Source of the DNA: Granulosicoccus antarcticus IMCC3135
GTDB taxonomy: Bacteria > Pseudomonadota > Gammaproteobacteria > Granulosicoccales > Granulosicoccaceae
Length of the DNA: 64,000 nt
Direction of reading: 5' to 3'
Assembly (NCBI RefSeq): GCF_002215215.1
Contig: NZ_CP018632.1
Location: forward strand, 1,856,501 to 1,920,500
In this document: positions 1 to 64,000 of the stretch, piece by piece
How positions within the stretch are numbered: the stretch's first letter is position 1
Layout: each line of letters begins with the position of its first letter
Translations under genes and position numbers: made by a program
Notes under the pieces: model-generated
Database searches by the model: none
What the model was told of the DNA's origin: nothing
Seen by the model: only the letters and a program-made list of their open reading frames with translations

Positions 1-1391
1 TACCTGACATCGCTACCATCCAGAAGTGCATCCGCAAGGGCACAATCGACCTGGTCTGGTTTCCTGCTTTCTGTGGTTCTGCGTTCAAGAACAAGGGTAT
101 GCAGCCCATGCTCGACGGTGTGGTTGCCTATCTGCCTAGCCCGACTGAAGTCAAGCCACAACCTGAAGTGGATCTGGAAGGTGTTGAAACCGGTAATTTC
201 GCGATTGTTGATCCCGACAGGCCTTTGCGTGCACTGGCGTTCAAGATCATGGATGACCGATATGGCGCTCTGACATTCATTCGCATCTACTCAGGCAGAA
301 TTGCGAAGGGTGATACGGTTCTCAATACTTTTACGGGTAAGACAGAACGAATCGGTCGTATCGTTGAAATGAACGCTGAAGACCGTATCGAGCTGGATTC
401 TGCACAAGCGGGCGATATCGTCGCTGTATTGGGCATGAAGAACGTTCAGACAGGTCATACACTGGCCGATCCGAAGCATCCTGCCACACTTGAGCCTATG
501 GTTTTCCCTGATCCGGTCATCTCGATTGCCGTATCACCGAAAGACAAGGCGGGTAGTGAGAAACTGGGTGTTGCCATTGGCAAGATGGTTGCCGAGGATC
601 CTTCTTTCCGCGTCATGACTGACGAAGAAAGTGGTGAGACGATTCTGATGGGCATGGGTGAATTGCACCTGGACATCAAGATCGACATTCTCAAGCGTAC
701 TCACGGTGTTGAAGTTCAAGTGGGCAAGCCTCAGGTGGCTTACCGCGAGACAATTACACAGAAGATCGAAGATACTTACACTCACAAGAAGCAGTCTGGT
801 GGTTCTGGCCAATACGGTCGTATCGACTACACCATCGAGCCGGGTGAGCCAGGTACTGGTTTTGAATTCGAATCCAAGGTTACAGGTGGCAACGTGCCAC
901 GTGAATACTGGCCAGCGGTCGAGAAAGGCTTCAAGCTGTCCATGCACGAAGGTGTATTGGCGGGTTATCCATTACTCGACTTCCGCGTCGTTCTGACCGA
1001 TGGTGCCTTCCACGCAGTCGATTCAAGTGCGCTGGCATTTGAAATTGCTGCCAAAGGTGCTTACCGTCAGTCTATTCAGAAGGCAGGTCCTCAGATCATC
1101 GAGCCGGTCATGAAGGTAGACGTGTTCACACCAGATGATCACGTGGGTGATGTAATCGGTGACCTTAACCGTCGTCGTGGCATGATCAAGTCACAAGAGC
1201 CAGGTGCTACCGGTGTTCGCATCAAGGCAGACGTACCTTTGTCAGAGATGTTTGGCTACATTGGTGACCTGCGTACCATGACTTCTGGTCGTGGTCAGTT
1301 CTCCATGGAGTTCAGCCACTACAACCCTTGTCCGAAGAACGTTGCGGACGTGGTTATCAAGGAAGCTCAGGAACGCAAGGCTGCGAAGTAA
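1..1391 (+). CDS. fusA: Elongation factor G, 3' part (probable second EF-G)
   Basis: GTP-dependent translocase of the ribosome; the 5' end is cut by the window edge and full codons begin at base 3. The visible part starts at the end of the G domain with CGSAFKNKG, followed by domain II. Domain III contains GMGELHLDI, domain IV has SGGSGQYGR and [18 protein letters not shown], and domain V ends in the [12 protein letters not shown] region typical of EF-G. The gene is followed at once by a strong terminator and is not flanked by rpsL, rpsG or tuf. The canonical fusA of gammaproteobacteria normally lies downstream of rpoC, beyond the right end of this window, so this is probably a second copy (fusA2-like). 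That last point is inference from synteny; the protein family is certain. Confidence 0.93.
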
Positions 1392-1417
1392 TCAGTCTCT
1401 GTTAGTCCGGTAGTTTC

Positions 1418-1451
1418 AAAAAAGGCGCTCTGTAAAGAGCGCCTTTTTTTT
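1418..1451 (+). terminator. Rho-independent terminator after fusA
   Basis: A GC-rich stem (GGCGCTC / GAGCGCC) with a six-base loop is flanked by an A-run on the left and eight Ts on the right. It can therefore end transcription from either side. It lies between the EF-G gene and the convergent regulator gene. Confidence 0.93.
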
Positions 1452-1510
1452 GTCTTTCATTTCCCGATTGTTTTGAACTTGCCTGTTCGCAGGCTTCCAG
1501 AAACGAACCG

Positions 1511-2566
1511 TTAGAAGTCGATGATCGAGGCTTGCAGGGCCTTGGCGACTGCGTGCAGGCGATTGGCCGCATTAAGCTTGCGAGTGGCATTGCGCAAGTG
1601 ATAGATAATGGTGCTCTCGGTGACGCCCAGTATCTGGCTGATCTCCCACGAAGTCTTGCCTTTGGATGCCCATTCCAGGCATTCACGCTCTCGTGCACTG
1701 ATCTGTCCATCACCGGTTTGATGACAGTTAGCGCTGTTATTACGATCCCGGACGCTATTGCGCGGGATTATTGTTGGCATTGCCCAGTCTGTGCCTTGTT
1801 CATCAGCAGGTTTGGCAAGCATGTTGTTGATCATGTTCATGACTCGCTGGGCGGCATGCTCGCCAATACGTGCCAATGGCTGTCGTATTGTGCTGAGAGT
1901 CGGTCGGGTGTGAGCGGCGGCGCACAGATCACCACAACCCAGGATCGACATGTCGTGTGGCATGCGAACACCGTTCTGCTGGCAGGTGCTGAAAGCGCCC
2001 ATGGCCATTCTGTCGTTCTGCAGAAAAACGGCAGTGGGCGGGTGCTTTGAATTCAGCAGAATGTTCATTGCGTTGGCACCGCCTTCTTCATCAAGAGTTG
2101 CTTCCAGCGTTTGCATCTCAATGTCACCGCTGCGCTGGCTGGCTACCGTCTGCATGAATCCTTCGAGCGTATGTTGCACGCTGTAGCGATATGTAGGTCC
2201 CGATACCATGGCGATGCGACGATGCCCCTTGGTAATCAGATGTGCTGCTGCCAGTGTGCCTAGCTGGGTATTGTTGAGATTGGCGTGTACAACGTTCTTG
2301 CGGGTGCTGATCAGACGAGCCAATTGGTCATTGCTGAGGCAGTCAGAGTGCATGATTATGCCGTCGCAGTGGCTGCGTGCCAGGACTTCCCACGCCGTTT
2401 GCTCATCACGCGCGCTGCGACCGGCAGCAACCACAATGGTCTCGAAACCATTGGATTCCAGTCGCGCAACGGCTGCATCGACTAACGGCAACAAGCTGGC
2501 GGAGCCCGTCAATTCGATCATCAGGCCGACACGAGGGGCGGTCGTTTCAAGCAGGGCACTTGCCAT
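1511..2566 (-). CDS. Transcription regulator: LacI-type ligand-binding domain with C-terminal LuxR HTH
   Basis: 351 residues. Residues about 10-270 resemble the periplasmic-binding-protein-like effector domain of LacI/GalR regulators: a PRVGLMIEL start, AAHLITKGHRRIAMVSGP, PTAVFLQNDRMAMGAF, and LSTIRQPLARIGEHAAQR near the end. The usual N-terminal LacI helix-turn-helix is absent, and an in-frame stop about nine codons upstream of the ATG excludes a longer form. Residues about 288-345 instead form a LuxR/GerE-type HTH (ISARERECLEWASKGKTS, then TESTIIYHLRNATRKL). The ligand is likely a small sugar-like or nucleoside-like molecule, but nothing here identifies it. It is transcribed divergently from cobS. 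Targets unknown. Confidence 0.85.
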   Translation of the reverse strand: MASALLETTAPRVGLMIELTGSASLLPLVDAAVARLESNGFETIVVAAGRSARDEQTAWEVLARSHCDGIIMHSDCLSNDQLARLISTRKNVVHANLNNTQLGTLAAAHLITKGHRRIAMVSGPTYRYSVQHTLEGFMQTVASQRSGDIEMQTLEATLDEEGGANAMNILLNSKHPPTAVFLQNDRMAMGAFSTCQQNGVRMPHDMSILGCGDLCAAAHTRPTLSTIRQPLARIGEHAAQRVMNMINNMLAKPADEQGTDWAMPTIIPRNSVRDRNNSANCHQTGDGQISARERECLEWASKGKTSWEISQILGVTESTIIYHLRNATRKLNAANRLHAVAKALQASIIDF

Positions 2567-2729
2567 TGTCAGCTCAACTGTCGGTTGTCGTTACGTCGGA
2601 ATCGCTCGGTGAGTACATCATTAATCAGCTTTATTATCAGCTTTTTTCCACTGGACCCTTTCGCGCAGGGTGTCTGTCTGTGTTAGTGCGTGTAGGATAA
2701 CGCCTTTACTCTGCTCATTGCTCGGAACC

Positions 2730-3713
2730 ATGCTCGACTCGAATCAAAACAATGCGTACAACAATGCCTTGCTACCTGACACCACGGTCTCTGTAAGAGA
2801 AACCTTTGGTCTGGATGTGGATCTCATGGTACCGGCCTATTCGGCACATTCAGAGCGGGTGCCAGACATCGATCCGACCTATCTGTTTGATTTTCGCACA
2901 ACCATGGCCATACTTTCAGGCTTTGCGAATGATTGGAGGGTTTTGATTTCCGGATTCCATGGCACCGGTAAATCCACGCATATAGAGCAGGTAGCAGCTC
3001 GGCTCAACTGGCCCTGTTTGCGAATCAATCTGGATAGCCATGTCAGTCGAATTGATCTGATCGGCAAAGATGCAATCGTGCTGCGTGAAGGCAAGCAGGT
3101 TACCGAGTTTCAGGAGGGTATTCTGCCTTGGGCCTATCAGCGTAATGTGGCTCTGGTCTTCGATGAATATGATGCTGGGCGCCCTGACGTCATGTTCGTT
3201 ATCCAGCGTGTGCTTGAATCAGCGGGACAATTAACGCTGCTGGATCAAAGTCGCGTTATTCGGCCTCATCCAGCATTCCGTTTCTTTGCTACGGCCAACA
3301 CGGTGGGCTTGGGTGATACCACAGGTCTTTACCACGGCACTCAGCAAATCAACCAGGCACAGATGGATCGTTGGTCGGTTACTACCATTCTCAATTACCT
3401 GCCTGCTGATAAGGAAGCTGCAGTCGTTCTGGGTAAAGCACCGCACCTGGATAACGAGGCGGGGAAAAAGCTGATCGCTCAAATGGTTGCGCTGGCTGGG
3501 CTGACGCGCAATGCCTTTCGGAATGGCGACCTGGCAACAGTCATGAGTCCTCGTACGGTCATTACCTGGACACAGAATCTGACTTTCTTCAAGGATGTCG
3601 GTTTATCGCTGGAGCTGGCGTTTGTGAACAAATGCGATCCGGCCGAGCGAGCCTTGTTGGGTGAGCTTTATCAACGGGTCTTTGGTGAGGAGCTTCCGGA
3701 CATTGGCGTCTGA
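2730..3713 (+). CDS. cobS: Cobaltochelatase-type AAA+ ATPase CobS
   Basis: 327-residue AAA+ ATPase of the CobS family, the motor subunit that works with CobT and CobN in aerobic cobalt insertion into hydrogenobyrinate diamide. Walker A is GFHGTGKST at residues 75-83; Walker B is ALVFDEYD at about 141-148; [12 protein letters not shown] matches the sensor region. The start at 2730 gives the usual family length; an upstream in-frame start would add 20 residues that do not look like CobS. The neighbour cobT overlaps its end. No cobN or other cobalamin genes are in the window, so the partner chelatase must be elsewhere, or the pair serves another purpose. Confidence 0.9.
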
Positions 3714-5685
3714 CGATCGTACAAAAGGGCAGCCTCATTTGCATCCACACAAGATAGGTGAAGTGCAAGCGGTCGGCGCTACGGAATCCGGTGCCGGTGT
3801 GCACGTCGGTGAAGGCATCAATGCGCCTCAAGGTGGCAATGCTGCGGGCATGCCTGCAGCATTCAGGCAGTCTACGGGAGCTTGCGCGCGCGCCATAGCT
3901 CGAGACAGGTCCATTGATATCACCTTCGACGAAAATGCAGAAGATGTCGAAGGCATGGTCTTGCCGGGTATTCCCGATGATGCAACGGCGCTGGAGCGGC
4001 TTCAAACCCGTGGCCGCAGTGACGCTATCGCTTTGTACAAGCAGTATCATGATGCACGTACTCATGCGCGCTATCAGCCACAAACAGACACATCGCAACG
4101 TTTGCATGCAATGGCGGAGCAGACTCGGGTTGAGTTGCTTGGCGCAAATCTTTACGAAGGTGTAGGGCGTAATCTGGACGCAGCTCTGGACGGTCGCTAC
4201 CGGTTATTACTGGATACGATTCGTAAACCGGTCATCAATCTGGGAGAGGTCGGGGAGCCACGGCTGGGAATTGAACATGCACTTACCTTGTACTTGCGTG
4301 AACAATTGAGTGATCGCCCGCTGAGTCCTGCTGCTGATGAAGTGCTGTCGGATTGGCGTGAGTGGCTGAAAAGCGATGTTTCCAGTAAGTTCAAACCGGC
4401 AGATTTCAATCTCGATGACCAGGCTGGTTTTGCCAGAGCACTGGGCAAACTGCTTCGATCTCTGGAACTCGAAGACGGTGAGCCGAGCGATAATCCTGAT
4501 GAGTTCGATGACGAGGATCAAGCGCAGGACGAGTCACAGACGCCGCAGGACGATTCTGAAAGCAGTGAGTCGGATAGTACGGACTCGCAAGATGAGGCTG
4601 ACTCGGATGCTCAGGAAGAAGATGGCAATGCCGAGGATGGCAGTGAGAGTGTCGAGCCCGATGATGACATCCCTGAGCGTAGTTCAGAGCAGCCTGGAAG
4701 TGAATGGCAGACGACGACGGGCGACGGGACTCGTCGTTCGGAAAATGATTATCACGTGTACACACGTGAGTACGATGAAGTCATTCGGCCTCTGGATCTG
4801 TGTGATGCTGAGGAGCTGACTCGTCTGCGGCAGACGCTCGATAGCCATATTGGTGACCTTCAGCGATCTGTCGGTCGATTCGCCAATCGCTTGCAACGCG
4901 TCTTGATGGCGCAGCAGCGACGCTCCTGGGAATTCGATCTGGAAGAAGGGCAGTTGGATACCTCACGCCTGACTCGAGTGCTTACCGACCCTTTGATGCC
5001 ATTGACCTTCAAGCAGGAATCGGAAACGCCCTTCCGCGATACCGTGGTGACGCTGTTGCTCGACAACTCCGGCTCCATGCATGGTCGCTCGATTCGGGTG
5101 GCTGCCGTCTGCGCCGATATCCTTTCAGCAACGCTGGAGCGTTGTGGTGTGCGTATTGAAATTCTGGGCTTCACAACCGGCGCATGGAAAGGTGGCAAGT
5201 CGCGCGAAAAGTGGGTGGCCGCAGGTTATCCACCGAACCCTGGTCGGCTGAACGATCTGCGGCACATCATCTACAAGGCTGCAGATACACCCTGGCGTCA
5301 GTCAAGGCGTAATCTGGGACTGATGATGCGCAAGGGGCTGCTCAAGGAAAATATCGATGGTGAGGCACTGCAATGGGCGCATGGTCGATTGCTGCAACGT
5401 ACCGAGCAACGGCGCATTCTGATGATGATCTCTGACGGCGCTCCTATTGACGATTCGACTCTGTCTACCAATCCGGGACGCTTTCTGGAAAAACATCTGC
5501 GACACGTCATTTCGCAGATAGAGCGTCAAGGAGAGGTGGAGCTGGTGGCAATCGGTATCGGCCACGATGTTCGTCAATACTATTCCCGAGCCACCACGAT
5601 CCATGATGTGACGCAGCTGGCCGATGTCATGACAAGTCAGCTGGTCGAGCTGTTTTCAGCCAGCCATGATCGACAGCCTCGTTGA
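3703..5685 (+). CDS. cobT: Cobaltochelatase-type VWA subunit CobT
   Basis: About 660 residues. The conserved N-terminal part starts near [17 protein letters not shown] long Asp/Glu/Ser-rich low-complexity linker covers residues about 265-330. The C-terminal part is a von Willebrand A domain with the MIDAS motif [11 protein letters not shown] (Asp at about residue 454). This is the CobT layout. CobT pairs with CobS as an AAA+/VWA chaperone complex for CobN. The TTG start at 3703 is chosen because GAGGAG lies ten bases upstream and the overlap with cobS stays short; a GTG at 3661 is an alternative. The 3' end overlaps the convergent HD-domain gene by 59 bases. Confidence 0.88.
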
Positions 5686-6268
5686 AGATCGCATTGGCCA
5701 TATCCCATAGGGTATCCGAGCCTTTGCCTATCTGTGCTGTTCTGGAGGTTACCTGGTCCAGAGACACCTCGTAATCCTTCCAGGTGCCGCCCTCGGTCAG
5801 GGCATTGAGCAGCACGGGCTGCAGTCTGTCCAATGCCTTTGCGAAGCGGGCATCGGCAGACTGGGCTGCCTCAAATTCGTCCCAGCACTGACGTAGCAGC
5901 AGAGACTGATCATCGGGTAACAGGCCGAACAGGCGAGTGGCCGCAGCCTGTTCGTTAGCCTCTTGCTCCGGGTTCTGTTGGCCGTGCAGGGGAGTGTCGC
6001 CGGCATCCACTTCCACGATGTCGTGCACCATCAGCATGAAAATAACGCGCTCTATATCGACAGCTTCGTTGGCGTGTTCGGCCAGAATACGAGCGAACAT
6101 CGTCAGGTGCCAGCTGTGCTCAGCACTGTTCTCACGTCGCTCGTTGGAAGCTATATGACTGGCCCGGTAGACAGATTTCAAGGCATCGATTGCGACGAGA
6201 AATTCTATCTGTGACTTCAGGCGTGGAGCCAGTTTTTCCGACCAGGCAGGCAAATTCGTGGCAGTCAT
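5627..6268 (-). CDS. HD-domain hydrolase, YfbR/5'-deoxynucleotidase-like
   Basis: 213 residues from the ATG at 6268 (an upstream ATG at 6316 would add 16). Metal-binding HD signature: NSAEHSWHL (His), then [14 protein letters not shown] (His-Asp), as in the HD_3 group that includes the E. coli deoxynucleotidase YfbR. Members remove phosphate from (deoxy)nucleoside monophosphates; substrate here is not proven. It is transcribed divergently from the preT/preA pyrimidine-degradation genes and its last 59 bases overlap cobT in the opposite direction. A role in supplying nucleosides or bases to the adjacent pathway is an inference from position. Confidence 0.82.
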
Positions 6269-6371
6269 CGCAAGCGGTGTTAATGGGTTGACCCAGACAA
6301 TAACGGATAGTGCCACGCTCGTGTCAGGTCCGAGTAGGTAAATTTATTATTGCAAAGGCGTTATTAAAAAT

Positions 6372-6387
6372 TTGACCAATTGGAAAA
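6372..6387. promoter_or_regulatory. Degenerate RutR-type operator before preT
   Basis: TTGACCAATTGGAAAA matches the RutR box TTGACCA-N2-TGGTCAA at all but two of its 14 fixed positions. It lies about 85 bases upstream of the preT start, in the gap shared with the divergent HD-domain gene. A perfect copy is present beside rutR at 10327-10342. Binding is predicted. Confidence 0.6.
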
Positions 6388-6469
6388 AAATTGCTTTAAT
6401 CGAAGATATTCCGTGATCGCCTGTCTGGCGAAATACACGGTGACAGAGTCTGTGGAGGAGTCCTTAACG

Positions 6470-7786
6470 ATGGTGTCCAGTAATCACGAACTGTTGCAGC
6501 AAGACCTGCATCCGCCCTTGTCACGGCATGAGGCGACGGTCGAATCTGATCGGTGCTACTTCTGTTATGACGCGCCTTGTGTCACTGCCTGTCCCACGGG
6601 TATCGACATCCCGCTCTTTATCCGGCAGATAAGTACGGACAATGTCTCAGGCTCGGCACGTACTATTTTCAATGAAAATATTCTGGGCGGTATGTGCGCC
6701 CGGGTATGTCCCACAGAAACATTGTGTGAACAGGCCTGTGTTCGCAATACAGCCGAAGATAACCCGGTTCGTATCGGTGAATTGCAGCGTTACTCCACCG
6801 ACCACCTGATGGAGACCGGTCAGCAACCGTTCACTCCAGCTGCCAGTACCGGGCGCAAGGTTGCAGTTGTGGGGGCCGGTCCTGCAGGTCTTGCCTGTGC
6901 GCACAGGCTTGCATTATACGGACATGCGGTTGATATTCTGGAGGCTCGTCCCAAGCCCGGTGGGCTTGATGAGTACGGCATAGCAGCCTATAAAACAGTC
7001 GATGACTTTGCACAACGTGAAGTTAGCTACATCCTGTCCATCGGAGGTATTGACGTGCTGCATGGCAAGGCGTTGGGAGAAGACTTCACCATGGATGAGC
7101 TCAAGCGCGATTACGATGCTGTGTTTCTTGGTATGGGGCTTGGGGCTGTTAATCAGCTGGGTATCGAAGGTGAAGAGCTTGATGGCGTTGATGATGCGAT
7201 CGATTTCATCGAGGAACTGCGTCAGGCAGATGACCTTTCAACGCTTGAAGTTGGCGCTGCGACTATCGTGATTGGTGGTGGTATGACAGCCATTGATGCC
7301 GCAGTACAAAACAAAATGCTGGGTTGTGAGGAGGTCACGCTAGCCTATCGCCGTGGTGTTGAATTCATGAATGCCAGTCCCTTTGAACAGGATCTGGCCA
7401 AGGTCAATGGTGTGGTTGTTCGCAACTGGTTGCAGCCCTTGCGTGTGATTGGTGAGAACGGCCGGGTCAGTGGTGTGGAGTTCGCTCGCACGGCTGTAGA
7501 GGATGGTCGCTTTGGAGTAACCGGAGAGACACTGATTTTGCCGTGCGACAGAGTGCTCAAGGCTATCGGTCAGAAGTTTGATGACAGTATTAATAGTGCA
7601 AGTGGTGAAGCGACAGTGGTGTTTGAAAAAGGTCGAATCGTGGTTGATGCAGATCGCCGAACCTCGGACGAAAAAGTCTGGGCGGGTGGTGATTGCGTCG
7701 TCGGCGGTGAAGACTTGACCGTCGCGGCTGTGCAGGACGGCAAGCTTGCCGCCGAATCCATTCATTCAATGCTGGCAAAGGGGTAG
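6470..7786 (+). CDS. preT: NAD(P)-dependent dihydropyrimidine dehydrogenase, PreT subunit
   Basis: 438 residues. PreT takes electrons from NAD(P)H through FAD and iron-sulfur clusters and passes them to PreA for reduction of uracil or thymine. Cysteines for two N-terminal 4Fe-4S clusters are visible (C29, C32, C37, C41 and C76, C80, C86, C90). An FAD site VAVVGAGPAGLACA is at about residue 131 and an NAD(P) site IVIGGGMTAIDAA at about 265, the GltD-like fold. The start at 6470 is supported by GGAGGAG nine bases upstream; an earlier ATG at 6380 has none and lies inside the operator region. preA follows after four bases. Confidence 0.93.
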   Translation: MVSSNHELLQQDLHPPLSRHEATVESDRCYFCYDAPCVTACPTGIDIPLFIRQISTDNVSGSARTIFNENILGGMCARVCPTETLCEQACVRNTAEDNPVRIGELQRYSTDHLMETGQQPFTPAASTGRKVAVVGAGPAGLACAHRLALYGHAVDILEARPKPGGLDEYGIAAYKTVDDFAQREVSYILSIGGIDVLHGKALGEDFTMDELKRDYDAVFLGMGLGAVNQLGIEGEELDGVDDAIDFIEELRQADDLSTLEVGAATIVIGGGMTAIDAAVQNKMLGCEEVTLAYRRGVEFMNASPFEQDLAKVNGVVVRNWLQPLRVIGENGRVSGVEFARTAVEDGRFGVTGETLILPCDRVLKAIGQKFDDSINSASGEATVVFEKGRIVVDADRRTSDEKVWAGGDCVVGGEDLTVAAVQDGKLAAESIHSMLAKG

Positions 7787-7790
7787 GCAC

Positions 7791-9089
7791 ATGGCTGATC
7801 TGAGCAGCAATTTTCTGGGTATTAAATCACCTAACCCTTTCTGGTTGGCGTCCGCGCCACCGACGGACAAGGAATATAACGTCGTTCGGGCATTTGAAGC
7901 GGGCTGGGGAGGGGTTGTCTGGAAGACGCTGGGCGAAGACCCCAGTGTGGTTAATGTCAACGGGCCACGCTATGGCGCCATGTACTCCAGCGATCGAACG
8001 CTGGTCGGATTCAATAATATAGAATTGATTTCCGATCGCCCGCTACAGATAAACCTGGATGAAATAAAGCGGGTCAAGCGTGACTGGCCCGATCGTGCTG
8101 TTGTGGTATCCCTGATGGTGCCTTGTGAGGAGCAGAGCTGGAAGGATATTCTGAGCAAGGTCGAGGACACGGGTGCAGATGGCATCGAATTGAACTTCGG
8201 ATGTCCGCACGGCATGTCGGAACGAGGCATGGGTGCGGCTGTCGGTCAGGTGCCTGAGTATATTCAGATGGTGACCGAATGGTGCAAGCAGAATACCCAG
8301 ATGCCGGTTATCGTCAAGTTGACGCCAAATATCACGGATATCAAAGCGCCAGCAACGGCTGCAGTGAATGGCGGTGCAGATGCCGTATCTCTGATTAATA
8401 CCATCAACTCCATCATCAGCGTTGATCTGGATACCATGTCGCCCAACCCTTCCATTGATGGCTGGGGATCACATGGTGGTTACTGCGGTCCTGCCGTCAA
8501 GCCAATCGCGCTGAACATGGTCGCTGAAATCGCGCGTAATCAGGCAACGGCAGGTATTCCCATATCGGGTATTGGTGGAATTACAACCTGGCGTGATGCT
8601 GCTGAATTCATGGCACTGGGGGCTGGTAATGTTCAGGTATGTACCGCAGCGATGACTTATGGCTTTCGTATCATCGAAGAGTTGACACAAGGTCTGTCAG
8701 ATTGGATGGATACCAGCGGTTACAAGAGCCTCGACGATTTTGTCGGCAAGGCGACGCCGAATGTGAAGGATTGGCAACAGTTGAATCTCAACTACATCGC
8801 AAAGGCAGTCATTGATCAGGACCTTTGTATCCAGTGTGGTCGTTGTCATGTGGTGTGTGAAGATACCTCGCATCAAGCCATTACCTCAATGGTGGATGGC
8901 AAGCGACATTTCGAGGTGATCAATGAAGAGTGTGTCGGCTGTAACCTGTGTGTCAGTGTTTGTCCGGTTGATCAGTGCATCAGCATGGAGCAGGTGACCG
9001 AAGGGGTCGATGTCCGAACAGACAAGCCAATCTTGAGCGAATATGCCAACTGGACGACTCACCCCAATAACCCTTCTGCCCAGCGTTGA
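7791..9089 (+). CDS. preA: NAD(P)-dependent dihydropyrimidine dehydrogenase, PreA subunit
   Basis: 432 residues. An FMN-binding dihydroorotate-dehydrogenase-like barrel (SPNPFWLASAP, GIELNFGCPHG, PISGIGGI, GAGNVQVCTA) is followed from about residue 345 by a two-cluster ferredoxin module (CIQCGRCHVVC and CVGCNLCVSVCPV). This is the catalytic subunit that reduces uracil/thymine to the 5,6-dihydro form, the first step of the reductive pyrimidine pathway. It sits four bases after preT, so the two are surely co-translated. Its 3' end overlaps the opposite-strand glycosylase gene by 31 bases. Confidence 0.94.
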   Translation: MADLSSNFLGIKSPNPFWLASAPPTDKEYNVVRAFEAGWGGVVWKTLGEDPSVVNVNGPRYGAMYSSDRTLVGFNNIELISDRPLQINLDEIKRVKRDWPDRAVVVSLMVPCEEQSWKDILSKVEDTGADGIELNFGCPHGMSERGMGAAVGQVPEYIQMVTEWCKQNTQMPVIVKLTPNITDIKAPATAAVNGGADAVSLINTINSIISVDLDTMSPNPSIDGWGSHGGYCGPAVKPIALNMVAEIARNQATAGIPISGIGGITTWRDAAEFMALGAGNVQVCTAAMTYGFRIIEELTQGLSDWMDTSGYKSLDDFVGKATPNVKDWQQLNLNYIAKAVIDQDLCIQCGRCHVVCEDTSHQAITSMVDGKRHFEVINEECVGCNLCVSVCPVDQCISMEQVTEGVDVRTDKPILSEYANWTTHPNNPSAQR

Positions 9090-9607
9090 TGTTTTTCGGT
9101 TAAGGACAGGCTAGCCATGGCTGGACTGGATGAGGGCAGGCTGACAAGTCGTATCTGTCGGCCCTGCCTTTGTTGCTCGTCCAGTACCGACTGGCAGTGT
9201 CGGACAAGCAGTTTCTCTGCACTCTTGCCGTTGCAGGCAATGCAGCTAAGGGCTGGATGGTTCTGGATGTAATCACCGATATCGTTAGCCTGTTCGCTAC
9301 TGCGAACGATACGGCTGTCGAGGCTGCCAGGTCTTTCGCAACTGGCCAGAACATCCCAAAGTGCATAGCCGCCTTGCACCAGAAGAGAGCAACGCTGCGA
9401 GTAGTCCAGTGCATGGGCCGAGATATAGCTGAGTTCTGATACTTTCAGAATAGCGAGCATGATCGGCCAGAATGCATTGCGTGGATGGGCGTAATACTGG
9501 TGAGCTACGAGTGAGGCCTGTCCGGGCATTGTTCCCAGAACCAGGGTGTGTGCGGTAGAGCTTGACAGAGGGGAGAATGAGTGTGAAGCCATCATGATAA
9601 TCAGCAT
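9059..9607 (-). CDS. DNA-deoxyinosine (hypoxanthine-DNA) glycosylase-like protein
   Basis: About 182 residues (a start at 9592 would give 177). It resembles family 6 of the uracil-DNA glycosylase superfamily: LVLGTMPGQASL at the N-terminus, YYAHPRNAFWPIM with the conserved Tyr/His/Asn/Trp, YALWDVLASCERPGSLD, and the C-terminal LPSSSPA motif. Known members excise hypoxanthine arising from adenine deamination. It lies inside the pyrimidine-degradation island, convergent to preA and before rutR in the same direction. Whether this base-excision gene is functionally linked to the pathway is unknown. Confidence 0.82.
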   Translation of the reverse strand: MLIIMMASHSFSPLSSSTAHTLVLGTMPGQASLVAHQYYAHPRNAFWPIMLAILKVSELSYISAHALDYSQRCSLLVQGGYALWDVLASCERPGSLDSRIVRSSEQANDIGDYIQNHPALSCIACNGKSAEKLLVRHCQSVLDEQQRQGRQIRLVSLPSSSPAMASLSLTEKHQRWAEGLLG

Positions 9608-9649
9608 TGCCAGTGTGTTGTTACAGGCCTGGACCAGTAAGCTGGTTGT

Positions 9650-10309
9650 TCAGGGTGTCAGGCCGCGCATCAGAATCATCTTCAGTGTGCGTTCTGCATC
9701 GGTGTACAGATCCTCTTGTGACTGATCATTCAAGGCCTGAATCTGCGGGTCAAAGTCCGCATAGTGCTGTGTGGTGGACCAGATCAGAAATATCAGATGC
9801 AAAGGCGATACCGGGATAAGTTTGCCGTCATCAATCCATGCTTGTATTATTGCGCACTTGGCATCGACCAGGGTCTTCAACTCGTTGTCGAGAAAGGGGC
9901 GTATGACGGGTGCACCCTGCAGTATTTCATTGGCAAAAAGCCGGGAGGCGTAGGGGGCGTCGCGTGACAGATGCAGCTTCTGGCGTGCATATTTCCACAG
10001 CTCTTCGATAGGGTCCCCATCCGGATCCAGACTCTCCAGTGGGTCGAGCCAGACTGTGAGTGTGCGTGCCAGAACAGCGGCGTAGATATCTTCCTTTTTC
10101 TTGAAGTAGTACAGCACATTGGCTTTTGACATGCCTGCTGTTAGTGCAATCTGGTCAACGGTGGAGCCACGATAACCATTGGTAGAAAAGACATCCAGAG
10201 CGGCACGCACGATACGCGCCTCGTTCTGTATCTGGATGCGTGTTCGTTTCCGGGAAGAGTCCGATGTGGAGTCCCGTTTATTGTTGAGACTGATCCGATT
10301 GTTTGTCAA
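9650..10309 (-). CDS. rutR: TetR-family regulator of pyrimidine catabolism, RutR-like
   Basis: About 219 residues. An N-terminal TetR HTH ([36 protein letters not shown]) is followed by a C-terminal domain with [18 protein letters not shown], very close to the RutR family signature. RutR of E. coli binds uracil/thymine and releases DNA. A perfect RutR box lies directly upstream. The only ATG upstream, at 10369, would place the operator inside the coding region, so a TTG at 10309 is proposed; this start is uncertain. It is divergent from the dehydrogenase gene and is probably autoregulated through the shared operator. Confidence 0.87.
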
Positions 10310-10326
10310 AGAGGTTGCGCAAATTG

Positions 10327-10342
10327 TTGACCAAGTGGTCAA
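10327..10342. promoter_or_regulatory. RutR operator, perfect palindrome
   Basis: TTGACCAAGTGGTCAA is an exact match to the E. coli RutR consensus TTGACCA-N2-TGGTCAA. It lies in the gap between rutR (minus strand) and the semialdehyde dehydrogenase gene (plus strand), where one bound dimer could control both. TTGACC can also serve as a -35 element on either strand. Confidence 0.87.
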
Positions 10343-10398
10343 GATACGATAGCGTGCGTGCAACCACAAGTAAAACTAGTGTAATCGAGAGTGCAACC

Positions 10399-11883
10399 AT
10401 GATACCGAACCTGATAGGTGGGCAACGTGTAGAGACCAGCAGTGGTCACTCCCAGCCGGTTTATAATCCTGCTACTGGTGAAGTTATCGATCAGCTTGGC
10501 CTGAGTACGGCCGAGGAAGTTGCAGCTGCCGTGGAAGTTGCCGCAGAAGCATTTCCGGCCTGGGCTGCGACACCACCGCTCAAGCGTGCGGCTATCATGT
10601 TCCGCTTCAATGAGTTGCTGATAAAGCATGCCGATGACGTGGCTCGGGAAATTACTCGTGAACATGGAAAAACACACGACGATGCCCTGGGTGAAGTTCA
10701 GCGTGGTCGGGAAGTCGTGGAGTTTGTGTGTGGTATTCCACATTTGCTCAAGGGGGAGTTCTCCCGCAATGTCGGTCCTAATATCGATTGCTGGTCTGAT
10801 CGCCAGGCGCTGGGTGTCTGTGCCGGCATTACGCCATTCAATTTTCCGGCGATGGTGCCCTTGTGGATGTATCCGGTCGCCATTGCCTGTGGCAATACCT
10901 TTGTCCTGAAGCCATCCGAGAGAGATCCCTCGGCGGTGATGATGGTTGCCGACCTGTTGCATCAGGCAGGCCTGCCACCGGGCGTGCTCAACGTGGTTCA
11001 GGGCGGCAAGGAAACTGTCGACGCTTTGCTGGATCATCCCAAGGTGCAGGCCATCAGTTTTGTCGGCTCGACCCCGATCGCCGAATATGTCTATAACCGT
11101 GGCACTCAGGCCGGTAAACGGGTACAGGCGCTCGGCGGTGCGAAGAATCATATGGTGATCATGCCGGATGCCGACATGGATCAAGCGGTGGATGCGCTGA
11201 TGGGAGCCGGGTTCGGATCTGCTGGCGAACGCTGCATGGCCATCTCGGTTGCAGTGCCGGTTGGTGAAGAGACGGCTGACCGATTGGTCGCTGCTCTGCG
11301 ACCACGGGTGGAAGCGTTGCGTATCGGACCTGGAGACGATCCTGATACGGAGATGGGGCCCGTCATTACGGCAGCTGCCAAGGAGAAGATAACCGGACTG
11401 ATCGATTCAGGCGTGGATGCTGGCGCAGAACTGGTTGTCGATGGTCGCAATATTTCCTTGCAGGGCTATGAAAACGGCTATTTCGTCGGTGGTTCCCTGT
11501 TTGACAAGGTAACCACGGACATGCAGATTTATAAGGAAGAGATCTTCGGACCAGTTCTGGCGGTGGTGCGAGCCAAGCATTACGAGGAGGCGGTCAAGAT
11601 GATCAACGACCACGAATACGGAAACGGCACGGCAATCTTTACACGTGACGGTGATGCGGCCCGGTCATTTACTGACAGCATTCAGGTGGGCATGGTGGGT
11701 GTGAATGTGCCCATTCCTGTGCCGGTTGCCTACCACAGCTTTGGTGGCTGGAAACGATCGCTGTTTGGCGATCATTCCATCTATGGGCCTGAAGGTGTGC
11801 ACTTCTATACTCGCCTTAAAACCGTGACCAGCCGTTGGCCCACAGGGATCAAATCCGGAGCCGTATTTACTTTCCCTACCTGA
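10399..11883 (+). CDS. mmsA: CoA-acylating (methyl)malonate-semialdehyde dehydrogenase
   Basis: 494 residues, ALDH superfamily. [24 protein letters not shown] and [10 protein letters not shown] with the catalytic Cys at residue 279 are the MmsA/IolA signatures. The enzyme converts malonate semialdehyde or methylmalonate semialdehyde plus CoA and NAD+ to acetyl-CoA or propionyl-CoA. Position in this cluster points to the last step of beta-alanine (from uracil) and beta-aminoisobutyrate (from thymine) catabolism. The start at 10399 follows GAGAG; earlier in-frame starts lie in the operator region. Expression is probably controlled by the RutR box 57 bases upstream. Confidence 0.92.
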
Positions 11884-11952
11884 TTACAGGGCAGGGGATC
11901 AAGCAGCGAAATTTTCAACAGCAACATTATTCATTCAGCAAAAGGGCAGATC

Positions 11953-13200
11953 ATGGCGATTACGAGCAATATGCGCATCAACGGCGAACGCTTGTGGGAT
12001 TCACTGATGGAAATGGCTCAAATCGGGCCGGGTATTGCTGGTGGTAATAATCGCCAGACGCTGACGGATGAAGATGCAGAAGGCCGTCGCCTGTTCGAGC
12101 GCTGGTGCACTGAGGCAGGTCTGAGCATGGGCCTGGACAAGATGGGCACCATGTTCGCTCGGCGCGAGGGTACGGATCCGGATGCCTTGCCGGTCTATGT
12201 TGGCAGTCATCTGGACACACAGCCTACCGGCGGCAAATACGACGGTGTTCTGGGTGTCCTGGGTGCTCTGGAAATCATGCGCCAGCTCAATGACTTGAAC
12301 ATCAAGACCAAGCATCCGATCGTTGTCGTCAATTTCACCAACGAGGAGGGCACCCGCTTTGCTCCGGCCATGGTGGCCAGTGGTGTTTTTGCAGGTGTTC
12401 ATACACTTGACTGGGCTTATGATCGGGAGGATGCCGAGGGTGTGCGGCTCGGTGATGAACTCAAGCGAGTCGGTTATCTTGGGGATGAAGAAGTGGGAGC
12501 TCGCAAGATGCACGCTTTCTTCGAGCTGCATATCGAACAGGGACCGATTCTTGAAAAAGAGAATCTGGATATCGGCGTCGTTACCCATGGACAAGGCTTG
12601 AAGTGGCTTGAAACAACACTGATCGGCAAGGAGAGCCATACCGGTTCCACGCCGATGCCTATGCGTGTCAATGCAGGGTTGGGTATGGCACGCATGACTG
12701 AGCTGGTCAACGAGATAGCCTTGAGTCACGCACCTGATGCTGTCGGTGCCATCGGTCAGTGCAATGTCTATCCTAATTCGCGCAATATCATTCCCGGTAA
12801 GGTGGTTTTTACCGTTGATTTTCGGCATCCGGATAAAGCCGTGATTGCCGACATGGAAGAGCGTTACCGGGCGGGTGCGAAAAAAATAGCCGACAAGATA
12901 GGTCTGGGCATGGATATCGAGGAGGTCGGTGGTTTCGATCCTGTGGAGTTTGATGCCGATTGTGTCAGTGCGGTGCGTAATGCAGCCGAGCGTCTGGGCT
13001 ACAGCCACCGTAACCTGGTATCAGGCGCTGGTCATGATGCCTGCTGGATCAACCGCGTGGCCCCTACGGCCATGGTGATGTGTCCTTGCGTCGACGGTCT
13101 TTCACATAATGAGGCCGAAGAAATTTCTCTGGAATGGGCTGCCGCAGGAGCCAATGTTCTGTTTCACGCAGTCGTTGAAACCGCTGGCATTGTGGACTGA
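11953..13200 (+). CDS. Zn-dependent N-carbamoyl-beta-alanine amidohydrolase (M20 family)
   Basis: 415 residues, M20/allantoate amidohydrolase-like family. Visible metal-site motifs: GSHLDTQPTGGKYDGVLG, NFTNEEGTRFAPAM, ELHIEQGPILE and the C-terminal SGAGHDACWI. The family hydrolyses N-carbamoyl amino acids, allantoate or N-carbamoyl-beta-alanine. Its place between the semialdehyde dehydrogenase and the dihydropyrimidinase makes beta-ureidopropionase (product beta-alanine, CO2 and ammonia) the best call. AAAGGG lies eight bases before the ATG. Substrate assignment rests on context; an allantoate or hydantoin role is the alternative. Confidence 0.87.
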   Translation: MAITSNMRINGERLWDSLMEMAQIGPGIAGGNNRQTLTDEDAEGRRLFERWCTEAGLSMGLDKMGTMFARREGTDPDALPVYVGSHLDTQPTGGKYDGVLGVLGALEIMRQLNDLNIKTKHPIVVVNFTNEEGTRFAPAMVASGVFAGVHTLDWAYDREDAEGVRLGDELKRVGYLGDEEVGARKMHAFFELHIEQGPILEKENLDIGVVTHGQGLKWLETTLIGKESHTGSTPMPMRVNAGLGMARMTELVNEIALSHAPDAVGAIGQCNVYPNSRNIIPGKVVFTVDFRHPDKAVIADMEERYRAGAKKIADKIGLGMDIEEVGGFDPVEFDADCVSAVRNAAERLGYSHRNLVSGAGHDACWINRVAPTAMVMCPCVDGLSHNEAEEISLEWAAAGANVLFHAVVETAGIVD

Positions 13201-13266
13201 ACCACGCAAGCCCTTAACAAATACGAACCCTTAGTAGAGACTACAGCTTAGGAGCCAGACAGCAAC

Positions 13267-14721
13267 ATGAGCAAGGTGATCAAAGGCGGCACAGTTGTTA
13301 CCGCCGACCGAAGCTACACGGCAGACGTCAAGATAGAAAACGGTGTCATCACGCAGATTGGGGACAACCTGTCTGGTGATGAAATTCTGGATGCTACCGG
13401 TTGCTATGTCATGCCCGGTGGGATCGATCCGCATACTCATCTGGAAATGCCGTTCATGGGCACCTATTCAACGGATGATTTTGAATCAGGTACCCGAGCT
13501 GCATTATCAGGTGGAACCACAACGGTTGTTGATTTCTGTCTGCCGGCCCCGGGCCAGTCATTGCTGGAAGCTCGGCAGATGTGGGACAACAAGACCGTCA
13601 AGGCTTCCTGCGATTTTTCCTTTCATATGGCGATCACCTGGTGGGACAAGCAGGTGTTCGAAGAAATGGCAGCGGTGGTGGACAGTGGTATTAACACGTT
13701 CAAGCATTTCATGGCCTACAAGGGGGCTTTGATGGTCAACGATGAAGAGATGTACTCATCGTTCCAGCGTTGTTCTGCTCTGGGTGCCATGCCATTGGTG
13801 CATGCCGAAAACGGTGATGTCGTTGCCCAGTTGCAGGCCAGTCTTCTGGCGGAAGGCAACACAGGTCCCGAGGCACATGCCTATTCGCGTCCTCCTCAGG
13901 TCGAGGGTGAAGCGGTTAATCGTGCAGTCATGATTGCCGACATGGCAGGCGTACCTCTGTACGTGGTGCACGTCTCCTGCGAGGAGGCACATGAGGCCAT
14001 CCGGCGCGCACGCCAAGCGGGCAAACGAGTCTATGGGGAACCGCTGGTACAGCATCTGACACTGGACGATTCGGAGTATGCAAACGCTGATTGGGACCAT
14101 GCGGCCAGACGCGTCATGTCGCCACCGTTTCGCAGTTCCGTGCATCAGGACTCTCTGTGGGCAGGTCTGGCATCAGGTAGTTTGCAGGTGGTGGCCACGG
14201 ATCATTGTGCCTTCACAACAGAGCAGAAGCGCCTGGGTCTGGGTGACTTTACTCAGATTCCCAATGGCACCGGAGGGCTGGAAGACAGATTGCCGGTCTT
14301 GTGGTCGCGTGGTGTCAACACCGGGCGTCTGACGATGAACGAATTTGTCGCAGTTACCTCGACCAATATTGCCAAGATACTGAATATGTATCCTAAGAAA
14401 GGCGCCATTCTGGAAGGTGCGGATGCCGATATCGTGGTCTGGGATCCGGAGCGGCAGAAGACAATTCGTGCCGCCTCGCAGCAGTCTGCCATTGATTACA
14501 ACGTCTTCGAGGGTTTCGAACTCAAGGGGCTGCCGCGTTTCACTTTGACTCGTGGTCAGTGTGTCGTGACTGAAGACAAAGTGGAAACCGAAGAGGGACA
14601 TGGCAAGTTTGTACCACGCAAGGCCTATCCGGCTGTCAATCGCGCCCTGTCGCAGTGGAAGGAATTAACCGCACCACACCCGGTCAAACGTGATCCTTCA
14701 AAGATGCCTGCTGGTGTTTGA
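13267..14721 (+). CDS. hydA: Dihydropyrimidinase (D-hydantoinase)
   Basis: 484 residues, cyclic amidohydrolase family. Motifs: PGGIDPHTHLEMPFMGT (metal His pair), FKHFMAYKGALM with the lysine that is carboxylated to bridge the metals, MPLVHAENGD, PLYVVHVSC and VATDHCAF (last metal Asp). The enzyme opens 5,6-dihydrouracil or dihydrothymine to the N-carbamoyl beta-amino acid, the step between PreTA and the amidohydrolase encoded just upstream. AGGAG lies about 12 bases before the ATG. The downstream ABC genes follow after 45 bases and are probably co-transcribed. Confidence 0.93.
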   Translation: MSKVIKGGTVVTADRSYTADVKIENGVITQIGDNLSGDEILDATGCYVMPGGIDPHTHLEMPFMGTYSTDDFESGTRAALSGGTTTVVDFCLPAPGQSLLEARQMWDNKTVKASCDFSFHMAITWWDKQVFEEMAAVVDSGINTFKHFMAYKGALMVNDEEMYSSFQRCSALGAMPLVHAENGDVVAQLQASLLAEGNTGPEAHAYSRPPQVEGEAVNRAVMIADMAGVPLYVVHVSCEEAHEAIRRARQAGKRVYGEPLVQHLTLDDSEYANADWDHAARRVMSPPFRSSVHQDSLWAGLASGSLQVVATDHCAFTTEQKRLGLGDFTQIPNGTGGLEDRLPVLWSRGVNTGRLTMNEFVAVTSTNIAKILNMYPKKGAILEGADADIVVWDPERQKTIRAASQQSAIDYNVFEGFELKGLPRFTLTRGQCVVTEDKVETEEGHGKFVPRKAYPAVNRALSQWKELTAPHPVKRDPSKMPAGV

Positions 14722-14766
14722 TCTTGGTAGAGTTCCGAGCCGGTGCACGGACCCGAGTTCACGGTC

Positions 14767-15561
14767 ATGACTGAAGCTGCCAAAGTCATAGAAATCGACA
14801 AACTGTCGCTGGTTTTTCCCACCAGCGATGGTGATGTCCAGGCGTTGCAGGACATTGATCTGACAATCAATCAGGGTGACTTCGTCTCCTTCATCGGACC
14901 TTCCGGTTGCGGCAAGACAACGCTGCTGAGGGTCATTGCCAACCTTGAGCAGGCAACTGCCGGTTCAATCGAGGTTAATGGCATGTCGCCGGAAGAGGCA
15001 CGGCTGGCAAGAGCCTATGGGTATGTGTTTCAAGCCGCCTCGTTGTATCCCTGGCGAACCATTGCCAGCAATATTGCCTTGCCGCTGGAAATAATGGGGC
15101 TGAAGGGCGATGCCATTCGAGCGCGTGTCGAGAAAAACCTGGAGTTGGTCGATCTTGCAGGTTTTGGCAAAAAATACCCCTGGCAGCTTTCAGGTGGCAT
15201 GCAGCAACGAGCATCGATAGCCCGTGCGCTGGCGGTTGAGCCTGATCTGTTATTGATGGATGAACCTTTTGGTGCGCTGGATGAAATTGTGCGAGATCAT
15301 CTCAACGAGCAATTACTGAAACTCTGGGCAAAGACCAACAAGACAGTTGTCTTTGTCACGCACTCCATTCCCGAAGCCGTCTTCCTCTCCAGCCACATCG
15401 TGGTGATGTCACCACGCCCCGGCAGAATCCATGAGATTATCGAGAGCAACCTGCCTGCAGAGCGTGATCTGTCGATTCGTGAAACTCCCGAGTTTCTGCA
15501 GCTGGCTCACCGGGTGCGTGATGGACTTCGGGCTGGTCACAGCTACGATGAGGTCGTCTGA
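14767..15561 (+). CDS. ABC importer ATP-binding protein (nitrate/taurine/NMT1 type)
   Basis: 264 residues from the ATG at 14767 (a GTG at 14743 would add eight). Walker A GPSGCGKTTLLR, signature LSGGMQQRASIARAL, Walker B LLLMDEPFGALDE and H-loop VFVTHSIPEA. It belongs to the SsuB/TauB/ThiZ group that energises import of small organic molecules. The next gene starts directly after its stop codon. Genomic context predicts import of pyrimidines, dihydropyrimidines or hydantoins. Confidence 0.9.
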   Translation: MTEAAKVIEIDKLSLVFPTSDGDVQALQDIDLTINQGDFVSFIGPSGCGKTTLLRVIANLEQATAGSIEVNGMSPEEARLARAYGYVFQAASLYPWRTIASNIALPLEIMGLKGDAIRARVEKNLELVDLAGFGKKYPWQLSGGMQQRASIARALAVEPDLLLMDEPFGALDEIVRDHLNEQLLKLWAKTNKTVVFVTHSIPEAVFLSSHIVVMSPRPGRIHEIIESNLPAERDLSIRETPEFLQLAHRVRDGLRAGHSYDEVV

Positions 15562-16443
15562 ATGGGATCCAGAGTCGGGACCGCCTTGTTTCCGGTCACA
15601 GTTGTTACGCTGGCCATCATTTTACTCTGGTACGTCGGGGCCGCATCGCTGAATCTGGCCTGGGAAAAAAGTGTTGCCGGGCGGGCAGGGACCACCCCAT
15701 CCTTCATCAGCATGGTGCAGAACACCATGCATCAGGAACGTCCGGTACTACCGGCACCGCATCAGGTGGTGAGCGAAATTATCGACACCACCTTCAAGAA
15801 GAAAATCACCTCCAAACGCTCGCTGGTCTACCATGCCGGTATCACGCTGTCCTCTTCCATGCTGGGTTTTGCCATGGGCACATTGCTGGGGATTCTGCTG
15901 GCAGTGGCCATTGTCTATAACGAGGCGTTGAACAAGAGCCTGCTGCCGTGGATCATCGCCTCGCAAACGATTCCAATTCTGGCAATTGCGCCGATGATCA
16001 TCGTGGTGCTTAATGCTGTCGGTGTGCAAGGCCTGCTTCCGAAAGCCTTCATATCAATGTATCTGAGTTTCTTCCCGGTGGCGGTGGGTATGGTCAAGGG
16101 ACTGAACTCACCCGACAGTAGTTATCTGGACCTGATGCGAACCTACAACGCATCGAGCTTGCAGACTTTCTTCAAGTTGCGTCTGCCAACTTCCCTGCCA
16201 TACCTGTTCACCAGTATGAAGATTGCTGTTGCCATCTCACTGGTTGGTGCCATTGTGGCCGAGCTACCCACGGGGGCCGTTGCTGGCCTCGGTGCGCGTC
16301 TGCTGGCGGGTTCCTATTACGGTCAGACAGTACAGATCTGGTCCGCGCTGGTTGTGGCCTCAATACTGGCAGCCACCCTTGTCGTGCTGATCGGCTGGTT
16401 GGGCGACTGGGTCAATCGTCGCATGGGGTTGGTTCGTGGATAA
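15562..16443 (+). CDS. ABC importer permease 1 (SsuC/TauC-like)
   Basis: 293 residues; an N-terminal membrane helix, a periplasmic stretch, then the usual permease core with five or more helices. The EAA-type loop is seen as LMRTYNASSLQTFFKLRLPTSL. The ATG follows the ATPase stop without a gap. The following permease overlaps its 3' end by eight bases. It should form a heterodimeric channel with permease 2. Confidence 0.88.
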   Translation: MGSRVGTALFPVTVVTLAIILLWYVGAASLNLAWEKSVAGRAGTTPSFISMVQNTMHQERPVLPAPHQVVSEIIDTTFKKKITSKRSLVYHAGITLSSSMLGFAMGTLLGILLAVAIVYNEALNKSLLPWIIASQTIPILAIAPMIIVVLNAVGVQGLLPKAFISMYLSFFPVAVGMVKGLNSPDSSYLDLMRTYNASSLQTFFKLRLPTSLPYLFTSMKIAVAISLVGAIVAELPTGAVAGLGARLLAGSYYGQTVQIWSALVVASILAATLVVLIGWLGDWVNRRMGLVRG

Positions 16444-17581
16444 GGTCTCTGACAAGATGAGTCGTCCTCAATCACTAACCGGCAAGCCGGTTTTCCCTTA
16501 TCGGGTCATGGAACGCATTCTGCTGACCGGGGCCGGCGGACTGGCTGTCGGCAGCTTGCTGCTGCAGGGACAGATCTTGTCCGGGCTGGGCATGGCATTG
16601 GTGTCATTACTGGCTTTTCGAGTGCTGACAAGGTCCAGACTGATGGCCGCCTTGCTTGTCGGTGGCGTATCGACGGTTGTCGCCTGGTCTTTGATCAGTC
16701 AGGTGGATCAGCCAGAGATGGTCAGCGCAGGATTCTGGTGTCAGGTGGTCGCCGCCTGGTTACTGGCATGGGCCTGCGTTGAGCAGTTGTCCAGTATTCA
16801 TACATTGTCATCACTGTACCGCAGCATACTCGGGGTGATCATACCGGTGCTGTTTGGCGTGTGGCTGCTGATTTTATGGGAACTGCTGACTCGGGGGCTG
16901 GATGTGCCACAGGTTCTATTGCCCTCGCCAAGTCAGATAGGCGAGCGTCTGATGAACTCCACCAGCATACTCTGGGCAGATTTCAAGCAGACCTTTCTGA
17001 AAGCGGTATTGATCGGCTATGCCGTAGGTTGTGGGGCTGGTTTTGTGGTGGCGGTATTGATAGATCGATCACCGTTCCTGCAACGTGGTCTGCTGCCCAT
17101 TGGCAATCTGGTTTCCGCCTTGCCGATCGTGGGTGTCGCACCAATCATGGTGATGTGGTTTGGATTCGATTGGCCTTCAAAGGCAGCTGTGGTGATCATC
17201 ATGACTTTCTTTCCCATGCTGGTGAATACGGTTGCCGGGCTGGCTGCAGCTCAACCCATGCAGCATGATCTGATGAAAACCTATGCGGCCAGCTATTGGC
17301 AAAGCCTGTTCAAGCTTCGCATACCTGAAGCTTTGCCCTTCCTGTTCAACGCCTTGAAGATCAATTCCACGCTGGCCATGATCGGCGCCATTGTGGCCGA
17401 GTTCTTTGGTACGCCAACCGTGGGCATGGGCTTTCGCATTTCCACCGAAGTCGGGCGCATGAATGTCGATATGGTCTGGGCTGAAATCGCCGTGGCAGCG
17501 CTGGCAGGATCCATGTTCTATGGCCTTATTGCTTTACTGGAAAGAATGTTCACGTTCTGGCATCCATCTGTTCGCAGTTAA
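16436..17581 (+). CDS. ABC importer permease 2 (SsuC/TauC-like, N-terminally extended)
   Basis: 381 residues from a GTG that overlaps the previous gene; an ATG at 16457 is an alternative. The C-terminal 250 residues are a binding-protein-dependent permease with EAA loop LMKTYAASYWQSLFKLRIPEAL. The first 120 or so residues add about four hydrophobic helices (for example GGLAVGSLLL and LAFRVLTR) not found in a minimal permease. It is homologous to, but longer than, permease 1. Confidence 0.88.
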   Translation: MDKVSDKMSRPQSLTGKPVFPYRVMERILLTGAGGLAVGSLLLQGQILSGLGMALVSLLAFRVLTRSRLMAALLVGGVSTVVAWSLISQVDQPEMVSAGFWCQVVAAWLLAWACVEQLSSIHTLSSLYRSILGVIIPVLFGVWLLILWELLTRGLDVPQVLLPSPSQIGERLMNSTSILWADFKQTFLKAVLIGYAVGCGAGFVVAVLIDRSPFLQRGLLPIGNLVSALPIVGVAPIMVMWFGFDWPSKAAVVIIMTFFPMLVNTVAGLAAAQPMQHDLMKTYAASYWQSLFKLRIPEALPFLFNALKINSTLAMIGAIVAEFFGTPTVGMGFRISTEVGRMNVDMVWAEIAVAALAGSMFYGLIALLERMFTFWHPSVRS

Positions 17582-17673
17582 TTCACACGTCTGCTTGGCT
17601 GGCGTGTATTGCGCAAGAGATGTCTGTCTGAGCAAGCTGTACCAACTTGTACCAACCGAGGATAGAAGCTAGC

Positions 17674-18678
17674 ATGAAAAGGTTAAAACACTGTACGGCG
17701 CTGACTGTATTGGCGGCTGCATTGCTGGGCGCATCAGCGCAGGCAAGTGCGGCAGATAATGTTGCTCTGCAGCTCAAGTGGGTGACTCAAGGCCAGTTTG
17801 CAGGCTACTACGTTGCCCAGGACAAGGGCTTTTATGACGAGGCAGATCTGAACGTCACGATCAAGCCGGGTGGTCCCGATATCGCACCTCCGCAGGTCAT
17901 TGTCGGTGGTGGCGCCGATGTTATTGTCGACTGGATGCCATCAGCACTGGCCAGCAGGGAAAAGGGTGTGCCGTTGGTGAACATTGCTCAGCCGTTCAAA
18001 CGCTCGGGCATGATGCTGGTCTGCCTCAAAGAGAGTGGCATAACTTCGCCCGAGGATTTCAAGGGACGCACACTGGGCGTCTGGTTCTTTGGTAACGAGT
18101 ACCCGTTTCTGAGCTGGATGTCGGCACTGGGTATCTCGACTGAAGGTGGGGACGAGGGAGTCACAGTCCTGAAGCAGGGTTTCAATGTCGATCCTCTTCT
18201 GCAGAAGCAGGCTGACTGCATTTCAACCATGACCTATAACGAGTATTGGCAGGTGATTGATGCCGGTATCACAGAGGACCAATTAGTCGTGTTCCCTTAC
18301 GAAGAGCAAGGTGTGTCGACCATGGAAGACGGCCTGTACGTGCTGGAAGAGAATCTTGAAGACGATGCCTTTGTCGAAAAAATGGCTCGTTTCGTCAAGG
18401 CCAGCATGAAGGGCTGGGAATACGCACGTGAAAATCCGGACGAAGCTGCCGAGATCGTGCTCGAAAATGATGCCAGTGGTGCTCAGACTGAGAAACATCA
18501 GCGACGTATGGTTCGAGAAGTCAACAAGCTGACAGAAGGCACTGATGGCTCTCTGGACGAGGCTGACTACCAGCGTACTGTGCAGACGTTGTTGACGGGT
18601 GGATCCGATCCGGTCATCACGAAAGAGCCGGAAGGTGCATGGTCATCAGTGGTGACTGATAAAGCGCTGGAAATGTAG
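17674..18678 (+). CDS. ABC importer substrate-binding protein, NMT1/THI5-like
   Basis: 334 residues with a signal peptide cut near AQASAADN. The mature start ALQLKWVTQGQFAGYYVA and GFYDEADLNVTIKPGG are typical of NMT1/THI5-like periplasmic proteins that bind pyrimidine precursors, riboflavin or related rings. GAGGAT lies about ten bases before the ATG at 17674. It closes the importer operon and is followed by a terminator hairpin. The ligand is most likely a pyrimidine or its reduced form, judged only from the neighbouring catabolic genes. Confidence 0.9.
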   Translation: MKRLKHCTALTVLAAALLGASAQASAADNVALQLKWVTQGQFAGYYVAQDKGFYDEADLNVTIKPGGPDIAPPQVIVGGGADVIVDWMPSALASREKGVPLVNIAQPFKRSGMMLVCLKESGITSPEDFKGRTLGVWFFGNEYPFLSWMSALGISTEGGDEGVTVLKQGFNVDPLLQKQADCISTMTYNEYWQVIDAGITEDQLVVFPYEEQGVSTMEDGLYVLEENLEDDAFVEKMARFVKASMKGWEYARENPDEAAEIVLENDASGAQTEKHQRRMVREVNKLTEGTDGSLDEADYQRTVQTLLTGGSDPVITKEPEGAWSSVVTDKALEM

Positions 18679-18742
18679 AGCCAGAGCCTCGTGAGGCAAT
18701 GAATCAGTCTTTTAAAAACTAATATATTGTTTCACGGGTATT

Positions 18743-18770
18743 AAGGGCGTACTTTAGTGCGCCCTTCTCT
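18743..18770 (+). terminator. Terminator after the pyrimidine importer operon
   Basis: AAGGGCGTAC pairs with GTGCGCCCTT (one G-T pair) around a four-base loop, followed by CTCTTT. It ends the long plus-strand operon and abuts the mobile-element relic. Confidence 0.78.
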
Positions 18771-18945
18771 TTGACATCCTCCCCCCTAAAACGAAGGGGA
18801 TTCCTACAGCGCTCGGTATGGTTTTACCGTTCGCTTCGGTGGGTTCCTGTTTCATTGAGGCTGCTTGTGCTGCGTACTGCTGCAACTCAAGTCTAACGTC
18901 CCCTCCGCAGGCATAACACGGCATGTCCTGCCGCTGATAGAAATA
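18754..18945 (-). pseudogene. Fragment of IS200/IS605-family TnpB, C-terminal end
   Basis: An open stretch of about 63 codons with no start codon encodes CYACGGDVRLELQQ, then QAASMKQEPTE and AVGIPFVLGGRMSK. This resembles the degenerate C-terminal tail found in many TnpB/OrfB proteins of IS200/IS605 elements. The RuvC nuclease part is missing and a TAG precedes the fragment in frame. It lies within the relic element and cannot make a working nuclease. Confidence 0.68.
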
Positions 18946-19003
18946 CTAACACAGCCCTAACGTTCGTTTACATCCCCGCCCTGAAGGACCGGGCTTTTCA
19001 CTC
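18771..19003 (-). mobile_element. Internally deleted IS200/IS605-like (TnpB) element
   Basis: The plus-strand left border GACATCCTCCCCCC with AAGGGGATTCCTAC and the right border ACATCCCCGCCCTGAAGG with CGGGCTTTTCAC are the subterminal hairpin types that flank TnpB-only IS200/IS605 elements. Only about 230 bases separate them. The element keeps its ends and the last part of tnpB but has lost tnpA and most of tnpB, so it is a relic or a small non-autonomous derivative. The stem arms are already imperfect. The stretch between the importer operon and the next gene (18679-19025) holds only the terminator and this relic. Confidence 0.75.
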
Positions 19004-19025
19004 AATCTGGTAAATACGGTATTTC

Positions 19026-20261
19026 ATGTCCGAATCGACAAAAGTGGCTCCTGCTCTGGTCGTTGCAAAGCCCAGCATTGGCCTGGTAGTGGGCATTCTG
19101 GTACTGGGATCCAGCGTCAGTATCATGTCAACGGACATGTACACGCCCAGCTTGCCAGATCTGGCAAGCTGGTTCGATACCACAGCGACGCGTGTGCAGC
19201 TGACCATCAGCCTCAACATGCTGGCATTCGGACTGGCTCAGCTGATACACGGCCCCTTGTCGGATCGCTTTGGTCGCAAGCCGGTGCTGGTCGTGTCCCT
19301 GTTTGCGGTGGCCATTCTGTCGCTCGCCTGCGCAGCTGCCCAGAGCATCGATCAGTTGATTGTTGTCAGGATTCTGTTGGGTCTGGCGGCAGCGGCGGAG
19401 GCGGTGGTCGGGCTGGCCATCATCAAGGATCTGTATAGCGAAAGGGAACAAGTCAAGGCGATGGCCTTGCTCGGTATGGTGATTGCCGTGGCGCCAGCCA
19501 TCGCCCCGGTGTTGGGTGGCTATATTCATGTTGTGTTTGGCTGGCAGGCAAACTTCTTTGTCATCAGTGGCATGGCCGTTGTTGCCTTGCTCTTTGTGAT
19601 GCGCCTGCTGCCTGAATCCAGTGTGCCGGATCCTGACGCCTTTAAATTCTCTGTGATCATGCAAGGTTATTCGCGCTTGCTGCACAATTCAGACTTCCTG
19701 ACTCATACCGCCATTCTGGGGGCGGCTCTGGGTCTGATATTTGTGTATGTCACCGGTGCGCCGTTTGTTCTCATCGAGATGCTGGGAGTTGCCGCGGACC
19801 AGTTTGGCTATTACCAGGCCAGTATCGTCGTGGCCTTCTTTCTTGGCAGCTTGCTGGCATCGCGACTCGCTGACCGTTGGGCTGCCATGTCCCTGTTGCG
19901 TCTCGGTGTGTTTCTGGTGTTGACCGGCGCCGCTGCGCTGAGTCTGGTTGTTTTTCTGGGGCAGACGGGACCTGTTCTGTTGACAGGCACGTATATGATC
20001 ATGACTTTCGGTATGGGACCTCTGTTTGCCGTTGCCCCCAGTCGGGCGCTACGCTCCATTGAAGGTCAGGCTGGTACTGCCTCAGCCATGTTAAGTGGTA
20101 TCGAACAGACAATGGCTGCGGCTGCCGCCGTATTGATCAGCCTCTTGAATGACGGTACGGCTCGACCGATGGCCTTGGTGACGATCGTGCTGGCTGTTCT
20201 GCTGATCGTGTTGTTTCAGCGCTCGAAGCGTGAAGACCAGTTACGCGCACAGATTACCTGA
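19026..20261 (+). CDS. Bcr/CflA-type MFS drug efflux transporter
   Basis: 411 residues, 12 predicted membrane helices. Family marks: STDMYTPSLPDLASWF in helix 1, the GPLSDRFGRKPVL loop between helices 2 and 3, RILLGLAAAAEAVVG, and APVLGGYIHVVFGWQANFFV in helix 5-6 (motif C region). The family exports bicyclomycin, chloramphenicol and sulfonamides by proton antiport; the substrate here is unknown. It begins only about 23 bases from the mobile-element relic, so its promoter may lie in or beyond that relic. Confidence 0.88.
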   Translation: MSESTKVAPALVVAKPSIGLVVGILVLGSSVSIMSTDMYTPSLPDLASWFDTTATRVQLTISLNMLAFGLAQLIHGPLSDRFGRKPVLVVSLFAVAILSLACAAAQSIDQLIVVRILLGLAAAAEAVVGLAIIKDLYSEREQVKAMALLGMVIAVAPAIAPVLGGYIHVVFGWQANFFVISGMAVVALLFVMRLLPESSVPDPDAFKFSVIMQGYSRLLHNSDFLTHTAILGAALGLIFVYVTGAPFVLIEMLGVAADQFGYYQASIVVAFFLGSLLASRLADRWAAMSLLRLGVFLVLTGAAALSLVVFLGQTGPVLLTGTYMIMTFGMGPLFAVAPSRALRSIEGQAGTASAMLSGIEQTMAAAAAVLISLLNDGTARPMALVTIVLAVLLIVLFQRSKREDQLRAQIT

Positions 20262-20264
20262 CAG

Positions 20265-20294
20265 GGGAGTGCCTCCAACGGGGGAGGCGCTCCC
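20265..20294. terminator. Hairpin between convergent MFS and popT genes
   Basis: GGGAGTGCCTCC and GGAGGCGCTCCC form a 12-pair stem with one T-G pair and a six-base loop. No T-run follows on either strand, so it may act as a bidirectional or Rho-assisted end point. Confidence 0.6.
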
Positions 20295-20301
20295 GAGGCA
20301 G

Positions 20302-21222
20302 CTATTCCTGATCGTTGCTACTGCCTGCAACTTTCTCCATCAACATGATTGCTACGGCTCCTGCCAGTATCAATGACAGAGCAATCCAGGTGCTGGAATC
20401 GTTTAGCTGAGGCATGAACCATTCGTAACTGGTGACGACTTCGCGTGGAGGCTTGCCTGCGCGTTCAACGGTATGGGTAATGGCATTTTTCCATGGCCAG
20501 ATAACCACCAGAGAGCCGATGACGAAACCTGTCATGACGGCCAGAGTCGCGTCAGCATAACGTTTGAAGACCCAGGCCAGTACGTGAGAGAAAACCACCA
20601 GACCGAAGGCACAGCCCAGTGCGAGGGGAATGAGTATGCCCAGTGAAAAGGAGCTGATGGCACCGAGTACCAGTGCATAGTTTCCCAATAGAATGAGAAC
20701 GAATGAACCGGACAGGCCTGGCAAAATCATGCTGCTGATAGCCAGCACACCACACAGGAAGACATAGAGCATGTTGTCATTGGGTGAGGCGGGAGCCAGC
20801 ATGGCGATGCCGACCGCAATCGCAGTCCCGATGAGTAGCGCCAGGTAGGTGGTGGTGCTCCAGCGGGATACGCCCCGTGCTACATAGAGTATGGAGAGCA
20901 GGATCAGACCGAAGAAAAAAGCCATCGTGTAGCTTTCATAGTGCTCCAGTAGAAACTCGAACAAGCGCGCCAGGGACACAATGCTGATGGCAACACCTGC
21001 AAGCAGCGTCGTCAACCACTGGCCGTCGACATGTGCCCAGCAGGCTTTCCATTCGCCTTTCAGAAACAGTCGTGCTGCGGTCAGGTCACAACGCTTGATG
21101 GCATTGATGAGTCGCTCATAAATACCGGTTATCAGTGCGATCGTACCGCCCGATACACCCGGGATAACGTTGGCCGCACCCATGGCAAGGCCCTTGAAGA
21201 ATAATCCTGTCATGCCGTTCAT
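20302..21222 (-). CDS. popT: DUF368 membrane protein, PopT-type polyprenyl-phosphate transporter
   Basis: 306 residues with about eight to ten membrane helices. Two inverted-repeat signature loops are visible: IPGVSGGTIALITGIYE at the N-terminus and LPGLSGSFVLILLG in the middle, as expected for DUF368. Members of this family were shown to return undecaprenyl phosphate to the cytoplasmic face of the inner membrane for reuse in cell-wall and surface-glycan synthesis. Its ATG overlaps the stop of the upstream phosphoribosyltransferase gene by four bases (ATGA), which indicates translational coupling. Confidence 0.85.
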   Translation of the reverse strand: MNGMTGLFFKGLAMGAANVIPGVSGGTIALITGIYERLINAIKRCDLTAARLFLKGEWKACWAHVDGQWLTTLLAGVAISIVSLARLFEFLLEHYESYTMAFFFGLILLSILYVARGVSRWSTTTYLALLIGTAIAVGIAMLAPASPNDNMLYVFLCGVLAISSMILPGLSGSFVLILLGNYALVLGAISSFSLGILIPLALGCAFGLVVFSHVLAWVFKRYADATLAVMTGFVIGSLVVIWPWKNAITHTVERAGKPPREVVTSYEWFMPQLNDSSTWIALSLILAGAVAIMLMEKVAGSSNDQE

Positions 21223-21812
21223 GAGGAGCTTACATCGTCGAGACTGGCCAGCATTGGCAGCATCCAGGGCTTGTTGTTGCTGATTTCTTCATGGGTCAGA
21301 CCGCTGAGCTCATAGGGCATGACGAGCCAGTCATCACTTGTATTCACGTAATAATCCGGTTTTAGAGTGGTGCGGTTGTGCGCAGGTTTGTACCAGGGGA
21401 CAGCAATGCGTACGTCCGATGGCATATTGTTTTTCAGCCGTGATGTCAGGCGACTGATCACCGCACTGCTTGTGAGCCCCGAGCTGAATACATCATCGAC
21501 AATCAGCAGGGAGTCGTCCCGATCCAGTGTATCGAGCAAATACTGCGTGCCGTGAATGCGAATTTCAGTTTCCGGGTTGTCTACCATTTGCTGGTAGCTG
21601 GCCAGGCCACGGTAGGATGTCCGGATGGCAATATGATCGGTGGGTATACCGATGTATTGCAGGCATTCCTGCACCGCAATGCCGACTACGCTGCCGCCGC
21701 GCCAGAGACCAACGATAAAGGTGGGACGGAATCCGCTTTCTGCGATCTGCACGCCAAGACGATAGGCGTCCTGCAGCAGGTCCGTCTCAGTGACGTAGTG
21801 TTTTTCTTGCAC
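21219..21812 (-). CDS. Phosphoribosyltransferase-fold protein, paralogue A
   Basis: 197 residues from a GTG at 21812. This start is chosen because the protein then aligns from its first residue with the divergent paralogue (VQEKHYVTETDLLQDAY against MSEKLYLNAQQLLEDSF); an ATG at 21878 would add 22 unmatched residues. FIVGLWRGGSVVGIAVQE and LLIVDDVFSSGLTSSAV are type I PRTase motifs, but the PRPP loop reads DDVFSSG instead of the usual DDVxDTG, losing one acidic residue. It is coupled to popT by a four-base overlap. Base specificity (hypoxanthine/guanine/xanthine type) is not evident, and altered or lost activity is possible. Confidence 0.82.
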   Translation of the reverse strand: MQEKHYVTETDLLQDAYRLGVQIAESGFRPTFIVGLWRGGSVVGIAVQECLQYIGIPTDHIAIRTSYRGLASYQQMVDNPETEIRIHGTQYLLDTLDRDDSLLIVDDVFSSGLTSSAVISRLTSRLKNNMPSDVRIAVPWYKPAHNRTTLKPDYYVNTSDDWLVMPYELSGLTHEEISNNKPWMLPMLASLDDVSSS

Positions 21813-21929
21813 TGTCGAGAGCCTGTGGTGGTTGAAGAGAAGATGGGTCGGCAGTTTACCCAATTTGCCAGCTCGCATGGCGATGTGCTACTCAGTGTAG
21901 CCAGCGCTCGCATCAGGTAAACTCCGCGC

Positions 21930-22493
21930 ATGAGCGAGAAACTGTACCTGAATGCCCAGCAATTGCTGGAAGACTCCTTTTCTCTGGCAGCAAAGGTTTA
22001 CCGTAGCGGTTTTCGCCCCAGCTTTATCGTGGCTGTCTGGCGTGGTGGCGCGCCCATGGGTATCGCCATGCAGGAATTGCTGGCTTATAGAGGTATTCAT
22101 GCGGATCACATTACCGTGCGTACGTCGTCATACAAGGACATCGACAATCAGGCAAGCCATGTGCAGGTCTTCAACCTCAATTATCTGGTGAGAAGAATCA
22201 GCGCAGAGGATCGCTTGCTGATTGTTGATGATGTCTACGATACCGGCCGTAGCGTCGAAGCGGTCATTGATACCTTGCGTGAAAAAACCCGACGTAACCT
22301 GCCGACTGATATCCGTGTCGCCGTGCCTTATTACAAACCGAGCAGAAACAAGACAGGAAAAGCGCCCGATTACTTTCTGCATGAAACCGATCAATGGCTG
22401 AAATTTCCTCATTCACTGGAAGGGCTGACACATGATGAAGTCCGCAAGTTTCGACCGGAACTTGCTGAAATCCTTGGTGAACATCTGACTTGA
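21930..22493 (+). CDS. Phosphoribosyltransferase, paralogue B
   Basis: 187 residues, type I PRTase fold. FIVAVWRGGAPMGIAMQE forms the PPi loop and LLIVDDVYDTGRSVEAV is a standard PRPP-binding loop, so this copy should be catalytically competent. It resembles the HGPRT/XGPRT-like proteins that salvage purine bases. It is transcribed head-to-head with paralogue A, about 117 bases apart, and the two are clearly related along their whole length. A strong hairpin follows the stop. Confidence 0.87.
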   Translation: MSEKLYLNAQQLLEDSFSLAAKVYRSGFRPSFIVAVWRGGAPMGIAMQELLAYRGIHADHITVRTSSYKDIDNQASHVQVFNLNYLVRRISAEDRLLIVDDVYDTGRSVEAVIDTLREKTRRNLPTDIRVAVPYYKPSRNKTGKAPDYFLHETDQWLKFPHSLEGLTHDEVRKFRPELAEILGEHLT

Positions 22494-22522
22494 ACTGCCC
22501 CTTATCTGCGATTAGATGACGA

Positions 22523-22554
22523 GTAGTTCTCCAATCACCAAGTTGGAGAACTAC
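22523..22554 (+). terminator. Hairpin after phosphoribosyltransferase B
   Basis: GTAGTTCTCCAA and TTGGAGAACTAC form a perfect 12-pair stem with an eight-base loop. There is no T-run after it, so termination is likely but not certain. Confidence 0.6.
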
Positions 22555-22708
22555 CAGGTCACGAATCGAAAGGCTGGCTCGCCACAGCTGATTTCAACAG
22601 AGTACACTTTGCTTCAGCACTGCCTGATTATCGTCTTTATGAGCTGACTGGCTGCTCCGGTTTTCAATCCGATAACCCGTTACCAGTAACGTTTTTACAA
22701 GCTGACAA

Positions 22709-23191
22709 ATGAGCGGACAGTCCGACAGATCACACACGGCGAAAATCGTGAACATGGTGAACCTGCTTGATGCAACAGGCCGCCGGCGCGTAGTTACTTC
22801 GCTTGAGAAAAGGAGTACGGCGCAGCTGTTATCCATCCGCCAGAATCTGCACCATCAGGCTTGTATTGGTGTCGATGGCATCGATCAACTTGAATCCCGG
22901 TTCTCGCAAAATCTGGCGAATGCTGTCATGAATCAGGTTCGAGGATTTCTCAATACTGAGTTCGGACAGTTACGTGTGCATCGTTATCGACAGGTATTCA
23001 GCGTCGGTCACTATAGTCTGGAGAGTCTGATCGCTGGGCTCTTTCGTGTACAGTTTTACGCCCGTCAGGTGCAACTACCTGCCATTGAAGGGGTGTCAGA
23101 ACCTGCACTGCTGTCGTTGAGCTGGGGCGTGGGGGAGTCCATTCAGAAAGCGGAACAAGAACGGCAGAGACGCTCCAGCTTGAAGCGCTGA
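22709..23191 (+). CDS. Hypothetical protein (160 residues)
   Basis: I do not recognise a family. The product is basic and soluble in appearance, with no signal peptide or membrane helix, and ends in a charged stretch (QKAEQERQRRSSLKR). No clear ribosome binding site precedes the ATG. It fills an otherwise empty gap between the phosphoribosyltransferase gene and the convergent amino-acid permease. It could be a genuine lineage-specific gene or a chance open frame. Confidence 0.45.
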   Translation: MSGQSDRSHTAKIVNMVNLLDATGRRRVVTSLEKRSTAQLLSIRQNLHHQACIGVDGIDQLESRFSQNLANAVMNQVRGFLNTEFGQLRVHRYRQVFSVGHYSLESLIAGLFRVQFYARQVQLPAIEGVSEPALLSLSWGVGESIQKAEQERQRRSSLKR

Positions 23192-23225
23192 TCTATTGAT
23201 CGCCAGGCTCAGCGCTTGTGAAACC

Positions 23226-24050
23226 TCAACTCCCAGGATCTATCTGACTCTGACTCTGACGTAAGCGTGACTCGAGTCGGCGCAACAACAGTGAAAGTAC
23301 GATCGTGACCAGTAGGTAAATATAAGCCACGATGTTGTAGGTTTCCATGAACCGGAATGAGCCTGCTGCGTAAATCTTGCCCAGTTGCGTAATGTCTGCA
23401 ACGCCCAGCACTGACACCAGTGCCGAGTCCTTGATCATGGCGATGAAGTCATTGCCCAATGGCGGCAGAATGGTACGAAATGCCTGTGGGAAAATCACGT
23501 AGCGGAATCGACTGAACGGTGTGAGGCCAAGCGACAAGGCCGCTTCGCTCTGTCCTCGTCCAACCGACAGAATGCCGGCACGAAACACCTCTGCGATAAA
23601 GGCTGAATAGCCGAGAGTCAGGGCTGCTATGGCGCGCCACATCAATGAAAAGTCACGCGTACGAAGCGGTGCGTCCATCCACTGGCCAAAGAGTGCATTG
23701 GCAAGTGTAACCAGCCCTGGTGCTGCCACGAAGGCGATGTAGAATAATAATACAAGCATGGGTATGCCGCGCATGATTTCTATATAGAATCGCGCGCATT
23801 GACGAACCACGAGCCAGGGTGAAAGTACCGCTGCAGCAAGCAGAAGGCCGAGGGCACTGGCCAGAGTAAAGGCTGTTACCGTGACGAAAGTTGTAACTCC
23901 GATGCCTTTGACGAGAATGCCGAAGACTTCGGTGTACAAATCATCACTGACGATGCGGTAACCCAGCCAGGCACCAATCAGAAGTGTGACGACCAGCCAC
24001 CACGGGAAATCCGAGTCTGACGGGTCGTCTTGCTGCTTGTGTTGTGTCAC
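23226..24050 (-). CDS. Polar amino-acid ABC transporter permease (HisM/GlnP type)
   Basis: 274 residues with about five to six membrane helices. MRGIPMLVLLFYIAF and the EAA loop AEVFRAGILSVGRGQSEAALSLGL are diagnostic for polar amino-acid permeases. Upstream on the same strand is a matching binding protein gene (gap about 59 bases). No ATPase gene is adjacent, so the complex must borrow an ATPase encoded elsewhere, for example an AapP/GlnQ-type protein. Confidence 0.9.
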   Translation of the reverse strand: MTQHKQQDDPSDSDFPWWLVVTLLIGAWLGYRIVSDDLYTEVFGILVKGIGVTTFVTVTAFTLASALGLLLAAAVLSPWLVVRQCARFYIEIMRGIPMLVLLFYIAFVAAPGLVTLANALFGQWMDAPLRTRDFSLMWRAIAALTLGYSAFIAEVFRAGILSVGRGQSEAALSLGLTPFSRFRYVIFPQAFRTILPPLGNDFIAMIKDSALVSVLGVADITQLGKIYAAGSFRFMETYNIVAYIYLLVTIVLSLLLRRLESRLRQSQSQIDPGS

Positions 24051-24109
24051 GTGCCAGTTATCTGTTTACGGATTGAAAGCAAGGTTAGGGCAGGGGGCGC
24101 ACGCAGTGC

Positions 24110-25012
24110 CTATCGACCCAACTCATAGTCGAGAAACCAGGTGGTGTTGAGCTGGTCCAGGGTGCCGTCTTCTTTCAAGCTGGCAATGCCGGCATTGATG
24201 GGGGCCAGCAAATCGGAGCCCTTGGGAAAAATGAAGCCAAAATCTTCACTGCCCATGGCATCTCCCACCAACTTGAACGATTCCGGGTTGGCATTGACAT
24301 AACCGTTACCGGCGGTGCCATCGGTGAGAACCAGGTCGACATCATTACTGCGTAATGCCTGCACTGAAGCACCGAAAGTTTCGAATAACTTGATACGCGG
24401 ATTCTGCTCATCGCCGTCGAGAACTTCGTACACTGCTGTATAGAAAGGTGTGGTGCCCGCCTGCGCTCCGACCAATCCGTCTTCCAGCGCCGCGAACTCC
24501 TCTGCATTGGCGAATCGATCCTCATCGGCTCGTACCAGCATGAACATTTCGGAGCGCATGTAAGGGGCGGAGAAATCCACTTTTTCCTTGCGATCTTCGC
24601 GGATGGTAATGCCAGTCATGCCAATATCGAACTGAGCTTCGCTGATGGCCGGAATCATCGCATCCCAACTGGAGTTTTCGATGACCAGTGTGAAGTTCAA
24701 TCGCTTGGCCAGCTCATTCATGGCGTCATACTCCCAACCAATGGCCTCACCGGTCTTTGGGTCAACAAACTGCAACGGCGGGTAGGCGTTTTCGGTAACG
24801 ACAACAACCTCACGACCTTTCAGATCGGGTAGTGCGTCTGCCTGCAAACTCATTGGCAGGCCAAGAGCGATGAGGCTGGCGCCCAAGACTCGCTTGCTGA
24901 GTCCTTGTTGCCCAGCGGGGTGAGAGAAGTGCGGTTGCAGGAACCGTTGTGGCAAAGATACGCTGGTCGATCGTAAGGACAGCCAGGACAGAATCAGAGA
25001 AACCTTGTTCAT
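24110..25012 (-). CDS. Amino-acid ABC transporter substrate-binding protein
   Basis: About 300 residues, SBP family 3. The mature fold begins at LKGREVVVVTENAYPPLQF; FDIGMTGITIREDRKEKVDF is the standard family signature. The secretion signal (KRVLGASLIALGLPMSLQADA) starts about 37 residues after the ATG at 25012, which makes the N-terminus unusually long. Possible start sites range from 25081 (ATG) to 24955 (TTG), so the start is uncertain. It is probably co-transcribed with the permease downstream; ligand unknown. Confidence 0.87.
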   Translation of the reverse strand: MNKVSLILSWLSLRSTSVSLPQRFLQPHFSHPAGQQGLSKRVLGASLIALGLPMSLQADALPDLKGREVVVVTENAYPPLQFVDPKTGEAIGWEYDAMNELAKRLNFTLVIENSSWDAMIPAISEAQFDIGMTGITIREDRKEKVDFSAPYMRSEMFMLVRADEDRFANAEEFAALEDGLVGAQAGTTPFYTAVYEVLDGDEQNPRIKLFETFGASVQALRSNDVDLVLTDGTAGNGYVNANPESFKLVGDAMGSEDFGFIFPKGSDLLAPINAGIASLKEDGTLDQLNTTWFLDYELGR

Positions 25013-25132
25013 GAAAGCAGCCATTTTCAGTATTGAGGGTGGTATGACATTGTGCTGCGCAGTCAGCTGCGGTGCAAGCAAGCTACGCCGGTCAATCGAA
25101 GGGGAGTATTGACCCTGTAGAGCACATCGAAG

Positions 25133-25351
25133 TCAGATAATGCCCGCAAGATCGCAGATCAGATACAGAACACTACAGATGACCAGGCCAACACTCCAGA
25201 CCTGCAACCACATTATCTTGCCATGGCGTCCGGCTGCATAGAGCAGGACGCCGATGATAATGGCCAGAACCATGGAAAGCGTCAACATACTGTGCATGCT
25301 CTCCCCGTAGGGAAGGTCCGGATTCGGCGTCGTGTCTTCGCGATATCTCAT
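25133..25351 (-). CDS. Small membrane protein of unknown function
   Basis: 72 residues with two hydrophobic helices (LSMVLAIIIGVLLYAAG and VWSVGLVICSVLYLICDLAG). Its start overlaps the stop of the upstream PPOX-family gene by four bases (ATGA), so it is probably translated together with it. No family is recognised. Confidence 0.6.
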   Translation of the reverse strand: MRYREDTTPNPDLPYGESMHSMLTLSMVLAIIIGVLLYAAGRHGKIMWLQVWSVGLVICSVLYLICDLAGII

Positions 25352-25926
25352 GGTTGCAGCGACAAGTCTGCAGCGCTTGGTACCTGATCAGGATCAACCA
25401 GAAAATCATCATCCCACAGGTGGGAGCTGCGTATTGCACGAGCATTTTGTACGTAGGCAGAGTCAACCTTGACGATAATGACGGTCGCTGGAGCGACTTC
25501 CTCCAGTGAAAATCTGTCAAGCAGTTGGGGGTCGACAGAGATATGCGCACGTCCCTTGATTCGGAGAGCCTCCGCGATACCGGGAATGAGAAATACGAGT
25601 CCGACGCGTGAATCAATCAGCAGATTGCGCAGCGTGTCGATACGGTTGTTGCCACGTCGATCAGGAATGGCAATGGTATGGGCATCGAGCACTGTGAAAG
25701 CCTTGCCGGGAGCATCGCCGCGTGGCGAGCAATCTATGCCCGATTCTCTGAGGCTGGCGAGTACGAAAAACGGTGAATGCAACAGCCATCGTTGCATCTG
25801 CTCACTCAGGCAATCGTGAATCTTGCCACGTGAGGTGGGTTTTGGTGCCGGATAGATCCGGGCCAGTTCGTCCAGCGACGTTATGAGATGGGATTCGTTC
25901 ACAGTGTCACAACTATAGCGTGTCAT
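25348..25926 (-). CDS. Pyridoxamine-5'-phosphate-oxidase-like FMN-binding protein
   Basis: 192 residues. The split-barrel flavin fold is suggested by FFVLASLRESGIDCSPRGD, IAIPDRRGNNRIDTLRNLL and VGLVFLIPGIAEALRIKGRA, as in the PPOX-class proteins annotated as the MSMEG_1061 family. Such proteins bind FMN, F420 or haem and reduce or oxidise small molecules; no substrate can be assigned. It is coupled to a small membrane protein by a four-base overlap. Confidence 0.83.
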   Translation of the reverse strand: MTRYSCDTVNESHLITSLDELARIYPAPKPTSRGKIHDCLSEQMQRWLLHSPFFVLASLRESGIDCSPRGDAPGKAFTVLDAHTIAIPDRRGNNRIDTLRNLLIDSRVGLVFLIPGIAEALRIKGRAHISVDPQLLDRFSLEEVAPATVIIVKVDSAYVQNARAIRSSHLWDDDFLVDPDQVPSAADLSLQP

Positions 25927-25996
25927 GCGAGGGTTAAGGGTGTAGGGGTGGCTGAAATGGCCAACAAATTAATTTCACAAGTCAGGTAGTGAAATG

Positions 25997-26061
25997 GCCT
26001 GCGAGAGAAGTCTGGAGCGGCTTCTCTCGCAGGCAGACCGAAACGGCATGGCGGTTTCGGT
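25997..26061. terminator. Two tandem hairpins
   Basis: First stem GCCTGCGAGAGAAG / CTTCTCTCGCAGGC (14 perfect pairs, 25997-26034); second stem ACCGAAAC / GTTTCGGT (26037-26061). They lie in the 254-base gap downstream of the thioesterase gene and upstream of the PPOX gene, both on the minus strand, so they probably end the thioesterase transcript. There is no T-run. Confidence 0.55.
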
Positions 26062-26180
26062 TAATGGCTTGACGAGACAGATAATACTGTCTGAGCAGAT
26101 AAGGGGCGAGGGACCCGTTCATGGTTTCCGGCCAAGGGCTCGTTTTTCACTCAATATGTGACCCCTCTGGCATCGACAGG

Positions 26181-26972
26181 TCAGTTTTTTCTCAAGACCA
26201 GTGTCTGCATTGCCCGACCGACCACACCTGTTGCATCAAACAACAAGGCATCGGCCAGGCCGATTCCATTGGTTTCCCAATAGCCGACACTGTCAGTGCC
26301 GAGCCATTCACCAACTGGATCACGATGCAATACCAGTGTCAGGTCGGTATTCATGAAAGTGACATCCTGTGGTTCGGCATTTCTTCCGAAGGCGTTGCCG
26401 CAGTCGGCCAAAGGACAGATTCGCTGGAATGGGCTGGCTGTTTCACTGTCCAGCAACGGTACCGTCTTCAGCCAGGCTCGGGTAGGTCCCGGCGCGTTGT
26501 TCTGGCCTGCCGGGTAGCGCACGGCAACACCCGCACCATTGAAGGCAGGCTGGCCATGCAGGGTCGATTCAATAGGGAAAGGCCCGGCGGCGGCTTGCTC
26601 GGGTGAGCCCATGTCTTGTTGGTAGCTGGGCATATCCTCAACAGGAGAGGCCGGTAACAGGTGCATGCCAGCGGCTGTAATCACGGTCTTGCCGGAGCGA
26701 TCGACCAGGTGTGCCTCGCTCAGACAGACAGTGCGGCCCTGCCGGACAATACTGGCGTGAACATGAAAGCCGTCAAAGGGCACTGGTCGTTGCAGGTTAA
26801 CCGTCAGACGTGTCAGGCGATGCTCAGGGAACAACTGTTCTACCGCGCGTGCCAACAAGCCTGTGGGTGGACCGGCATGGCAGGCATGCTCATCCCAAGG
26901 GCCTCGTGTGTGTTCAGTGGGCTGAAACCACAGGCCATCGAGTGTCGTAAAAAAGCTTGTGCTGCTTGCCAT
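26181..26972 (-). CDS. Acyl-CoA thioesterase-like double hot-dog protein
   Basis: 263 residues. DEHACHAGPPTGLLARAVEQ, the LTRLTVNLQRPVPFDGFHV strand-turn and the C-terminal TNGIGLADALLFDATGVVGRA match the TesB-like/thioesterase family 4 double hot-dog fold. It would hydrolyse an acyl-CoA, but chain length and pathway are unknown. It lies just after the tandem uvrA on the same strand with a 29-base gap and may be co-transcribed. Confidence 0.78.
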   Translation of the reverse strand: MASSTSFFTTLDGLWFQPTEHTRGPWDEHACHAGPPTGLLARAVEQLFPEHRLTRLTVNLQRPVPFDGFHVHASIVRQGRTVCLSEAHLVDRSGKTVITAAGMHLLPASPVEDMPSYQQDMGSPEQAAAGPFPIESTLHGQPAFNGAGVAVRYPAGQNNAPGPTRAWLKTVPLLDSETASPFQRICPLADCGNAFGRNAEPQDVTFMNTDLTLVLHRDPVGEWLGTDSVGYWETNGIGLADALLFDATGVVGRAMQTLVLRKN

Positions 26973-27001
26973 GTTGCCTTATCCAGTCATGAGGGAGCTT
27001 G

Positions 27002-30000
27002 TCATTGGCTCAATATCTGTTGCAGATAGGGGGCGGTTCGTGAGCGTTTTGACATCGAAACTTTCTTCGGAGTGCCGCGTGCAACCACTTTACCGCCTCC
27101 CGTACCGCCCTCAGGACCCATGTCTATGATCCAGTCTGCCTCAGCCATGATATCCAGATTGTGTTCGATGACAATGACTGAGTTTCCGGCTTCCACCAAT
27201 CGATGCAGTACGTGAATCAGATTCTCCACATCAGCCATGTGCAGGCCCACCGTGGGTTCGTCCAGAATGTAGAGCGTGTGCACGTTCACGATGGCCTTGC
27301 CCGAGGAGTCACGGACAGAGGGTTTGGCCTTTGACAGCTCGGTGACAAGCTTGATTCGCTGCGCCTCGCCACCGCTGAGTGTTCGGCTTTGCTGACCGAG
27401 CGTCAGGTAGCCCAGGCCGACATCCTGCAGCAACTTCAGGGCATGCCGGATGCTGACATGTGCATCAAAAAACTCGACGCCTTCATCGACATTCATCATC
27501 AGAACATCACCGATGGATTTGTCCTTGTAGCGTACGGAGAGGGTTTCATGATTGAAGCGCATGCCGTTACAGACTTCACACAGTACGCGGACATCGGGCA
27601 GAAAACTCATCTCGATGCGTTGCATGCCTTGTCCGGCGCATTCCTCACAGCGACCATCGCCGGTATTGAACGAGAAGCGGCTGGCATTGTAGCCACGAAT
27701 GCGAGCCTCGGTCGTATCGGCGAAAAGGCGTCTGATGTTGTCCCAGAAGCCGATGTAGGTAGCCGGGCAGGAGCGAGATGTTTTGCCGATAGGGGTCTGA
27801 TCAACTTCCAGCAGACGGGAAATACTCTCCCAGCCAGAGATATCTTCACAACCGACCAGAGTGCCAAGCTTGCGTTTGCTTTTCTGAGCGTTCAGTACCC
27901 GCAGGTTGTCGTGCACGACATCACGAATGAGCGTGCTTTTGCCCGAGCCTGAAACACCCGTGACACAAACCAGTTGGCCCAGCGGTATATCGACTGAGAC
28001 GTTCTTCAGGTTGTGCAGGTGCGCGTTAGTCACATGCAGGCTGTGCTCAGGCCCGGTACGAGTCGGATAGAGCGGATGTTGTAGTGGGTGATCCAGTAGG
28101 CGCCCAGTGACTGAATCCGGATTTTTACGTACTTTGGCAACAGTGCCCGAGGCCACTATTTCACCGCCACGCACACCGGCACCCGGGCCGATGTCGATAA
28201 TATGGTCGGCACTGAGAATGGTTTCCTCGTCGTGCTCTACCACGACGATGGTATTGCCTTTTTTCAGCAATCGCGCCAGCGTATCGAGCAACATGCGATT
28301 ATCGCGTGGATGTAATCCGATGGTTGGCTCGTCGAGGATGTAGCACACACCCTGCAGGTTCGAGCCCAGCTGTGCCGCTAACCGTATGCGTTGTGCTTCG
28401 CCACCGCTCAAGGTCGGTGCAGCCCGGTCCAGCGATAGGTACTCCAGACCGACTTCAACCAGGAAGGACAGGCGAGAGTTCAGCTCTTTGAGGCTGTCTC
28501 TGGCAATGGTTGCTTCTCGATCATTGAGCTTTATGCTCGAAAACACCTTGCCGGCATCGACAATCGATAAAGTGGTGTAATCAGCAATGTTCCAGTCCTG
28601 AAAGTACACCGCCAGTGATTCGCTCTTGAGGCGCTGGCCTTCGCACTGTGGACAGGTGACCGGATCCTCATCGCTGTTCGACCAGCTACGCTCTTCGCCG
28701 GTCTGTTCTTCGTCAAAGCCGGGGATCACTTCACCGGTGCCAAAGCAGCTCTCACACCAGCCGTGCCGGGAGTTGTAGGAAAACATGCGCGGATCCAGCT
28801 CGGCAAAGCTGCGCTGGCAGCTCGGGCAGGCCCGTTGCGTCGAGAATAGTTTTTCGCGACCGCTGGCACTGCTGATCTTGACCACACCGCTACCATAATC
28901 GATGGCTCGCTGTATCAATGCCTGTAGTTCGGCTTCGTGTTTCACATCGACCATGAAAGTGCCCACTGGCAGATCAATGGTGTGTTCCTTGAAGCGGTCC
29001 AGCCGCGGCCATTCGGTCGTTGGCAGTGCCTTGCCGTCGACACGCAGTGTCGTAAAGCCCTTGTTCAATGCCCATTTGGCCAGATCGGTGTAATAGCCCT
29101 TGCGATTGACAATCAGAGGCGCGTGCAGATTGATCTTCTTGCCACGATGCTGCTTGAGCACCTGAGCGGTGATGGCATCAACCGATTGTGCCGATATGGG
29201 GACTTCGCAGTCGGGGCAATGCTGTACACCCAGTTTGACAAACAGCAGGCGCAGGAAGTGATAGATCTCGGTCATCGTGGCGACCGTGCTCTTGCGGCCG
29301 CCGCGACTGGTGCGCTGCTCGATGGCAACCGTGGGAGGGATGCCGGTAATGGCATCGACATCGGGTCTGGAGGCGGGTTGCACGAATTGCCGAGCGTAGG
29401 CATTCAGCGATTCCAGATAACGACGCTGACCTTCGTTGAAGACGATATCAAAAGCGAGTGTGCTCTTGCCACTGCCACTCATGCCGGTGATGACCGTCAT
29501 TTTATCGCGTGGAATCCGAACGTCGATATTCTTCAGATTGTGTTCGCGGGCCTTGTGCACGACGATGGCGTCGCCGGGATCAGTGTTGATCAGCTGTAAG
29601 GGATCGGGCGCTGCTATCTCGGCGATACCTGTGGCTTTCAAGCGATCAGTGGCATCTCTGTAATCACGCAGAGAGGCAGCGGTAACACTGGTCTTGTGGG
29701 CCATGACTTGCACGGGGGTGCCCTTGCAGACGATCTTGCCGCCGGCATCTCCACCGGCAGGACCAAGATCGATGATCCAGTCCGCGTTGGCAATGACATC
29801 CAGATTGTGCTCGATCACCACCAGTGAGTGTCCCTGTTCCACCAGTTGTTCGAAGGCATTGAGCAACTTGCCAATGTCTTCGAAGTGCAAGCCGGTAGTC
29901 GGCTCATCAAACAGGAAGAGGGTATGGCCATCAATGGTGCGTTTGGATCGAATCATGGCAGCCTGTCCCAGATAGGCTGCCAGTTTCAGGCGCTGTGCTT

Positions 30001-32524
30001 CACCACCGCTGAGGGTGGGAACGGGCTGGCCCAGTTGCAGATAGCCCAGGCCCACCTCTCGCAGAGGGCTGAGTGCTGTGATGACCGCTTTGTTCTCTGC
30101 AAAGAATTCGAGTGCACGTTCGACGGTCATTTCCAGTACGTCTGCAATTGACTGACCTTCGGCCTCGCTCTGGTTGAAGAGTTTGATTTCCAGCAACTCT
30201 GCGCGGTATCGACGTCCCTGGCATTCGGCGCAACGTAGATAGACATCAGAGAGGAATTGCATTTCAACATGCTCGAATCCATTACCCGAGCAGGCCGGAC
30301 AACGCATGCCAGAGTTGAAACTGAAAGCACTGGCCTTGTAACCACGCTCCTGAGCCTCAGGTACTTTTTCGAATAACTTGCGAATGGATTCGAAAGCGCC
30401 GGTGTAGCTGACCGGGTTGGAACGAGCCGATTTTCCGATGGGTGACTGATCAACCAGTATTACATCGGTGATCTGTTCATCGCCGGTGATGGCGGTATAG
30501 GGAAGTGCCAGGTCCTTGGGTTTGCCCTTGAGCGATGTCAGGGCATTGAACAGGGTGTCCTGGATGAGAGTCGATTTGCCTGACCCGCTGGGGCCTGTCA
30601 GGCAGACCAGACGATTCAGCGGAATCTCCAGCGTCACATCCTGCAGATTATGGCCGTTGGCACCGCTGAGTATGAGTTTTTCAGTACCGCGACTACCACG
30701 TTCGGGGGACGAGAAATTCAGAGTTTTTTCACCGTTCAGGTATTTGGCTGTCAGTGATTTCTTGCTTTTCAACAGTGCGGCAGGCTTGCCGTTGAAGACA
30801 ATGTTGCCGCCGGCGCGACCTGGACCCGGGCCTATGTCTATGATGCGATCGGCGGCTAGCATCAATTGCGGATCGTGCTCTACAACGATGAGCGTGTTGC
30901 CGGCGTCACGCAGTCGTTTCAGAACCCGGATGACCCGATCCATGTCCTGTGCATGTAGCCCGATGCTGGGCTCGTCGAGCACGAACAGCGTATTGACCAG
31001 TGAAGTACCGAGGGCTGTCGTCAGATTGATACGTTGCACCTCGCCACCAGACAGGGTGCGTGACTGGCGATCGAGGGTCAGATAGCTCAGGCCCACATCA
31101 TTCAGGTAGGCCAGTCGCGAGCGCATCTCGCGCACCACCATGTCTGTGGGATCATCAACATGGCCCTGGGCGATCGCTTCGACGAACTGCAGTGCCCTGG
31201 ACAGTGGCAGCTGCATGAGATCCACGATATTCAGGCCTGGTAGTGTCGCCATGACCTTGTCCGAAAAGGGGGCTTGCGCATCACGGTAGCGTGCACCGGG
31301 TTCAATGACTCTCGCAGCATCCTCCAGCGTTCCGACACGCCAGTTCAGTGAGGCTGGTTTCAGTCTGGCCCCATGACAGGCTGGGCACTCATCATAGCTG
31401 CGGTATTTGGCCAGCATTACTCGCACATGCATGCGATAGGATTTGCGTTCCAGGTAGTCGAAGAAGCCTTTGATCCCGTACCAGCTATTCTCGGCCTCAC
31501 TGCCGTCGCCCTGGATGACCCAGTTCTGTTGGGTGCTGGTCATCTCGTCGAACGGTACATCCAGTGGAATGCCCTGTTTTTTTGCAGCTCGTTCCAGATC
31601 CCGCTGACAAGCGGCACCTGATTCGCTCTGGAATACCTTGACGGCACCGCCCTTGAGCGTCTTGCTGACATCTGGTAACGCCAGTCTGTAATCGATACCG
31701 ATGATCCGGCCAAAGCCCTTGCATGACTCACAGGCCCCGATGGGGGAGTTGAAGGAAAAGCTCGAAGGAATCGGTTCTCGATACCGGATGCCGCAGGCTT
31801 CGCACTGCAAAGCTGTCGAATAGCTGGTTTGGCCTGAGGATTGACGCTCTTCATCCAGCGTATGTACGCTGACTTTACCTTGCCCATACCGCAAGCCAGC
31901 TTCGATAGCTTCGATGAAACGACTGCGATTATCTTCACGCGTTGACAATCTGTCCTGGATGACATCAATGCTGGTGTCACTTTGTTGATGGACCTTGGTA
32001 TAGCCTTGCCTGGCCAGCCAGTCCTGGATTTCGTCTGCTGAAAAATTTGCTGGAATCGGAACCTGGAAGGTCACCATGATGCGGCGTGGTTCGCTCTGGT
32101 CGAACCAGTCGTTGCTTATTTTCTCCGGCGTGTCGCGTGTAACCGGTTTTCCACAATCTCCGCAATAAAGTCTGGCAGTACGAGCAAACAGGAGCTTGAT
32201 GTGATCATTGAGTTCCGTCATGGTGCCAACGGTCGAACGGGAGGTGCGCACCGGGTTGGTCTGGTCGATGGCAATAGCGGGTGGGATACCCTCTATCCGG
32301 TCCACCTGCGGTTTATCCATCCTGTCCAGAAACTGCCGGGCATAGGGCGAGAATGTTTCCACATAACGCCGTTGGCCTTCCGCATAGATCGTGTCGAAAG
32401 CGAGAGTGGATTTGCCGCTGCCGCTGACACCGGTGATGACAATCAATTCACCGTACGGCAGTTTCAGATCCAGGTGCTTCAGATTGTTCTGATAGGCATT
32501 CTCGATCAGTATGTGCTTGCTCAT
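27002..32524 (-). CDS. uvrA: Tandem-fused UvrA excinuclease ATPase (two UvrA units)
   Basis: 1840 residues, about twice the normal UvrA length of 940. Two complete UvrA units are joined, giving four ABC cassettes: Walker A sites [36 protein letters not shown] and [12 protein letters not shown]; four LSGGE signature motifs; four Walker B sites ending in DEPSIGLH, DEPTTGLH, DEPTIGLH and DEPTVGLH. Zinc-finger CxxC pairs appear in both units. The junction is near base 29600. UvrA recognises bulky DNA damage as a dimer and loads UvrB; here one chain could act as a covalent dimer. The start at 32524 is chosen because MSKHILIENAYQNNLKHLDL matches UvrA starts; an ATG at 32581 adds 19 unmatched residues. 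No LexA-type box is evident upstream. Probably an accessory UvrA. Confidence 0.92.
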   Translation of the reverse strand: MSKHILIENAYQNNLKHLDLKLPYGELIVITGVSGSGKSTLAFDTIYAEGQRRYVETFSPYARQFLDRMDKPQVDRIEGIPPAIAIDQTNPVRTSRSTVGTMTELNDHIKLLFARTARLYCGDCGKPVTRDTPEKISNDWFDQSEPRRIMVTFQVPIPANFSADEIQDWLARQGYTKVHQQSDTSIDVIQDRLSTREDNRSRFIEAIEAGLRYGQGKVSVHTLDEERQSSGQTSYSTALQCEACGIRYREPIPSSFSFNSPIGACESCKGFGRIIGIDYRLALPDVSKTLKGGAVKVFQSESGAACQRDLERAAKKQGIPLDVPFDEMTSTQQNWVIQGDGSEAENSWYGIKGFFDYLERKSYRMHVRVMLAKYRSYDECPACHGARLKPASLNWRVGTLEDAARVIEPGARYRDAQAPFSDKVMATLPGLNIVDLMQLPLSRALQFVEAIAQGHVDDPTDMVVREMRSRLAYLNDVGLSYLTLDRQSRTLSGGEVQRINLTTALGTSLVNTLFVLDEPSIGLHAQDMDRVIRVLKRLRDAGNTLIVVEHDPQLMLAADRIIDIGPGPGRAGGNIVFNGKPAALLKSKKSLTAKYLNGEKTLNFSSPERGSRGTEKLILSGANGHNLQDVTLEIPLNRLVCLTGPSGSGKSTLIQDTLFNALTSLKGKPKDLALPYTAITGDEQITDVILVDQSPIGKSARSNPVSYTGAFESIRKLFEKVPEAQERGYKASAFSFNSGMRCPACSGNGFEHVEMQFLSDVYLRCAECQGRRYRAELLEIKLFNQSEAEGQSIADVLEMTVERALEFFAENKAVITALSPLREVGLGYLQLGQPVPTLSGGEAQRLKLAAYLGQAAMIRSKRTIDGHTLFLFDEPTTGLHFEDIGKLLNAFEQLVEQGHSLVVIEHNLDVIANADWIIDLGPAGGDAGGKIVCKGTPVQVMAHKTSVTAASLRDYRDATDRLKATGIAEIAAPDPLQLINTDPGDAIVVHKAREHNLKNIDVRIPRDKMTVITGMSGSGKSTLAFDIVFNEGQRRYLESLNAYARQFVQPASRPDVDAITGIPPTVAIEQRTSRGGRKSTVATMTEIYHFLRLLFVKLGVQHCPDCEVPISAQSVDAITAQVLKQHRGKKINLHAPLIVNRKGYYTDLAKWALNKGFTTLRVDGKALPTTEWPRLDRFKEHTIDLPVGTFMVDVKHEAELQALIQRAIDYGSGVVKISSASGREKLFSTQRACPSCQRSFAELDPRMFSYNSRHGWCESCFGTGEVIPGFDEEQTGEERSWSNSDEDPVTCPQCEGQRLKSESLAVYFQDWNIADYTTLSIVDAGKVFSSIKLNDREATIARDSLKELNSRLSFLVEVGLEYLSLDRAAPTLSGGEAQRIRLAAQLGSNLQGVCYILDEPTIGLHPRDNRMLLDTLARLLKKGNTIVVVEHDEETILSADHIIDIGPGAGVRGGEIVASGTVAKVRKNPDSVTGRLLDHPLQHPLYPTRTGPEHSLHVTNAHLHNLKNVSVDIPLGQLVCVTGVSGSGKSTLIRDVVHDNLRVLNAQKSKRKLGTLVGCEDISGWESISRLLEVDQTPIGKTSRSCPATYIGFWDNIRRLFADTTEARIRGYNASRFSFNTGDGRCEECAGQGMQRIEMSFLPDVRVLCEVCNGMRFNHETLSVRYKDKSIGDVLMMNVDEGVEFFDAHVSIRHALKLLQDVGLGYLTLGQQSRTLSGGEAQRIKLVTELSKAKPSVRDSSGKAIVNVHTLYILDEPTVGLHMADVENLIHVLHRLVEAGNSVIVIEHNLDIMAEADWIIDMGPEGGTGGGKVVARGTPKKVSMSKRSRTAPYLQQILSQ

Positions 32525-32757
32525 GGACGTGGGCGTTGTCTGAAATGAATGGAGGTGAGGCTGCAGACATCTTTTGATCAAGCGGGAACAGGGCAGGGTA
32601 GCCAGATTCGCTCAGCTCGGATCGATAAGGTGTTTTGCTCGATGTAGTGTACGGGTGAACGAGATTTTGGACCATGACTGATGTCAGGGCGTCGCTGCTG
32701 TAATATGGTGAGTGGGACTAGAATTTCACCCTCTCATCAATTCAGGAGTATGTTGAC

Positions 32758-33519
32758 TTGGATGCAATCAGTACGGCCGTTGCAGCCTTTGAGCGCGATG
32801 GCTATTACATAGCCCGATCCCTGTTCTCGACTGAGGAAGTTTCTGCACTGGTCGAATTGATCGATCGGTCGCTGTCGCCGGCATTGGCGCCGGTTGAGTT
32901 CGAGGCCGATGTGCATTATCCGGGCGCGCCCAGTTCCAAAAGCGCACCCGGTGGCAGCACTCCGCGGCGGCTGTTGCATGCTTTCGGACGGGATTCCCTG
33001 TTCCAGCAGGTGGGCAGACACCCCCAGATCGTGGCCACGCTCAAGGCTTTGATGAACACCGATGCCGTTCGCCTATCGCAAAACCATCATAATTGCGTCA
33101 TGACCAAACACCCTGGGTTCAGCAGTGTCACCAGCTGGCATCAGGATATACGCTACTGGCGTTTTGACCGGCGCGAGCTGGTCAGTACCTGGTTGGCTCT
33201 GGGACCTGAGAATGCTCATAACGGCGGACTACTGGTCATTCCCGGTTCTCATACACTGGATTTTGAACCGGGACAGTTCGATGCAGCTTTGTTCCTGCGC
33301 ACCGATCTGCCTGCCAACGAGGCCTTGCTGGCGAAAGTAGTCTCTGTCGATCTGAAGGCTGGCGATATGCTTTTCTTCCATTCACGGACCCTGCATGCAG
33401 CCGGGCAGAACGATTCCAGTGTCATCAAGCGCTCGCTGGTCTACACCTATCGTGCCGACGACAATCAGCCCATCCCCGAAACACGTTCGGCCGTCTATGA
33501 GGATATCCCGGTATCGTGA
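32758..33519 (+). CDS. Phytanoyl-CoA dioxygenase (PhyH) family protein
   Basis: 253 residues, Fe(II)/2-oxoglutarate oxygenase. The iron ligands are seen in TSWHQDIRYW (His-x-Asp) and FFHSRTLHAAGQN (distal His); SLVYTYRAD would hold the Arg that binds 2-oxoglutarate. The start is a TTG at 32758, preceded by AGGAG nine bases upstream; nearby ATGs are in other frames. It overlaps the phosphopantetheinyl transferase gene by four bases (GTGA), so both are probably made together. The substrate is unknown; PhyH enzymes hydroxylate acyl, amino acid or secondary-metabolite substrates. Confidence 0.86.
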   Translation: MDAISTAVAAFERDGYYIARSLFSTEEVSALVELIDRSLSPALAPVEFEADVHYPGAPSSKSAPGGSTPRRLLHAFGRDSLFQQVGRHPQIVATLKALMNTDAVRLSQNHHNCVMTKHPGFSSVTSWHQDIRYWRFDRRELVSTWLALGPENAHNGGLLVIPGSHTLDFEPGQFDAALFLRTDLPANEALLAKVVSVDLKAGDMLFFHSRTLHAAGQNDSSVIKRSLVYTYRADDNQPIPETRSAVYEDIPVS

Positions 33520-34214
33520 GCACATCACTGGATCCGCTCCAGAATCCAGCCAATGGCCTGAGTTTCGCACCTGAGTGGGCGGGGACCAATATCTACCTGG
33601 CCAGCCAACCCGTTACTGACTGTGTTGAGGCCCTTTACCCTGAGGAGCGCTCAGTGATTGCCGCCTCGGCGCCGTTGCGACAGCGCACCTTCTCCAGTGG
33701 TAGACGTTGCGCCCGAATCGCTCTGGCTGAAGCGGGTTTGCCTGCTTGTGTGCTGGCCAGAGCAGACGATGGGTCAGTCTGCTGGCCAGAGGGCGTGGTA
33801 GGCAGTGTGAGTCATACAAATGACTGGGCGGTGTCTGCTGTTGCCTTACGCGATATGAGCGAAGCTGCGAGTCTGGGGGTTGACCTTGAACGTATCCAGC
33901 CTCTTGAGGCGGGTGTGATCAAGGTGGTTGCCACTGCCAGTGAGCAGACTGAACTGGCCATGCAAGGTGCTAAACGCTGGCAAGCAACGGCATTGTTCAG
34001 TCTCAAGGAAAGTGTTTACAAATGTCTGAGGCCTTCTTACGGTCGTTTTATCGGCTTCAAGGAGGTGGAGATCTGTGACATCGTCAGTGGCAAGCCGCAT
34101 CTGAGCTTCTGTAACGAGGAACTCAGCAAGCATTTTCGCGAATCCGAGGTGCAATTGCGCATGGCAGTTACCTCGGACTACGTACTCTCGCTGGCCTGGT
34201 TGAGGAACCACTGA
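33516..34214 (+). CDS. 4'-phosphopantetheinyl transferase (EntD/Sfp superfamily)
   Basis: 232 residues. GSVSHTNDWAVSAVA, SLGVDLERIQ (Mg-binding Asp/Glu) and LFSLKESVYKCLRP (Lys-Glu pair) are the three conserved PPTase motifs, in the EntD-like order. The enzyme moves phosphopantetheine from CoA to carrier-protein serines and so activates acyl or peptidyl carrier proteins. No NRPS or PKS genes are in the window; it may serve a remote cluster or the fatty-acid carrier. The GTG start lies inside the stop of the dioxygenase gene. Confidence 0.88.
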   Translation: MSTSLDPLQNPANGLSFAPEWAGTNIYLASQPVTDCVEALYPEERSVIAASAPLRQRTFSSGRRCARIALAEAGLPACVLARADDGSVCWPEGVVGSVSHTNDWAVSAVALRDMSEAASLGVDLERIQPLEAGVIKVVATASEQTELAMQGAKRWQATALFSLKESVYKCLRPSYGRFIGFKEVEICDIVSGKPHLSFCNEELSKHFRESEVQLRMAVTSDYVLSLAWLRNH

Positions 34215-34335
34215 GCGAAAGCTGGCGTCGCGTAATCACTCCTGTGCAGGTGCTTGGGTGGAAAGTGGTGGTGCCTGCTGTATATTAAGGGCTTGCGCTA
34301 ATCCCCACATTCTTACTATCTACCGAAGGCATCTC

Positions 34336-36963
34336 ATGCAGGACCAATACGATTTTCGCCGCACGGAAACTGACGTGCAGGCTGTCTGGACGTCTAACGA
34401 TGCGTTTCAGGTCACCGAAGATACCGACCGGCCCAAATACTACTGCCTATGCATGTTTCCCTACCCCAGTGGCAGTCTGCATATGGGGCATGTCCGTAAT
34501 TACACCATTGGCGATGTGATTTCGCGCTACAAGCGCATGCAGGGATTCAACGTGCTGCAGCCTATGGGCTGGGATGCTTTTGGCTTGCCAGCCGAGAACG
34601 CGGCTATCAAGAACAATACAGCGCCCGCCAAATGGACCTATTCCAACATTGAAGAAATGCGGGAACAGTTACAAAAGCTGGGCATCGCTTATGACTGGTC
34701 TCGTGAGCTGGCTACCTGCAAGCCTGGATACTATCGTTGGGAGCAGTGGTTTTTCACGCAGCTGGTGAAAAAGGGACTGGCTTACAAGAAAATGGCGGTG
34801 GTCAATTGGGATCCCGTGGAAGGTACGGTGCTGGCTAACGAGCAGGTCGATTCGAATGGCTGCGGCTGGCGCTCAGGTGCCAAAGTGGAGCGACGTGAAA
34901 TACCTCAGTGGTTCCTGAAGATCACCCAATACGCAGAAGAGTTGCTCGAAGAGACCGACAAGCTGGAAGGCTGGCCAGAAGCGGTACGGGCACAGCAGAA
35001 GAACTGGATTGGACGCTCTGAAGGGGTCGAGTTCGAATTTGCTCTGGCGGGACGTGGTGATGCACCTCTGGATATTACCGAAGACGGTATGGCAGATGCG
35101 ATTCGCGTTTATACAACACGTCCGGATACAGTGGCAGGCGTCACTTATATGGCTGTTGCAGCCGAGCATCCCGTGGCCAGAGCAATGGGTAAACGCAACT
35201 CTGAAGTCGCTGATTTCATTGCCGAATGTACGAGTACAGGTACGTCAGAAGCCGCCATGGAAACCATGGAGAAACGTGGTGTGCCCTTGGGTATCGAAGC
35301 TATCAACCCGGTATCCGGGGAGCGGGTGCCTGTCTATGTCGCCAATTTCGTCCTGATGACCTATGGCACAGGTGCCGTCATGTCTGTGCCTGGGCACGAC
35401 CAGCGTGACTGGGACTTTGCCACCAAGTATGGTTTGCGTATCAAGCAGGTTGTGCAATCCACCGTCAACCCGGTTGATGTGTCCGAAGGCCCGTTCACGG
35501 ACAAGGAAAACACGGTAACGATCAACTCCGGTGACTTCGACGGGCTTGACTACGAGGCCGCTTTCGCAGCCACAGCGGATCATCTGGTCAAGCTGGCAAA
35601 GGGTGAGCGCAAGGTCAATTACCGCCTGCGTGACTGGGGTATATCCCGGCAGCGTTACTGGGGCTGCCCGATTCCGATCATCTATGATGAAGAGGGCAAC
35701 GTCCATGTCGTTCCCGAAGAAGACCTGCCGGTTCGTCTGCCTGAAAACGTAGCCTTTTCAGGAGTCACATCCCCGATCAAGGAAGATCCTGACTTCATCA
35801 ATACGACAGTCCCCGGCACCGACAAACCCGGACGCCGCGAAACCGATACATTCGATACCTTCTTCGAATCCAGTTGGTACTACGCACGCTTCTGCTCACC
35901 AGATGCCGCGAAAATGCTGGACGAGCGCGCCAACTACTGGTTGCCGGTCGATCAGTATATTGGTGGTGTCGAGCATGCGGTCATGCACCTGTTGTATGCG
36001 CGCTTCTTTCACAAGTTGATGCGTGATGCAGGTCTTGTTGTTTCGAATGAGCCGTTCACCCGACTGTTGACACAAGGCATGGTGGTGGCTGAGTCCTTCT
36101 ACCGGACAGAAGACAGTGGCAAGGCCGAGTACTTCAATCGCAAGGAACTGGATATCAGCTACGACGACAAGGGTCGTATCGATGGCGCCATATTGAAGTC
36201 TGATGGACAGCCGGTGACGGTGGGTCGCATTGAGAAAATGTCGAAGTCCAAGAATAACGGGGTGGACCCTCTGGAGATGATCGATCGCTATGGTGCTGAC
36301 ACCATGCGTTTGTTTTCCATGAGCGATACACCTCCACACCAATCGCTGGAATGGAAGGAAGGTGGCGTAGAAGGCATGCATCGCTTTCTCAAGCGCGTCT
36401 GGCGGGAAGTCAGCGTATTGGATAGCAGTTTCATACAGGCGACGCTGAACGTTGAAGAATTGAACGACGAACAGAAGGCTCTGCGGCGCAAGACTCACGA
36501 AACGATTGCCAAGGTGACAGACGACATTGAGCGACGCATGACGTTCAACACCGCCATTGCTTCAATGATGGAGTTGTTCAATGAAGTCACACGCTTCTCT
36601 GATCGAAGCGAGTCTGGCAAGGCCGTCGTGTTTGAAGCCTGCAGTGCGCTGGTACGCTTGCTCAGTCCTTTCGTACCGCATATCACACACGAGTTGTGGC
36701 AGGGAATGGGTTATACGACAGCTCTGATCAACGAAGCCTGGCCTGAAACAGATGAGGATGCACTGACGCGCAATGAGCTGGAGCTGGTCGTTCAGGTCAA
36801 TGGCAAGCGCCGATCATCCATTACGGTGGCAGCCGATGCATCCCGTGAGGACTGTGAGGCAACGGCTCGGGCAGATGCTGACGTGCAACGGCATGTTGAT
36901 GGTTTGACGATCCGCAAGGTCATCGTGGTACCGGGTCGTCTGGTTAATATCGTGGCCAACTGA
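34336..36963 (+). CDS. leuS: Leucyl-tRNA synthetase
   Basis: 875 residues, class Ia synthetase that charges tRNA-Leu. The HIGH motif is FPYPSGSLHMGH, the KMSKS motif is KMSKSKNNGVDP at about residue 634, the GWDAFGLPAENAA block is intact and the CP1 editing domain contains the TRPDTVAGVTY threonine-rich loop. The ATG at 34336 is preceded by GAAGG and gives the usual start MQDQYDFRRTE. A hairpin follows the stop. In many gammaproteobacteria lptE and holA follow leuS; here a DMT transporter does. Confidence 0.97.
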   Translation: MQDQYDFRRTETDVQAVWTSNDAFQVTEDTDRPKYYCLCMFPYPSGSLHMGHVRNYTIGDVISRYKRMQGFNVLQPMGWDAFGLPAENAAIKNNTAPAKWTYSNIEEMREQLQKLGIAYDWSRELATCKPGYYRWEQWFFTQLVKKGLAYKKMAVVNWDPVEGTVLANEQVDSNGCGWRSGAKVERREIPQWFLKITQYAEELLEETDKLEGWPEAVRAQQKNWIGRSEGVEFEFALAGRGDAPLDITEDGMADAIRVYTTRPDTVAGVTYMAVAAEHPVARAMGKRNSEVADFIAECTSTGTSEAAMETMEKRGVPLGIEAINPVSGERVPVYVANFVLMTYGTGAVMSVPGHDQRDWDFATKYGLRIKQVVQSTVNPVDVSEGPFTDKENTVTINSGDFDGLDYEAAFAATADHLVKLAKGERKVNYRLRDWGISRQRYWGCPIPIIYDEEGNVHVVPEEDLPVRLPENVAFSGVTSPIKEDPDFINTTVPGTDKPGRRETDTFDTFFESSWYYARFCSPDAAKMLDERANYWLPVDQYIGGVEHAVMHLLYARFFHKLMRDAGLVVSNEPFTRLLTQGMVVAESFYRTEDSGKAEYFNRKELDISYDDKGRIDGAILKSDGQPVTVGRIEKMSKSKNNGVDPLEMIDRYGADTMRLFSMSDTPPHQSLEWKEGGVEGMHRFLKRVWREVSVLDSSFIQATLNVEELNDEQKALRRKTHETIAKVTDDIERRMTFNTAIASMMELFNEVTRFSDRSESGKAVVFEACSALVRLLSPFVPHITHELWQGMGYTTALINEAWPETDEDALTRNELELVVQVNGKRRSSITVAADASREDCEATARADADVQRHVDGLTIRKVIVVPGRLVNIVAN

Positions 36964-36981
36964 TATTCAGGTCCGTACAAG

Positions 36982-37012
36982 TGTCGGCATCCTTGCTTGA
37001 AGGCTGCCGACA
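36982..37012 (+). terminator. Hairpin after leuS
   Basis: TGTCGGCA and TGCCGACA form the outer stem and CCTT/AAGG an inner stem. TTAAT follows rather than a T-run. Likely terminator. Confidence 0.65.
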
Positions 37013-37062
37013 TTAATCTGGCCGGTTCACGGCTGCTGTAATCCCTTGAAGATGGCTCATAC

Positions 37063-37983
37063 ATGACCGCGCTCGCAAGACGTGCTTTTCAGGGCGTTGT
37101 CGATAATGCCTACCTGCTACTGATTCTTGCCCCACTGATGTGGGGTGGCAATGCCGTTGCAGGTCGACTTGCCACTCTGGATTGGCAACCGTTCACCCTG
37201 ACCAGTGCTCGGTGGTTGTGTGCTGTTATCTATCTGCTGCCATTTGCTATCGGGCCATTGAAGCGGGACTGGCCAATACTGAAGAGCAACTTGTGGTTGC
37301 TGTTCATGTTGGGTGGGTTCGGTATGGCCATGTTCAATCTGTTCATGTACTGGGCTCTGAGCTACACCACGGCAATCAACGTCAGTATCGAGCAAGCCTC
37401 GATGCCCATGCTGATCATGCTGGCCAACTTCATCTTTCTCTCGCAGCGAGTTCGATGGCTGCAGATAATGGGGTTGTTACTGACACTGTTCGGCGTACTC
37501 GTAACTGCCACAGCAGGAGAGCCGGGTCGTTTTCTGTCCGAAGGTCTCAATCGCGGCGACGCCATCATGCTGGTAGGTTGTCTCTTCTATGCTGGCTATA
37601 CTTTCGGGTTACGCTGGCGTCCTGCTATCCACTGGATGAGTTTCATGTGGGTGATATCACTCAGTGCCTTCACCATCACGATACCCTTCGCCGCCTGGGA
37701 GCTGGCCCAGGTGGGATTCACCATGCCGAGTCTTGGTGGCTGGGGCGTGTTGGTTTACGTCATTATTTTCCCGACACTCATTAGCCAGTTAGCGTTCGCG
37801 CGCGGCGTGGAATTGATTGGCGGTAATCGTGCCGGGCTATTCGTGAACCTGGTGCCTATCTTTGGTTCGATACTGGCCGTGCTGATTCTGAAAGAACAGT
37901 TTCAATGGTTTCACCTGGTTGGGCTGATTCTCGTACTGGCAGGAATCACGCTGGCCGAGAAGGCGGCGGTGAAGACGGCGTAG
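37063..37983 (+). CDS. EamA-family (DMT) transporter
   Basis: 306 residues, about ten membrane helices in two EamA repeats. The first repeat starts with LLILAPLMWGGNAVAGRLA and the second with RGDAIMLVGCLFYAGYTFGL; LVPIFGSILAVLILKEQFQW is the standard end of the second repeat. Drug/metabolite exporters of this type move amino acids or other metabolites; the substrate here is unknown. A convergent hairpin separates it from zwf. Confidence 0.87.
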   Translation: MTALARRAFQGVVDNAYLLLILAPLMWGGNAVAGRLATLDWQPFTLTSARWLCAVIYLLPFAIGPLKRDWPILKSNLWLLFMLGGFGMAMFNLFMYWALSYTTAINVSIEQASMPMLIMLANFIFLSQRVRWLQIMGLLLTLFGVLVTATAGEPGRFLSEGLNRGDAIMLVGCLFYAGYTFGLRWRPAIHWMSFMWVISLSAFTITIPFAAWELAQVGFTMPSLGGWGVLVYVIIFPTLISQLAFARGVELIGGNRAGLFVNLVPIFGSILAVLILKEQFQWFHLVGLILVLAGITLAEKAAVKTA

Positions 37984-38032
37984 ATAAAACACTTCTGATG
38001 CGTCGTTCTGAGCCCGTCTGAGACTAGGAAGA

Positions 38033-38068
38033 GGGCGTGGCACTGAAGCTTGCGTGCCGTTTACGCCC
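38033..38068. terminator. Hairpin between convergent EamA and zwf genes
   Basis: GGGCGT/ACGCCC outer and GGCAC/GTGCC inner stems with a small bulge (GTTT). It sits between two convergent genes and probably ends both transcripts. Confidence 0.55.
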
Positions 38069-38136
38069 ATCGGCCCCAATCTGCTGACCAGTTACCTGAC
38101 ATCCTTACCGATAGATGGCAGGTGCTGGCTTGTTGA

Positions 38137-39582
38137 TCAGTCTCGCCAGTTGCGCTCGAAAGGCAGGCGCCAGGCACGTGGACCAATCAGCTGGTGAATG
38201 GCATTGGGTCCCCAGGATCCCGGTGAATACCGATTCACGGGCGGTGGATTCTCGAGTAATGGCGATGATAGTTCCCACAGGCGTTCGATACCTCGCGAAG
38301 TCGTAAACAGGGTGTGATCGCCGCGCATCGCATCCAGAATAAGACGCTCATAGGCCTCCAGTACCTCGCCGACGTTCCTTGTTTCATCCATGCCGAACTG
38401 CATGCTGTGTTTGTCCAGTTTCATGCCGGGGCCGGGACGTTTGCCATAAAATGACAGTGAAGTCCGGGATGAATCGGACAGGTCGAAGGTAAGGTGATCA
38501 GGACCGTGTAATCCGACCCCCGAATCACGGGGGAACATGCTCTTGGGTGGTTCATGGAACGCAATGGAAATGATGCGCTGACCTTCAGCAAGCCGTTTAC
38601 CCGTTCGCAGGTAGAAGGGCACACCAGCCCAGCGCCAGTTGTCTATGCTGCACTTCAGGGCGATGAAGGTTTCGGTTTGTGATTCCGGATTTACCCCTTC
38701 GTGTTCGCGGTATCCGGTGTATTGGCCGCGAACGGCATGATGCGGCTGGATTGGCATCATGCTGCGAAAAACCTTGTTCTTTTCTTCGCTGATGGAGCTT
38801 GGTTCCAGGGCAACCGGTGGCTCCATGGCAACGAATGCCAGTATTTGCATAAGATGCGTGACTACCATGTCTCGAAATGCCCCAGTGGTCTCGTAGAAAC
38901 CAGCACGGCTATCCAGCCCCAGCGTCTCGGGAACATCGATCTGGATATGTTCAATGAAATTACGATTCCAGATGGGCTCAAATAGTCCGTTGGCAAAGCG
39001 GAAAGCGAGTATGTTCTGCGCGGGTTCCTTGCCCAGGAAGTGATCGATACGGAAAACCTGATCTTCTTCAAATACCTTGTGAACTTCACTGTTGAGTGCC
39101 ACCGCAGACTGGAGGTCTACTCCGAATGGTTTTTCCATGACAATTCTGGCGCGCTCGATCAACCTGGCTTCACCGAGTGTGTTGATGACGGAAAGGGCTG
39201 CCTTGGGCGGTACGCTCAGATAGTGCAATCGCCGGCACTCAACGCCAAAAGAGGCCTCGGCCTCCAGTACCGCCTTTTCAAGAGCTGCAGCTCCAGCTGA
39301 TAGCGGCACATAGGATAGCCTGGCCTTATAGGCTTCCCAGTCTTCGTTATTGACATTTCTGGATGAAAATTCCTCCAGAGACGCCAGGCACTGATTCTGG
39401 AATTCCTCGCAACTCAACTCCTCAAGTGAAACGCCGATTATCCGGCAATCCGGCAGAAAGCCTGCGCTGGACAGGTGGTACAGACCGGGTATCAGCTTGC
39501 GTTTGGCAAGGTCTCCGGTAGCTCCGAACAGAACAACAACTTGAGGGTATTTCGGCCCGACGCCGGCGGTCACTTTAGACAT
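38137..39582 (-). CDS. zwf: Glucose-6-phosphate 1-dehydrogenase
   Basis: 481 residues. The NADP site is [20 protein letters not shown] and the catalytic signature is [20 protein letters not shown]. It oxidises glucose-6-phosphate to 6-phosphogluconolactone, the entry to the pentose-phosphate and Entner-Doudoroff routes. The start at 39582 gives MSKVTAGVG; an ATG at 39615 would add 11 residues. pgl and edd are not adjacent. The gene upstream on the same strand is the RNB ribonuclease, about 75 bases away. Confidence 0.96.
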
Positions 39583-39657
39583 GCTGTGAGGTTCTCGGTC
39601 TGAGGTGTCTTGCACCCGGTGAAGGTGGGAAGAACTGCTGCGCTGCTACGCATCCGG

Positions 39658-41247
39658 TCATGCACTGTGCATATCCAGCGGAGCTAGTTTGAAGAGGAAA
39701 CGCTTGCGCTCTTTATCGTAGTCCATGACTGTCAGCCCCACAGCCTGGGCCATCTGCCAGGCAGGCTGATTGCTCGTTTCAGGGATAGCTTCGATATCCG
39801 TCATGGTGTAGGCGGAGTTGAATTGTTCTTGTAAGTCATCCTTGTAGAGCTTTACGTCGACTGCCAGGTCATCGAGAGCCACATACAGACGGTCGCCCCG
39901 CATTCCCATGATGGTGCCGCTATGAAGAGGGGGCTCGGGTAGCGCCAGCTCTCGTGAGAAAACGCTGAACAACGCAGCAAATTCAATCACCTTTTCAAGC
40001 TTGCGTTGGCGTTGACGGGAGCTATTGGCGACCTGGATGACCTGCTCTCGCAGTGTTTCATCCGACCCATCCTCAAAACTATGCCCACCGAGTGCTTCAA
40101 GCAGTTCCTTGTGAGTGAAAATACCCACTACCTCACGCATGGGAGAGGAAAAGCGGGCATAGCTGGCGGCTCTGAGTGCGTGATGTTCGCCAGCTTCCGG
40201 TGTGAAAACCGAGGCCCGCTGCGCTTGCATGATCTGGCGCTGCACGGCCATGACTCGGCGTGCGTGCTGTTCGCCAGTGGGTAGACTTTCCACGTAATCT
40301 GCCAGTGATTGATCGGGAAGCCAGCGCCATGGGACCGGGTTCGGTTGTAGCTCGGCAAATGAATCCAGGGTGTCGCGTAGTTCGCTCAGGCTCTTGCGTA
40401 GTGGGGCGTCATGAACTCGGAAAACGGTTTGAATGGCATCGTTGACGCCACTCATTGCCAGTAGCATTTCGGCACCCTGCATATTGCACATCAGGCTGAT
40501 CTGCTCGTTGTAACGTTCGGTCTGATACCGGGAGCGTTGCGCGGCAGCGAATTGTGGCGGTTCACCGTCCACAGTAATATGGCTTTCCACCCGGTTGAAG
40601 CGTACGACACCTCGCTGGATGGCCGCTTTGATAAGTATGTTGCCCAGCTCCCTGAGCAACAATAGAGAATCGTCATAGGGACGCACGGCGATGGGCGCAT
40701 CGTCCAGCCAGGCTTGCACACCGGCGTAACTGAGTTTGGCCTGACTATGAATTTTTGCCCGAACAACACAGGTGCGAGTCACGGCTCCCTGCTCGTTGAC
40801 AATCATGTCAAAGACCAGTGCACGTCGATCCACTAGCGGGTTGAGAGATACGAGACCCTCCGAGAGCTCAACCGGTAGCATGGGCACCGCCAGTATCGGT
40901 GTGTAATAGGTGGTGCCACGTGCCAGCGCCTCGTCAAACAAGGCGGATCCTGCGCGTACGTAATACGCGGCATCAGCCAGAGCATAACGGACGCGATAAC
41001 CTGCGGCCTCGTGACGCTCTATCAGCAAGGCCTGGTCCAGATCCCTTGAGTCGGGGTTGTCGATCGTGACAAAGGCCAGTTGTGTGTAATCAGTCAGCGA
41101 TGGATCATCAATGCCCGGATTTGACAGCCAGTGCTGAGTCTCGGCAATACTTTCCGGGCTGTGGGTGGTATCAATTTCCAGGGACTGCAGTGCTTCGGCC
41201 ACAACATCGGTGGGTGAGGGAATCAGGGTGTTGTTATCCATGGCCAT
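39658..41247 (-). CDS. RNB-domain (RNase II-like) ribonuclease
   Basis: 529 residues. The catalytic RNB domain starts early, with FVTIDNPDSRDLDQALLIE (Asp cluster for Mg) and YALADAAYYVRAGSALFDEA, and has LPVELSEGLVSLNP and RRALVFDMIVN. The two N-terminal cold-shock domains of E. coli RNase II are absent and the protein is about 115 residues shorter. This resembles the short RNB ribonucleases of other bacteria. It should degrade single-stranded RNA 3' to 5'. It follows the PLD-like gene after 13 bases. Confidence 0.86.
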   Translation of the reverse strand: MAMDNNTLIPSPTDVVAEALQSLEIDTTHSPESIAETQHWLSNPGIDDPSLTDYTQLAFVTIDNPDSRDLDQALLIERHEAAGYRVRYALADAAYYVRAGSALFDEALARGTTYYTPILAVPMLPVELSEGLVSLNPLVDRRALVFDMIVNEQGAVTRTCVVRAKIHSQAKLSYAGVQAWLDDAPIAVRPYDDSLLLLRELGNILIKAAIQRGVVRFNRVESHITVDGEPPQFAAAQRSRYQTERYNEQISLMCNMQGAEMLLAMSGVNDAIQTVFRVHDAPLRKSLSELRDTLDSFAELQPNPVPWRWLPDQSLADYVESLPTGEQHARRVMAVQRQIMQAQRASVFTPEAGEHHALRAASYARFSSPMREVVGIFTHKELLEALGGHSFEDGSDETLREQVIQVANSSRQRQRKLEKVIEFAALFSVFSRELALPEPPLHSGTIMGMRGDRLYVALDDLAVDVKLYKDDLQEQFNSAYTMTDIEAIPETSNQPAWQMAQAVGLTVMDYDKERKRFLFKLAPLDMHSA

Positions 41248-41260
41248 TGCGTACTTGTTC

Positions 41261-41794
41261 TCAGCGATATAGTTCAATGATCGGGTCGGGGCAGTATTCG
41301 CGGCGTTGGCAATTGTGGCAATGCTCACCCAGATAGAGTTCGTCAATCCAATGCATCAGCTGGTTGAGGTGCGCCTCATCGTCGAAAACGAAACCTGCTT
41401 CGAAATTTCGTCTGTCAGCATGTTTGGCTCCCAGGCCAGCCCCCGTGAGGTTGGCTGAACCCACAAAGGCCTTGACGCCGTCAATGACAATGGCCTTGGT
41501 GTGGACGCGCGGACAAAGAATGCGTTCAAACAGTTCGCTGTTGATCAGAGGGCCAAAACGATCAAAGTCCTTGCGAAAACGCGGTCCGGGCTCTTTGGCA
41601 TGGATGAGTCGAACGGCAACGCCGGATTCCACCAGATTGCTGAGAACTTCCAGCAGTGGTTGAAAGCGGTTGTTGTGTTCAACGTGTAAATCCTTGATGT
41701 CTGCCGTGACGATCCACAGGAACCTTTGAGCCATGGGCAGGTCTGTTTGAACGAATTCGGTGTAGATATCTCGGTTGAGCAGTAACTGGTGCAT
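41261..41794 (-). CDS. Phospholipase D-like protein with one HKD motif
   Basis: 177 residues. A single HKD motif is present (RVHTKAIVIDGVKAFVGSAN), so activity would need a dimer, as in Nuc/BfiI-type nucleases. The C-terminus carries three cysteines and a histidine (HCHNCQRREYC), a possible small zinc site. There is no signal peptide, so it probably acts in the cytoplasm. It lies just upstream of the RNB ribonuclease in the same direction, which suggests a shared nucleic-acid role; a nuclease is more likely than a lipase, but unproven. Confidence 0.78.
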   Translation of the reverse strand: MHQLLLNRDIYTEFVQTDLPMAQRFLWIVTADIKDLHVEHNNRFQPLLEVLSNLVESGVAVRLIHAKEPGPRFRKDFDRFGPLINSELFERILCPRVHTKAIVIDGVKAFVGSANLTGAGLGAKHADRRNFEAGFVFDDEAHLNQLMHWIDELYLGEHCHNCQRREYCPDPIIELYR

Positions 41795-41880
41795 AGGTAT
41801 GAGTGTAGTTCTGCATCAAAAAATCTGCTGGAGCGGAGTACGCTACAATCGCCCGCAGGACAAATTAACGGAATCGATTC

Positions 41881-42330
41881 ATGCGCGCTTTATTTTTAGG
41901 TCTGGTTACACTTCTATCTGTTCAGGTTGCGGTTGCGCAAGATGGCGTTATCAGTGTTGAAAGCCCCTTTGATGTCTCCACCACCCTGGACAAGCTTACA
42001 ACAGTGCTTGAAAGCAAGGGTATGACTGTTTTTGCTCGCATCGATCACTCTGCCAATGCTCAAAAGGCGGATCTGGAACTGCGACCGACTCAGGTGTTGA
42101 TCTTCGGTAATCCCAAGATCGGTACACCCTTGATGAATTGTGCACAGAGCATGGCTCTGGACTTGCCACAGAAAATGCTGGCTTGGCAGGATGAGGCGGG
42201 TAATACACATCTTGGCTGGAACGATCCTGCCTACCTGCAGGCGCGCCACAACATCGAAGGCTGCGATGAGGTTCTGCAGAAGGTAGGTAATGCTCTGGGC
42301 AGTTTTGCCAAGGCTGCTACTAGCGAGTGA
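41881..42330 (+). CDS. DUF302 protein, exported
   Basis: 149 residues with a signal peptide ending near VAVAQD. The DUF302 fold is recognisable: SPFDVSTTLDKLTTVLESKGMT, then RPTQVLIFGNPKIGTPLM and LPQKMLAWQDEAGNTHLGWNDP. Function of the family is unknown; some members may bind small molecules in the periplasm. The stop overlaps the GTG start of lptE by four bases, so it is probably co-translated with lptE. Confidence 0.85.
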   Translation: MRALFLGLVTLLSVQVAVAQDGVISVESPFDVSTTLDKLTTVLESKGMTVFARIDHSANAQKADLELRPTQVLIFGNPKIGTPLMNCAQSMALDLPQKMLAWQDEAGNTHLGWNDPAYLQARHNIEGCDEVLQKVGNALGSFAKAATSE

Positions 42331-42890
42331 AACGCACGGCCAATCGTTCCTGCCTCATTGTTGCCAGCTTCATACTGGCTTCAATGCTTGCCAGTTGTGG
42401 CTTTCACCCGCGCGGCAGTGTCACTCGACTGACAGACTTGGGAAGCATCTATGTCGATGCTTCTCGTGATCTCAGTATTGCAGCGTCGGTAGAAGAGGCG
42501 CTCATTGACGCCGCTTTCGAGCTGGCACGTAATCGTGATGAGGCTGACATTCTGTTGCGTTTGACGGATGAAAAGCAGGCCGAACGCGTTGTATCTGTCA
42601 ATAGCACCGGGCGAGTCAGCGAGCTTGAGCTGAGTCATACCGTCAATATGCTGATTGCAGAGTCCGTGGATGGCGATGCGCCTGTTTATCCCGAGAACCA
42701 GAACTTCAACCGGGTCGAGGTGACGCGTGAGTACACCTATGACCAGACAGGCGTTTTGGGAAAGGAGAACGAGGCTAGAATTCTTCGTGCAGAGATGAAA
42801 GAAGAGCTTGTGAGGCAGATTATTCTCAGGACCATCGCAAGTCTGGCGCCGTCAGTATCCGCGCTGAGTGTCGACAACCCCGTCCGGTAG
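42327..42890 (+). CDS. lptE: LPS-assembly lipoprotein LptE
   Basis: 187 residues. The lipobox LASCGFHPRG, with the lipidated Cys at residue 24, matches the LptE signature (CGFxLRG-like). LptE plugs LptD and helps place LPS in the outer membrane. The start is a GTG overlapping the DUF302 stop. In most gammaproteobacteria lptE sits between leuS and holA; here it is about 5.4 kb away and holA is absent from the window. The 3' end overlaps the convergent GhrA-like gene by 39 bases. Confidence 0.87.
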   Translation: MKRTANRSCLIVASFILASMLASCGFHPRGSVTRLTDLGSIYVDASRDLSIAASVEEALIDAAFELARNRDEADILLRLTDEKQAERVVSVNSTGRVSELELSHTVNMLIAESVDGDAPVYPENQNFNRVEVTREYTYDQTGVLGKENEARILRAEMKEELVRQIILRTIASLAPSVSALSVDNPVR

Positions 42891-43793
42891 TTCGCCACGT
42901 TCGATTGTCCGGATACTCTCGATAACCTGGTCTACAGATTCATCGACAAGGCTTTGGGCGGCGACGTGAGGGGTGATGATGATGTCATTGTGATGCCAGA
43001 AGGGGTGTTCCTCGGGTAGAGGTTCCAGGCTGAAAACATCCAGAAGGGCACCGCTGAGTCGCCCGCTTTCCAGCGCATCAAGCAGATCTTGTTCCACCAG
43101 ATGAGCTCCGCGGCCCGGATTGATCAGGAAAGCCCCTTGCGGTAACTGATCAAACAGGCCGGCATTGAGAATACCGGTAGTGGCATCAGTCAGAGGCAGC
43201 AGGCATATCAGTACATCGCTGGAGTTGAGAAAATCCCCTAGCGCCTGCTCACCGTTAACACAGCGGACTTTTTCGTTAATGCGAGCCGAGCGGCTCCAGC
43301 AGGTAACCGGATAGTTGTTGAGAGCCATTCTCTCTGCAACTTGCAGTCCCAGCGCGCCAGCTCCGAGAATGCCAATACGAACGTGTGCCGCAGAGATAGC
43401 TTTGATGTCATCCTGAGCCCAGTGTTTCTGGCGTTGAGCGCTACGTAAAAGCCCCATCTGACGCTGGAAATGCAACACACCATAAAGTGCGTATTCGGCC
43501 ATTTGCTGAGCCATGCCCGCATCGCGCAAACGAACGATTGTTGCCTGAGAGGGTAGGCCGGTATGCAGCAGAAGGTGGTCGACACCAGCGGAGAAGGCGT
43601 AGACGGTCTGTAAGCGAGGAGTGTTATCGAAAAAATCCACCGGCGGCATCCACACAATAGCGGCCGTTATGTCACTTGGATCTGCTTCTGTACGTTCGCA
43701 AGACCAGTCGATGATTACATGGTCGGGCAGGCGATGTCGAAAAGTCTGTAATAACTGACCATCATCGCCTTCGCAATAGAAGAGAATACTCAT
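42852..43793 (-). CDS. ghrA: D-2-hydroxyacid dehydrogenase, glyoxylate/hydroxypyruvate reductase A-like
   Basis: 313 residues. The NAD(P)-binding loop is IGILGAGALGLQVAERM; the catalytic triad is suggested by LINPGRGAHLVEQDLLDAL (Arg), DVFSLEPLPEEHPFW (Glu) and IIITPHVAAQS (His). GhrA enzymes reduce glyoxylate and hydroxypyruvate with NADPH. The YAFSAGVDHLL segment also fits GhrA. It lies convergent to lptE. Confidence 0.86.
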   Translation of the reverse strand: MSILFYCEGDDGQLLQTFRHRLPDHVIIDWSCERTEADPSDITAAIVWMPPVDFFDNTPRLQTVYAFSAGVDHLLLHTGLPSQATIVRLRDAGMAQQMAEYALYGVLHFQRQMGLLRSAQRQKHWAQDDIKAISAAHVRIGILGAGALGLQVAERMALNNYPVTCWSRSARINEKVRCVNGEQALGDFLNSSDVLICLLPLTDATTGILNAGLFDQLPQGAFLINPGRGAHLVEQDLLDALESGRLSGALLDVFSLEPLPEEHPFWHHNDIIITPHVAAQSLVDESVDQVIESIRTIERGELPDGVVDTQRGY

Positions 43794-43819
43794 GGCGTTT
43801 CAGACGTGTGGGTGGGCCA

Positions 43820-44317
43820 CTAAAGAGGTACAGGTTCAACCACGGCAAAGCGACGATCCGTGTAGAGCAAAGGTTCGCCACTGGTGGTCCGGACGTCCAC
43901 GACTTCACCAAAGAAGACTCGGTGAGATCCTTTAACCAGGGTGGAGTCCACCTTGCAATCCAATGCTACCAGCGCGTTGGTAAGAATCGGTGCACCGGTG
44001 CTCAGTGTTGTCCAGATGCCTGAGTCAAAACGGGATTGCTCGGGTTGGTCTCCGAGGCCCGCAAACACGGTGGCAAGTTCCATACAATGACTGGGCAGAA
44101 TGTTGACGGCAAAGCGACCGCTTTGTTCTGCCAGTGCGCAGAAAGGATTGTCCAGATTGACACACACCAGAAGCAGAGCTGGGTCTGCACATACCGAACA
44201 CATGGAGCTGACCGTCAGGCCAGCCTCCATGTCTTCGTATGCGGTAGTTACCACGGACACCCCGTTTGCTGCTTGCGAGAGTGCCGAGGTAAATGCCGAG
44301 GCAGTAATGCTCGGCAT
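43820..44317 (-). CDS. Flavin reductase family protein
   Basis: 165 residues from the ATG at 44317 (an ATG at 44359 would overlap gltA). NGVSVVTTAYEDMEAGLTVSSMCSV, NLDNPFCALAEQSGRFAVNIL and GSHRVFFGEVVDV are typical of the HpaC/RutF-type flavin reductases, which supply reduced FMN or FAD to a monooxygenase. No monooxygenase is nearby; the pyrimidine genes about 25 kb away use the reductive, not the Rut, pathway. It follows gltA in the same direction. Confidence 0.83.
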   Translation of the reverse strand: MPSITASAFTSALSQAANGVSVVTTAYEDMEAGLTVSSMCSVCADPALLLVCVNLDNPFCALAEQSGRFAVNILPSHCMELATVFAGLGDQPEQSRFDSGIWTTLSTGAPILTNALVALDCKVDSTLVKGSHRVFFGEVVDVRTTSGEPLLYTDRRFAVVEPVPL

Positions 44318-44324
44318 GTCTACT

Positions 44325-45611
44325 TTATCTACCACTAGGGTAGTCGCGCTGAGCTGCACCAGTGTAGACCTGGCGAGGACGACCGATCCTGAATTCCGGA
44401 TCTTCGTGCATTTCCATCCAATGGGAAATCCAACCGACAGTTCGTGACATGGCGAACATGACAGTGAACATGTTCATCGGAATGTCCAGAGCACGCAGAA
44501 TGATTCCGGAGTAGAAATCGACGTTTGGATACAGTTTGCGTTCGATGAAGTATTCGTCTTCCAGCGTGGCACGTTCCAGTTCCATAGCCAGTTCGAACAG
44601 AGGTTGATCACCACCCAGTTCTTTCAACAGGTCGTAACACATCTTCTGGATAAGTCTGGCGCGTGGGTCAAAATTCTTGTAGACACGGTGACCGAAGCCC
44701 ATGAGGCGGAACGGGTCATTCTTGTCCTTGGCGCGGGCAATAACCTGTTCGATAGTCTCACCTGAGTAGAGGATACGATCAAGCATATTGATCACCGCCT
44801 CGTTTGCACCACCGTGTGCAGGTCCCCATAGGCATGCAACGCCTGATGCAATAGAAGCAAAAGGGTTCGCACCTGAGCTGCCGGAGAGTCTGACTGTGGA
44901 AGTACTGGCATTCTGTTCGTGATCTGCATGCAGGATCATGATCAGTTCAATGGCTTTGACAGCCACTGGGTTGAGTGTGAAGTCTTCTGCGGGTACCGCA
45001 AACATCATGCGAGTGAAGTTTTCGACATATCCCAGGTTGTTGTCCGGGTACATGAATGGCATGCCGCGGTGATGCTTGTAGCAATAAGAGGCTATCGTAG
45101 GCATCTTGGCGATCAATCGCTGTGCAGAGATCTCCCGGTGCTCAGGATTGTTGATATCCAGTGAGTCATGGTAGAAGGATGACATGGCGCCAACCGTACC
45201 TACCAACATGGCCATGGGGTGCGCATCGTAGCGAAAACCATCAATGAAATCCCTGATGTTTTCGTGCACCATCGTGTGTTGCGAGATGATGTGGTTAAAG
45301 GATTCACCCTGTTCCTTGTTGGGCAATTCTCCATACATCAGCAGGTAGCACACTTCCAGGTAGGTGCTGTGCTCAGCCAGTTGTTCAATCGGATAACCCC
45401 TGTACAGCAGGATTCCCTCGTCACCGTCGATGAAAGTGATGGCACTTTTACAGCTGGCGGTAGTCGCGAAGCCAGGGTCATAGGTGAAAATTCCTGTGTC
45501 CCTGTAAAGACCGCGCACATCCGCCACGTCGGGCCCATGCGTCGGGCTGATTCGAGGCAATACAGATTCTTTACCGTCATCTGTCGTGATGGTTATGGTG
45601 CGTTCAGTCAT
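44325..45611 (-). CDS. gltA: Citrate synthase
   Basis: 428 residues, the hexameric NADH-sensitive type of Gram-negative bacteria. Active-site segments: [17 protein letters not shown] (first His), [11 protein letters not shown] (second His) and [15 protein letters not shown] with the Arg/His set. GGAGAC is eight bases before the ATG. It condenses oxaloacetate and acetyl-CoA in the TCA cycle. In the 246-base region before the gene a TATAAT-like -10 is present on the minus strand (45668-45673) without a good -35. Confidence 0.97.
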
Positions 45612-45857
45612 TTAATATGTCTCCAACGTGATTACGTTGATTATATGTTTAAAGTGTCGCGCGCTAGATTATAGAAACTATTGAATCCCTATTCTTGCCT
45701 ATCAGCTACATCGGTAATCAGGTAACACCACTGGAGTCACAGGGGGTTAGATCGCCGTAAAATCGGGTTCAATCCGGGATTGATGAACCGCGCTATGGCC
45801 GCCTGATTGTCGTCAGTCTACGATGATTGGTCCAGACAACTGGCAACATGATACTCC

Positions 45858-46745
45858 TTAACGATGCATGACAATCAGTATTGAGCCCGCTACGGCAAAC
45901 GCTGCACCAATCCACGCACCAAAGGCTGGTCGCTCGCGCGACACCAACCAGATTATTGGTACAAGCATAACGGGTGTTGTGGATGACAGTGCTGCGCTGA
46001 GGCCAATGGATCCTTGCGAAAAGGCATATAGCAACAAGGTCATGCCTAGCGCCATGCCGAGAAAGCCACTCATGAACATACGGCCAATGAGGTTTTTGTT
46101 GAGTGTCTGTTTACTTTTTGTTTGTGCGGGAAAAAGGCCTCTGGCCGCATAAAGGGCAATAAGTGCTGCGCCAATGCGAATGGTGGCAACAGATAGTGGA
46201 TCTGCGCCATGAGATAGGGCTGGTGCAACCATCAGTGAGCCAATGGACTGGCACAGGGCGGCCAGTAGTCCGATGCCAATTCCTGTCAGCAAATGGCCCT
46301 GGACCTCTTCCCAGATATGGATCTGGTTAGCTCGCTTGCCATAAACGATGGCAATGAAAACACCGATTGCGACCAGTCCACAGCCGATCAGGGCTACGGC
46401 GTGCAGCTGCTCATCAAAGATCAGCCAGGATAGACCGACGGTCATCGGGGCATTGGTGGCAAACAGAATGCCGGTGCGTCTTGGTCCCAATCGGCTCATA
46501 GTCACGAACAGGGCGGTATCACCAATGAAGACACCGAAAAAGCCGGATAGCATCAAGAGTGGCAAGTCGTTTGCCGCTACAGCAGTTGATCCGGTGACTA
46601 GTACAACGCAAAGTAACAGTCCGAAGACCATCAGCATGCGTATCCGGGTGAAGGCAATACCGCCCATTTGACGCGCGGCGGAGGCGGCAAAAACTCCGCC
46701 CATTGCCCAGCACAAGGCGGCGCCCAAGGCAGCTATTTCGGCCAT
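45858..46745 (-). CDS. DMT-family (EamA) transporter
   Basis: 295 residues, about ten membrane helices in two halves. ALGAALCWAMGGVFAASAARQ opens the first half; SMSRLGP-like and FATNAPMTVGLSWLIFDEQ close it; ALSSTTPVMLVPIIWLVSRERP ends the second. Exporter of unknown metabolite. It is transcribed divergently from aapJ with a 204-base gap. Confidence 0.85.
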   Translation of the reverse strand: MAEIAALGAALCWAMGGVFAASAARQMGGIAFTRIRMLMVFGLLLCVVLVTGSTAVAANDLPLLMLSGFFGVFIGDTALFVTMSRLGPRRTGILFATNAPMTVGLSWLIFDEQLHAVALIGCGLVAIGVFIAIVYGKRANQIHIWEEVQGHLLTGIGIGLLAALCQSIGSLMVAPALSHGADPLSVATIRIGAALIALYAARGLFPAQTKSKQTLNKNLIGRMFMSGFLGMALGMTLLLYAFSQGSIGLSAALSSTTPVMLVPIIWLVSRERPAFGAWIGAAFAVAGSILIVMHR

Positions 46746-46874
46746 TTATATAAAACTATCAAAGTCGGGAAGCACGTCATCTTGCCAGAAGTTCAAAATA
46801 GCCTGTCGTAATCAGGTAGAAGTGCGCGATGTGTTAACTTTCATCACATAACCAAAATGGAAAAACACCTGTGC

Positions 46875-46901
46875 TTCAACACGTGGAATAATTGTGTTGA
46901 A
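46875..46901. promoter_or_regulatory. Inverted repeat in the aapJ promoter region
   Basis: TTCAACAC and GTGTTGAA form a perfect eight-base inverted repeat with an 11-base spacer, about 50 bases before aapJ. A TATACT -10-like element lies just downstream (46913-46918), so a bound protein would overlap the -35 area. Binding partner unknown. Confidence 0.45.
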
Positions 46902-46949
46902 CTGCAGCATCCTATACTTTTAGTTAACTTCTTTTCATCGGAGTAATAA

Positions 46950-47972
46950 ATGCGTCCAACAAAGACATTTGCATTATCAGTCGCTTTGGCAGTATCTGCT
47001 GTATCAGCGGGTGTTGTGCATGCCGACGAAACTCTTGACGCGGTCAAGAGCAAAGGCTTTGTGCAATGTGGTGTTTCGCAAGGTCTGCCCGGCTTTTCCA
47101 ACCCTGATGATCAAGGTAACTGGACTGGGCTGGATGTGGATTTCTGCCGCGCGATGGCAGCCGCTATCTTCAATGACGCCGAGGCTGTCAAGTACACACC
47201 ATTGTCAGCTAAAGTTCGGTTTACAGCTCTGACGTCCGGTGAGATTGACGTTTTGTCGCGCAATACGACATGGACCATGAGTCGGGATGCTGATTTCGGG
47301 GAATTTCTGGGTGTCAATTACTACGACGGTCAGGGTTTCATGGTTCCCACCAGTCTGGGAGTCACCAGTGCGCTTGAGCTTGATGGTGCTGCCGTCTGCA
47401 CGAACACAGGTACCACCACAGAGCTCAATGTCGCGGATTTCTTCCGTGCCAATGATTTGAAATACACGGTTGTTGCTTTCGAAAAGGCTGACGAAGTGGT
47501 CTCGGCTTACGACGCCGGTCGATGTGATGTCTATACCACTGACCGTTCAGGTCTTGCAGCACAACGTACCAAGCTTTCCAAGCCAGACGATCACGTCGTA
47601 CTGCCTGAAATCATTTCCAAGGAGCCACTGGGTCCTCTGGTCCGTCATGGGGATACTCAATGGGTCGATATTGGTCGCTGGACTCTCAACTGCATGATCA
47701 ATGCGGAAGAGGCTGGCATAAACATGGACAACGTGGCTGAAATGGCAACGTCTAATGATCCGAACATCAAGCGTATTCTGGGTAGCGATGGAGATCTTGG
47801 TTCCAAGATCGGACTCGATAACGCTTTTTGCGCGAACGTCGTTGCAGCCGTTGGTAACTATGCTGAGTCTTACAATCGCAATGTCGGACCTGATACTGCG
47901 CTGAAACTGGACCGTGGCGTAAACGCTTTGTGGTCACAAGGCGGTTTGCTCTACGCTGCACCACAGCGCTAG
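46950..47972 (+). CDS. aapJ: General L-amino-acid ABC transporter binding protein AapJ
   Basis: 340 residues with a signal peptide cut near VVHADETL. GFVQCGVSQGLPGFSNPD, TGLDVDFCRAMAAAIF and FTALTSGEIDVLSRNTTWT are strongly conserved in AapJ/BztA proteins. It binds a broad range of L-amino acids in the periplasm. It is the first gene of aapJQMP and is followed by a terminator hairpin that probably keeps it in molar excess. Confidence 0.93.
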   Translation: MRPTKTFALSVALAVSAVSAGVVHADETLDAVKSKGFVQCGVSQGLPGFSNPDDQGNWTGLDVDFCRAMAAAIFNDAEAVKYTPLSAKVRFTALTSGEIDVLSRNTTWTMSRDADFGEFLGVNYYDGQGFMVPTSLGVTSALELDGAAVCTNTGTTTELNVADFFRANDLKYTVVAFEKADEVVSAYDAGRCDVYTTDRSGLAAQRTKLSKPDDHVVLPEIISKEPLGPLVRHGDTQWVDIGRWTLNCMINAEEAGINMDNVAEMATSNDPNIKRILGSDGDLGSKIGLDNAFCANVVAAVGNYAESYNRNVGPDTALKLDRGVNALWSQGGLLYAAPQR

Positions 47973-47999
47973 ACGTTCGAACCAGTAGTTGATAGTGGG

Positions 48000-48049
48000 G
48001 GGCCGCAAAGTCCGGATCGCAAAGACCCGGTACGGAAGCGGCCCTTTTT
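48000..48049 (+). terminator. Partial terminator between aapJ and aapQ
   Basis: GGGCCGC and GCGGCCC pair across about 31 bases that can fold further, followed by TTTTTA. It lies inside the operon, just before aapQ, so readthrough must occur. Confidence 0.72.
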
Positions 48050-48070
48050 ACATTCCTACGGAACCCAGGT

Positions 48071-49276
48071 ATGGCGAATAGCTCCCCCAGTAGTGCAATA
48101 TCTGCAGCATCCAAGCCCAGCTTCTGGCGTGATCCAGACAAGCGGGCCATCGTCTATCAGCTCGTCGTTGTTGCTGTCATAGGTTGGTTGCTGTATTCGA
48201 TAATCAATAACACAGCAACCAATATGGAGGCCCGTGGACTAGCCTCAGGATTCGGTTTTCTGGATTCCAGGGCAGGGTTTGGCATCATTTCCACGCCATT
48301 TGTCCCTTACACTGAGGACGCCAATTACTTCACGGTGTTTCTGGTCGGGCTGGTCAATACCATCATCGTGGCATTTGTAGGATGTCTGCTGGCTTTGCTT
48401 CTTGGCTTTGTCGTGGGTATCGGTCGTCTTTCCAGTAATTGGCTGGTGCAGAAGATTGCGACGTCCTATATCGAGCTCTTCCGAAATATTCCTTTGCTAC
48501 TGCAGATTCTATTCTGGTACAGCGCCGTGCTGAAACCATTGCCTGGGCCGAGAGAGTTGCACGAAGCCGGCGAAATGGTCTTTTTCTCCGTTAATAACCG
48601 CGGGCTTATCTTTGCCGAACCAGTCGGGCAAGAAGGCTTCCAGTTTGTCTGGTACGCGCTGTTCGCGGCTCTCGCCGTGTCCTGGCTGATCAAGAAATGG
48701 GCTGCTGCTCGCCAGATGCAAACCGGAGAGCAATTTCCAGTGCTGACAGTAGGTATGGGGCTTGTTATTGGTGCGCCATTGATCACCTATCTGATCATGG
48801 GTCGTCCACTGGAATTCATGCCGGCTGAGATGTCCCGCTTCGCCTTGAGTGGTGGGGTGACAATCATTCCTGAATTTGTTGCCTTGCTGCTGGCGCTCGT
48901 CATATACACAGCGGCGTTCATTGCCGAGATAGTGAGGGCGGGAATACAGTCGGTTAGCCATGGTCAGACAGAGGCCGCCTCCGCTTTGGGGGTCAAGCCA
49001 AGTCATCGAATGCGTCTGGTCGTCGTGCCTCAGGCCATGCGAGTCATCGTGCCACCGTTGACCAGTCAATTTCTGAATCTGACCAAGAACTCCAGTCTGG
49101 CCACCGCCATAGCCTATCCGGATCTGTTTTCGGTCTTTGCCGGAACAACCTTGAATCAGACAGGGCAGGCCGTCGAAATCATGGCCATGACGCTTGCTGT
49201 CTACCTGACATTGAGTTTGGTGACTTCAGGATTCATGAACTGGTACAACTCACGAATCAAGCTGGTGGAGCGATAA
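48071..49276 (+). CDS. aapQ: General L-amino-acid ABC transporter permease AapQ
   Basis: 401 residues. It has the long periplasmic insertion typical of AapQ/BztB, a SYIELFRNIPLLLQILFWY core motif and the EAA loop AEIVRAGIQSVSHGQTEAAS. Three bases separate it from aapM. It forms the membrane channel with AapM. Confidence 0.92.
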   Translation: MANSSPSSAISAASKPSFWRDPDKRAIVYQLVVVAVIGWLLYSIINNTATNMEARGLASGFGFLDSRAGFGIISTPFVPYTEDANYFTVFLVGLVNTIIVAFVGCLLALLLGFVVGIGRLSSNWLVQKIATSYIELFRNIPLLLQILFWYSAVLKPLPGPRELHEAGEMVFFSVNNRGLIFAEPVGQEGFQFVWYALFAALAVSWLIKKWAAARQMQTGEQFPVLTVGMGLVIGAPLITYLIMGRPLEFMPAEMSRFALSGGVTIIPEFVALLLALVIYTAAFIAEIVRAGIQSVSHGQTEAASALGVKPSHRMRLVVVPQAMRVIVPPLTSQFLNLTKNSSLATAIAYPDLFSVFAGTTLNQTGQAVEIMAMTLAVYLTLSLVTSGFMNWYNSRIKLVER

Positions 49277-49279
49277 GTC

Positions 49280-50422
49280 ATGACTATCAATGACAATACG
49301 ACATCAGGTGGAGTGGTGCATTCCGGAGATTTGCCGGACAAGCCAGCGCCGATCAGCACTGATGGTTTGATCCCGTGGATGCGTGACAACCTGTTCAACG
49401 GCGTTTTTAATTCTTTGTTGACGCTGACGGCTTTGGCCCTGGTGCTTTACGTGGTGCCCGGCGTTCTGGGCTGGACAATTTTCAATGCAAACTGGACAGG
49501 CGGTGTCGATGCATGCATCGCTAACCCAGACGGTGCGTGCTGGCCGTTCGTTTCGTCTCGCTGGGAGCAGTTTCTCTATGGTTTTTACGAGAAATCCGAA
49601 CGTTGGCGTATCAATATCCTGCTAGGGGTTCTTGCGGTAGGTGTGGCCTGGATGGTCTGGGAGAATGCGCCTGGGCGCAGGTTGGCAGCAGTATTCATGC
49701 TGTTCGTCTATCCGATCATTGCGTTTGTCATGCTTTACGGTAACAAGACGCTTGGCTTGCCAATTGTGGAAACATCTCAGTGGGGTGGTTTCACATTGAC
49801 ACTAGTGATTGCTCTGAGTGGCATTGTTGCTTCATTGCCGCTGGGTGTGTTGCTTGCTCTTGGCCGGCGTTCAAAAATGCCAATCATCAGCCTTCTGAGC
49901 ACGATATTCATAGAGTTCTGGCGAGGCATTCCACTGGTGGCCGTACTGTTCATGGCTACCATCATGTTTCCGCTGTTTCTACCAGCTGGTGTTACTTTCG
50001 ACCAGTTGCTCCGAGCTGTTATCGGTGTAGCGCTCTTTTCTTCGGCCTATATGGCTGAGGTTGTGAGAGGCGGGCTGCAAGCCATTTCCAAAGGGCAGTA
50101 TGAAGGTGCCATGGCCTTGGGTTTGCCGTTTGGCAAAATGATGCGTCTGATCATTCTTCCGCAGGCGCTCAAGATCGTTATTCCGGGTATCGTCAATACC
50201 TTCATCGGCCTTTTCAAAGATACGACGCTGGTGTTGATCATTGCCTTGTTCGACCTGCTCGGGGTTGTTCAGGCCTCCATCGCTGATCCAAACTGGTCGG
50301 TCAGATCCGTGCCATATACCGGCTATGCCTTTGTGGCCATCGTATTCTGGATCTGTTGCTATAGCATGGCGCGTTATAGCCGGTACATCGAAGATAAATT
50401 GAACACAGGACACAAGCGATAA
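49280..50422 (+). CDS. aapM: General L-amino-acid ABC transporter permease AapM
   Basis: 380 residues; membrane helices plus the extra N-terminal domain found in AapM/Bzt[20 protein letters not shown] and [20 protein letters not shown] (EAA loop) identify the family. The final A of its TAA stop is the first base of the aapP ATG. Confidence 0.92.
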
Positions 50423-51210
50423 TGCAAGGCGATCAGCAAAGTAAAAGCACGGCGCCCACCATGCAAGTCGGTGATGAGGCGGTCATCAATATCACTGATA
50501 TGAACAAGTGGTACGGGCAGTTTCATGTGTTGAAAGATATCAATCTGGCTGTGCGTCGTGGCGAACGAATCGTCATATGTGGGCCTTCCGGATCGGGTAA
50601 GTCCACTTTAATCAGATGTATCAATCGCCTTGAAGAGCATCAAAAGGGTTCAATCAATGTTAATGGCATCGAGCTCAACAGCGATCTGAAAAATATCGAC
50701 GCTACCCGGCGCGAGGTCGGAATGGTGTTCCAGCATTTCAACTTGTTCCCCCATTTGACGGTTCTGCAGAACTGTACGTTAGCTCCGATCTGGGTCAAGA
50801 AGATGCCAAAAAAGGAAGCCGAGGAGGTTGCCATGCAATACCTGGAACGCGTGCGTATTCCAGAGCAGGCAAACAAGTTTCCAGGACAGTTGTCTGGTGG
50901 GCAGCAGCAGCGGGTGGCTATAGCTCGCTCCTTGTGCATGAACCCCAAGATCATGTTGTTTGATGAGCCGACATCAGCTCTGGATCCGGAAATGATCAAG
51001 GAGGTGCTGGATGTCATGATCGAGCTGGCACACGAGGGGATGACCATGATTTGCGTCACTCACGAGATGGGTTTTGCCAAAACCGTGGCGAATCGAGTGA
51101 TATTCATGGATGGCGGGCAAATCATCGAAGAAAACGAGCCAGAAGCGTTTTTCAACAACCCGCAATCAGAGCGCACGCAATTATTCTTAAGTCAGATACT
51201 TGCTCACTAA
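50422..51210 (+). CDS. aapP: General L-amino-acid ABC transporter ATP-binding protein AapP
   Basis: 262 residues, GlnQ/AapP type. Walker [14 protein letters not shown], signature [15 protein letters not shown], Walker [16 protein letters not shown] and H-loop [12 protein letters not shown]. It drives the AapJQM complex. It could also serve the orphan permease at 23226-24050, which lacks its own ATPase; this is inference. Confidence 0.94.
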
Positions 51211-51312
51211 AAAATTAGGGTAGAATGCTCTGCGTTCACTAGCGTGCTTCATCCGGCAGAATCTGTTTGAATGAAGCATGTTATGAAACGGTAAAAATAT
51301 TTCCTTGAGCGG

Positions 51313-51341
51313 TTGACATTCTTGTTCAAGGTCATCATAAT
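51313..51341 (+). promoter_or_regulatory. Sigma-70 promoter of the tRNA-tuf operon
   Basis: TTGACA (-35, consensus) is followed after exactly 17 bases by CATAAT (-10, five of six). The -10 ends 16 bases before the tRNA-Tyr gene, as expected for a strong stable-RNA promoter. Confidence 0.83.
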
Positions 51342-51357
51342 TACCGGCTTGCCTGAT

Positions 51358-51442
51358 GGAGGGATTCCCGAGCGGTCAAAGGGGGCAGACTGTAAATCTG
51401 CTGGCTCAGCCTTCGGAGGTTCGAATCCTCCTCCCTCCACCA
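51358..51442 (+). tRNA. tRNA-Tyr (anticodon GTA)
   Basis: 85 bases including encoded CCA. The acceptor stem GGAGGGA/TCCCTCC, anticodon GTA at 51392-51394, a long variable arm as usual for tRNA-Tyr, and the T-arm GGTTCGAATCC are all present. It heads the tRNA-tuf transcript. Confidence 0.96.
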
Positions 51443-51503
51443 TTAGTTGCAAGCAGGGTGTTTAGACACTCTTGATATCATCCAGATTACGATGTGCTGA
51501 ATA

Positions 51504-51523
51504 TGTAGTTCAACTGGTAGTTC
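51504..51523 (+). repeat. Partial duplicate of the tRNA-Gly D-arm
   Basis: TGTAGTTCAACTGGTAGTTC closely repeats TGTAGTTCAACGGTAGAACC of the adjacent tRNA-Gly (51535-51554). No complete tRNA is present around it. It may be a relic of a lost or duplicated tRNA. Confidence 0.55.
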
Positions 51524-51529
51524 TGCGAA

Positions 51530-51603
<74 letters not shown>

Positions 51604-51716
51604 ATTCTGGTAGTTGTTGAGCAGATTCGGCGACTCGTTGATCGAGACGTTATATCCGTATTGAAAATCCGAAAGTAGTGCCCAGTGTATTCGACACTGA
51701 TGATTGGCTAGGCGCC

Positions 51717-51792
<76 letters not shown>

Positions 51793-51938
51793 GTCTGTCA
51801 TCCCGCAAGATGCTGTATTCAGTTTAGTGTAATGAATCGGTAGTGCAAGAAGATAGTCCAGAATTTTTTACCGCGGCGTCGCGTGGTAGTAATCAAGGTC
51901 GACGACAGAACATAACAATCCGGTAGAGGCAGCGACTG

Positions 51939-53129
<1,191 letters not shown>

Positions 53130-53290
53130 TTTTACTGAAAGGCAGGTGGCACGCTAGCTTATTTGTCAAACAGTATGTATTATAGCTGGCTTCGTCCAGT
53201 GTAGAGTTGGATGGAGAGCCTGGGTCAGCATAGATCTGGGCTTTTCATGTTCTACCCAGAAAGTCGATGATTTTCTGAAGTAACCGGATT

Positions 53291-53366
53291 AGGCCAGTAG
53301 CTCAATTGGCAGAGCGGCGGTCTCCAAAACCGCAGGTTGGGGGTTCGATTCCCTCCTGGCCTGCCA
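53291..53366 (+). tRNA. tRNA-Trp (anticodon CCA)
   Basis: 76 bases with encoded CCA. Acceptor stem AGGCCAG/CTGGCCT, anticodon CCA at 53334-53336, T-arm GGGGTTCGATTCCC. It precedes secE, as in E. coli. Confidence 0.96.
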
Positions 53367-53424
53367 ATCCGGTTTGTGTTACACGATGATATTTCATCCA
53401 ACCTGGATCGCCGCGAGCATATTC

Positions 53425-53796
53425 ATGGTCTCAAAGGCCGAAGTACAGACAAATAGCGCAGACACAGTGAAGCTGGTCGCCGCCGGTGCACTCGTGCTAC
53501 TGGGGCTTGTGGCTTTTTACTACTTTGCAGAACAGTCATTGCTTTTGCGAGTGGTTGGCTTGTTGCTCATTGGTGGCTTAGCTGCATTTATCGTCTATCA
53601 GGCGGATATTGGCAAGCGAATTGTTGCTTTTTTTCGTGATGCCAGAACTGAGGTTCGCAAGGTTGTATGGCCAAGCAGGGCCGAAACGACTCAAACAACG
53701 GTCACGGTATTCATTATCGTTGTGCTGGTCGGCATCTTTTTATGGCTGTTCGATATGCTGCTCGCGTTTCTATTTCGCGCAGTGACGGGAATTTAA
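53425..53796 (+). CDS. secE: Preprotein translocase subunit SecE
   Basis: 123 residues with three membrane helices, the enterobacterial-type long SecE. The conserved amphipathic segment FRDARTEVRKVVWPSRAE precedes the last helix. It stabilises SecY in the SecYEG channel. The ATG at 53425 gives the usual length; in-frame ATGs upstream add residues that are not conserved. nusG follows after nine bases. Confidence 0.94.
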   Translation: MVSKAEVQTNSADTVKLVAAGALVLLGLVAFYYFAEQSLLLRVVGLLLIGGLAAFIVYQADIGKRIVAFFRDARTEVRKVVWPSRAETTQTTVTVFIIVVLVGIFLWLFDMLLAFLFRAVTGI

Positions 53797-53805
53797 GAGA
53801 CAGTC

Positions 53806-54339
53806 ATGGCAATGCGTTGGTTTGTAGTGCAAGCATTCTCCGGTTTTGAGGGGACGGTTAAACGTTCACTTGAAGAGCGCATCGAGCGTGCTGGATTGAG
53901 TGAGAAGTTCGGCGACATCTTGGTACCTACCGAAGAAGTTGTTGAAATACGTAACGGGCAGAAGCGTCGTTCAGAGCGCAAATTCTTCCCTGGTTACGTG
54001 CTGGTTCGAATGGAAATGGAAGACGAAACCTGGCACTTGGTGAAAGATGTTCCCAAGGTTCTGGGTTTTATCGGTGGTACAGCTGACAAGCCTGCTCCGA
54101 TTGCCGACAAGGAAGCCGATGCCATTCTACAGCGCGTACAGGACGGTGTGGAAAAGCCACGTCCAAAGGTCTTGTTCGACGTGGGCGAAGTAGTGCGCGT
54201 TACGGACGGTCCTTTCAACGACTTCAATGGTGTTGTTGAAGAAGTGAATTTTGACAAGAATCGCCTGTTGGTCGCGGTTCAGATATTCGGGCGTAGTACT
54301 CCCGTAGAGCTTGAATTCAGTCAGGTAGAAAAAGCCTGA
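53806..54339 (+). CDS. nusG: Transcription termination/antitermination protein NusG
   Basis: 177 residues. N-terminal NGN domain [20 protein letters not shown] and [20 protein letters not shown]-terminal KOW domain [20 protein letters not shown]. It binds RNA polymerase and couples it to Rho or to the ribosome. It shares the operon with secE. Confidence 0.97.
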
Positions 54340-54348
54340 TTTATTAAC

Positions 54349-54368
54349 TGCAGGCCGATAGGTCTGCA
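54349..54368 (+). promoter_or_regulatory. Leader hairpin upstream of rplK
   Basis: TGCAGGCC and GGTCTGCA pair (one G-T) around GATA, followed by a smaller GCGCA/TGCGC stem. In the 116-base nusG-rplK gap this may be a terminator for secE-nusG or part of the L11 leader bound by L1. The exact role cannot be told from sequence. Confidence 0.45.
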
Positions 54369-54455
54369 TTCGCGCATATTTGCGCTAACCATCGGGGAGT
54401 CGGGCAGAGCATCTAGCGGCTGTCAGGCGTTTGTACCCGATCAGGAGCAATCAGT

Positions 54456-54887
54456 ATGGCCAAGAAAGTCACGGCTTATATCAAGCTGCAAGTACCTGCC
54501 GGGAAAGCAAACCCAAGTCCTCCAGTAGGACCTGCATTGGGTCAGCACGGCGTGAACATCATGGAATTCTGCAAGGCGTTCAACGCCTCTACGCAGAGCA
54601 TGGAAGCCGGTCTTCCAATTCCTGTTGTTATTACTGTTTATAGTGATCGTAGTTTTACATACATCACAAAAACACCGCCAGCAGCTGTACTGTTGCTCAA
54701 GTCTGCCGGCCTGCCCAAGGGCAGTGGTCGTCCGAACACTGACAAAGTTGGCAAGGTTTCTCGTGCACAGCTCGAAGAAATTGCAACAACCAAAAAACCT
54801 GATCTGACTGCATCTGACATGGATGCTGCCGTTCGTACCATCGCTGGCACCGCGCGCAGCATGGGTCTGGAAGTGGAGGGCGTATAA
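54456..54887 (+). CDS. rplK: 50S ribosomal protein L11
   Basis: 143 residues. [20 protein letters not shown] and [19 protein letters not shown] are the conserved N-terminal start; the RNA-binding C-terminus ends with [13 protein letters not shown]. It forms the GTPase-associated centre with 23S rRNA. rplA starts one base after the stop. Confidence 0.98.
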
Positions 54888-54888
54888 G

Positions 54889-55581
54889 ATGGCCAAATTG
54901 GGAAAGAGAGCAAAGGCAATCCGTGAAAAGGTTGACGCAGAAAAGCAATACAACGTTATTGATGCGTTCTCACTGCTGAAAGAACTATCCACTGTCAAGT
55001 TTGCAGAATCTGTAGACGTTGCAGTGAACCTGGGTGTTGATCCACGTAAATCTGACCAGGTTGTGCGTGGTTCCAGTGTGTTGCCAAATGGCACAGGAAA
55101 AACAGTACGCGTTGCTGTTTTTGCTCAAGGCGCTCAAGCTGAAGCTGCTCGTGAAGCCGGTGCAGATCTGGTTGGTTTTGAAGATCTTGCCGAGTCAATC
55201 AAAGGCGGCAGCATGGACTTCGACGTCGTCATTGCTGCACCAGATGCCATGCGCGTGGTTGGTGCTCTGGGTACAATTCTTGGTCCACGTGGTCTGATGC
55301 CTAACCCTAAAGTGGGTACGGTAACTCCGAACGTGGCTGAAGCTGTTACCAATGCTAAAGCAGGTCAGGTTCGTTATCGTGCAGACAAGGGCGGTATCGT
55401 CCACTGCACACTGGGTAAAGCTACCTTCGAACCTCAAGCTCTTGAGCAAAATCTGGGTATGTTGATTGCTGACCTGATCAAGGCGAAGCCTTCAGCAGCA
55501 AAAGGTATCTATGTTCGTAAAATCACCGTGTCCACTACCATGGGCCCTGGTCTGACAATCGATCATTCTAGCTACGTCTAG
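54889..55581 (+). CDS. rplA: 50S ribosomal protein L1
   Basis: 230 residues. [17 protein letters not shown] and [17 protein letters not shown] are the L1 signatures. It forms the L1 stalk and usually represses the rplKA message by binding its leader. The ATG at 54889 gives [11 protein letters not shown]; earlier starts lie within rplK. Confidence 0.98.
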
Positions 55582-55595
55582 AAAGATAGACCAAG

Positions 55596-55626
55596 GCAGA
55601 CTTCTGCGTAACTCGCAGGAGTCTGC
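55596..55626 (+). terminator. Hairpin after rplA
   Basis: GCAGACTTCTGCG and CGCAGGAGTCTGC form a 13-pair stem with one T-G pair and a five-base loop, followed by AATTG rather than Ts. It may stop or process the rplKA message. Confidence 0.65.
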
Positions 55627-55699
55627 AATTGTAATATTCGGCGATTTTGTCGCCAAGTTGTAGATAAGTAGTACGAAAGAACTTTGAGTGAGCAGACGT

Positions 55700-55830
55700 T
55701 GTGCCATGGCTAGCCATGACTCGGTCTGTCTCATCGAAGACCGCAGGTGTCATCGTGTTCCGGTGGCTTAATGGCCTGCGCAGATGGGGACGCGGGTAGC
55801 TCAGTATGACTACCTTGCAGAACCGAGTAG
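55700..55830 (+). ncRNA. Possible L10 leader of the rplJL transcript
   Basis: The 323-base gap between rplA and rplJ contains no gene. The stretch GGCTTAATGGCCTGCGCAGA at 55765-55784 resembles the conserved part of L10 leaders, where the L10-L12 complex binds and represses translation. Limits are approximate. The call rests on position and remembered motif shape only. Confidence 0.45.
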
Positions 55831-55855
55831 GCAAGTTGCGCGTTTTGCAACTTGC
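55831..55855 (+). promoter_or_regulatory. Hairpin before rplJ
   Basis: GCAAGTTGC and GCAACTTGC form a perfect nine-pair stem with a seven-base loop. A short T-run comes ten bases later. It may be part of the leader or an attenuator. Confidence 0.5.
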
Positions 55856-55904
55856 AAGGCATGGTTTTTCACTGGTTGAAAAGCCGTTTAACTAAAGGTG
55901 CTCT

Positions 55905-56429
55905 ATGGCTCTGACTTATGCAGAGAAGCAAGCCGTCGTAGCTGAAGTCGCAGATGTTGCGAATTCGGCTTTGTCGGCAGTTGCTGCCGAGTACCGGGGA
56001 CTTAGCGTCTCGCAACTGACTGCTTTACGTGCTTCTGCACGTGAAAGTGGTGTGTATGTGCGAGTCGTCAAGAATTCCCTGGCACGTTTGGCAGTCAAGG
56101 GGACTGAATTCGAGTGTATGAACGATCGCCTCAGCGGTCCGTTGATGCTGGCTTTCTCAAAAGAGGATCCAGGTTCAGCGGCACGTCTGTTTCGCGACTT
56201 TGCCAAAACTAATGACAAGCTTGTCATTACGGTTGGTGCAGTAGGCGGAGAAACGATCGAAGCTGGCGATATCAACAAACTGGCCAACCTCCCGACTCGG
56301 GACGAGGCTCTGTCACTGATGATGGCTGTCATGCAAGCGCCGGTTACCAAACTAGCGCGTACCTTGAAGGAAGTTCCGGGCAAGCTCGTTCGTACAGTGG
56401 AAGCTGTGCGGTTGTCCAAAGAAGCTTAA
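55905..56429 (+). CDS. rplJ: 50S ribosomal protein L10
   Basis: 174 residues. ALTYAEKQAVVAEVADV and AAEYRGLSVSQLTALRASAR are typical; VRVVKNSLARLAVKGT is the RNA-binding region. It carries the L7/L12 stalk. AAGGTG precedes the ATG. Confidence 0.97.
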   Translation: MALTYAEKQAVVAEVADVANSALSAVAAEYRGLSVSQLTALRASARESGVYVRVVKNSLARLAVKGTEFECMNDRLSGPLMLAFSKEDPGSAARLFRDFAKTNDKLVITVGAVGGETIEAGDINKLANLPTRDEALSLMMAVMQAPVTKLARTLKEVPGKLVRTVEAVRLSKEA

Positions 56430-56508
56430 TGCGAACCAGATCGTCTGGTTCACTCACTATGACTTACAGGTTATCCGCAAATACCGGTAACCGATCGGAG
56501 AAAGACTG

Positions 56509-56886
56509 ATGGCAGTTTCTAAAGAAGACATGCTGGAAACCATTTCCAATATGTCAGTGATGGAGGTCGTTGACCTTATCAGTGCAATGGAAGAGAAGTT
56601 TGGTGTATCTGCAGCTGCTGCTGTAGCAGCAGCTCCTGCTGCTGGCGGAGACGCTGGTGCAGCTGCTGAAGAGCAGACTGAATTTGACGTTATCCTGTCA
56701 AGCTTCGGCGAGAACAAGGTTGGCGTTATCAAAGCAGTTCGTGGCGCAACAGGCCTTGGTCTGAAAGAAGCGAAAGATCTTGTTGAAAGTGCTCCAGCTC
56801 CTATCAAGGAAGCAGCACCTAAAGCAGAAGCAGAAGAACTCAAGAAAGTTCTTGAAGAAGCCGGCGCAACTGTCGAGCTCAAGTAA
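56509..56886 (+). CDS. rplL: 50S ribosomal protein L7/L12
   Basis: 125 residues. N-terminal dimer domain, an Ala/Gly-rich hinge ([20 protein letters not shown]) and the C-terminal factor-binding domain with [28 protein letters not shown] lies before the ATG. It is normally the most abundant protein of the operon; attenuating hairpins separate it from rpoB. Confidence 0.98.
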
Positions 56887-56907
56887 TCGTTGTATCCCTC
56901 GTTACTT

Positions 56908-56988
56908 CCCCGGGGTTTGTGTCCCGGGGTTGTGACACCGACAGGCTGACAGTCATTGTGACTGTCGGCCTGCCGCCGCTTCCGGCGG
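56908..56988 (+). terminator. rplL-rpoB attenuator region
   Basis: Three successive stems lie in the 160-base gap: CCCCGGG/CCCGGGG (56908-56929), AGGCTGACAGTCA/TGACTGTCGGCCT (56943-56971, one T-G) and a short CCGCC/GGCGG (about 56974-56988). None has a T-run, so partial termination or RNase III processing is likely, as between these genes in E. coli. Confidence 0.68.
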
Positions 56989-57046
56989 GAAAATTTGAAC
57001 TTGCGTGCTCGCCCGGCACGCGCTCTGCAGACTGCGAGGAACGTTG

Positions 57047-60000
57047 ATGGCCTTTTCGTTCACTGAAAAAAAACGTATCCGTAAGGATTTTGGAAAGCGC
57101 GCTCCAATCCTTGAGGTGCCGTACCTGCTGCAAACGCAGCTGGACTCCTACCGCAACTTCCTTCAGGAAGATAAAGACGCGGATAATCGTGCTGAAGTAG
57201 GCCTGCATGGCGCCTTCAACAGTGTGATGCCCATTATCAGTTATTCTGGTAATGTCGAGCTGCATTACGTCAGCTATCGACTGGGCAAACCTGCTTTTGA
57301 CGAGCGGGAATGTAAAATTCGTGGTTTGACTTTCGCGGCACCACTTCGAGTGCTCGCGCGTCTGATCATTTATGACAAGACCGCTCCTGCCAGCAGTAAA
57401 GTCGTCAAAGACATCAAGGAGCAGGAAGTATTCATGGGTGAATTGCCACTCATGACAGGTAATGGAACTTTCATTATCAATGGTACTGAACGCGTAATCG
57501 TTTCTCAGTTGCATCGATCACCTGGTGTGTTTTTTGACCACGATCGCGGCAAGACGCATTCATCGGGCAAATTGTTGTTCAGTGCGCGAATCATTCCTTA
57601 TCGTGGTTCCTGGTTGGATTTCGAATTCGATCCGAAAGACTGCGTTTTTGCCCGAATTGACCGTCGCCGAAAGCTGCCAGCCACGATTGTTTTGCGTGCG
57701 TTGGGTTATGAGACTAGCGACATTCTGGAAAATTTCTTTGAAACGCACAAGATTTCTCTCTCGAAGACCAAAATCGAGATGGAACTGGTGCCTGAGCGCC
57801 TGCGTGGTGAAACCGCAGCGTTTGATATCAAAGCTGGTAAAGAAGTGGTTGTTGAAACCGGACGTCCGATTTCAGCCAGACACGTTCGTGTACTGGAGCA
57901 AGCCAACATCAAGAAGCTGGAGATTCCGGCTGACTACCTGGTGGGCAAGATCCTCTTCCACGACATCGTCGATCCTGAAACTGGCGAATTGCTGGCTGAA
58001 GCCAATGCTGAGCTGACTGCAGAACTTGTTGAGCAGATTCATGACGCTGGTATCAAGAAGATTGAAGTCCTGTATGTAAACGACCTTGATCGAGGACCGT
58101 TTATTTCCAACACATTGCGCATCGATCCAACGCGCACTCAGTTGGAAGCTCAGGTAGAAATCTATCGCATGATGCGTCCTGGCGAGCCACCTACCAAGGA
58201 AGCTGCACAGAACCTGTTCAATAACCTGTTTTTCGAGCCAGATCGTTACGATCTGTCGCCTGTTGGTCGCATGAAGTTCAATCGTCGTCTCATGCGCGAA
58301 GAGACAACGGGACCAGGTACGCTGGACAAGGAAGACATCCAGGCTGTCATGCAGGTGTTGATTGATATCCGTAACGGTAACGGTACGGTTGATGACATTG
58401 ACCATTTGGGTAATCGTCGTATCCGTAGTGTGGGCGAGATGGCTGAAAACGTCTTTCGCGTGGGTCTTGTTCGTGTTGAACGAGCAGTACGTGAACGTTT
58501 GGGTATGGTTGAGTCTGAAGGTCTCATGCCTCAGGACATCATCAACGCCAAGCCGGTTGCTGCCGCAGTCAAGGAATTTTTCGGATCCAGCCAGTTGTCG
58601 CAGTTCATGGATCAGAACAATCCTCTGTCAGAAGTCACGCACAAGCGTCGTATTTCTGCATTAGGCCCCGGTGGTCTGACGCGTGAACGTGCAGGTTTTG
58701 AAGTTCGTGACGTACACCCGACTCACTATGGTCGTGTTTGTCCTATCGAAACACCAGAGGGGCCGAATATCGGTCTTATCAACTCTCTGGCGGTTTATGC
58801 CCGAACCAATAACTTTGGATTTCTCGAAACTCCTTACGTCAAGATTGTTAACGGCAAGGCGACTGACAAGATTGAATACCTGTCGGCGATCGAAGAAGGC
58901 AACTACATCATTGCTCAGGCGAACACGGAGCTGGATGCGGAAGGCAAACTGATCAGTGATCTGGTTTCTGTACGTACCAACAATGAATTCACCATGTCAC
59001 GACCTGAACAGGTTGAGTTCATGGACGTTTCTCCAAAGCAGATCGTATCTGTTGCGGCGGCACTGATTCCATTCCTCGAGCACGATGATGCTAACCGCGC
59101 TCTCATGGGTTCGAACATGCAACGTCAGGCTGTACCGACATTGCGTGCCGAAAAGCCATTGGTTGGTACCGGTATCGAACGTATCGTTGCTGTCGATTCA
59201 GGCTCTGCTGTTGTTGCCAAGCGTGGTGGCAAGGTAGATTCGGTTGATGCGGCTCGAATCGTTGTCCGGGTACATGATGCAGAAGCAGAAACAGGCGCCG
59301 GTGGTGTCGATATCTACACTCTGACCAAGTACACGCGTTCAAACCAGAACACCTGCATCAATCAACGTCCGTTGGTTCGCCCGGGTGATCAGATTGAACG
59401 TGGTGATGTGCTGGCAGATGGTCCATCTACCGACATGGGTGAGCTGGCCTTGGGTCAGAACATGCTGGTCGCGTTCATGCCTTGGAACGGTTACAACTAC
59501 GAGGATTCCATCCTCATCTCCGAGCGTGTTGTTCAGGAAGATCGATTCACAACGATTCATATCGAAGAATTGACCTCTGTTGCACGTGATACCAAGCTTG
59601 GGCCTGAAGATATTACAGCTGATATTCCTAACGTCAGCGAAGGTCTGCTGTCGAAGCTGGATGAGTCGGGCATTGTGTACGTTGGTGCTGAAGTGAAGCC
59701 GAACGACATTCTGGTTGGCAAGGTGACACCGAAGGGTGAAACACAGCTGACTCCAGAAGAGAAGCTTCTGAGAGCCATCTTTGGTGAGAAGGCGTCTGAT
59801 GTAAAAGACACTTCCTTGCGCGTACCACCAGGTATGGACGGAACTGTAATCGATGTCCGCGTATTTACTCGCGACGGTGTCGACAAGGACATGCGTGCTC
59901 AACAGATCGAGCGTGAAGGCCTGAAGCAGGTTCGCAATGATATTGATGACGAAACTCGAATCATCGAGAACGACATCTACGAACGTATCGAAAAGCTGAT

Positions 60001-61132
60001 TGTCGACAAAGAAGTGGATAAAGGACCGGAAGGCTTGAAGTCTGGTGACAGAATCACATCCGAGTACTTGCAAAACCTTGAACGCGACAAGTGGTTCCAG
60101 ATCTCCATGCGAGATGAGGAACTGAATGTTCAGCTCGAAAAGATCGGACAAAGCATTGCGGATCATCGTGAAGCCTTTGAACAGCGCTTCCTGGAGCAGA
60201 AGGAAAAAATCACTTCTGGTGATGATCTGGCTCCGGGTGTTCTGAAAATGGTCAAGGTCTACCTTGCGGTCAAGCGTCGTCTGCAACCAGGCGACAAGAT
60301 GGCGGGTCGACATGGCAACAAGGGTGTTATCTCCATGATCGTACCTACCGAAGACATGCCTTATTCGGCTGACGGTGCACCGGTTGATATCTGCTTGAAC
60401 CCATTGGGCGTGCCTTCGCGCATGAACGTTGGACAGGTACTTGAAATGCATCTGGGCTGGGCTGCCAAAGGTCTGGGACACAAGATCAATCGCATGATCA
60501 AGGCGCAACAAGCGGTTTCAGATCTTCGAGAGTTTCTCGAGAAGATTTATAACCACGAAGGTGCTTCACAACATGTGGACATTGCGAGTCTGACTGACGA
60601 AGAAATCAAGGAGCTGGCTAACAACCTGGTCCGTGGTGTACCGATGGCAACACCAGTATTCGATGGTGCTTCCGAGAAGGAAATTCGCCAGATGCTGGCT
60701 TTGGCAGATTTGCCAGAATCAGGGCAGGCGCATTTGTTCGATGGCCGTACTGGCGATAGCTTCGAACGTCCTGTTTCTGTTGGTTATATGCACATGCTCA
60801 AACTGAACCATCTGGTTGATGACAAGATGCATGCTCGTTCAACAGGTCCGTACAGTCTCGTTACTCAGCAGCCGCTGGGTGGTAAGGCTCAATTTGGTGG
60901 TCAGCGCTTTGGTGAGATGGAAGTCTGGGCACTGGAAGCATACGGCGCGGCATACACATTGCGCGAAATGCTGACGGTCAAGTCTGATGATGTGAAAGGT
61001 CGAAACACGATGTACAAGAACATTGTCGACGGCGATCACAGAATGGATGCAGGCATGCCTGAGTCTTTCAACGTGCTGCTTAAGGAAATTCGCTCGCTCG
61101 GTATCAATATCGAACTCGAGCAGGATCACTAA
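57047..61132 (+). CDS. rpoB: DNA-directed RNA polymerase beta subunit
   Basis: 1361 residues. The start [18 protein letters not shown] and GAGGAA upstream define the ATG at 57047. The rifampicin region reads [16 protein letters not shown] and [20 protein letters not shown], the wild-type sensitive form. [13 protein letters not shown] and the C-terminal clamp segment [19 protein letters not shown] are intact. It is followed by rpoC after 81 bases. Confidence 0.98.
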
Positions 61133-61213
61133 GGCATTGAGTCCATACGACATGAATGCCCCAAGGGTCCAGAGAAATACGTTTTCCGCTGCAAGCGATA
61201 GGGGAATGAAAGA

Positions 61214-64000
61214 ATGAAAGATCTGCTGAATCTGTACAAGATGCAGGGCCAGACTGAAGAGTTTGATGCGATTCGCATCAAGCTCGCTTCACCAGAGACC
61301 ATCCGTTCATGGTCTTACGGTGAGGTGAAGAAGCCCGAGACCATCAACTACCGTACGTTCAAACCAGAGCGTGATGGCCTGTTCTGCTCCAAGATATTTG
61401 GACCAGTCAAGGACTATGAATGCCTGTGTGGAAAGTACAAGCGCCTCAAGCATCGTGGCGTGGTATGCGAGAAGTGTGGTGTTGAGGTTACTCAGACCAA
61501 GGTACGTCGTGAGCGCATGGGTCATATTGACCTGGCGAGCCCGGTTGCCCATATCTGGTTCCTGAAGTCACTGCCAAGTCGTATCGGCTTGTTGCTGGAT
61601 ATGACACTGCGTGAAATAGAACGTGTGTTGTACTTTGAAGCCTATGTCGTTATCGATCCGGGCATGACGACTCTGGAAACCGGACAACTGCTCTCGGATG
61701 AGCAGTATCTGGAAGCGATTGAAGAGCACGGCGATGAATTCGATGCTCGCATGGGTGCTGAAGCTGTTCATGACCTGTTGAAAGACATCGACATGAATAC
61801 CGATGCCGAAAATCTGCGTGAAGAGATCGAAGCGACCAAGTCAGAGACAAAACTGAAGCGTCTGACCAAGCGTTTGAAGCTGGTTGAGTCATTCATCGTC
61901 TCTGGTAACCGTCCTGAGTGGATGGTTATGACCATTCTGCCGGTACTGCCGCCAGATTTGCGTCCTCTTGTGCCGTTGGATGGTGGTCGTTTCGCAACTT
62001 CAGATCTTAACGATCTGTATCGTCGAGTCATCAACCGTAACAATCGACTGCGTCGTTTGCTGGAGCTCAACGCTCCTGACATCATCGTGCGTAACGAAAA
62101 GCGCATGCTGCAGGAATCTGTGGATGCTCTGCTGGACAATGGTCGACGTGGTCGTGCCATCACGGGTTCCAACAAACGTCCTCTAAAGTCCCTGGCCGAC
62201 ATGATCAAGGGCAAGCAAGGTCGTTTCCGTCAGAACCTGCTGGGTAAGCGAGTCGATTATTCTGGTCGTTCGGTTATCGTGGTTGGACCAACTCTGCGTC
62301 TGCATCAGTGCGGTCTGCCGAAGAAAATGGCACTTGAACTATTCAAGCCGTTCATTTTCTCCAAGCTGCAGATTCGTGGCATGGCTACGACCATCAAAGC
62401 TGCCAAGAAGATGGTAGAGCGTGAAGGTGCGGAAGTCTGGGATATCCTTGAAGAGGTTATCCGTGAACATCCGGTCATGCTCAACCGTGCACCAACATTG
62501 CATCGTCTGGGTATCCAGGCTTTTGAACCAGTCCTGATCGAAGGTAAGGCTATCCAGCTGCACCCGTTGGTTTGTGCTGCATTCAACGCCGACTTTGACG
62601 GTGACCAGATGGCGGTTCACGTACCGTTGTCCATCGAAGCACAGCTCGAAGCTCGTGCTCTGATGATGTCAACCAACAACGTTCTGTCACCTGCGAACGG
62701 TGAGCCGATCATCGTACCTTCTCAGGATATCGTTCTGGGTCTGTACTACATGACTCGTACTCGAGTGAATGCCAGAGGCGAAGGCATGACATTCAGCGAC
62801 ATCGCTGAATGCCACCGTGCTTACCAGAGCAAGGTTGCCGATCTGCACGCTTTGGTAACAGTTCGAATTACTGACTACGAAGAGAACGAAGCGGGTGAGT
62901 GGGTCGCTGTTCCACGTCGGGTCAAGACAACGGTTGGACGGGCTATCGTGTCCGAGATTCTGCCACCAGGTCTTGAATTCGCCAATGTGGATCTGAATCT
63001 GACCAAGAAGAATATCTCCAAGCTCATCAACCTTTGCTATCGCCGTCTGGGTCTGAAGGAATCCGTTATCTTCGCTGACCAGCTGATGTATCTGGGCTTC
63101 AGATACGCAACTCTTGCCGGTGTTTCCATCGGTATTGAAGACATGATGGTGCCGGAAGACAAGAAGACGCTGATTGCAGCGGCTGAATCCGAAGTGCGAG
63201 AAATTCAGGATCAATACTCTGAAGGTCTGGTTACCAAGGGTGAGCGCTATAACAAGGTTGTTGATATCTGGTCTTCTGCGAACGATCAAGTCGCCAAGTC
63301 AATGATGGCCAGTCTCGGTACCGAGAGTGTTGTCAACAAGGACGGCGAGACTGTTCAACAGGAATCATTCAACTCTATCTTCATGATGGCTGATTCGGGC
63401 GCTCGTGGTTCTGCGGCCCAGATTCGTCAGTTGGCAGGTATGCGTGGTTTGATGGCCAAGCCGGATGGCTCGATCATCGAAACGCCTATCATCGCGAACT
63501 TCCGTGAAGGTCTGAACGTGAATCAGTACTTCATCTCGACTCACGGTGCTCGTAAGGGTCTTGCTGATACCGCTCTGAAGACGGCTAACTCCGGTTATCT
63601 GACACGTCGTCTGGTTGACGTTGCACAGGATATGGTTGTTGTCGACCCTGATTGTGGAACCACGGCTGGTTTGACCATGAAGCCGATCATTGAAGGTGGC
63701 GACGTAGTTGAAGCCTTGCGTGAGCGAGTACTGGGACGAGTTGTCGCTGCTGATATCCTGAAGCCAGGCGAGGAAAGTACGGTTCTGTTTGAAGCCGGTA
63801 CTTTGCTTGACGAGCATATGGTCGATACGCTGGAAGAGTCAGGTGTTGACGAAATCCTCGTTCGCTCTGCTATCACTTGTGAAGCGGACTACGGTGTTTG
63901 CGCGGCCTGTTACGGTCGTGACCTGGCACGTGGCCATGTGATCAATATTGGCGAGGCTGTCGGCGTAATGGCCGCTCAGTCCATCGGTGAGCCGGGTACA
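61214..64000 (+). CDS. rpoC: DNA-directed RNA polymerase beta' subunit, 5' part
   Basis: Open to the right edge: 929 codons visible of about 1400. It starts [18 protein letters not shown]. The zinc site is [20 protein letters not shown]; the catalytic Mg loop is [12 protein letters not shown] at about residue 455-470; [18 protein letters not shown] marks the switch and rudder region. The second zinc-site cysteines ([13 protein letters not shown]) are reached just before the edge, where [10 protein letters not shown] ends the visible part. No internal stop or frameshift. Confidence 0.98.

Follow-up and report, generated by a model that had tools for sequence, protein, structure and literature searches.

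A perfect RutR-type palindrome between a TetR-family regulator gene and mmsA in Granulosicoccus antarcticus is very probably the operator of a PydR-like repressor of pyrimidine catabolism

In the genome of Granulosicoccus antarcticus IMCC3135, the palindrome TTGACCAAGTGGTCAA (positions 10327-10342 of the 64,000-nucleotide stretch analysed here, which we call the window) is placed between a leftward TetR-family gene resembling rutR and a rightward mmsA gene, and this raises the question of whether a DNA word associated with RutR serves here as the operator of a related regulator with other target genes. The sequence agrees at all 14 fixed positions with TTGACCA-N2-TGGTCAA, which we take to be the E. 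coli RutR consensus, and the window holds no other exact match; the preliminary description of this region, which called it a perfect RutR box between rutR and mmsA, is borne out. A literature search found no paper giving TTGACCA together with RutR, and in the accessible text of PMC10891134 the E. coli consensus is described only as a palindrome of approximately 16 bp. Perfect 7-2-7 palindromes are not rare as such, since there are 15 of them in the window; it is the match to the RutR word that is rare, a first-order model of the window predicting 0.0004 exact matches per window and, for the gap between rutR and mmsA, 5e-7. From the comparisons described below we consider it very likely that a RutR/PydR-type TetR repressor uses the box as its operator to control the genes of reductive (Pyd) pyrimidine catabolism, and that uracil relieves the repression.

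The genes of the cluster lie in the order preT, preA, DNA-deoxyinosine glycosylase, the rutR-like gene, mmsA, pydC, pydB, and the four genes of an ABC transporter (Table 1). The preTA, pydB, pydC, and mmsA genes together make up the reductive pathway of uracil and thymine degradation. The preT open reading frame (ORF) is listed from 6380, and we take the ATG at 6470 as its start; the true start of preA is probably inside its listed ORF. The regulator ORF as listed starts at 10369, a start that would place the box inside it. Judged by context, the pydC-like amidase is a probable beta-ureidopropionase, and the ABC transporter is a probable pyrimidine importer. An arrangement with rutR divergent from pydC-pydB-ABC, and with preA-preT on the other side, is one that the window has in common with Rhizobiales; the placement of mmsA directly beside rutR is seen, among the loci compared, only in six Granulosicoccus loci (L016-L021).

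Table 1. Features of the rutR-mmsA region, in window coordinates
Feature	Coordinates	Strand	Basis
Putative -35 hexamer TTGACC, preT promoter	6372..6377	+	sequence
Probable operator 2, TTGACCAATTGGAAAA, one perfect and one degenerate half	6372..6387	+	upstream of preT; 2 mismatches
Putative -10 hexamer TTTAAT, preT promoter	6395..6400	+	17 bp after TTGACC
preT, dihydropyrimidine dehydrogenase NAD-binding subunit	6470..7786	+	Fer4_20 and Pyr_redox_2 over cut-off; preA neighbour
preA, dihydropyrimidine dehydrogenase catalytic subunit	7746..9089	+	NF006183, 731.5 bits (cut-off 335)
rutR-like (PydR-type) TetR regulator	9650..10309	-	PF08362; presumed TTG start at 10309
Candidate operator 1, perfect TTGACCA-N2-TGGTCAA palindrome	10327..10342	.	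exact match; kept beside rutR in relatives
Putative -35 hexamer TTGACC, mmsA-pydC-pydB-ABC promoter	10327..10332	+	first six bases of operator 1
Putative -10 hexamer TAGCGT	10350..10355	+	inside a conserved stretch; TAGCGT in 19/25 anchored loci
mmsA, (methyl)malonate-semialdehyde dehydrogenase	10399..11883	+	TIGR01722, 717.1 bits (cut-off 448.5); ATG at 10399
pydC-like hydantoinase/carbamoylase family amidase	11953..13200	+	NF006769, 691.5 bits, and TIGR01879, 397.4 bits, both over cut-off
pydB, dihydropyrimidinase	13267..14721	+	TIGR02033, 609.6 bits (cut-off 393.25)
ABC transporter, four genes: ATPase, two permeases, NMT1-type binding protein	14743..18678	+	same-order homologues in relatives

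In both this box (operator 1) and a weaker site before preT (operator 2), the TTGACC looks as if it doubles as the -35 hexamer of a catabolic promoter, with the layout TTGACC-N17-TAGCGT at 10327 and TTGACC-N17-TTTAAT at 6372; TAGCGT is a poor match to TATAAT. We examined the best 30 of the 38 RutR places in the Granulosicoccaceae, and a TTGACC-N17-TA...T pattern is present upstream of rutR on the catabolic strand at 25 of the 30 and on the rutR strand at none, the constancy of these letters being built in because the search demanded them; the other five loci are without an anchored promoter. The right half of the box, TGGTCAA, was under no such requirement and is perfect in 14 of the 25 anchored promoters. 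Over the whole box there are no mismatches in 12 of these loci, one mismatch in three, two in two, and three to five in eight; in the last eight they fall mostly in the right half, and one of these loci (L115) has a one-mismatch word 34 bp further on. Part of the family thus preserves the right half and in another part it erodes, with the promoter letters unchanged in both. Such a pattern favors a genuine operator superimposed on a promoter, and it also shows that the palindrome is not required everywhere that the regulator occurs. We also note that the stretch after the box (10345-10355, TACGATAGCGT) varies hardly at all among many family members, a conservation stricter than a plain -10 hexamer needs.

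The same observations could be read as those of a word that is mainly promoter, with TTGACC acting as a -35 hexamer, the palindrome incidental, and the regulator having some other binding site or none. In several family members TTGACC and GATA...T do persist beside an eroded right half, and the preT sites keep their TTGACC side best; however, TGGTCAA belongs to the spacer, whose letters a promoter leaves free, and yet it is perfect in 14 of the 25 anchored promoters. Moreover, many Rhizobiales have this word before rutR, exactly or with one or two mismatches, and so does G236, a gammaproteobacterium of another family that has the same cluster with a word at both places, perfect at preT. We regard a purely promoter-derived word as quite unlikely, and favor an operator superimposed on the -35 region.

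The site before preT, which the preliminary description had missed, is probably a second and weaker operator. It is located 82 bp ahead of the presumed preT start, and a word with no more than two mismatches arises in only 0.00035 of trials with random sequence like the preT gap. Among 80 loci compared, 69 have a preT hit and 54 of these a usable upstream stretch (26 loci were dropped); a word with no more than three mismatches is present upstream of preT in 51 of the 54, versus one of the 54 for a control word. Examples in relatives are TTGACCATTTGGAAAA in Granulosicoccus and TTGACCAATTGATAAA in the Rhizobiales. A search of this genome and its three nearest relatives with the looser pattern TTGACCRNNTGRNNAA gave 37 rows versus 17 for the control, and both operator 1 and a preT-type word are present in all four genomes, approximately 4.0 kb apart; words were taken as common to the four on the strength of their letters, and direct inspection of the intergenic setting covered the window. 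A third word common to all four, TTGACCGTATGGACAA (with a one-letter variant in G045), was rejected as a candidate, as it lies within a 170-codon coding ORF in each of them, presumably recX from its position.

The regulator scores over cut-off for PF08362, the YcdC-like C-terminal domain (160.9 bits, cut-off 25), and for the TetR_N domain (45.8 bits, cut-off 24), and, unlike E. coli RutR, is under the cut-offs of both RutR equivalog models, TIGR03613 (224.3 bits, cut-off 368) and NF011584 (196.6 bits, cut-off 230). It is homologous to E. coli RutR (PDB 4JYK, 3LOC, 6Z1B) over nearly its whole length, with 43% identity and a match to the RutR structures at E 2e-53. Its closest relatives are in Granulosicoccus and other Granulosicoccaceae, and it is nearer to the Rhizobiales regulators (52-57% identity over the best segment) than to E. 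coli RutR; the claim that the site is far from the enteric lineage is only partly right, as the organism belongs like E. coli to the Gammaproteobacteria. In a tree of 34 chosen rows the window protein groups with Granulosicoccus (97/97) and E. coli RutR with a protein of G317 (100/100), the deeper forks being weak and several branches long. The best reading is that the window protein is a PydR-type, RutR-like regulator and not a RutR equivalog.

The residues expected to matter for function are the same as those in E. coli RutR. S51, K52, N54, L56, Y57, Y58, and K62 (E. coli numbering), in the DNA contact region and recognition helix, are identical in all 111 aligned rows, as are W77, Y97, W167, Q171, and Q179, the window protein included; 95 of these rows are distinct, the window gene is counted twice, and the rows were picked by likeness, which favors conserved residues. 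The latter five are the uracil contacts of E. coli RutR according to the legend of Fig. 5 in PMC10891134, where, in the text accessible, acetylation of K52 or K62 is also reported to impair DNA binding strongly, and uracil to weaken it. The proposal that DNA recognition by RutR is conserved is thus well supported at the sequence level, both by these contact residues and by the recurrence of the box beside rutR in the family. The retention of the uracil-holding residues also bears on the identity of the effector. MmsA acts late in the reductive pyrimidine pathway, and with mmsA as the nearest target the operator could be real and yet respond to an intermediate or end product, such as beta-alanine or malonate semialdehyde; since all five residues that hold uracil are kept in every row, we think this very unlikely and prefer uracil as the effector.

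The sequences, where they lie and how well they are conserved, and the retention of the DNA-contact and ligand residues are observed here, and we infer binding, repression, effector, promoters, and operon extent. When pyrimidine is lacking, a dimer of the regulator would sit on operator 1, covering the -35 hexamer and spacer of the mmsA-pydC-pydB-ABC promoter and probably also damping its own divergent gene, and would cover the preTA -35 hexamer at the weaker second site. Uracil (or thymine) would bind in the C-terminal pocket, causing the dimer to release the DNA, and the genes for uptake and degradation would then be turned on. Several points count against this reading: both RutR equivalog cut-offs are missed, the preT site has only one good half, the box has three to five mismatches in eight anchored family promoters, five family loci have no anchored promoter, TAGCGT is a poor -10 hexamer, and the word is scarce before the more distant RutR-like genes described below.

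The box is more than a chance word, because 15 of 48 Granulosicoccaceae genomes hold the exact word, at 17 places in all, versus one place, in the G. antarcticus genome, for the reversed form of the word as a control, and 13 of the 17 are no more than 70 bp from a RutR match. That the exact match is a coincidence is scarcely credible: it recurs once inside an unrelated ORF of the genome, as the control word also occurs once, but in 13 family genomes, that of G. antarcticus among them, it has a RutR match next to it, conservation that speaks strongly against chance, as does the minute expectation for the gap. Four exact family words are away from RutR and were set aside as candidates, those in G000, G020, and G038 being inside ORFs and that in G039 falling barely within an NtrC-like ORF when this is taken at its longest; neither G038 nor G039 has a RutR match at E <= 1e-20. 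The box in G039, a genome that is 87% complete, is perfect and at the very start of the NtrC-like regulator ORF (L137, 726-741). A RutR match is present in 36 of the 48 genomes, most of which are without the exact word.

Within the G. antarcticus genome itself (7.78 Mb in one contig) there are two exact places, versus one for the reversed control. The second of these and all five one-mismatch places each fall within an ORF, the ORFs being 107 to 609 codons long; a wider regulon among the seven is thereby rejected, operator 1 alone being outside ORFs. The preliminary description had named a scatter of the motif over random genome places as evidence against its reading; exact and one-mismatch places outside ORFs show no such scatter. 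With no more than two mismatches there are 83 places versus 62 for the control, and the weaker matches are therefore mostly background, 50 of the 83 having been listed and few of those viewed in context; there may be weaker intergenic sites elsewhere in the genome.

In a wider comparison, a word with no more than two mismatches is found upstream of 69 of 80 rutR relatives and in none of the 80 for the control; the remaining 11 have three or four mismatches, and the control never has fewer than three. These relatives are mostly from Mesorhizobium and close kin, so that the counts are not independent. The 80 include 12 from the Granulosicoccaceae, nine with no more than one mismatch and three with three or four. 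RutR is patchy in the Gammaproteobacteria, being present at E <= 1e-40 in six of 274 sampled genomes, G. antarcticus included. Seven more distant RutR-like genes in five other gammaproteobacterial genomes have the word with no more than two mismatches upstream in only one case (L161), in which there is also a pyd cluster; the other six have no strong pyd set nearby, within 17 kb, 16.5 kb, and 9 kb searched for three of them and approximately 2 to 3.6 kb for the other three.

The presumed targets may be compared with those of E. coli RutR. As in E. coli, the box lies between the regulator gene and a divergent catabolic operon, but there it is rutA and its operon that are beside rutR, and the best site in the rutR-rutA gap, TGGACTAAACGGTCAA, has three mismatches, so that the G. 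antarcticus site is nearer to the consensus. In G. antarcticus the neighbours of the regulator are pyd genes and not a rutA operon, and nothing in the genome reaches the RutA cut-off of 498.3 bits, the best score being 52.1; the linkage is to dihydropyrimidine dehydrogenase and other reductive-pathway genes, and at the sequence level the operator word is at both promoters expected to be regulated, perfect before mmsA and with two mismatches before preT. The suggestion of different target genes and a changed regulon is thus correct gene by gene (preTA, mmsA, pydC, pydB, and the ABC transporter). Even so, uracil is degraded by either gene set, the end served is unchanged, and the theme has already been published.

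A RutR-like regulator of this kind has been described as PydR in Pseudomonas putida, where it acts as a repressor of the gene for dihydropyrimidine dehydrogenase (Hidese et al. 2012, J Biochem 152:341, as cited in the accessible text of PMC7332683); judging by the title of the PydR paper, the G. antarcticus regulator is alike in being tied to a dihydropyrimidine dehydrogenase gene of the reductive pathway. It is also in keeping with the RutR-type control of pyrimidine catabolism in RegPrecise, in which, according to the part of Leyn et al. 2016 (PMC5343134) that we consulted, RutR regulons were predicted in 68 genomes from 13 groups of Proteobacteria, with a mosaic distribution and taxon-specific motif changes. 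No paper on a RutR-type site in Granulosicoccus was found by a literature search that had most subscription papers outside its reach. The box very probably works as was first thought, and conserved recognition with changed targets is a known theme, of which this is a well-preserved example of a switch described in other bacteria. It is useful for regulon annotation and opens no new question; it does provide a clean two-operator case in which one DNA word and one ligand pocket would serve two unrelated uracil-degrading pathways, and the sister genomes, with one operator half decaying and the promoter letters staying, offer a test of mutual constraint between operator halves and -35 hexamers.

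Two further genes adjoin the presumed switch. The DNA-deoxyinosine glycosylase gene (9059-9607, minus strand; TIGR04274, UDG superfamily, 134.3 bits, cut-off 80) follows rutR on the same strand at a distance of 42 bp, so that a base-repair gene and a uracil sensor apparently share a transcript; homologues lie behind rutR in the six Granulosicoccus loci L016-L021 and were not found in the other compared loci. An HD_3/YfbR-like 5'-deoxynucleotidase gene (5627-6316, minus strand) is divergent from preT, the gap with operator 2 being common to both, and it is the same neighbour of preT in L016, L017, L018, and L021. It is conceivable, if unlikely, that in Granulosicoccus the uracil-sensing repressor drew base-repair (UDG-superfamily glycosylase) and nucleotide-salvage (HD-type 5'-deoxynucleotidase) genes into the same switch; if so, free uracil would tune DNA base excision together with pyrimidine catabolism.

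A second and more distant RutR-like gene (35-40% identity) is present beside pydC, near the first, in ten Mesorhizobium loci (L036, L039, L041-L044, L046, L050, L052, and L064, near 5400-5730) and in one Gemmobacter locus (L058, near 4197).
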